A DNA stretch of 24,932 nt from a virus: the IMG/VR virus record IMGVR_UViG_3300042556_002125, positions 1 to 24,932 of that record; one strand, written 5' to 3'. A model generated the notes under the pieces. It ran no database searches, had not been told where the DNA came from, and saw only the letters and a program-made list of their open reading frames with translations. Position 1 is the first letter of the stretch; every line of letters begins with the position of its first letter. Below are positions 1 to 24,932 of this stretch, in pieces. A program made the translations under genes and the position numbers.

Positions 1-4
1 TGAA

Positions 5-1027
5 ATGGCGAAAAGCAGCGTCTCTCGCCCGACATCTGGCGCTACGAATGAATCTCAAAGTTTTTCCCTGTCGTGGCGGGCCTTGTCGCCAACGCCGAAC
101 TCAATAACGGTCACGAGGCCAGTGGTTTTTTCGAAGCTTCCAAACTCCACTGCCACATTTACACAACAAGAACAATTTACACAAGCCACAGAAACCACGG
201 GGATTCATTTTAGTTCCAATTCGTTCACGCACGGATCTTTTGTTTCTACTTACGCAATCACAAGCTGGGCAACTATTCCTGCCAAGGTCAGACGATGGAG
301 CGGTTCTGTTGAATACGACGCAACTGTTCCGTCCTACGTTTCCACCACAAGGCAGTCTTCATCATCGCTTCTTTTTACAGTTGATTCAACCAGTTCAACA
401 ACCGGCAGTGTGCCATTTAGGGAAACGGCCTCGCAATATGTAAGCCGAACAATTCAAAGGTCATCGAACGCCGTTGTTTATGGCCCTCCTCTTGTTTCTT
501 GTGTCAGTCAAGGTAGTTTAACAAAAGCGCGCTACTTCACTCAAGGTGCAGTTGTGGGATCGGAAACTGGCGCGTGGATGGCAATAGAAGGTGGCCCTGT
601 TACGGTGCAAACCGCCGTGCAAGCGCCGGGGGGAGTTACGCTTTTTCCATTCACTACTAAAGGCACAACTGTAAGCTCGAACACGCTGAGTTATTCTGTT
701 GAAACGACAACCAGCAGTGCTGTTGTTTCCGTTTCTGGCGAAAGTTGGACGGCGGTTCAAGGCGTGGCGGGGCTGCATCACGGTGGCGGCCCACTGGTGA
801 AAGGGCAAACTTTTACACAAGTAGCCAGCCCCGGTGGCTACAAAGATGCCGTAAGCGGAACAGTTACAAGTTTTAGTGGAGAGGGCTCGATCTGGACAGA
901 ATCGCAAAGCAACCAAATCCGCTCGTGGTATCCGATAGCAGCCATTTCACCACCGGAACTGCGGGAGGACAGACGATCAATCGTTTTTGCTGCTCCAAAA
1001 AATAACAGTCAGATTCCGTCAGCTTGA
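5..1027 (+). CDS. Ser/Thr-rich probable tail or receptor-binding protein
   Basis: I do not recognise a family. The 340-residue product is very rich in Ser, Thr, Val and Gly, with alternating polar and hydrophobic residues that suggest beta structure. There is no signal peptide or membrane segment, and the last ~35 residues are more charged. It is the first of a run of tail-type genes, so a structural or adhesion role is inferred from position and composition. The ATG at 5 follows a TGA at 1-3 by one base, a spacing also seen at 4038-4042, so this start is plausible; the frame is open to the window edge, so a longer protein is not excluded. Its DNA looks more AT-rich than the next gene, which suggests a separate origin by mosaic exchange. 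Confidence 0.55.
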   Translation: MAKSSVSRPTSGATNESQSFSLSWRALSPTPNSITVTRPVVFSKLPNSTATFTQQEQFTQATETTGIHFSSNSFTHGSFVSTYAITSWATIPAKVRRWSGSVEYDATVPSYVSTTRQSSSSLLFTVDSTSSTTGSVPFRETASQYVSRTIQRSSNAVVYGPPLVSCVSQGSLTKARYFTQGAVVGSETGAWMAIEGGPVTVQTAVQAPGGVTLFPFTTKGTTVSSNTLSYSVETTTSSAVVSVSGESWTAVQGVAGLHHGGGPLVKGQTFTQVASPGGYKDAVSGTVTSFSGEGSIWTESQSNQIRSWYPIAAISPPELREDRRSIVFAAPKNNSQIPSA

Positions 1028-1045
1028 CACCCGCCCCGCCCGCGA
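1024..1045 (+). promoter_or_regulatory. TTGACA junction element, copy 1
   Basis: TTGACA begins at 1024 and overlaps the TGA stop of the upstream gene. Sixteen C-rich bases then separate it from the GTG start at 1046. It belongs to a set of seven similarly placed copies in this window. The space is too short for a normal -35/-10 promoter with a leader, so its role is unknown. Confidence 0.45.
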
Positions 1046-2059
1046 GTGCTGGCAATCGCTACATACGCTACCAAGAGCTATTTCTACGCTTGGCCGCAGT
1101 TTTTAAGGCGCATCGCCGCCGCAGCCGGGCATCACGCCGAGGCGCATTTCATTCTGGCAACCGACCAGAGTGACGAGGCCAAAGCGGCTATCGAGGCAGC
1201 GCGCCACGAACTGCCCGAAGGTTGGCGCATCCAAGCCATTACCCTGCCGCTCGATGACGGAGGGGCCGAGGGCAAGGACTACCAAGTAGAGGCGCAGATG
1301 CGTATTGCCGCCCTACAGGGGGCCGCGTTTGCCGCTGCGAGAAAGATCCGCGCCTCGATGTTGTGGTCGGCGGAGGCCGACAACCTTGTCCCTGCCGATG
1401 CTTTGCGTGTGGCCGAGTGGACGCTGCAAATGCCGCAGGCGGATGGGTCAAACTTTTACGATGTTGCCGCCGTGACGTATCCGAATGGTTTATTCCTTGG
1501 AGGCAACGGGACGCCCCAGAATCCCATTGCCGAGGACTTCACCGAGAAAGAGCGTAAGCTGCCGCCGCGCCTTGTCCGCGCCTTGGAGGCTTGCCGCGAA
1601 AGGCTGAAGGCCGAGCCGACAAGCGAGAAGGAAGGCAAGCGGTTGGGCCGATTGCATGAGCGGGTAAAGCGATGCGCGCCCGACGGCAATGTCTTTGAGG
1701 TAAACGGCAAACACGGTTGGAGGCGCAGGGGATGGATGGACTTCGCTTACCCCGGAATCGGTCGGGGGGCGCTCGTGCCATCCGATTGGTGCGGCTTGGG
1801 CTGCACGCTTCTTTCGGCCAAGGCGCTCGCTCTGGCCGAGTTCAGTGGCTACGACGGCAAGGGAACGCAAGACTTGTTCCTGTGTTGGCATAGGTGGCAC
1901 TCGGCGGGCTTGCGGATCGCCTGCATCCCTCACACGGCGGCGGATCATGTGAAGCGGGACAAGGAAGGAAAGATCGTCCACTACCGGGCGTATCACGAAA
2001 CGGAGGGCGAATACCGAGGCCACCTCCGCGTTCGCCAACAGGAATGGATGCCATGTTAG
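1046..2059 (+). CDS. Glycosyltransferase-like protein (GT-A type)
   Basis: The 337-residue protein probably transfers a sugar, or descends from such an enzyme. The N-terminus begins with a strand (LAIATYAT) followed by a helix. Residues 108-113 (SAEADN) sit where GT-A enzymes carry their metal-binding DxD-like motif. Residues 246-261 and 268-282 (GYDGKGTQDLFLCWH) resemble the late G-x-G-x-(E/Q)-D block of GT2-type enzymes. There is no signal peptide or membrane segment, so a cytoplasmic or virion location is expected. The start is GTG at 1046, just after a TTGACA element. The end overlaps a sugar-epimerase gene by 7 nt, so the two are probably translated together and act on the same glycan. 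Substrate unknown; family assignment is by motif and moderate. Confidence 0.5.
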   Translation: MLAIATYATKSYFYAWPQFLRRIAAAAGHHAEAHFILATDQSDEAKAAIEAARHELPEGWRIQAITLPLDDGGAEGKDYQVEAQMRIAALQGAAFAAARKIRASMLWSAEADNLVPADALRVAEWTLQMPQADGSNFYDVAAVTYPNGLFLGGNGTPQNPIAEDFTEKERKLPPRLVRALEACRERLKAEPTSEKEGKRLGRLHERVKRCAPDGNVFEVNGKHGWRRRGWMDFAYPGIGRGALVPSDWCGLGCTLLSAKALALAEFSGYDGKGTQDLFLCWHRWHSAGLRIACIPHTAADHVKRDKEGKIVHYRAYHETEGEYRGHLRVRQQEWMPC

Positions 2060-2481
2060 GCGAGCTTCGACCGCTTACGGCCCACCTCGATGAGCGGGGC
2101 AATCTCACCGAAATATTCCGCGCCTCGGATGACGCTCACGGCTTCGGCCAAGCCTACATCACGACTTGCGCGGCGGGGGTGGTGAAAGCCTGGCACCGCC
2201 ACAAGCTGCAAGTGGATCGTTGGTTTTGCGTAGCGGGCGCGGCGAAAGTCGGCATTTGGGACGCCGAGGCCAAGCGGGGCGAGACAGTGATCCTTTCCGC
2301 CGACACGCCGCAGCTACTCATCATCCCCGCAGGGTTGTTTCACGGCTTCACGCCGTGCCACGGCCACGCCTCGGCGGCGATTCTAAACCTTCCTTCCCGC
2401 GAATACGACCCCGCCAATCCCGATGAGGATCGCCGGGGGCCGCTCGCCTTTCCGTTTCGGTGGGCTGTGGAGTCGCGCTGA
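2053..2481 (+). CDS. RmlC-like cupin, dTDP-4-dehydrorhamnose 3,5-epimerase family
   Basis: A 142-residue cupin resembling sugar-nucleotide 3,5-epimerases. The core starts near residue 47 with WHRHKLQVDRW, the typical W-H-x-H...Q-x-D block, and continues with a beta strand ending VGIWD. Residues 86-99 (PQLLIIPAGLFHGF) match the conserved second cupin motif, and residues 118-127 (YDPANPDEDR) match the family's Y..P.NPDE tail. Full RmlC enzymes are about 180 residues, so this is a short form and may be a sugar isomerase of the same fold. I chose ATG at 2053 because AGGA lies 9 nt upstream; the in-frame ATG at 2044 is too close to that site. The overlap with the glycosyltransferase suggests joint work on a phage-borne or host surface sugar. 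Confidence 0.68.
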   Translation: MLGELRPLTAHLDERGNLTEIFRASDDAHGFGQAYITTCAAGVVKAWHRHKLQVDRWFCVAGAAKVGIWDAEAKRGETVILSADTPQLLIIPAGLFHGFTPCHGHASAAILNLPSREYDPANPDEDRRGPLAFPFRWAVESR

Positions 2482-2484
2482 CAC

Positions 2485-2511
2485 TTTGACACAGAGGGCG
2501 AGGGCAGGGCC
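2485..2511 (+). promoter_or_regulatory. TTTGACA junction element, copy 2
   Basis: TTTGACA at 2485-2491 lies just after the TGA of the epimerase gene and is followed by 20 purine-rich bases before the ATG at 2512. A partial second copy, TGACAC, overlaps the stop codon at 2479. This copy has the longest spacer of the set and includes AGGG runs that could act as a ribosome-binding site. Confidence 0.4.
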
Positions 2512-3045
2512 ATGCGCGTCTATATCAATCTCGACTCATCCGAATTTGTTGTCTCGCCCGTTTTGACGCAACGGGTCAACACGCTCTATTTCACCCGCCG
2601 CGACACGGTTCCCGTCGAGGTGCAGTTCGTGCGAGGCGGCTCGGTGGTGGAGTTGGGCGCAGGGGCCACAGGGCAGATCGGGATTAAGAAGACGTTCACG
2701 GGCAATTTCCTCGCCAACGATTCCGGGTGGACGAAGACGGGCACAGGCACAACCACCGTTTACACCTTCGATCTTAACCTCAACACGTCCAACATGGACG
2801 CGGAGTTCTCACCGGACGCCACGACCGAGAGCATCACGGCCAAAATCGAGGTCACTTGGTCGGTCAGCGGGACAACCACGACAACGCTGCCGACATCGGC
2901 AGTGGTTTACAACGATGTGATCCGTGGCGGGGAAGGCGTGCCGACCTCAACAGCCGCCGCCTTTGCGCTTCTGCAAGCACCGGGCGGAACAATCTACCGC
3001 GTCTCTGTCGATAACGACGGCATTCTGACAACCGTGCCTAACTAA
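2512..3045 (+). CDS. Probable baseplate/tail protein, BppU-like N-terminus
   Basis: The 177-residue product has no clear family. Residues 27-60 (FTRRDTVPVEVQF...) follow the pattern of phage baseplate proteins of the BppU type, where a charged R-x-D-T precedes beta strands describing a sandwich domain. The middle is rich in Thr and Gly (TKTGTGTTTVYTF), and the C-terminus ends with a short beta-like stretch. The nearby gene at 3675 shows the same early pattern, so the two may share a fold. It follows a TTTGACA element and lies 7 nt from the next gene. A structural role at the tail tip is inferred from this context and from the absence of enzyme motifs. Confidence 0.5.
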   Translation: MRVYINLDSSEFVVSPVLTQRVNTLYFTRRDTVPVEVQFVRGGSVVELGAGATGQIGIKKTFTGNFLANDSGWTKTGTGTTTVYTFDLNLNTSNMDAEFSPDATTESITAKIEVTWSVSGTTTTTLPTSAVVYNDVIRGGEGVPTSTAAAFALLQAPGGTIYRVSVDNDGILTTVPN

Positions 3046-3052
3046 TCTAACC

Positions 3053-3499
3053 ATGAAAACCATCCTCACCCTCCTCCTCGCCACCCTCTGCGCGGCCACC
3101 AGCTACGCGCAGACGATCAAATCGCTCGGCTTTAATTCTACCAACGGGCAAGTGATCGCCAATACGGGAACGAATGCGCTGACGTTTACGAATGGCACGG
3201 TATTTTTTGACAATATAAGCGCAGGAGCTTTGTTTTCTGGGACGAACGAGGTATACGAATTTGATTCTGGGACATTTGCAAAGCCCATTAGGGTATTAGA
3301 AACTTACATTGCAGAAACCCGCACCAACCTTGGACTCCCGCTCGCAGCCCTCACCAACACCAGCAACGTCACCACGATGCGGGCGCTGTCCGGTTCGACC
3401 AACACGAACCACCCGTTCAGCGGATCGGTGTCGGTAATCGGAACCAACAACACAAACACGCTCGTTTTCTCAAACGGCATTTTGCAAGAGGTGCAATGA
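3053..3499 (+). CDS. Exported Asn/Thr-rich protein with Sec signal peptide
   Basis: The N-terminus is a textbook signal peptide: MK, a leucine-rich core (TILTLLLATLCAAT) and a likely cleavage site after Ala at SYAQ, near residue 19. The mature part (~128 residues) is rich in Asn, Thr, Ser and Gly with recurring T-N-T and F-x-N-G pieces (LTFTNGTVFFDN, LVFSNGILQ), suggesting a beta-repeat surface protein. There is no Shine-Dalgarno site in front of the ATG. Its last codons overlap the next gene by ATGA. A signal peptide is unusual for a phage tail-module gene: the protein may be exported by the host rather than built into virions, for example to change the cell surface. The function is unknown. 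Confidence 0.6.
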   Translation: MKTILTLLLATLCAATSYAQTIKSLGFNSTNGQVIANTGTNALTFTNGTVFFDNISAGALFSGTNEVYEFDSGTFAKPIRVLETYIAETRTNLGLPLAALTNTSNVTTMRALSGSTNTNHPFSGSVSVIGTNNTNTLVFSNGILQEVQ

Positions 3500-3678
3500 T
3501 CCACGAGCTTTCAGATTTCTTCACCCGCCCAGCCGTGGCCGTGGCCTCCTCGCTCGGTAGCGTCATCGTCTCGCTGCTTCCGCATTTAGAGACGGGGATG
3601 CGTCTCGGAACACTTGGATGCGGCCTCGCCATCGCCGTGCTGGCGCTGGGCAAGGCATGGAGGGATCGGAACAAATGA
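3496..3678 (+). CDS. Small two-helix membrane protein, possible holin
   Basis: A 60-residue protein with two likely membrane segments: residues ~13-31 (AVAVASSLGSVIVSLLPHL) and ~35-52 (MRLGTLGCGLAIAVLALG), followed by a basic tail (KAWRDRNK). It begins in an ATGA overlap with the exported protein and ends in an ATGA overlap with the next gene, so all three are probably translated as a unit. Size, two helices and the basic tail fit a class II-type holin, but a better-placed holin candidate lies next to the amidase at 8200. It could instead serve the neighbouring exported protein. Confidence 0.55.
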   Translation: MIHELSDFFTRPAVAVASSLGSVIVSLLPHLETGMRLGTLGCGLAIAVLALGKAWRDRNK

Positions 3679-4040
3679 GCGCCTGCAATTCCTCACAGGC
3701 TGATCTTTGCTGGACGCGGGGCGACTCCGGGCGGCTCGATGTGTCGGTCAAAGACGCGGACGGCGATGCCTACAGTCTGGTTGGGGCCACGCTTTTTCTG
3801 ACGGTGAAAAACGCACTCACCGATGCGGATTCTGCCGCCGTGATTCGCAAAGAGGTGACGAGCCACAGCAACGCGGCGGGTGGGATTTCCCACTTTGATC
3901 TTTTGACCACGGACAACGCCACGGCGGGGACACGCTACTACGATGTGCAGCTAAAAGACTCGACCAACAAAATCTACACGCTCTTCGGCGGTCTGTGGAA
4001 AGTCCTGTCCGACGTAACCACTCGCACCGCACCGCTGTAA
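3675..4040 (+). CDS. Baseplate-like protein (BppU-type N-terminal domain)
   Basis: A 121-residue protein. Residues 14-46 (TRGDSGRLDVSVKDADGDAYSL.GATL.LTVK) match the pattern of BppU-type phage baseplate domains, in which R-G-D is followed by strands and a D-x-D-G turn. The remainder continues as beta strands (YYDVQLKDSTNKIYTLFGGLW). I start at ATG 3675, which overlaps the previous stop as ATGA and has a GGA-rich stretch upstream; the longer upstream frame lies inside the previous gene. It ends one base before the fibre gene, so it probably forms the attachment domain or platform for that fibre. The family call is by pattern only. Confidence 0.55.
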   Translation: MSACNSSQADLCWTRGDSGRLDVSVKDADGDAYSLVGATLFLTVKNALTDADSAAVIRKEVTSHSNAAGGISHFDLLTTDNATAGTRYYDVQLKDSTNKIYTLFGGLWKVLSDVTTRTAPL

Positions 4041-4041
4041 A

Positions 4042-7000
4042 ATGGCCGCGTATCACAAAGTCGAAGTGTCGCTGAACACCAACGCGGTCGAGGTGGGCAT
4101 CCCGTCGCCGCAGACGGTGAACGTAGTAGTGCCGACGATCGGCCCTGCGGGGCCAACTGGGGCAACGGGAGCCACGGGCGCAACAGGCGCGACCGGGGCG
4201 CAAGGGCCAGCGGGAACAGGCATTGAGACGCTTACAAGCAAGGGCGACATCCTGTCGCGCAACGACAGCGCGGCAATTCGCGTTGGGATTGGAAGCACAG
4301 GCCAAATCTTAAAAGTTTCGTCTCAGGGGTTGCCGCATTGGGCCAACGAGTCGGGGGCGGTGACCAGCGTGAACGGCGCGACGGGCGCTGTTGTGATTGG
4401 TCAGGGCGACATCGAAGGGATACTTGAATTAAGCGACAGCCTCCAAGACGACATCAGCAGTCTGAACTTGCTTTTACAGTCGCACGGCGAGCGGCACAGG
4501 GCTGGGGGAAGTGACCCCATCTACAATTTAATGGTCAAGGCCGCAGGCGCTGGCGATGCGAACATCAACGGCTACTACTACGCGGCGAACGACGGCGGGC
4601 CAGTGGACTATATTAAAGTTGGGTCAAGCAGGCGCGCGCAAATGGTCTTTGTAAATTCTCGATGGGAATTTCAATACGATAGCGTTGTTTATTATCGCTC
4701 CGAAGTTCGCCAAAGCAGCAGCAAGCCTTGGCTTTCGACAACTTGGACAAATGTTTTGGGCAATTCGCAAATTGACCCCGTGCCAACCGTGACCGAGGCC
4801 AACTTGGCCGAGGTAAACGAAGAAGTTTCGCGGCTTGTGGATTATGCGGGAGCAGCAAAGCTCGGCAGCACTTCGGGGCTTCCTGTTAAAACAGGCACAA
4901 ACGGCGTCATCGAGGCGGGTTCATTTTCTAATGCGGCAGGGACGTTTTGCGAAGGCAACGATGCGCGGTTGAGTGATGCGAGGACGCCAAGCAGCACGTT
5001 GGCCCACGCCGCCAGTCACCAAACTGGGGTTGCCGCCAAATTTAGCGGCCAAGTCGGCGGAATGTCGCAAAACGTAACGATATTTGCCAACAATCTTGGA
5101 ACCACAGGCAACAGCATTACGCTTTCTTTCGACGGCACAGACGACATAGACACAGTTCTCGCAGCTTGGAATGCGGCAAACACCTCAAACACCGCAACAT
5201 TATCCGCTGGAGATGGCACACAAGTTCCCGACAACGCAGAAGAAATTGTCTTATCTGGAGGCATTGCCGCTGGATCGGATGCGCTTGGCAACTTGCGCCT
5301 TTCGTCATTAAACATTAACGGCGGCGAAGTTGAGTTTGGCGGTTCGCTTAACGCCTACAATTTGCCATTCAAGGTTGTTTCGCCTGACATAGCCAACATC
5401 CAAGTCGCGCAACTTCTGGCAAACAATGCGAAGGGTTTTGCGCTTTATGGAACGGGCGCACTTTCTACCGATGGCCCTGTTGTTCAAGCCACACAATACG
5501 AGGTCACAAACAGTGTTAATTGTTACGTCAATCCCTATGGCGGGAATGTTATTGTCGGAGACACAGCGAGCAACGGTGCAAAGTTGCAAGTTGGTGGGAA
5601 TCTGACGCTCAAAGACCTCGACAACGATTTCGCCGCCACCTTCGATGTTCAGTCGCAACTTTCCGATGACGTTACCCTCACGATCCCCGATCAGTCGGGA
5701 ACTCTCGCAGTCGTTACAGACATCCCGACCACCGCAGGAGACGTTGGAGCGGTAGCAGCGGGAGCCATCACCACCTCTGGCCTCACGCAAGCCACCGCAA
5801 GAATTTTAGGAAGGACGACAGCCAGCACAGGCTCCATCGAGGAGATCACAATCGGGGCGGGCTTGAGTCTCTCGGCGGGGGAGTTGTCGGCTACGGGCGC
5901 AGGCGTCACAGACGGCGACAAAGGCGACATCACGGTCAGCGCATCGGGCGCGACATGGACGATTGATTCGGGCGCAGTCGGCACCTCAAAGCTCGGCGGC
6001 GACATCACGACAGCGGGCAAGGCTCTGCTCGATGACGCAGACGCAGCGGCACAGCGCACTACCTTGGGCCTCGCCGCCTCGGCCACGACCGACACGACCA
6101 ACGCCTCAAATATTTCGAGCGGCACCTTGTCCACGGCGCGGATGGGCAGCGGGACGCCTTCGGCCAGTAACTTTTTGCGGGGCGATGGTAGCTGGCAGAC
6201 TGTCGCGGCGGGGGTCGGCGGCGGCACAGGCTCCACCGACAATTCTATTTTGCGGAGTGACGGCACGGGGGGCAGCACGGTGCAGGATTCGGCGCTGGTC
6301 ATTGATGACTACACGGCCTCAACCCAAGGCAACATCACGCTGGCGGCGCGTCTGGTTTCTTTTAGCTGCACGGCCACGGCATCAGATGATTTCGTCACGG
6401 CCACGGGCCACACGTTCGTCAATGGGGATCAAGTTGTCTTCACGGCGCTGACGGGCGGTGCGGGGCTGGCTGCGAACACCCGCTACTTTGTAGTTTCATC
6501 AGCAACCAACCAATTCAAATGCTCCGCAACGTCTGGCGGATCGGCAATCAACATCACCGCGGATGCGACCGCTGGAACGGTGCAGCTTCTGACGGCGATT
6601 GTTCTTAATCCTAACAATGTCGGAGCGCTTATATTCGGGCAAAAGCCAGATGGAACAACCGTTGGTGGTAATGCGCGAGGCTTGCAGGCCATTGATTTAC
6701 AGAGCGGTCGCGGTAACGCAATCCAAGTGGCAAGCGGAGACCAGTCAGTAATTGTCGGAGGATTATCCAACCGCGCATCAAACGCGCAATCAGTGGTGAT
6801 CGGCAGTCAGTTGTCCGTCGCAAGCGGAGCGGGCGCTATCGTTTTGAGCGGATTTTCCAACACGGCCAGCGGCGGAAACGCTGCCATTCTCGGAGGTCAA
6901 TCCAACACCGCCAGCGCAAACCACTCCGCAGTTGCAGCGGCCATTAGCTCCACCGCCTCGGCAGTCAACGCATTTGCTACAGGCGACAGCGCATTGGCCG

Positions 7001-7671
7001 ACCGCCGCAGTATGCACGCAATGACGGGCGGATCATTCGGCGCGCAAGGAGATTCGCAGCACGTTCGGGTCGTTCTTCGCAACAAGTCAACGAGCAACGT
7101 GGCCGTCGAGCTTTTCATCGTCGTCTCTGGCAGCGTTCGCTTCACCATCCCATCAAACAAGGTGATGGCTTGCCTCATCAACGTGCTGGCCGTGACCAGC
7201 GGCGGCGAACACGCAAACCAATATGTCCGCCGTGTGATGATCGGCAACAGGGGTGGCACGACGGCCTTGCGCGGTGCGGTGCAGGATGTCGGCACAGAGG
7301 AACAGGTTTCCGCTGCTGATATTACAGTTACAGCGGATGACACAAACGATTCTCTTAACATTTCTTTCACGGGGCCGACACCTGTGACGGGATGCACAGC
7401 GGAAGCCGATGACGATGTTATCAGCAAAACCGCCCACGGATTTAACAACAACGACGATATTGTTTTCACCTCGCTTACGAGCGGCGCGGGACTGACGGCA
7501 AACACCGTGACCTATTGGGTTATTGATTCCGCTGCTAACACCTTCAAGGTCAGCGCGACTCGCGGCGGAGCGGCGGTCAACATCACTACCGACTACACCG
7601 ACATGACCGCCACTCGCGTCATGCGCGTGACCGCCAGCGTTGATGCCGTCGAGGTCGGTTTTGGAACCTAA
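4042..7671 (+). CDS. Large tail fibre with collagen-like and beta-roll repeats
   Basis: This is the longest protein in the window (1209 residues), probably a trimeric tail fibre that contacts the host. Residues ~34-60 are nine Gly-X-Y triplets (GPAGPTGATGAT...), a collagen-like stalk. A 'GNSITLSFDG...AAWNAAN' block near residue 355 is a small domain common in tail proteins. Around residues 700-760 come T-S-G repeats with FLRGDGSW and ILRSDGTG, typical of fibre shafts. Residues ~900-985 hold short repeats such as GGLSNRAS/SGFSNTAS/GGQSNTAS, like a YadA-type left-handed beta roll. Two similar modules, ~772-853 and ~1114-1194, flank that roll. No chaperone-type autocleavage motif is recognisable. 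The ATG follows the previous stop by one base. Confidence 0.8.
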   Translation: MAAYHKVEVSLNTNAVEVGIPSPQTVNVVVPTIGPAGPTGATGATGATGATGAQGPAGTGIETLTSKGDILSRNDSAAIRVGIGSTGQILKVSSQGLPHWANESGAVTSVNGATGAVVIGQGDIEGILELSDSLQDDISSLNLLLQSHGERHRAGGSDPIYNLMVKAAGAGDANINGYYYAANDGGPVDYIKVGSSRRAQMVFVNSRWEFQYDSVVYYRSEVRQSSSKPWLSTTWTNVLGNSQIDPVPTVTEANLAEVNEEVSRLVDYAGAAKLGSTSGLPVKTGTNGVIEAGSFSNAAGTFCEGNDARLSDARTPSSTLAHAASHQTGVAAKFSGQVGGMSQNVTIFANNLGTTGNSITLSFDGTDDIDTVLAAWNAANTSNTATLSAGDGTQVPDNAEEIVLSGGIAAGSDALGNLRLSSLNINGGEVEFGGSLNAYNLPFKVVSPDIANIQVAQLLANNAKGFALYGTGALSTDGPVVQATQYEVTNSVNCYVNPYGGNVIVGDTASNGAKLQVGGNLTLKDLDNDFAATFDVQSQLSDDVTLTIPDQSGTLAVVTDIPTTAGDVGAVAAGAITTSGLTQATARILGRTTASTGSIEEITIGAGLSLSAGELSATGAGVTDGDKGDITVSASGATWTIDSGAVGTSKLGGDITTAGKALLDDADAAAQRTTLGLAASATTDTTNASNISSGTLSTARMGSGTPSASNFLRGDGSWQTVAAGVGGGTGSTDNSILRSDGTGGSTVQDSALVIDDYTASTQGNITLAARLVSFSCTATASDDFVTATGHTFVNGDQVVFTALTGGAGLAANTRYFVVSSATNQFKCSATSGGSAINITADATAGTVQLLTAIVLNPNNVGALIFGQKPDGTTVGGNARGLQAIDLQSGRGNAIQVASGDQSVIVGGLSNRASNAQSVVIGSQLSVASGAGAIVLSGFSNTASGGNAAILGGQSNTASANHSAVAAAISSTASAVNAFATGDSALADRRSMHAMTGGSFGAQGDSQHVRVVLRNKSTSNVAVELFIVVSGSVRFTIPSNKVMACLINVLAVTSGGEHANQYVRRVMIGNRGGTTALRGAVQDVGTEEQVSAADITVTADDTNDSLNISFTGPTPVTGCTAEADDDVISKTAHGFNNNDDIVFTSLTSGAGLTANTVTYWVIDSAANTFKVSATRGGAAVNITTDYTDMTATRVMRVTASVDAVEVGFGT

Positions 7672-7675
7672 TTCT

Positions 7676-8176
7676 ATGAAAACTTTCGGACTCATCTGGC
7701 CTAACGGCGCACAGGAACTTCGCTCTATCGTCTTGGACGATGACGGCAACCCGCGCATGGATACGCTGGAGCCGAATCCCAAGCCCGACGATTGGCAGGC
7801 TCCGCAAGTGCTGCCGCTGGTTAAAATCGAAAAGCCAGCGCAGGGCGCATGGGAGCCGAATGTGGTGTGGTTTGAGGATCGCGTCGAGCGGCAGTGGGTC
7901 GCGGGGACGCCTGCGCCGTTGCCGACCTTCACCGCCGACGAATGGGTGGACGCGCAGGGTTTCACAGGCAAGCGCCCGACAACGCTTCTTTATCTCAAGC
8001 TCAGGCTCGATGCCGCGCAACTCACCTCTGCCAGGCTCGCCGCCGTGCAGGGCTGGCTCGATGGCATGATCGTGGCGGGTGTGACCGCGCCCGATGAGAA
8101 GCGGAGTGACTATCCTGCCGCGCCTTATTCGTTTGAGGAGGCATCGGCAGAGGCGCTTTCTGTTCTCGCTGGGTAG
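7676..8176 (+). CDS. Hypothetical protein after the tail fibre
   Basis: A 166-residue soluble protein of unknown family. The N-terminal part is acidic and Pro-rich (DDDGNPRMDTLEPNPKPDD), and Trp residues recur across residues ~40-95. The C-terminal part is helical (LYLKLRLDAAQLTSARLAAVQGWLDG). I start at ATG 7676, four bases after the fibre stop, rather than at the in-frame ATG at 7640 inside the fibre gene. Fibre genes are often followed by a fibre-assembly chaperone, and size and position allow that role, but I see no diagnostic motif. It is the last gene before the lysis cassette. Confidence 0.6.
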   Translation: MKTFGLIWPNGAQELRSIVLDDDGNPRMDTLEPNPKPDDWQAPQVLPLVKIEKPAQGAWEPNVVWFEDRVERQWVAGTPAPLPTFTADEWVDAQGFTGKRPTTLLYLKLRLDAAQLTSARLAAVQGWLDGMIVAGVTAPDEKRSDYPAAPYSFEEASAEALSVLAG

Positions 8177-8178
8177 GC

Positions 8179-8199
8179 TTTGACACCCCCACGCGGGGC
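8179..8199 (+). promoter_or_regulatory. TTTGACA junction element, copy 3
   Basis: TTTGACA at 8179-8185 is followed by 14 bases including CCCCCACGCGGGG before the ATG of the holin-like gene. The CCCC/GGGG arms could form a small hairpin around the loop ACGC. This copy does not overlap the upstream stop (TAG at 8174), so the motif is not merely a by-product of a stop codon. Confidence 0.48.
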
Positions 8200-8367
8200 A
8201 TGAGCTACCTACTTGCGAGACTCAAAGAGAAGTCCACTTATTCGGGCCTACTGGCCCTGCTTTCGGCCCTCGGTCTGGCCGTTGATCCCGAACAGTTCAG
8301 CGCCATCGCCGCCGCCGTGATGGCGCTGGTGGGCGTCTTTGAGGTCTTCCGCCGGGAGGCCAAGTAG
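8200..8367 (+). CDS. Small holin-like membrane protein
   Basis: A 55-residue protein, too short for a length-filtered gene search. It opens with MSYLLARLKEKSTYSG, followed by a hydrophobic helix (LLALLSALGLAV), the short polar turn DPEQ, a second hydrophobic helix (FSAIAAAVMALVGVFEVF) and a basic tail RREAK. Small phage holins often start with a similar amphipathic K-E-x-S-T-x-x-G segment, and this one lies directly before a lipoprotein and an amidase. It would make membrane lesions that release or activate the endolysin. Its stop overlaps the GTG start of the lipoprotein gene. Confidence is good from the combination of topology and place. Confidence 0.72.
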   Translation: MSYLLARLKEKSTYSGLLALLSALGLAVDPEQFSAIAAAVMALVGVFEVFRREAK

Positions 8368-8504
8368 TGCGCGCCGTCATCTTGGCGCTGGCCGCGCTGG
8401 CTCTCTGCGGCTGCGAGGGAACCAAGCTCAACTTGGGCTACGACTTCAACGCAAAGAAGTTTTTCGCCGAGATCGAGCAGCCGTTAAGTGGCCACAAGAA
8501 GTGA
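8367..8504 (+). CDS. Tiny lipoprotein, possible outer-membrane spanin (Rz1-like)
   Basis: A 45-residue protein starting at GTG 8367, inside the holin stop (TAGTG). The N-terminus is a lipoprotein signal: MRAVILALAALALCGC, with a lipobox-like LCGC so that Cys16 would be lipidated. The mature part (~30 residues, EGTKLNLGYDFNAKKFF...) is short and polar. In lysis cassettes of phages infecting Gram-negative hosts, an outer-membrane lipoprotein with an inner-membrane partner disrupts the outer membrane. No clear inner-membrane partner is visible here, and Rz1 proteins are usually Pro-rich, which this is not. The lipoprotein nature is well supported; the spanin role is inferred. Confidence 0.58.
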   Translation: MRAVILALAALALCGCEGTKLNLGYDFNAKKFFAEIEQPLSGHKK

Positions 8505-9142
8505 ACCCGCTAAAATGGTTCAATCATTTATTCGCGGTCTTTCGCGCTGGCCCACCGTCGATCTCGCGGAACTTATCCACGCCATCCAAGCTATCCTTGA
8601 AAAGCGAGCCAAAGAAGCCGAGCGCGCCACTAAAAAGCGCCCCCGCCACAAAGGCGAAAAGCCGTAGCGGATACCCGGAGAAACTTCTCAACACGCCGAA
8701 CGTCTCGCGTGGCAAGCGCATCAAGCCACAGGCCATTGTGCTGCATCACACTTCGGGCAGCTACGCGGGCAGCGTGGCATGGTGCATGAACCCTGCCAGC
8801 CGCGTGTCTTACCATTGCATCGTAGCAAAGGACGGACGGCGCTCCACGTTGGCCGATCCAGACGAGCGCACATGGCACGCCGGGCGCAGCGAATGGCGCG
8901 GCAAGCGCGACTTGAACAGTTGGAGCATCGGCGCGGCCTTTGAAGGTGACACCTACAAGCGGCCACTTAGCGAGGACGAGATGGCGAGCATGGCGGAATA
9001 TCTGCTGCCGCTGATGAAGCAATACAACTTGGCCCTTGGCGATGTGACCGACCACCGCACCGTTAGCCCCGGCAGAAAAGATGACCTGAACCCCGTCGAG
9101 TTTACGCGCTTCAAAAAGTATCTGGCCGCGCGGTTGGCATAG
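8501..9142 (+). CDS. Endolysin, N-acetylmuramoyl-L-alanine amidase (Amidase_2 fold)
   Basis: The 213-residue endolysin cleaves the amide bond between N-acetylmuramic acid and the peptide stem. The catalytic domain runs from ~residue 74 to the end: VLHHTSG (zinc ligand among His82-83), WHAG (His126), and DHRTVSPGRKDDLNP with zinc ligands His185 and Asp195 and catalytic Lys193. Residues 1-73 are a Pro/Ser/Lys-rich linker with a short hydrophobic start and no clear wall-binding domain. I chose GTG 8501, overlapping the lipoprotein stop as GTGA; the frame opens further upstream but only inside lipoprotein coding. The linker region also encodes a different, more protein-like frame (8515-8667), so the true N-terminus is uncertain. 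The domain call is secure. Confidence 0.85.
   Translation: MNPLKWFNHLFAVFRAGPPSISRNLSTPSKLSLKSEPKKPSAPLKSAPATKAKSRSGYPEKLLNTPNVSRGKRIKPQAIVLHHTSGSYAGSVAWCMNPASRVSYHCIVAKDGRRSTLADPDERTWHAGRSEWRGKRDLNSWSIGAAFEGDTYKRPLSEDEMASMAEYLLPLMKQYNLALGDVTDHRTVSPGRKDDLNPVEFTRFKKYLAARLA
8515..8667 (+). CDS. Alternative-frame ORF inside the amidase 5' end
   Basis: A 50-codon frame, ATG 8515 to TAG 8665-8667, lies +2 relative to the amidase frame. Its product reads as an amphipathic helix rich in Ala, Glu, Lys and Arg (VDLAELIHAIQAILEKRAKE...) with a basic tail, while the amidase frame here is low-complexity Pro/Ser/Lys. This contrast suggests the 8515 frame is, or once was, the selected one. Possibilities are an overlapping small lysis gene, a frameshift fusion to the amidase, or chance. 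It has no membrane segment, so it is not a typical inner-membrane spanin. Confidence 0.4.
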   Translation: MVQSFIRGLSRWPTVDLAELIHAIQAILEKRAKEAERATKKRPRHKGEKP

Positions 9143-9204
9143 CTTCTGCTCAATAGTTCAAGCGTGGCTTTAACTACTGCACAAAAAATGAAAGGAGGAC
9201 ACCC

Positions 9205-9336
9205 ATGCACCGACTACCCGACAACGGCATCGTTTACGGGCCGTATGGCGCAATCGGCTTTGTCCAGCGCATCGAAGCGAGGAAGTCTGCGGACTTTTTC
9301 GCGGCGTTGAGTTGGTTTCTAAAGCTGTTTGCGTAA
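9205..9336 (+). CDS. Small protein with a strong ribosome-binding site
   Basis: A 43-residue protein of unknown function. It begins at ATG 9205, preceded by AAAGGAGG, one of the best Shine-Dalgarno sites in the window, with 6-7 nt spacing. The sequence starts MHRLPDNGIVYGPYGAIGF and ends in an amphipathic helix (SADFFAALSWFLKLFA) that could touch the membrane. It lies 62 nt after the amidase and ends just before two inverted repeats, so it is the last gene of the rightward late block. The strong site suggests high expression. A lysis accessory role is possible but only from position. Confidence 0.55.
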   Translation: MHRLPDNGIVYGPYGAIGFVQRIEARKSADFFAALSWFLKLFA

Positions 9337-9351
9337 ACAAAAGCGCCGTTT

Positions 9352-9380
9352 GCTATACACAAACACCATTAGTGTATAGC
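9352..9380 (+). terminator. 9-bp perfect inverted repeat after the late block
   Basis: GCTATACAC (9352-9360) and GTGTATAGC (9372-9380) are perfect inverted repeats around an 11-nt loop. They lie 16 nt after the stop of the 9205 gene, between convergent gene blocks. No T-run follows, so this is either a weak terminator or a protein-binding site; the symmetry alone cannot tell. Confidence 0.4.
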
Positions 9381-9390
9381 GAAGTTCACA

Positions 9391-9420
9391 AAGGGAGGGG
9401 GCAATTTGCCTCCTTCCCTT
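9391..9420 (-). terminator. Imperfect G/C-rich hairpin between convergent blocks
   Basis: AAGGGAGGGGGC (9391-9402) can pair with GCCTCCTTCCCTT (9408-9420) with one bulge and one mismatch around a 5-nt loop. On the minus strand it begins at the stop of the 9571 gene and would end transcription of the leftward operon; it could also stop rightward late transcripts. The T-tract is short on both strands. Confidence 0.45.
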
Positions 9421-9571
9421 AGCGCCATCCCAAAGCAATCGCCATAAAACCCGCGTTCGCGCAGGCATAGAACAGGAAGCACGTTCCGAGGGCTGGCTGG
9501 CCTTGGCTCCAGAATCCGTAGGCCGTCAAAAGATAGCAGACGGTGGTGATGACGAGGGGCCAGAAAGTCAC
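9419..9571 (-). CDS. Small two-helix membrane protein, last gene of leftward operon
   Basis: A 50-residue minus-strand protein starting at GTG 9571, in a GTGA overlap with the metalloprotease stop. It has two likely membrane segments, ~residues 2-20 (TFWPLVITTVCYLLTAYGF) and ~28-47 (ALGTCFLFYACANAGFMAIA), separated by a short SQGQP turn. The overlap, the stop placed exactly at a hairpin and the clean membrane topology all argue for a real gene despite its size. As the fourth member of the operon with a phosphoesterase, a winged-helix protein and a HELTH protease, it could be a membrane effector or anchor for that system. Function is unknown. Confidence 0.6.
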   Translation of the reverse strand: MTFWPLVITTVCYLLTAYGFWSQGQPALGTCFLFYACANAGFMAIALGWR

Positions 9572-9912
9572 GAAGCCTTATGCCTCCCGATGCTGATCTT
9601 TCCGTCGTTGCATCGAGTCGCCGCCCACCGAACCACCGCGCAGACGAGCCGCTCCAAATCCCGAACGTGCGTCTCGTCGGTCGGCGGGATGCAGGCGTGC
9701 GTTAATTCGTGCGTCACAATGCCGAGTAAGTCGCCTTTCACAGCCGAAGGATTTAGCCAGATCGTCTTGCGGCGGTAATGGCAAAGGCCGTCGAGCTTTT
9801 CCTTGTCGGGCGGGCGCTCTACCCGAACGCGCCACCATTGGCCGTCGAGCTTGAAGCGCATTGTCGGTGCGGGTTTCTTGCGCCGACGTTGGCCTGTGGC
9901 GGGCTTTTTCAT
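9568..9912 (-). CDS. Small zinc metalloprotease-like protein with HELTH motif
   Basis: A 114-residue protein with a basic N-terminus (KKPATGQRRRKKPAP) and the motif HELTH at residues 68-72, the HExxH signature of zinc metallopeptidases. Preceding strands (RRKTIWLNPSAVKGDLLGIVT) place the motif in the usual context of short SprT- or ImmA-like domains, where a surface strand leads into the active helix. Acidic residues after the motif (DE at 79-80, E87) could give the third ligand. No signal peptide is present, so it acts in the cytoplasm. It overlaps both neighbours by 4 nt. Small HExxH proteins in lysogeny regions can cleave repressors (ImmA type), but no ImmA-specific pattern is certain here. 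Confidence 0.62.
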   Translation of the reverse strand: MKKPATGQRRRKKPAPTMRFKLDGQWWRVRVERPPDKEKLDGLCHYRRKTIWLNPSAVKGDLLGIVTHELTHACIPPTDETHVRDLERLVCAVVRWAATRCNDGKISIGRHKAS

Positions 9913-10166
9913 CGCGGCTTGTAGTGCGGAGTCGCTCGCGAAAAACTTCCCACGCTAACGCGGAATTTCTGAACCTCGCAGCGGCCAGCCGCTACGGCAT
10001 CGGCAAGCAGTCGGGCCATCGTGGGGCGGGTTCTGTTGAGCTTGTCGGCAAGTTGTTTGGTGGTGAACCAGCCGGGCGGCACAACGTCCGTCACGGCAGG
10101 AGCCGCGAGGGCCGCGCACCACTGGGCGAGGTCAGGGTCTTTGGTGGTCAAAATTTTTGACCTCAT
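9909..10166 (-). CDS. Winged-helix/HTH DNA-binding protein
   Basis: An 85-residue protein starting at ATG 10166, in an ATGA overlap with the phosphoesterase stop; the much longer upstream frame lies inside that gene and is not used. Residues ~33-66 (WFTTKQLADKLNRTRPTMARLLADAVAAGRCEV) form a helix-turn-helix in which T-T-K-Q-L-A-D-K-L is followed by the recognition helix, and a short wing (KFRVSVGSF) comes after. It probably binds DNA as a regulator of this operon or of the neighbouring lysogeny genes. A perfect 17-bp palindrome overlaps its codons 2-7, which could be its own operator or a coding coincidence. The N-terminal 30 residues are Ala-rich and unassigned. Confidence 0.62.
   Translation of the reverse strand: MRSKILTTKDPDLAQWCAALAAPAVTDVVPPGWFTTKQLADKLNRTRPTMARLLADAVAAGRCEVQKFRVSVGSFSRATPHYKPR
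10146..10162. promoter_or_regulatory. 17-bp perfect palindrome at start of winged-helix gene
   Basis: GGTCAAAATTTTTGACC spans 10146-10162: 8-bp arms around one central base. It covers codons 2-7 of the minus-strand winged-helix gene. The half-site TTTTGACC resembles the TTTGACA junction element. It could be an operator for autoregulation or an RNA hairpin limiting translation of this gene. Confidence 0.42.
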
Positions 10167-10903
10167 AGCGGGAGCCTGTAATGAGGGGAAAGCGTGACGA
10201 GATTGACCGTGCAGGCGTTGTCGCAGTATTCGCCGTAGGCGAAGCCATGCCGCCATGCCAAGGTCTGCCGCCGTCCTGCGGCATACTCCATGTCCAAGCG
10301 AGCCAGGCACCCGATGTTGTAGCCAATGGCATCCGCATGGACTCGCGCTGGTTCCATTGCCACGCGATGTGTGTGGCCGAAGACACAATGCGCGCCGATG
10401 GTTTCTGCCGTGTCGCGGGCCGCGCTGACGTTAAACAAAGCGCCGTGCAGAAAGGCCGTGCCGCCCAGATACCGCACCGAGTCGCGGGCCATGCCGCGAT
10501 AGGGGATGATCTCGGTTTTGTATTTGGCGAGGTTGTCGTGGATCTTCGCCATGACCGCGCCGGCGGCATAGGCCACGACCTGATTGGCGCTATGGGTCAA
10601 GGCAACGGCACGGGCCTCGTGGTTGCCGTGGAAATACATGGTGGGCCGCATCTCGTGGAGGAACGACAACCCGGCGAGCAGATCGTCCATGAGGGATTCG
10701 GCGCGGTCGGGGTCATCGGGGTCACGGCGAGCGCCAGCGCGCAGGCAAGCGAGGTCGATGGCATCGCCCAGGTGGATGCGTTGGTGCGGGTTGTAGCGGT
10801 CGAGGAAAGTCAGGAACGCTTCGCGGGCCTTCGGGTCGATGTCTGAACCGTGGGAGCAGGTCGCGGCTACCCAGCGTTTCCACTTTCGTGTAATGTTTGC
10901 CAC
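10163..10903 (-). CDS. Calcineurin-like metallophosphoesterase
   Basis: A 246-residue phosphoesterase that would hydrolyse a phosphoester using two metal ions. The motifs appear in order: CSHGSD at 16-21, HLGDAID at 44-50, FHGNHE at 91-96, a single His in LHG at 152-154 and FGHTHR at 175-180. The first motif is unusual, with Ser-His-Gly where Asp-x-His is expected; only His18 is kept. Cytoplasmic, no signal peptide. The start is GTG 10903, and 16 nt upstream lies a TTGACA on the minus strand, as in the late gene junctions. It leads a four-gene operon of overlapping genes ending at 9419. The substrate (nucleic acid, cyclic nucleotide or other) cannot be told from sequence. Confidence 0.75.
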   Translation of the reverse strand: MANITRKWKRWVAATCSHGSDIDPKAREAFLTFLDRYNPHQRIHLGDAIDLACLRAGARRDPDDPDRAESLMDDLLAGLSFLHEMRPTMYFHGNHEARAVALTHSANQVVAYAAGAVMAKIHDNLAKYKTEIIPYRGMARDSVRYLGGTAFLHGALFNVSAARDTAETIGAHCVFGHTHRVAMEPARVHADAIGYNIGCLARLDMEYAAGRRQTLAWRHGFAYGEYCDNACTVNLVTLSPHYRLPL

Positions 10904-10926
10904 GCAAGTGCGCGGCGTATGTCAAA
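10904..10926 (-). promoter_or_regulatory. TTTGACA junction element, minus-strand copy
   Basis: On the minus strand TTTGACA ends at 10920, and 16 bases (TACGCCGCGCACTTGC) separate it from the GTG start of the phosphoesterase at 10903. Spacing and orientation to the start match the plus-strand copies. It is the only copy outside the structural and lysis genes and the only one in the leftward operon. Confidence 0.45.
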
Positions 10927-10956
10927 ACCCTATGCCAAAGGCTCAAAATGAAACCA

Positions 10957-10967
10957 GAAAGTAACCA
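10957..10967 (+). repeat. 11-bp direct repeat, left arm near attP
   Basis: GAAAGTAACCA occurs at 10957-10967 and again, identically and in the same orientation, at 11111-11121. The two copies flank the tRNA-like segment at 11054-11075, 87 and 36 bp away. Direct repeats around an att core are typical of arm-type integrase binding sites. Confidence 0.4.
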
Positions 10968-11053
10968 CTATTCCGACTCTATGTTATCGCCCGATCTTCT
11001 CAATTTCCTGTGTCGGATGGCACCATTTGGAGCCACTCAAACCAAGTAGTGTA

Positions 11054-11075
11054 GATTCGACCCCCTCCGCCGGCA
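11054..11075 (+). other. Candidate attP core matching a tRNA 3' end
   Basis: TTCGACCCCCTCCGCCGGCA (11056-11075) reads as the last 20 nt of a tRNA: T-loop TTCGACC, 3' T-stem strand CCCTC, acceptor strand CGCCGGC and discriminator A. The upstream bases do not form the rest of a tRNA, so this is a tail only. Many phages carry such a segment as attP, placed next to the integrase gene as here (10 nt from its stop). The implied host tRNA would start GCCGGCG and have T-stem GAGGG. Confidence 0.58.
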
Positions 11076-11084
11076 TCTTACAAA

Positions 11085-12155
11085 TCAACGACTTACAGAA
11101 TTTGAGATAGGAAAGTAACCAGTTTTGAACCACTCGGTTGCGGCCTTTCTTTCCTGCATTTCAAGGTAGTTCTTGCGGACTACGGCCTCGGAGTTGCCCA
11201 TTTCTAAGGCCACCTGTGAGGCACTTTTCACGGCGGCGCATCGGTAACTTCCGAAAGAATGTCGCAAGCCGTTCTTCACCCACAGGGCTCCTTTTCTACG
11301 AAGGCGCTTGGCAAGATTGTCGATGCGGTCTTGCGGGGCAACCATGCCACCCGGCTGCGGTTCGCTCTTGCGTATCCATGAGGCGAGAGCGGGGAGGATT
11401 GGAACGAGGCGACGGCGTTTTGTCTTACAGATTTCGGGACGCACCTCGATGTGCTTTCTGCCGAGCTTGATGTCCTCCCATCGCAGTCCTTGGATCTCCT
11501 CGGTGCGTAGGCCCGCGAGGCCACCGATTGCCAGGGCGAGCCGCCATTCGCTTGGGGCGGCGGCAAGCAGGGCGCGGAACTCCTTCGGCGCGTAGATCGC
11601 CACAGGCTTTGTGTCCAAGGTCTTGGTGTGCGTCCGCTCTGGCGCGGTCATGCCGTCAGGGATGAGCGCCGACTTGCGCGCCCACGAGAAGAAGCTGACG
11701 AGGGCCGTGCGGACGTTGTTGTAGCGGCGGGGGCCAATAGGCAGGCGGTCGAGGTAGTCGCGGATCTGGTCGGGCGTTACCTCGCTCATGCGGACGGGGT
11801 GGGCCTTGGCAAATTTGGCAAGGTCGGAGGCCACAATGCGCGTCTCTTGCACCTTGCGATCATTGAGGTGCGCCATGTAGCGAGTCACGGCCTCGGCCAC
11901 CTTGGGCGACTCCAGTCGCGTGGCTCGCCATTGTTGGAACTCGGAGAGCAAGGCGGGAGTGATCTCGGCCAAGTCTGCCTTGCCCACCCGGATGGCTTTA
12001 AGTTGGGCGCGGGCCTTGTCGCGGGCGCGGTCGAGGTTTTTAGAGGTGCAAAGGATGCGCCGCCCGGCCTTGTGGGTGTGCCATTTCCAGCGTCCGTCAG
12101 AGGCCAGCCAAAGGTGGGCGGAAAATGATCCCACTTTGACCGTATCGGTTTTCAT
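11085..12155 (-). CDS. int: Tyrosine-family site-specific integrase
   Basis: A 356-residue recombinase that inserts and excises the phage at att. The N-terminal ~55 residues are an arm-binding-type domain; residues ~65-165 are the core-binding SAM-like domain (ITPALLSEFQQW...YNNVRTALVSFFSWA); the catalytic domain follows from ~188. Catalytic residues visible are Arg217 (AGLRTEEIQGLRW), a Lys in KTKRRR at 244-249, Arg298 (GLRHSFGSY) and Tyr330 (KNYLE). At the two usual His positions Asn is found: Asn295 in NGLRH and Asn321 in MGNS. Its stop is 10 nt from the candidate attP. It lies downstream of a ribbon-helix-helix gene on the same strand, which may share its transcript. Confidence 0.9.
   Translation of the reverse strand: MKTDTVKVGSFSAHLWLASDGRWKWHTHKAGRRILCTSKNLDRARDKARAQLKAIRVGKADLAEITPALLSEFQQWRATRLESPKVAEAVTRYMAHLNDRKVQETRIVASDLAKFAKAHPVRMSEVTPDQIRDYLDRLPIGPRRYNNVRTALVSFFSWARKSALIPDGMTAPERTHTKTLDTKPVAIYAPKEFRALLAAAPSEWRLALAIGGLAGLRTEEIQGLRWEDIKLGRKHIEVRPEICKTKRRRLVPILPALASWIRKSEPQPGGMVAPQDRIDNLAKRLRRKGALWVKNGLRHSFGSYRCAAVKSASQVALEMGNSEAVVRKNYLEMQERKAATEWFKTGYFPISNSVSR
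11111..11121 (+). repeat. 11-bp direct repeat, right arm near attP
   Basis: This is the second copy of GAAAGTAACCA, located inside the 3' end of the integrase gene. It is identical to 10957-10967 and is a candidate arm-type integrase site. Confidence 0.38.
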
Positions 12156-12174
12156 TCCCTAATTATTGATTTGC

Positions 12175-12187
12175 GGGGGGGGGGGGG
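12175..12187 (+). repeat. Run of 13 G between regulator and integrase
   Basis: Thirteen consecutive G occur 20 nt upstream of the integrase start (minus strand, read as C). The 12156-12254 gap holds nothing else clear. Such tracts slip during replication and are also prone to sequencing error. If real, length changes could alter spacing or transcript ends ahead of the integrase. Confidence 0.6.
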
Positions 12188-12254
12188 CAAAGTCAGCAGT
12201 TGTCCTACGCCCCCCGATATAAACCCCAGCGAAATGAAAACCATTCTTCACCTC

Positions 12255-12509
12255 TTAACGGCGCTTTTTCATGCTTGTGTCGGCCTTTGCTGCGCGGGCC
12301 TTCGTCTCCCTCTTAAGGGCTGCATCCGCTTTCTCAAGCTGTTTGAGCACTAACTCGTAGACATACCGAGAAAGGCTTTTGTTTTCGGCCTCGGCCAAAG
12401 CGGTGGCGCGCTTCTTAACGTCTGCCGGGAAGCTGACGCCCGCGTTTACGGAGTGCTTGCTCGGATCTTTTTTGGGATAGGCCACGCCTCCAACGTAGGT
12501 AAATCCCAA
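12255..12509 (-). CDS. Ribbon-helix-helix regulator, leftward member of divergent pair
   Basis: Up to 84 residues. The sequence SVNAGVSFPADVKKRATALAEAENKSLSRYVYELVLKQLEKA has the ribbon-helix-helix pattern: a short strand (NAGVSFP) and two helices joined by a N-K-S-L-S turn. These proteins bind DNA as dimers through the strand. The C-terminus is a basic tail ending KKRR. The start is either TTG 12509 or GTG 12485, and no good ribosome-binding site decides it. It faces a second ribbon-helix-helix gene across 83 nt, and the integrase follows on the same strand, a layout like a cI/cro switch. It is a good candidate for the lysogeny repressor. Confidence 0.65.
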   Translation of the reverse strand: MGFTYVGGVAYPKKDPSKHSVNAGVSFPADVKKRATALAEAENKSLSRYVYELVLKQLEKADAALKRETKARAAKADTSMKKRR

Positions 12510-12592
12510 TTCTTGTCAATTTTTGGGGTATAGGCAAAACACCCCATTTTATGCGTTGACAAGCTCTGACAAGACTTGATACACCTTCTCGC
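12510..12592. promoter_or_regulatory. Divergent control region with TTGACAAG half-sites
   Basis: The 83-nt gap holds GACAAG at 12558-12563 and 12568-12573 (10 bp apart, one helical turn) and an opposite copy CTTGTCAA at 12512-12519. A rightward promoter can be read as TTGACA (12556-12561), 16-bp spacer, GATACA (12578-12583). A leftward one can be read on the minus strand as TTGTCA (12572-12567), 15-bp spacer, TAAAAT (12551-12546). TGGGGT (12524-12529) and ACCCCA (12541-12546) form an inverted repeat. Ribbon-helix-helix proteins commonly bind such tandem sites. Confidence 0.6.
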
Positions 12593-12760
12593 ATGGCGAG
12601 AAAACCAGTTGCGGAAAACAAGAAGGCCAAGGCCGCAGGCATATCACTACCGGGGGATTTGATCCGCGTTGCGCGCAAGGCCGCGTTTCAAAAGGGCATG
12701 AGCCTTTCGTCCTACGTCCGCGTGCTGTTGGTTGAAAAATTAAACGGGGAGGCGGCGTGA
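12593..12760 (+). CDS. Ribbon-helix-helix regulator, rightward member (Cro-like position)
   Basis: A 55-residue protein with a basic start (MARKPVAENKKAKA), a short strand (AGISLPGDLIRVA) and two helices with a G-M-S-L-S turn (RKAAFQKGMSLSSYVRVLLVEKL), the Arc/CopG-type fold. It is the first gene of the rightward early operon and lies next to a good promoter (TTGACA, 16 bp, GATACA). Its stop overlaps the GTG of an excisionase-like gene. By position it would act like Cro, or as an autoregulator working against the leftward regulator. Which of the two maintains lysogeny is not visible. Confidence 0.65.
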   Translation: MARKPVAENKKAKAAGISLPGDLIRVARKAAFQKGMSLSSYVRVLLVEKLNGEAA

Positions 12761-12933
12761 TTCCGCAACTTGTCACCACGAAGGAAGCCGCCGAGATGCT
12801 TCGTATCTCGCGCAACAAGGTGAAGCTGCATCTGCCCGCCGTGAAACTTTCAGCGCACGGCACCCGCTATGACATAGCGGACATTCGTGCGCTCATCGAC
12901 AGCAAAAAGGAGAACACACAATGGACTACATGA
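12757..12933 (+). CDS. Excisionase-family MerR-type HTH protein
   Basis: A 58-residue protein starting at GTG 12757, in a GTGA overlap with the previous stop. The sequence LVTTKEAAEMLRISRNKVKLHLPAVKLSAHGTRYDIADIRALI is the standard small MerR/excisionase HTH: T-T-K-E-A-A-E-M-L, a turn, the recognition helix, and a Y-D-I-A-D-I closing strand and helix. It may direct the integrase towards excision or regulate early genes. Its position, straight after the Cro-like gene in the first rightward operon, fits either. Its end overlaps the next gene by 13 nt. Confidence 0.7.
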   Translation: MIPQLVTTKEAAEMLRISRNKVKLHLPAVKLSAHGTRYDIADIRALIDSKKENTQWTT

Positions 12934-13133
12934 CCATCATACTCGGAACCGTCGCCCTCGCGGCCCTCGTCGGGCTGGTGTGGATGGCTGGTTACGAACT
13001 CGGACAGGCGAACGCGCAAGACGCACCGCCGCGTCGGCCCACCGTGGCCGAACTCGTCAACGAACTAAAACCCCGCCGCCCCAAGGCCGCGCGCAACCGC
13101 CGCAAGGCAGCACGGAAGGCGGTGCGGGCGTGA
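12921..13133 (+). CDS. Small membrane-anchored basic protein
   Basis: A 70-residue protein with a membrane helix at residues ~4-25 (MTIILGTVALAALVGLVWMAGY) and a C-terminal tail very rich in Arg, Lys and Ala (PRRPKAARNRRKAARKAVRA). The start is well supported: GGAG lies 8-9 nt upstream within GGAGAACACACAATGG, the ACACACA leader shared with other early genes. It overlaps its neighbours on both sides. The basic tail could bind nucleic acid or the membrane surface. Function is unknown; superinfection exclusion and host takeover are only guesses from size and place. Confidence 0.6.
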   Translation: MDYMTIILGTVALAALVGLVWMAGYELGQANAQDAPPRRPTVAELVNELKPRRPKAARNRRKAARKAVRA

Positions 13134-13300
13134 GCATCGACCCACGCCTTCGTTACTCCGACAACCTCGGAGCCTGCCCCTGCCTCGATCCGCTGGCCTT
13201 GGGCCGCGTCATGGAAGCTATCTGCAACGGCCACCGCCCGACCCTCGCCGACAAGGTGAAGCGCGCCCTGGCTCAACTTCGCAAACGTCTCGCCCGATGA
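13130..13300 (+). CDS. Hypothetical small early protein
   Basis: A 56-residue protein starting at GTG 13130, in a GTGA overlap with the previous stop, and ending in an ATGA overlap with the next gene. It contains two Cys in ACPCLD and a basic helical C-terminus (ADKVKRALAQLRKRLAR). I do not recognise the family. It is one of a chain of tiny overlapping early genes, which is the main support for it being real. Confidence 0.5.
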   Translation: MSIDPRLRYSDNLGACPCLDPLALGRVMEAICNGHRPTLADKVKRALAQLRKRLAR

Positions 13301-13404
13301 ACACCGAGCCCCCAGAGCAGGCAATCGGAGCAATGCTGGTGCTGACGGCGCTTGCCGTATTGCTCGTGGTGCTTTGCGAAACCGTTGCGAACTGGCTGCG
13401 ATGA
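13297..13404 (+). CDS. Tiny single-helix membrane protein
   Basis: A 35-residue protein with a short polar start (MNTEPPEQAI), one strongly hydrophobic helix (GAMLVLTALAVLLVVLCETV) and a short C-terminus NWLR. It has ATGA overlaps with both neighbours, which supports translation despite its size. No family is recognised. Confidence 0.5.
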   Translation: MNTEPPEQAIGAMLVLTALAVLLVVLCETVANWLR

Positions 13405-13688
13405 AAAAAGGATTCCTCGGACGCATCTTGCCAAAGGGCTGGGGCCGCAAAGGCGCGCCCAAGGGCAACAACCGCGCTGCCGGGCGCAAGCAGGGGCGAG
13501 CCTTCAGCACTCGGTTCGACCGCATTGATGACGCTCCACCGCCCATGAACTTGCAGGGCGGCGAATATCTCCACGCGAATTGCGTCGTGCTGGCCGCTGC
13601 GGTGTTTGCGCGGCCCTGGGCGAAAATGTGGGCGATGGATTTGTTGCCAACGGCGCGGATTCTCGATTTGAGGAGGCTTGAGAAATGA
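13401..13688 (+). CDS. Hypothetical protein with basic N-terminus
   Basis: A 95-residue protein starting at ATG 13401 (ATGA overlap with the previous gene; the longer frame upstream from 13374 lies inside it). Residues 1-45 are rich in Lys, Arg and Gly (KKGFLGRILPKGWGRKG...NNRAAGRKQGR), suggesting nucleic-acid contact, and the C-terminal half is mostly hydrophobic helix (CVVLAAAVFARPWAKMWAMDLL) then basic. No family is recognised. It lies in the chain of tiny early genes. Confidence 0.5.
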   Translation: MKKGFLGRILPKGWGRKGAPKGNNRAAGRKQGRAFSTRFDRIDDAPPPMNLQGGEYLHANCVVLAAAVFARPWAKMWAMDLLPTARILDLRRLEK

Positions 13689-13948
13689 GCGGCGTGTTCA
13701 TGGAGCAAGAGGACTTCATTCGCGCCAAGGATGCCGAGATCGGCGCGCTGCGGGAGGAGTTGCAACGCTGTCGCCTCATCATCGAGCGATTGGAAGCCGA
13801 GATTGCGGAGCTCTACACGGCGGCGAAGCGCGCCACCAAAGACAACCTCGACTTGCGGAAGCAGTTGCAATCGTGGGCCGACGAGGCCGATGCGGAGATT
13901 CAGTTGGCGAAGCTGCGGCGCGCTGAACTGGAGGCTTGCGAGCTATGA
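13685..13948 (+). CDS. Small coiled-coil protein
   Basis: An 87-residue protein that is almost all alpha helix, with heptad-like Leu/Ile spacing in residues ~10-45 (FIRAKDAEIGALREELQRCRLIIERLEAEIAEL) and a second helix from ~50. It begins in an ATGA overlap and ends in another. No enzyme motif is visible. Together with the next gene, also a coiled coil, it may form a helical complex, perhaps a structural or anti-host partner. Confidence 0.52.
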   Translation: MSGVFMEQEDFIRAKDAEIGALREELQRCRLIIERLEAEIAELYTAAKRATKDNLDLRKQLQSWADEADAEIQLAKLRRAELEACEL

Positions 13949-14325
13949 ATTTGTGCAACGCACAAGCGGCGTCTTGTAGGGAAGACAACAACAGCGGGGG
14001 CGGTGGCACCTTGCGCGGTGCGTTTGATGCCGCCCCCGCTAATTCCCTGACCGTAGGCGAGGTTGGCTTCGGGCCTATGTGGCACGATGACGAACCGACG
14101 CTGCGGGAGCTCTACGACAAAGCGTGCCAGAGCATCGTGCGGCTGGAGCAAGAGGCCGAAGAGGCGCGGGCCACGCTCGCCACTTGGGAAGTCGAGCGCG
14201 GCATCTTGGTGCGGGAGTTGGAGCGGTTGCGCGAAATGGTGGCCGACGAACGCGCACGCGACGAAGCCTGCCGCGAGTCGTGCCGGGACAAGGCAGCGGC
14301 GGATGGGGGTTGGGCGAATATATGA
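13945..14325 (+). CDS. Coiled-coil protein with glycine-rich N-terminus
   Basis: A 126-residue protein from ATG 13945 (ATGA overlap). The N-terminal third is flexible and Gly/Asn-rich (NNSGGGG...), and the rest is a long amphipathic helix (RELYDKACQSIVRLEQEAEEARATLATWEVERGILVRELERLREM) with heptad-like spacing. The helical part resembles the previous gene's product, so the two may have a common origin or pair. The TTG at 13936 is a less likely alternative start. Function is unknown. Confidence 0.5.
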   Translation: MNLCNAQAASCREDNNSGGGGTLRGAFDAAPANSLTVGEVGFGPMWHDDEPTLRELYDKACQSIVRLEQEAEEARATLATWEVERGILVRELERLREMVADERARDEACRESCRDKAAADGGWANI

Positions 14326-14885
14326 GCCGCGAGATCCACTACTGCAAATGCGGACAGTCGATTTTCGCCGACATGACCGACTGCGGCGACTGCGCCGAGA
14401 GTGTGGACAACGTGGTTGTCGGCGTCGATCCCGGCACGAACCAATCAGCCTTTGCAATATTTGACGGGCGCGAAGTCATTAGCCACGGCATCTATGAGAA
14501 CGAGCATTTTTTGAGCCACGGCCTGTGGGCGCGCAAGCAAGTCTTTTGCGAGATGATCGCATCTTACGGCATGGCCGTTGGCATGACTGTGTTTGCAACG
14601 TGCATTTGGATCGGTCGCTTCTTGCAGAACGCACAGGTGCAGGGCGGCGATGTGAGCCTTGTCTTCCGCCGCGATGTGAAATTGCACCTCTGCAATTCCC
14701 CCCGCGCCAAGGACGGCAACGTGCGGCAGGCGCTTATTGACCGACTCGGCCCGCAGGGAACGAAGAAGGCACCGGGCCCGACCTACGGCATCAAGTCGCA
14801 CGAGTGGGCCGCGCTCGCGGTGGCGGTCTATGGCTGGGATCAACTTTTCGGACGGACAACCAAACACGGAGGCCCGCCCATCTGA
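14322..14885 (+). CDS. RuvC-like Holliday junction nuclease family (RNase H fold)
   Basis: A 187-residue protein starting at ATG 14322, in an ATGA overlap. Residues 8-24 are a small zinc-ribbon-like cluster (CKCG...CGDC). The RNase H-like core begins at 33: VGVDPGTNQSAFAIF carries the first catalytic Asp (36). A later Glu (77, FCEMIASYGM) and the C-terminal block KSHEWAALAVAVYGW (158-172) match the acidic positions of RuvC-like resolvases, the last with Glu where Asp is common. The block KLHLCNSPRAKDGNVRQALIDRLG is typical of phage members. It likely cuts branched recombination or packaging intermediates. It lies directly upstream of the ERF recombination genes. Confidence 0.7.
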   Translation: MSREIHYCKCGQSIFADMTDCGDCAESVDNVVVGVDPGTNQSAFAIFDGREVISHGIYENEHFLSHGLWARKQVFCEMIASYGMAVGMTVFATCIWIGRFLQNAQVQGGDVSLVFRRDVKLHLCNSPRAKDGNVRQALIDRLGPQGTKKAPGPTYGIKSHEWAALAVAVYGWDQLFGRTTKHGGPPI

Positions 14886-14899
14886 ACGAAAACCAAGAC

Positions 14900-14925
14900 G
14901 GGCCAGGTGCGCTAACACCTGACCC
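14900..14925 (+). promoter_or_regulatory. Hairpin upstream of the ERF gene
   Basis: GGGCCAGGTG (14900-14909) pairs with CACCTGACCC (14916-14925) with one mismatch, around a 6-nt loop. It lies between the RuvC-like gene and the ERF start at 14944. Without a T-run it is more likely an RNA-stability, processing or attenuator element than a terminator. Confidence 0.42.
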
Positions 14926-14943
14926 GCAATTGAACACACACCA

Positions 14944-15504
14944 ATGGAGACGAACCCAGAGAGCGTGTCAAAACCACGCAAGCAGATATGTGCCGCGCTG
15001 GTCAAGGCCCAGAAAGGCTTTGGCCCGGCACTGAAGAGCAGCCAGAACCCGCATTTTAAAAGCCGTTACGCCGATCTGTCGGCCTGCGTCGAGGCCGTGG
15101 TCGAGGCGCTGAACGACAACGGCATTGCCCTGACTCAGCACACGCACCACGCCGAGGGTGGCGTTTGCGTTGAGACAATCCTCATTCACGAGTCGGGCGA
15201 GGAGTTGAGCTTCGGCAAGCTCTTTGTGCCTTGCACCAAGCAAGACGCGCAGGGTTACGGCAGCGCCATCACCTACGCCCGCCGCTACCACTTGCAAACG
15301 GCGCTGGGCCTTGCACCCGAAGACGATGACGGCAACGCGGCGAGCGCATCCGCCCCGCGAATCATCGCCAAGGATCTGACCAAGGGCACCACGACTTACG
15401 CGGCGAGGCTGAAGCCAACACCGCGCACCACGGACGAGTTCCACGAGGAACGCCCAAGCAAAGCGAAACCCGTGGAGGCCGACGATGACCGCATTCCGTT
15501 TTAA
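14944..15504 (+). CDS. erf: ERF-family ssDNA-annealing recombinase with SSB-like tail
   Basis: A 186-residue single-strand annealing protein that would circularise or recombine phage DNA. Residues 35-65 (NPHFKSRYADLSACVEAV...NGIALTQ) and 84-128 (SGEELSFGKLFVP... then GYGSAITYARRYHLQ...LGLAPEDDDG) are signature blocks of the ERF family. After residue 135 the sequence is a loose linker, ending EADDDRIPF, an acidic tip like that of single-strand binding proteins. The start is ATG 14944 after the leader GAACACACACCA, with no Shine-Dalgarno site. It works with the next two genes: an SSB-like protein and a RecE-type exonuclease. Confidence 0.85.
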   Translation: METNPESVSKPRKQICAALVKAQKGFGPALKSSQNPHFKSRYADLSACVEAVVEALNDNGIALTQHTHHAEGGVCVETILIHESGEELSFGKLFVPCTKQDAQGYGSAITYARRYHLQTALGLAPEDDDGNAASASAPRIIAKDLTKGTTTYAARLKPTPRTTDEFHEERPSKAKPVEADDDRIPF

Positions 15505-15536
15505 CCAACCAACAAACAACCAACCGAACACACACA

Positions 15537-15818
15537 ATGGCAATCCAACTCAAAATCGACGTTAGCAAAATCAGCAAGCACGACCTCTACCAGGGCAAGA
15601 AGGGCGTCTATCTCGACGCAATCCTCTGGGAGAACCGCGACGGCCAAAGCCAATACGGAGATGACGGCTACATCACGCAGGGTATCAGCAAGGAGAAGCG
15701 CGATGCAGGCGAGCGCGGCCCGATCATCGGAAATTGGAAGCACATGGAGAAGAAGGCCGACGCACCGAAAGCGAAGCCGCAGGCCGACGAGATGGCTGAC
15801 TCAGACATTCCCTTCTGA
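15537..15818 (+). CDS. SSB-like phage protein with DSDIPF tip
   Basis: A 93-residue protein. The N-terminal part (IQLKIDVSKISKHDLYQGKKGVYLDAILWEN...QYGDDGYITQGISKEKR) reads as a small beta-rich domain, with the K-K-G-x-Y-L and Y-G-D-D-G blocks I associate with phage single-strand-binding-like proteins. A Lys/Ala/Pro linker follows and the chain ends ADSDIPF, matching the acidic IPF tip that SSB proteins use to recruit partners. The leader before ATG 15537 is G-poor (ccaaccgaacacacaca), with no Shine-Dalgarno site. The position between ERF and exonuclease supports a ssDNA role. The fold is inferred. Confidence 0.6.
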   Translation: MAIQLKIDVSKISKHDLYQGKKGVYLDAILWENRDGQSQYGDDGYITQGISKEKRDAGERGPIIGNWKHMEKKADAPKAKPQADEMADSDIPF

Positions 15819-15820
15819 CA

Positions 15821-16651
15821 ATGAGCAACCTCACAGGCATCCATTACCAAATGGACGAGAAAGAATACCGCATGGCCCCGGCCATCGCGGGCAGTGACGC
15901 CAAGCACATCCTGCCGCCTAAATCGCCAGCGCACTACGCGGCCCACATGGCCGGGGAAACCAAGCGCGAGCAGACGAAGGCAATGCTGCTCGGCACTATG
16001 TCGCACTTGGCCGTGCTTGAGCCCAACAAGCTCGACACGGCTTTTGTTGAGAAGCCGAGCGACATCGACTTCCGCACCAAGGCCGGCAAGGAATGGCGCG
16101 AGAGCATCGGCACCACGCCGATCCTCGACGCCGACGAGGCGCGAGCCGTGCGGGGAATCCGCGACAGTATCGCCGCGCATGATGCGGCGAAGGCGTTGCT
16201 GGCTGGCTGCGACAGCGAGGTTGCGATGTTCGGCGAGCATAGGACGGGATTGTGGATCAAAGGCCGCGTCGATGCGCTCAAGGTGGAGTCGGACAACGAG
16301 GCCATCATTGTGGACGTAAAGACCACGAGCGCGGGCGCGGACTATAACACGTTCTCGCGGCAAGCGGCCTCGCTGAACTACCACGTTTCGGCGGCATGGT
16401 ATTGCCATCTGGCGGGGCTGAACGGCCTGCCGCCTGCGCGCTTCTACTGGATCGCGGTCGAAGTGGCTCCGCCGTATGCGGCGGCGGTTTACGAAATCCA
16501 CCCCGACGCGCTCGATCTGGGTGTGGGACTGATGAATGACGCGCTGGAACTCATCGCGCAGTGCGAGGACGAGGGCGTGTGGCCGGGCTATGCGCCAGAG
16601 GTGCAGTGCCTCAACTTGCCGAGTTGGGTTTATGGGAAGGGGGCGGCATGA
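15821..16651 (+). CDS. PD-(D/E)XK exonuclease, RecE/exonuclease VIII-like
   Basis: A 276-residue nuclease that would resect DNA ends 5'-to-3' to provide ssDNA for the ERF protein. Motifs: GTMSHLAVLEP (58-68), KGRVDAL (147-153, catalytic Asp151), IIVDVKTTSAG (162-172, Asp165 and Lys167) and the Tyr-rich helix YHVSAAWY (187-194), in the order and spacing of phage exonuclease VIII family proteins. The N-terminal residues ~15-45 (ISGSDAKHI-like: AIAGSDAKHILPPKSPAHY) are also typical. The ATG at 15821 is 2 nt after the SSB-like stop. The end overlaps the next gene by 4 nt. Cytoplasmic; ERF + SSB-like + exonuclease form one recombination operon. Confidence 0.82.
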   Translation: MSNLTGIHYQMDEKEYRMAPAIAGSDAKHILPPKSPAHYAAHMAGETKREQTKAMLLGTMSHLAVLEPNKLDTAFVEKPSDIDFRTKAGKEWRESIGTTPILDADEARAVRGIRDSIAAHDAAKALLAGCDSEVAMFGEHRTGLWIKGRVDALKVESDNEAIIVDVKTTSAGADYNTFSRQAASLNYHVSAAWYCHLAGLNGLPPARFYWIAVEVAPPYAAAVYEIHPDALDLGVGLMNDALELIAQCEDEGVWPGYAPEVQCLNLPSWVYGKGAA

Positions 16652-16890
16652 CCTGGCAACCCGAACTTTCCTTCGGTGCGCCCGAAACGCACCGCCGCCC
16701 TACGCAAGCGGGCCGCATCCTCGCGTATTTACGCGCAGGGAATCGGCTGACGGCCTTGGACGCGCTGGAGTCCTTCGGCTGCTTTCGCTTGGCCGCAAGG
16801 ATTCACGAGTTGCGGCGGGAGGGCTGGGCGATTGAGGAGCGCACCGTTGAGACGCGGGGCGGGAAACGGGTGGCGGAGTATTCGCTATGA
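16648..16890 (+). CDS. Small HTH-domain protein
   Basis: An 80-residue protein from ATG 16648 (ATGA overlap; the longer frame is inside the exonuclease). Residues ~26-65 (QAGRILAYLRAGNRLTALDALESFGCFRLAARIHELRREGWAIEE) follow the helix-turn-helix pattern of small phage DNA-binding proteins in which a 'L-T-A-L-D-A' helix leads into 'F-R-L-A-A-R-I-x-E-L'. The C-terminal wing-like strand ends K-R-V-A-E-Y. It is likely a regulator or accessory of replication. Its end overlaps the next gene. Confidence 0.6.
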   Translation: MTWQPELSFGAPETHRRPTQAGRILAYLRAGNRLTALDALESFGCFRLAARIHELRREGWAIEERTVETRGGKRVAEYSL

Positions 16891-17078
16891 GCGCACCGAG
16901 CAACTGGATACCCGCCGACAAGGAATTGCCGGGCAATATGCGCTGCGTTCTCGCCACGGACATGGAGTGCCACTTCATCGCCATTTACGAGAGCGACAAG
17001 TGGATCTGCGCGACCACAAGCGACGAGATCGACAGCCATATCACTCACTGGATGGAATTGCCGGAGGTGCCGGAATGA
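16887..17078 (+). CDS. DUF551-like small protein
   Basis: A 63-residue protein whose pattern (NWIPADKELPG...VLAT...WICATTSDEIDSHITHWMELPEVPE) matches the widespread phage and bacterial DUF551 family: W-x-P-x-x-x-x-L-P at the start and I-T-H-W-M-x-L-P-x-x-P at the end. The function of this family is not known. It has ATGA overlaps on both sides. Confidence 0.7.
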   Translation: MSAPSNWIPADKELPGNMRCVLATDMECHFIAIYESDKWICATTSDEIDSHITHWMELPEVPE

Positions 17079-17281
17079 AGCGCAATCCCTGGCTGCCGCA
17101 TCCCGACAAGCTGCTGTGGAACAACAACGGCACTTACTGGATGCGCTGGGCGCCATTCGATCCGAACAAGACGGAGCGGATGGCCTTCAACCTCAAGACG
17201 CACGACGTGAACGAGGCCCGGCGCAAGCGGGATGAGATCGTGGCGAATTGGAATCGGAAAGGCGTGGCGTATGCCCAATAG
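17075..17281 (+). CDS. Short protein resembling an integrase N-terminal domain
   Basis: A 68-residue basic protein from ATG 17075. The sequence (GTYWMRWAPFDPNKTERMAFNLKTHDVNEARRKRDEIVANWNRKG) looks like the three-stranded sheet plus helix used by tyrosine integrases to bind arm sites: strands, then N-L-x-T-x-D-x-x-E-A-R-R-K-R-D. No catalytic domain follows. It may be a stand-alone DNA-binding protein, for instance one that competes with or assists the integrase at arm sites. It overlaps both neighbours (4 nt upstream, 11 nt downstream). Confidence 0.5.
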   Translation: MKRNPWLPHPDKLLWNNNGTYWMRWAPFDPNKTERMAFNLKTHDVNEARRKRDEIVANWNRKGVAYAQ

Positions 17282-18032
17282 AATCCTAAGAGACTACACG
17301 GACAGCCTGTGCTTTGACGGCATCGGCGCGGAGGTCGAGCGGCTGTTTATCCGCCTGCTAACTAAGGCCGATGATTACGGACGCTTCCATGCAGATCCCC
17401 GCCTGGTCGGCGCGGCCTGCTTCCCTCTGGAACAGGACATCGAGCCCAAGCAGATAGCAAAGTGGTTGGCCGAGCTTGAGCGGCGCGGCCTCATCTTGCG
17501 CTACGATGCCGAGGGAAAGCATTGCCTGGCAGTGATTAACTACGGGCAAAGGCTGCGAAATAGCCGCCTTAAATTCCCGCCGCCAGCAGACAAAGACCCC
17601 GAATGGCTGCCAACTCGCCGCGACTTGCCGCAACTCGCCGCAACTCGCCGCGACTTCCCGCCTGAATCCGAAACCGAATCCGAAACCGAAACCGAATCCC
17701 AAAAAGGGAAGCAGCGGGCGGCTGAAGCCGCTCCTCCGCTGCCTGTTTTGTTGGATACCGATGGATTCAAAGCGGCTTGGAAGGATTACGAAGCCTATCG
17801 CAAGCAGGCCAAGCTGCGCCGACTGACCACCATGAGCGTCCGCGACCAGTGGGCCGAAATGGAAGGCTGGGGGCATGACGAGGCCGTCGAGGCCGTCCGC
17901 ACGACCATCCGCAAGGGATGGCAGGGGATTTTTAAGCCGAAGCAAAACGGCACACACAATGGAACCAACGGAGCCGCACACGGCATCCGCGACAGAAAGG
18001 AGCTACTCTATGACGGCACAGGAGATTGGTAA
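17271..18032 (+). CDS. Phage replication initiator (lambda O-like role)
   Basis: A 253-residue protein from ATG 17271. The N-terminal ~110 residues form a winged-helix-type domain (RILRDYTDS...EVERLFIRLLTKADDYGRFHADPRLV...AKWLAELERRGLILRY) as in phage replication organisers. The middle (~residues 113-143) is encoded by two tandem-repeat blocks, 17611-17699, giving a repeated TRRDLPQLAA stretch and an acidic ESETESETETES linker. The C-terminal domain (~165-240) is helical (FKAAWKDYEAYRKQAKLRRLT...). Internal repeats plus a helicase-loader gene next door match the lambda O/P arrangement, so it likely binds the repeats as the origin and recruits the loader. Its end overlaps the DnaC-like gene. 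Confidence 0.66.
   Translation: MPNRILRDYTDSLCFDGIGAEVERLFIRLLTKADDYGRFHADPRLVGAACFPLEQDIEPKQIAKWLAELERRGLILRYDAEGKHCLAVINYGQRLRNSRLKFPPPADKDPEWLPTRRDLPQLAATRRDFPPESETESETETESQKGKQRAAEAAPPLPVLLDTDGFKAAWKDYEAYRKQAKLRRLTTMSVRDQWAEMEGWGHDEAVEAVRTTIRKGWQGIFKPKQNGTHNGTNGAAHGIRDRKELLYDGTGDW
17611..17699 (+). repeat. Tandem iterons inside the initiator gene; candidate origin
   Basis: Five exact 10-bp units lie end to end at 17611-17660: CAACTCGCCG three times and CGACTT(G/C)CCG twice. After a 3-nt gap come six 6-bp units of GAATCC or GAAACC at 17664-17699. They lie mid-gene in the initiator, like the iterons in lambda O. An A-rich stretch (CCCAAAAAGGG) follows. A replication origin is the natural reading but is inferred. 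Confidence 0.55.
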
Positions 18033-18771
18033 CGAGAGGCGCGGCGCAGTCAGCCGCGAACAATTCCAAGGCAAGTTGGCCGGATTTTTGGCCGACTGGA
18101 CGGAAGACATTTACCGCTGCACGGCCTGCGGCACCGAAGACAGGCTCATGCGCCGCAATGATCTGCTCGGCGAGCCCTTTGTTTGCTGGGGCTGCACGGA
18201 GGCCAAGGAGGCCGAACTCAAGACGCGCTGGGAGCGCATGGCCGAATGGACGCGGCAATGTCCAAAGGCATACCGCGAGAGCGACTGGAGGCAATTACCC
18301 TGCCGCCATCTTATCAACGAGGTGCAGTCATGGAGCTACGGCAAGCGCGGCGTGGTCTTCGCCGGGAGTCCTGGCGTCGGCAAGACAAGGCTGGCTTACA
18401 TCCTGCTCAAGCGCCTGCACGCGGAGGGCAAGCGTGTCCGCGCCATGACGGCCACGGACTTCGCCCTGGGCGTCCAAGAGCAGGGCGGCAAGCACAAGCT
18501 GCCCGAATGGCTGAAGGATCTGTGCAGCGTGTCCGTGCTGCTGCTGGACGATTTGGGCAAGGAGAAGCTCTCCGAGAGCGTGGTGGCGCAGTTGTTCCAC
18601 GTCCTCGACAAGCGCATGGCCGAGGAACTGCCCGTGTTGATTACGACCAACTACAAGGGCCAGCACTTCATCGAGCGATTCGGGGAATACGGCGAGCCGC
18701 TCTACCGCAGGCTGAAGGAGGCTTGCATCATCATGCCGGTGACGGCGCAGGAGGAAAGGATGGCGGCATGA
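18010..18771 (+). CDS. DnaC-like AAA+ helicase loader
   Basis: A 253-residue ATPase that would load the host replicative helicase on phage DNA. Four Cys (37, 40, 59, 62) form a zinc ribbon (CTACG...CWGC). AAA+ motifs: Walker A GSPGVGKT (119-126), Walker B VLLLDDLG (176-183), sensor ITTNY (211-215) and an arginine-bearing YRRLKE (232-237). I start at ATG 18010, since GGAG is 8 nt upstream; the earlier in-frame ATG 17959, with the ACACACA leader, is a possible alternative adding 17 residues. No helicase gene is visible here, so it probably captures the host DnaB. Its stop overlaps the HNH gene. Confidence 0.82.
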   Translation: MTAQEIGNERRGAVSREQFQGKLAGFLADWTEDIYRCTACGTEDRLMRRNDLLGEPFVCWGCTEAKEAELKTRWERMAEWTRQCPKAYRESDWRQLPCRHLINEVQSWSYGKRGVVFAGSPGVGKTRLAYILLKRLHAEGKRVRAMTATDFALGVQEQGGKHKLPEWLKDLCSVSVLLLDDLGKEKLSESVVAQLFHVLDKRMAEELPVLITTNYKGQHFIERFGEYGEPLYRRLKEACIIMPVTAQEERMAA

Positions 18772-19313
18772 GCAAGCGTCCGCATTACGACGCTCCCAGC
18801 GCCGCCGTGCGGATACGTGCGCTGAAACGAGACAAATACAAATGCACCTACTGCGGCATTTCTGGCAACGAAGCCGAATTAGAGGTGGACCACATTATTC
18901 CAAAATCTAAGGGAGGAAGTCACCACATCAGCAATCTCACAACAGCCTGCCGCAAATGCAATCAGCAGAAATCCAATAAACCCATGCAACCGAACAACGA
19001 CAATTTTGAGCCCATAGGGCTGCCGGGCCTTTACGTGATGATTTTAGACGATGAAGGCTACATGAAAAACACCGGATACATCGCTGGCATTTTTGAGCGG
19101 TTTGCTTTGTTCCAGTATTTTTCAGCACTGACTGGTAGCCCGACAACCATTGAAGCAATCCCGCTCGATCGGCTGCTTGATCCGCAAAAGGCCAAGCTGT
19201 TTCAGCACAAAGAAGTTGCCGAGCTTTACTACGAGCGTGAATCGCGCCGTCTTGAAGCCAGATACGAAAAGCAGCAGGCCGACAAAAAGCGCCAAGCCGC
19301 CCGTTGCGTATGA
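18768..19313 (+). CDS. HNH endonuclease
   Basis: A 181-residue protein with a clear HNH zinc-finger nuclease: CTYCG (Cys26, Cys29), VDHIIPKSKGG (Asp41-His42), SNLTTAC and CRKCNQQKSN (Asn56, Cys61, Cys64). The rest (~residues 80-181) is a helical, charged region of unknown role ending RRLEARYEKQQADKKRQ. The ATG at 18768 overlaps the loader stop. Its DNA looks more AT-rich and its codons differ from its GC-rich neighbours, which suggests recent arrival, perhaps as a free-standing homing endonuclease. Roles could also include DNA packaging support, but it is far from the terminase. Confidence 0.78.
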   Translation: MSKRPHYDAPSAAVRIRALKRDKYKCTYCGISGNEAELEVDHIIPKSKGGSHHISNLTTACRKCNQQKSNKPMQPNNDNFEPIGLPGLYVMILDDEGYMKNTGYIAGIFERFALFQYFSALTGSPTTIEAIPLDRLLDPQKAKLFQHKEVAELYYERESRRLEARYEKQQADKKRQAARCV

Positions 19314-19501
19314 GCGAATCCCTCCGCGCCTATATCGCCGCCCGTGGCCTCGACGCTCGACTGGTCATGAACGAACTGCAAGACAACGGCATGATTTCCG
19401 ACAATGCCGTGAGCGTGGCCGAGGTGGGCAATGGCGGTGAGTGTATTGGCTGGCTGGAAAAACGCGACCTTAGCGCATTGCGGGCGCGGGATGGCACTTG
19501 A
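19310..19501 (+). CDS. Hypothetical small protein
   Basis: A 63-residue protein from ATG 19310 (ATGA overlap with the HNH gene; TTG 19304 is a weaker alternative). The N-terminal helix (SLRAYIAARGLDARLVMNELQDNGMISDN) looks like part of a small HTH or dimerisation motif, and the C-terminal is mixed. No family is recognised. The stop overlaps one possible start of the next gene. Confidence 0.48.
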   Translation: MSESLRAYIAARGLDARLVMNELQDNGMISDNAVSVAEVGNGGECIGWLEKRDLSALRARDGT

Positions 19502-19520
19502 GTTCCAAGGCTTTAAAACA

Positions 19521-20183
19521 ATGAAAAAACGACCGCAAATTGACAAAACGTGGTGGGGAATGGAACCCACCGCAGTTTGCCCACCCAATTTGTCAAAAGA
19601 GAAAGCGCAGGACGCGCTTGTGGCCGAATGGGCCAAGACTTTGCCCGAAAAAGAGCGTCGGCTGGTTGAAGCAATGCCCAAGCTGGCGAGTGAAGCGCAC
19701 CACACTGGGCAGGAAAAGGACGCGGCGGAATGGAACGAGGCAAGCGAAGTGCCAGACATGGCCGGGGCTATCGACCAAGACCACGAGGATTTGATGGAGC
19801 GGTTCGGGCTGCATGAGGGGCAGGCGCTCGGAGTGCTGACTTGGGCGCGCAAGCGGGAGCATGACGCGGCCCGCTCGATGCAGGCCAAGGTGCTCGGCGC
19901 GATATTGGGGCGATTCCTTGGAGAGAAGACGGCGGATTCCAAGGTGGTTTTCTGGGCGCTGGCGTTTCAGTCGGGCGTGGCTCGGCATTTGACCCAACAC
20001 AATCCGCACAGCAAGGCCACCGAACTCGGCGTCACGCGGGCGCTGATGAGCTATTGGCAGAAGGAATGGCAGAAAGAGCTTGGTCTTTACGATCTGACCT
20101 ACGCGAAGACGGAAGAAGCCAGGGTGAAATACCGCGAGGCGCGGGTGGCTTACGTCAAAAAGAAGAAGGAAGCAGCGGCCTAA
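19521..20183 (+). CDS. Hypothetical helical protein with HTH-like C-terminal part
   Basis: A 220-residue protein from ATG 19521 (AAGG lies ~10 nt upstream; ATG 19491 and ATG 19560 are alternatives). The middle (SMQAKVLGAILGRFLGEKTADSKVVFWALAFQSGVARHL) is helical. Residues ~180-205 (SKATELGVTRALMSYWQKEW) resemble the HTH of sigma-type or terminase-small DNA-binding proteins. The C-terminus is Lys/Ala-rich. I see no enzymatic motif. It is followed by a gene possibly of regulatory type and then the small terminase. DNA binding is plausible. Confidence 0.55.
   Translation: MKKRPQIDKTWWGMEPTAVCPPNLSKEKAQDALVAEWAKTLPEKERRLVEAMPKLASEAHHTGQEKDAAEWNEASEVPDMAGAIDQDHEDLMERFGLHEGQALGVLTWARKREHDAARSMQAKVLGAILGRFLGEKTADSKVVFWALAFQSGVARHLTQHNPHSKATELGVTRALMSYWQKEWQKELGLYDLTYAKTEEARVKYREARVAYVKKKKEAAA
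19540..19596. promoter_or_regulatory. Nested inverted repeats with TTGACAAA arms
   Basis: TTGACAAA (19540-19547) and TTTGTCAA (19589-19596) are perfect 8-bp inverted arms. Inside them, GGTGGG (19552-19557) and CCCACC (19566-19571) form a second repeat. The outer arms match the TTGACAAG half-sites of the 12510-12592 control region in seven of eight bases. The element surrounds the alternative ATG at 19560 and might be a second operator or a coding coincidence. Confidence 0.38.
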
Positions 20184-20191
20184 ACAATTTT

Positions 20192-20800
20192 ATGGGAACA
20201 CAACTGACACAATACAAAGTCCCGCAAGGGATCATCGCAACAAAGACATCGCTAATCTTGCCCGAAGGCATGAGCGGCGAAGAGTGGGCCAACTTCGGCC
20301 AATGGCTGAAGACGGCACAGGAATCATTGACGGTATGGAATGCGGATTGGCTGCGCTATGGACGCACCAACTACGAGGCGGGGTTCGTTTCTGCGACATT
20401 GGAGCAAATGGAGTTTGACCTTAAATTCAAAGAGAACCTCCAACTGATTGCCGAGGTATCGCCAGAGCATCGGCACGAGAACCTGACCCAAGAGCATTAC
20501 CTTGTGGCAAGCAAGCGGTGCGACAGCGACAAGGACAGGCAAGTGTGGCTGACTACCGCGAGCATCGAGGGACTAAGCCCAAGAGAATTGCAGGCCAGCA
20601 TTCGGGCGCATGAGGTGATCCGCATCGACATGGACAAGCGCACGGTATCGCTGCCTTCTCCTTACGCTGTGCAAAGGGAGTTTCGTGCATGGCGTCGAGA
20701 GCTTGGTGAGGCGTGGAAGAAGTGGGACGATCAAGACAAGGAAGACATCCGCGAGACGCTGCGGGAGATCGTGGAGTTTTATGGGGAATTGGGCTCATGA
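20192..20800 (+). CDS. Hypothetical protein, LmbU-like pattern
   Basis: A 202-residue protein from ATG 20192, 8 nt after the previous stop. Residues ~16-55 (TSLILPEGMSGEEWANFGQWLKTAQESLTVWNADWLRYGRTNYEAG) and ~94-135 (SPEHRHENLTQEHYLVASKRC...DRQVWLTTASIEGLSPRELQASIRAH) follow the layout of a family including LmbU-type regulators: LPEG..EEW....W.ADWLRYG, then LT..HY.VA, then LS.RELQ..I. It may be a DNA-binding regulator or plasmid/phage maintenance protein. The C-terminal part is charged and helical. The resemblance is by pattern only. It is the last early gene before the terminase. Confidence 0.5.
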   Translation: MGTQLTQYKVPQGIIATKTSLILPEGMSGEEWANFGQWLKTAQESLTVWNADWLRYGRTNYEAGFVSATLEQMEFDLKFKENLQLIAEVSPEHRHENLTQEHYLVASKRCDSDKDRQVWLTTASIEGLSPRELQASIRAHEVIRIDMDKRTVSLPSPYAVQREFRAWRRELGEAWKKWDDQDKEDIRETLREIVEFYGELGS

Positions 20801-20838
20801 CCCACCCCCCCGGTAAGAAAGCTATCAAACAGCGCAAA

Positions 20839-20862
20839 TGAATGGGGTTTGGGCGTCATTCA
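20839..20862 (+). terminator. Weak stem-loop before the terminase genes
   Basis: TGAATG (20839-20844) pairs with CATTCA (20857-20862) around a 12-nt loop, followed by GTGTGTTTTTG. It lies in the 79-nt gap between 20800 and 20880, the largest plus-strand gap in this region. It could end early transcription; the stem is short, so support is modest. No TTGACA element is in this gap. Confidence 0.32.
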
Positions 20863-20879
20863 GTGTGTTTTTGTGAGTA

Positions 20880-21260
20880 ATGGCTAAGAAATCACCTCCC
20901 ACTAACAGGCAGAAAATTGAGAAGGTCAGGGCCGTTGGCAAGCGTCAGGCCAATCAGATTATTGCTGACGGCCCGAAGCTCCAAGCGGCCAAACTACGCA
21001 AAGAACAGGCAACCGCCGAACTGCGTGTGGCACAGGCCGCGACTGCAAAGCTGATGCTTGAAAAAGAACGCGCCAAACTAATTCCGCGCGAACAGGTCGA
21101 AGAAGAGGGCATTGCCATTGGGACGGCCATCAAGGCGCAGTTAAAAGCATGGGTAGGCGCATTGCCGGGACGGTTGGAGGGGTTGACCGCCGGGCAGATG
21201 GTTCCAATTTTTGAGGACGAAGTGACGCGCATCCTTCGCGTCATGGCTGGAAAATGCTGA
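20880..21260 (+). CDS. Terminase small subunit-like protein
   Basis: A 126-residue protein directly upstream of the large terminase. The core pattern (KLRKEQATAELRVAQAATAKLMLEKERAKLIPREQVEEE) with helix, then L-I-P-R-E-x-V, is that of the Nu1-type small-terminase C-terminal half, and the last part (LPGRLEGLTAGQMVPIFEDEVTRILRVM) matches its ending. The usual N-terminal HTH is not evident; instead there is a basic stretch (KKSPPTNRQKIEKVRAVGKRQ), which may replace it for DNA recognition. It would recognise the packaging site and stimulate the large subunit. It overlaps the next gene by 7 nt. Confidence 0.68.
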   Translation: MAKKSPPTNRQKIEKVRAVGKRQANQIIADGPKLQAAKLRKEQATAELRVAQAATAKLMLEKERAKLIPREQVEEEGIAIGTAIKAQLKAWVGALPGRLEGLTAGQMVPIFEDEVTRILRVMAGKC

Positions 21261-22942
21261 CGCAATCCATCCAAGCCGCGCTTGATCCTGGCGAACAGTT
21301 GTCGGCTATGGAATGGATGGGGCGCAATGTGGTCATCCCTCATTCGGCGCGAAATACGCAATTTGATGCAAGCACCGCGCCTTGGATAAACGAGCCCATT
21401 GCCGAAATTGCCAAAGACTCAAACGACGAAATTGTTATTGCGGCACCAGTTGGAAGCGGAAAAACCACACTGTTTGAGGCGCTGATTGCTTGGATTGTTG
21501 CCGAGAACCCCGGCCCAACACTGGTCGCGGGACAGACTGACAAAACGGCAAAACAATGGGCCGAATCTCGCCTTGGCCCAATGCTTGAAGCCATCCCATC
21601 TGTTAGGCGGCTTTTCCCGCACGACCGCCATGCCAAACGCAAAACGGAAATCCTGTTCCCGCATATGCCGCTTTTTATTGGCGGGGCCAATCTGACTAGC
21701 CTGCAAGAAAAGTCGATTCGCTGGGCAATCGGTGACGAGGTTTGGAGGTGGAAGCCCGGAATGCTGGAAGAGTTTCGCCGCCGCACTCACGACCGCTGGA
21801 ATGCCCGCCGCATCCTTGTCAGTCAGGGAGGGGAAGACGGAGACGATTTCCACGAGGCCGAAGACCTTTGCGAAAAAAGGGACTTTGCTTGGCCTTGTGA
21901 ATGTGGGGCGATCACTGTCTGGGACTTCAAGGACGTGAAATTTGATGTGCCGAGAAAGGCCAACGGAACGATTGATTGGAATGTTGTCAGCACGTCTGCG
22001 CGCCTCGTGTGTCCAAAGTGCGGAAAAGAATACCGAGACGATACAAGAGTTAGGCGCAAGCTCGCCAGCGATTCCCGGTATTTAGTCACAAGCAAAGGCG
22101 CGCCCGGACGAATTGCATTTCATTACGACGCTTCATGTGTGTGGTGGACTCCTTGGGGTTCACTCGCTGTCGAATGGGTTAAAGCCGACACAGAACGGAA
22201 AGCCGGATCTACAGAAGCGCTTAAACAATTTCGGCAAAAACGAAACGCGAGGCGTTGGGAAGAAGAAGGCAGCGGAGCAAGCGAAGAAGCCATCCTTGCT
22301 TGCCGCAATGCTTCCTACAGAAAAAGCGTTTGCCCGATTGAGCCCGTTATCGTGACGATGTGTTCTGACATCGGACAAAATGTCAGTCATTGGTCAACGA
22401 TGGCTTGGAGCCAAGGGGCCGAGGGCTACGTTATTGACTACGGCACAATGACAGCCGTTGAAGACATACTTGAAATTGCCGCGCAACAGATATTTACCAC
22501 ACCAGCAGGCAACAAAGTTGCGCCATCTCAAGGGCTAATTGACTCTGGGTTTAACGCAAGCGCCGTCTATCGCGTCTGCGCGTTGTCAGGCGGCGTCTTT
22601 TTCCCAGCAAAAGGCAGCAAGGCTACTGCGGGAACCATTGGCGCGTCGGTGCTGAAAGACTACCCTAATATGCCGCTTTACACTGTGAACGAGTTTTACA
22701 GCAAGGTGGCTTTGTTTATAGACAAGATTGAAAAGCGCAAAGCGCCGTTCTTGCATTTCCCGAATGACGCAGGCGAAGAATGGCTCAGTGGATTCTCTGG
22801 GCAAAGAATCATCACCAACAGCAAGACGGGACGAAAAGAGTTTAGGGCTGTTGCTAATGACCACTACGCCGACACGGTGAGGCTTCACTACGCCTGTATT
22901 CACGAGCTTCGCAAGGTGGGCGCGATTGAATTTAACCTTTGA
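21254..22942 (+). CDS. Terminase large subunit, lambda GpA family
   Basis: A 562-residue packaging motor and nuclease. ATPase: Walker A APVGSGKT (64-71), Walker B WAIGDE (157-162). Between the domains is a zinc-ribbon-like pair CEC...CPKC (215-217, 253-256), also found in GpA-type proteins. The C-terminal nuclease has acidic residues at CSDIGQ (Asp372) and LIDSGFN (Asp430). The length is somewhat short of lambda gpA (641). It cuts phage DNA and pumps it into the prohead through the portal encoded at 23273. The stop codon is part of a TTTGACA element. The DNA looks more AT-rich than the portal gene. Confidence 0.9.
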   Translation: MLTQSIQAALDPGEQLSAMEWMGRNVVIPHSARNTQFDASTAPWINEPIAEIAKDSNDEIVIAAPVGSGKTTLFEALIAWIVAENPGPTLVAGQTDKTAKQWAESRLGPMLEAIPSVRRLFPHDRHAKRKTEILFPHMPLFIGGANLTSLQEKSIRWAIGDEVWRWKPGMLEEFRRRTHDRWNARRILVSQGGEDGDDFHEAEDLCEKRDFAWPCECGAITVWDFKDVKFDVPRKANGTIDWNVVSTSARLVCPKCGKEYRDDTRVRRKLASDSRYLVTSKGAPGRIAFHYDASCVWWTPWGSLAVEWVKADTERKAGSTEALKQFRQKRNARRWEEEGSGASEEAILACRNASYRKSVCPIEPVIVTMCSDIGQNVSHWSTMAWSQGAEGYVIDYGTMTAVEDILEIAAQQIFTTPAGNKVAPSQGLIDSGFNASAVYRVCALSGGVFFPAKGSKATAGTIGASVLKDYPNMPLYTVNEFYSKVALFIDKIEKRKAPFLHFPNDAGEEWLSGFSGQRIITNSKTGRKEFRAVANDHYADTVRLHYACIHELRKVGAIEFNL

Positions 22943-22958
22943 CAGCCGACGCCCAAGC
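22938..22958 (+). promoter_or_regulatory. TTTGACA junction element, copy 4
   Basis: TTTGACA at 22938-22944 includes the terminase TGA stop, and 14 bases later comes the ATG of the gpW-like gene. This copy supports choosing ATG 22959 over the in-frame TTG 22926. Confidence 0.46.
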
Positions 22959-23252
22959 ATGACCTCCGAGCTTGCTGGCATCCGCAAATTCTTGAAGCGC
23001 ACCAAGACGCTTTCAGAATTGCAGACGATGGCAACCGCGCTGTTTGCCTCGGCGGAAAGCGAAGTGGTCATCACCTCGACAGGCTTTGAGGGTGGCAGCA
23101 CCAGCGGCCAGGCCAAGCGTTACAGCAAGGCCGACATCCTAAACTTGGTCGAAGACTTGATCGAAGACCTCGCCCCGTCTGCCGAGCCCACGAAAGTCCG
23201 CAGCGCAGGCATGGTTTACGCCGATTGGTCAGAAGCGCCCGCCCGTTTGTGA
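22959..23252 (+). CDS. Small head-tail joining protein, gpW-like position
   Basis: A 97-residue protein between the large terminase and portal, the place of gpW in lambda-type phages. Its helices (LAGIRKFLKRTKTLSELQTMATALFA) and a short loop (SGFEGGSTSGQAKRYSKADIL) before a second helix (NLVEDLIEDLAP) fit the small alpha/beta fold of such joiners. The start is ATG 22959; an upstream TTG at 22926 is in frame but lies inside the terminase gene and lacks support. The product would sit at the head-tail vertex or stabilise packaged DNA. Sequence similarity to gpW itself is not certain. Confidence 0.58.
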   Translation: MTSELAGIRKFLKRTKTLSELQTMATALFASAESEVVITSTGFEGGSTSGQAKRYSKADILNLVEDLIEDLAPSAEPTKVRSAGMVYADWSEAPARL

Positions 23253-23272
23253 TTTGACAGACCGCCGCAGGC
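23253..23272 (+). promoter_or_regulatory. TTTGACA junction element, copy 5
   Basis: TTTGACA at 23253-23259 directly follows the TGA of the gpW-like gene; 13 bases (GACCGCCGCAGGC) then lead to the portal GTG at 23273. The TTTGACA lies after, not in, the stop codon. Confidence 0.46.
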
Positions 23273-24760
23273 GTGGCGGAAATTCAAACGAAATCAAAGC
23301 GCGGTGGAGCGCGCCCCGGAGCAGGCAGGCCACGCAAGCCCAATGCCAAAAATGCAGCCTATGAGGCGGGCGAACTTTATCAGCCGGGCAGGACGTTTAT
23401 CTATATGCCCACGGTGGAGCCGCGCAACGAGCTTACCAACGGCACGCGGGTCAACATCATGCGGAAGGCGCGGTGGCTCTACAACAATGTGGGCCTTGCC
23501 GCCCGCGCCGTCGATGGCGTGGCGCGTTATGTCTGCGGCACGGGCATCATCCCCGCCGCCCGAACCTCGGACGATGCATGGAACAAGCAGGCTGAAGAAC
23601 TGTTTGAGGATTCGGTAGGCCGCGAAGCGTTCGGTTTCGACGCGGGCGGTCAGGTCAATTTCTACGAGGCGCAGAGCTTCATCATCCGCCACGTTGCTAT
23701 CGACGGCGACTTTTTCGGGCAGTTCATCAAAAGCGAGAGCGGGCGCGCTTTGGTTCGGTTCATGGGGGCCGAGCAAGTGGGCAATGCCTCGACACCGCTG
23801 GCGCAAGAGGAATGGCAAGACGGCGTGCGGACTGACCGCTACGGCAGACCGACAGAATACCGCATCCTTGGCAGCGCCGACGCACAGCGTTTCACCGATG
23901 TCTCTGCCGATGACATCCTGCACTTCCGCCGCCCTGTTCGCATTGGCTACACGCGCAGCCCGTCATGGCTGGCCCGCGCTGCGCTTCATCTGCACGACAT
24001 GGCCGATATTGTCAGCTTCACCAAGCAGACGTTTAAATTGGCAAGCCAGCCCGCATTCATCATCGAGTCGCCCGACGCCATGCAAATCGGCATGGGGGCC
24101 GCGCTTAAAAAACAGGATGCCTCCACGGGAAGCGTGACGCTCGACAAGCTCTACTCGCAATCGGGCGTGGTGCAGTTGCCGCCCGGAAGCAAGTTGCAGC
24201 AATTCAAAAACGAGCATCCCGGCAATAACTTCCAGCAGTTCCTCGACTTCCTTGCCCGCGATATTTCTTGGGGCATCGGCGTATCGCCCGAAATGCTTTG
24301 GTCGGTGGCTGGGATCGGCGGGGCCAATACCCGCTATGTGCTGGCCGATGCACAGGTCTTTTTCTCCGAATTGCAGGAATGGCTCATCAATCAGTTTTGC
24401 CGCCGCTTCTGGAAGTATTGGGTCTGGTCGGAGATCCAAGCGGGACGCCTGCCGCTGCGTGACGATTGGTGGAGGGTGGATTTCATTCCGCCCGCCCGCG
24501 CCACGGTGGACTTTGGCCGCGACACCAAGGCGCTCTTGGAGATCGTCCGCACGGGCGCAATGTCCACTCGCCGCTTTGCCGAAATGCACGGGCTGGACGA
24601 AGAGGCCGAAGAAGATGCGGCGATTGCTGCCGCTGTTCGCCGCAAGGAAAAGTGCGAGGCCGCAGGGTTGAGCGTCACGGACGTATTCCCGCCCGCGCCA
24701 GGCTCTCCTATCACCGCGCCTGCGGTTGACACGAGCGAAGTGCCGCCTGCCGACGTTTGA
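23273..24760 (+). CDS. Portal protein, lambda gpB-like family
   Basis: A 495-residue portal that forms the ring through which DNA enters and leaves the head. Typical blocks: VNIMRKARWLYNNVGLAARAVDGVARYVCGTGI (~60-95), FIIRHVAIDGDFFGQF (~135-150), DDILHFRRPVRIGYTRSPSWLARA (~215-238) and GVSPEMLWSVAGIGGANTRY (~335-354), all in lambda portal order. The N-terminus (KRGGARPGAGRPRK, residues 9-22) is an AT-hook-like basic motif more often seen in small terminases. The start is GTG 23273 after a TTTGACA element. Partners are the large terminase (21254), the gpW-like joiner and the prohead protease that follows. Confidence 0.85.
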   Translation: MAEIQTKSKRGGARPGAGRPRKPNAKNAAYEAGELYQPGRTFIYMPTVEPRNELTNGTRVNIMRKARWLYNNVGLAARAVDGVARYVCGTGIIPAARTSDDAWNKQAEELFEDSVGREAFGFDAGGQVNFYEAQSFIIRHVAIDGDFFGQFIKSESGRALVRFMGAEQVGNASTPLAQEEWQDGVRTDRYGRPTEYRILGSADAQRFTDVSADDILHFRRPVRIGYTRSPSWLARAALHLHDMADIVSFTKQTFKLASQPAFIIESPDAMQIGMGAALKKQDASTGSVTLDKLYSQSGVVQLPPGSKLQQFKNEHPGNNFQQFLDFLARDISWGIGVSPEMLWSVAGIGGANTRYVLADAQVFFSELQEWLINQFCRRFWKYWVWSEIQAGRLPLRDDWWRVDFIPPARATVDFGRDTKALLEIVRTGAMSTRRFAEMHGLDEEAEEDAAIAAAVRRKEKCEAAGLSVTDVFPPAPGSPITAPAVDTSEVPPADV

Positions 24761-24775
24761 CACCCGCGAGGGTGC
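24756..24775 (+). promoter_or_regulatory. TTTGACA junction element, copy 6
   Basis: TTTGACA at 24756-24762 includes the portal TGA stop, and CCCGCGAGGGTGC fills the 13 nt before ATG 24776. CCC-GCGA-GGG could form a tiny GNRA-loop hairpin. A similar string, TTGACACGAGCGAAGTGC, occurs 32 nt upstream at 24725 inside the portal coding sequence. Confidence 0.46.
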
Positions 24776-24932
24776 ATGACCCAGAAGTGGTATGCGTTTA
24801 AAAACTCTTCCGACAAGAGCGGCGAGGTTGAGCTTTCTATCTACGACGAAATCGGTGCGTTCGGCATCGGCGCAAAAGAGTTTATCGCAGAACTGCGCGA
24901 ATACAAAGGCCAGCACGTTCACGTCCGAATCA
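24776..24932 (+). CDS. ClpP-like prohead protease, N-terminal fragment
   Basis: Only 52 codons are in the window before it ends. The product starts MTQKWYAFKN and continues GEVELSIYDEIGAFGIGAKEFIAELRE, the usual opening of phage ClpP-type (S49/S14) prohead proteases, in which a strand E-I-x-I-Y-D-E-I-G is followed by the first helix A-K-x-F-I-A-E-L. The Ser-His-Asp site would lie beyond the end. It would mature the scaffold and head proteins. It follows the portal, as in lambda-like head modules. Truncation is due to the window edge. Confidence 0.72.
   Translation, partial: MTQKWYAFKNSSDKSGEVELSIYDEIGAFGIGAKEFIAELREYKGQHVHVRI

What the first reader, a model, noticed from the sequence alone, without database searches (positions are those of the whole stretch)
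1046..2481. Glycosyltransferase and sugar epimerase in the tail module
A GT-A-like transferase and an RmlC-like cupin overlap by 7 nt inside the tail genes. Sugar-modifying pairs are usually in lysogenic conversion or DNA-glycosylation regions. Here they may decorate the tail fibre or the receptor, or change the host's rhamnose-type surface sugar late in infection.
Basis: partly seen in the sequence, partly recalled or inferred. Interest (0 to 1): 0.55.

Follow-up and report, generated by a model that had tools for sequence, protein, structure and literature searches.

The report
Phage cassette that may glycosylate tails
A phage carries a sugar-transferring enzyme and an optional sugar-making enzyme beside a fast-changing, serine/threonine-rich tail protein, which suggests that it coats its own host-facing part with sugars, much as some bacteria do with their adhesins.

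Summary
ORF 1046-2059 (337 aa) models as a GT-A glycosyltransferase and ORF 2053-2481 (142 aa) as an RmlC/FdtA/CapF-type sugar cupin; they overlap by 7 nt among late tail genes. The label "RmlC" is not supported at family level.

In 79 non-redundant related loci the GT always has a Ser/Thr-rich neighbour (S+T 21-39%; other genes average 15%): directly 5' in 70, convergent in 9 of a differently organised lineage. In 71 loci scored blind to composition, a neighbour was the most S/T-rich gene in 63 (15.5 expected).

Six same-lineage records without the GT also lack the S/T-rich gene at that site. Between loci the GT is about 86% identical, the partner only about 26%. The cupin is optional: presence/absence changes at least 10 times on the GT tree.

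Best reading: a swappable cassette in which a conserved soluble GT O-glycosylates a hypervariable tail protein, accessory enzymes setting the sugar. Glycosylation itself is not shown. New variant of a known kind (phage virion glycosylation), organised like bacterial serine-rich adhesin loci.

The parts
5..1027 (+). 3' part (341 aa readable) of the Ser/Thr-rich hypervariable tail protein gene; the record begins inside it. Proposed acceptor.
   Evidence: S+T 0.31; the frame is open to the record's first bases; full-length relatives are about 530-740 aa in the window lineage; C-terminal similarity to L003 (31% over 176 aa, E 2e-17).
1046..2059 (+). GT-A glycosyltransferase, 337 aa, soluble; starts 18 nt after the S/T-rich gene's stop
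1373..1381 (+). E110-x-D112, at the end of strand 105-110: the likely metal/nucleotide (DxD-type) motif
   Evidence: Invariant in 37 of 37; strand position from the model. The role is inferred.
1865..1873 (+). T274-Q275-D276, candidate catalytic/acceptor acid
   Evidence: Invariant in 37 of 37. The role is inferred.
1943..1948 (+). D300-H301, candidate C-terminal metal-binding His
   Evidence: Invariant in 37 of 37. The role is inferred.
2053..2481 (+). RmlC-fold sugar cupin, 142 aa, optional accessory; overlaps the GT by 7 nt
2194..2202 (+). H48-R49-H50 of the cupin: the His pair that aligns with HxHK of QdtA/FdtA
   Evidence: H48 and H50 invariant in 24 of 24; alignment.
2512..3045 (+). Conserved 177-aa late gene that marks the 3' border of the cassette; present in GT-plus and GT-minus relatives

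Best explanation
The GT and the S/T-rich gene just 5' of it form a swappable tail cassette; the cupin is an optional accessory. Proposed mechanism: during late expression, in the cytoplasm, the soluble GT transfers a sugar from a nucleotide donor to many Ser/Thr side chains of the S/T-rich tail protein before or during tail assembly. The cupin reshapes a 4-keto sugar nucleotide from the host pool, so that the donor (probably a 6-deoxy sugar) differs from phage to phage. Shown: fold class, conserved motifs, constant linkage, joint presence and absence at one site, hypervariable partner, optional cupin. Inferred: enzymatic activity, the acceptor, the donor, that the S/T-rich protein faces the host, and the benefit.
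For: 79 of 79 non-redundant GT loci have an adjacent S/T-rich gene (S+T 0.215-0.394, median 0.299). Composition-blind: 63 of 71, 15.5 expected. Background of 599 genes of at least 150 aa: mean 0.154, 95th percentile 0.267. The same linkage in a second architecture, convergent (9 loci), in L116 (GT 42% identical) and in L189. Six GT-minus records of the same lineage lack the S/T-rich gene at that site. GT identity median 86% against partner 26% with S/T kept high. Soluble GT-A enzyme with an invariant ExD. Other sugar- or glycan-type genes join the cassette elsewhere (sulfotransferase in L116). Known precedents for both halves: virion glycosylation (passages) and adjacent GTs of a serine-rich adhesin (passages).
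Against: No glycan, activity or donor has been measured. S/T-rich sequence also occurs in beta-rich fibres without sugars. Loci share ancestry, so the counts are not independent. 8 of 71 loci have the neighbour at S/T rank 2 or 3. The GT-minus control is small (six records, two of them close relatives). In the convergent lineage the GT is on the opposite strand from the S/T-rich gene, so co-transcription is not universal. One search used S/T when choosing the partner. GT model loops 146-163 and 225-248 are of low confidence.
Confidence: 0.62

Rival explanations
1. The GT and cupin change the host's surface polysaccharide, late in infection or in the lysogen (receptor masking, superinfection exclusion, serotype conversion).
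For: The phage has an integrase; many phage GTs act on host glycans (PMC12619734, passages); RmlC-type cupins serve O-antigen and capsule pathways, and CapF, RmlT and teichoic-acid GTs are among the structural neighbours.
Against: No transmembrane-like stretch in the GT or cupin. The GT lies within late tail genes, 18 nt after the tail gene in 29 of 36 window-lineage loci, and no promoter-like site is found before it (weak test). Presence follows that of a tail protein.
Confidence: 0.17
2. The GT acts on another virion protein, in particular the collagen-like fibre downstream (4042-7671), as COLGALT1 acts on collagen.
For: The best Foldseek match is COLGALT1; the fibre has a short Gly-X-Thr run.
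Against: Collagen-like runs of 6 or more triplets occur in 32 of 79 GT-plus loci, 0 of 9 of the convergent lineage and 2 of 6 GT-minus loci (loci are fragments, so this is a weak count). GT-A neighbours of many activities score alike.
Confidence: 0.1
3. The GT modifies phage DNA.
For: DNA glycosylation is a known use of phage GTs (PMC12619734, passages).
Against: No base-modification gene appeared among the window genes searched (not all were searched). The linkage is to a tail protein in several genome architectures.
Confidence: 0.04

Closest known systems
Virion glycosylation by mycobacteriophage-encoded GTs (Freeman et al. 2023; seen only through passages of citing papers)
   Same: Phage GT genes, proposed sugar on a virion protein
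   Different: There the sugars are reported on capsid and tail-tube subunits (PMC11600133, PMC12619734); in Maravista the GTs lie near the 3' end of the genome (PMC11256854). Here the GT is tied to a hypervariable S/T-rich tail gene, and the modification is only predicted.
Serine-rich repeat adhesin loci (Fap1 with Gtf1/Gtf2 and further GTs; PMC5207161, passages)
   Same: Ser/Thr-rich surface adhesin with dedicated GT genes beside it; the number of GTs varies between loci
   Different: Bacterial, exported through an accessory Sec system; long serine repeats; initiating enzyme is a two-protein complex. Here one phage GT-A enzyme and a non-repetitive S/T-rich protein.
COLGALT1 (collagen hydroxylysine galactosyltransferase), closest Foldseek match
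   Same: GT-A core, 234 residues aligned, Z 17.1, rmsd 3.6 A
   Different: 14% identity; equal or higher Z for hyaluronan synthase and WrtF over 173-211 residues; no sequence match in the PDB.
RmlC / FdtA / CapF-cupin sugar-nucleotide epimerases and ketoisomerases; nearest structure 3ejk (dTDP sugar isomerase)
   Same: Fold, 25% identity to 3ejk over 133 residues, Z 15.5; HxH pair aligned with QdtA/FdtA
   Different: Below RmlC and FdtA family cut-offs; standalone, phage-borne and coupled to a GT.

Membership tests
GT-A glycosyltransferase (GT2-like) | GT-A fold | tested here: met
   Model pLDDT 78.9; all 50 listed VIA-align rows are nucleotide-sugar GTs with Z 16-18
GT-A glycosyltransferase (GT2-like) | DxD-type acidic motif at the end of a central strand | tested here: met
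   E110-x-D112 invariant in 37 of 37, after strand 105-110; metal binding not tested
GT-A glycosyltransferase (GT2-like) | Match to a curated GT2 model | tested here: inconclusive
   PF13641 in 7 of 37 members at E up to 0.1 (best 5.9e-6); none for the window protein
RmlC, dTDP-4-dehydrorhamnose 3,5-epimerase (TIGR01221, PF00908) | Score over the curated cut-off | tested here: not met
   PF00908 23.4 against 27 bits; TIGR01221 11.6 against 155.75
FdtA/QdtA 3,4-ketoisomerase (PF05523) | Score over the curated cut-off | tested here: not met
   18.9 against 23 bits
FdtA/QdtA 3,4-ketoisomerase (PF05523) | His pair of the HxHK motif (mutated in 2pae, 2pak, 2pam) | tested here: met
   H48 and H50 invariant in 24 of 24 and aligned with HxHK of QdtA and FdtA
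PF14667 cupin (named Polysacc_synt_C; CapF-type cupin is my recall) | Score over the curated cut-off | tested here: met
   39 against 28.7 bits, profile positions 1-109 of 111
CapF (NF047837) | Equivalog score and the reductase domain | tested here: not met
   12.1 against 500 bits; 142 aa, cupin part only
Phage virion glycosylation system | Sugar covalently on a virion protein | not testable with these tools
   Needs mass spectrometry
Serine-rich adhesin glycosylation locus | S/T-rich acceptor gene adjacent to a dedicated GT | tested here: met
   79 of 79 loci; 63 of 71 by composition-blind rank. The acceptor role is inferred
Serine-rich adhesin glycosylation locus | Gtf1/Gtf2 (GtfA/GtfB) initiating pair and accessory Sec genes | not tested
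   No dedicated search was made; filed as 'works like', not as a member

The most novel reading that the evidence does not exclude
A mobile phage tail-glycosylation cassette: one conserved, promiscuous GT O-glycosylates tail proteins whose acceptor regions have diverged to near-random similarity, and optional enzymes (cupin, DUF3431 protein, sulfotransferase) are swapped to vary the sugar coat. The phage would then have two independent ways, protein sequence and glycan, to change its host-facing surface.
Probability: 0.4. Interest if true: 0.78.

Novelty: new variant of a known kind. Interest (0 to 1): 0.58.

Why it matters
If true, it extends phage virion glycosylation from capsid and tail-tube subunits to a hypervariable, presumably host-facing tail protein, with the acceptor named by genome position. 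That makes it directly testable: co-express two or three genes and weigh the product. It also offers a compact soluble GT that would have to accept very different Ser/Thr-rich acceptors.

Tried and rejected
Searches that gave nothing: GT against the GenBank phage collection, no match at E up to 1; the cupin there has one weak match, 25.8%; GT against PDB sequences by phmmer and by profile, no related chain; PHROGs for GT, cupin and S/T-rich proteins, nothing significant; NCBIfam, nothing above cut-off. The extra genes of L021 and L064 do not resemble the GT by profile comparison; the L064 gene looks GT-like only by eye, so I do not call it one. A profile of the 217-230 aa upstream tail protein was not used for a scan because the family is too variable; the 177-aa gene and the tape measure were used instead.

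Considered and rejected: a rhamnose-specific epimerase (cut-offs not met); the collagen-like fibre as main acceptor; GT and cupin as an obligatory pair. The cupin is absent from the whole record in 11 of 11 cupin-less records tested (L002, L004, L007, L011, L012, L014, L015, L029, L035, L036, L044), with both positive controls found; records may be fragments.

Host: three bacterial bins hold the GT (L115 Burkholderiales, L116 Betaproteobacteria, L117 Chthoniobacter flavus), and 2 of 387 genomes of the phylum of L117's genome, one being that genome. Binning of phage contigs is unreliable, so the host stays open.

Rows dropped before counting: L001 (the window itself), L082-L105 and L107-L114 were left out, as mostly the same records fetched again; L105 is a different record with a cut GT and was dropped too; L052 has a cut GT and never entered. 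94 loci became 79 at 98% GT identity. 8 of these 79 were not scored by the composition-blind gene calling and count only in the 79-of-79 statement, where the partner was chosen partly by S/T. Four GT-less records (L160, L167, L171, L178) carry neither the GT nor the 177-aa gene and stop soon after the tape measure, so they were not counted as controls; L129, L146, L149 and L156 begin or end at the site and were not counted either.

Full report
Observation. The window is an IMG/VR virus record of 24,932 bases. It carries a GpA-type terminase, a lambda-type portal, a tyrosine integrase, an ERF recombinase and an amidase.

The GT. No Pfam, PHROG or NCBIfam model matches the window protein, but 7 of 37 aligned relatives match PF13641, best E 5.9e-6. 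AlphaFold2 with 37 relatives gives pLDDT 78.9 with two weak loops. Foldseek and VIA-align return GT-A enzymes. The best Foldseek hit is COLGALT1 (E 2.8e-7); VIA-align gives it Z 17.1 over 234 residues, while hyaluronan synthases and WrtF reach Z 18 over about 173-201 residues. E110, D112, T274-Q275-D276 and D300-H301 are invariant in 37 of 37. There is no transmembrane-like stretch.

The cupin. It passes PF14667 and fails the RmlC and FdtA cut-offs. The model (pLDDT 76.5, the best of five; the others 46-67) is nearest to 3ejk, then to RmlC, FdtA/QdtA and CapF cupins. H48 and H50 are invariant in 24 of 24 and align with the HxHK of QdtA and FdtA. By inference it changes C3, C4 or C5 of a 4-keto nucleotide sugar; which one is open.

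The partner. Relatives showed a constant third element. In the window lineage a gene of about 530-740 aa with S+T about 26-39% ends 18 nt before the GT in 29 of 36 loci. In the L037/L042/L053 lineage, whose genome is laid out differently, the order is cupin-GT and an S/T-rich gene lies convergent on the other strand. Over 79 non-redundant loci the partner is 5' in 70 and convergent in 9; S+T 0.215-0.394, median 0.299; 69 of 79 at or above 0.25. Because one search used S/T when choosing among candidates, the unbiased figure is: among 71 loci with neighbours called without regard to composition, a neighbour is the most S/T-rich gene in 63, against 15.5 expected. The eight exceptions (L005, L007, L050, L056, L060, L068, L078, L122) rank second or third. 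The loci share ancestry, so this is not a p-value.

Natural control. With the downstream 177-aa gene and the tape measure as queries, six records of the same lineage without the GT were found: L133/L180 (one record), L135, L152, L153, L155, L168. In L180, L155, L135 and L168 the stretch between the conserved ~190-230 aa tail gene and the 177-aa gene holds a 222-296 aa protein with S+T 0.16, 0.15, 0.15 and 0.21. L152 and L153 hold a homologue of the L168 protein, 49% over 231 aa. None of these replacement proteins has a match in a GT-plus locus, while the ~190-230 aa gene has relatives 5' of the S/T-rich gene in 28 GT-plus loci. So the S/T-rich gene and the GT are present or absent together at one site in the records seen.

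Rates. Over 250 random pairs from 36 loci, GT identity has median 86% and the partner 26%, barely above the 23.5% of shuffled sequence, while S/T stays high (by thirds 0.37, 0.31, 0.25). The least variable part of the partner is its C-terminal ~180 aa, detectable even between the two lineages (27.7% over 188 aa, E 2e-6). This is what one expects of a host-facing protein that remains the substrate of one enzyme; host binding is inferred.

Accessories. On the GT tree (80 rows, quick method) cupin presence/absence needs 10 changes, at least 6 forced by starred branches. Its place varies: directly 3' in 24 loci, 3' after an insert in 4, 5' in 8, none in 43 of the 79. Cupin-less records near the window lack it elsewhere too, 11 of 11 tested. 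The insert in L021 and L026 is a PF11913 (DUF3431) protein; L116 has a nucleotidyltransferase-type gene and a sulfotransferase. Cassettes thus differ in chemistry around a constant GT-partner core.

Mechanism and literature. I propose O-glycosylation of the S/T-rich tail protein in the cytoplasm during late expression. Precedents: glycosylated capsids and tail tubes of mycobacteriophages (PMC11256854, PMC11600133, PMC12619734: passages only; the primary paper of Freeman et al. 2023 is not held) and the Fap1 serine-rich adhesin cluster with adjacent GTs (PMC5207161: passages). Ten paper searches (listings only unless passages are named) showed no title or abstract on a phage S/T-rich tail protein with an adjacent GT; subscription papers and preprints are not covered.

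Verdict. Confidence 0.62 in tail-protein glycosylation; acceptor, donor and benefit need experiments.

Noticed in passing
   Followed up: no
L021:9028-9705, L026:9008-9709: A PF11913 (DUF3431) protein is inserted between GT and cupin; a similar-sized insert is in L027 and L032. A function for DUF3431 in glycan synthesis would fit.
   Followed up: partly
L116:9769-11126: A nucleotidyltransferase-type gene and a sulfotransferase-family gene follow the most distant tree-placed GT of the viral type.
   Followed up: partly
L055:9095-10084, L064:9046-10017, L123:9045-10031: 324-330 aa proteins just 3' of the GT with no family match in NCBIfam (all three) or Pfam/PHROGs (L064 only); by eye they may be a second transferase.
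   Followed up: partly
window:4042-7671: Long fibre gene with a short collagen-like Gly-X-Thr run near its N-terminus; downstream fibre genes differ strongly between relatives.
   Followed up: partly
window:1-1027: The record is cut inside the S/T-rich gene, so the window lacks that gene's 5' part and the late genes between the portal (23273-24760) and it.
   Followed up: no
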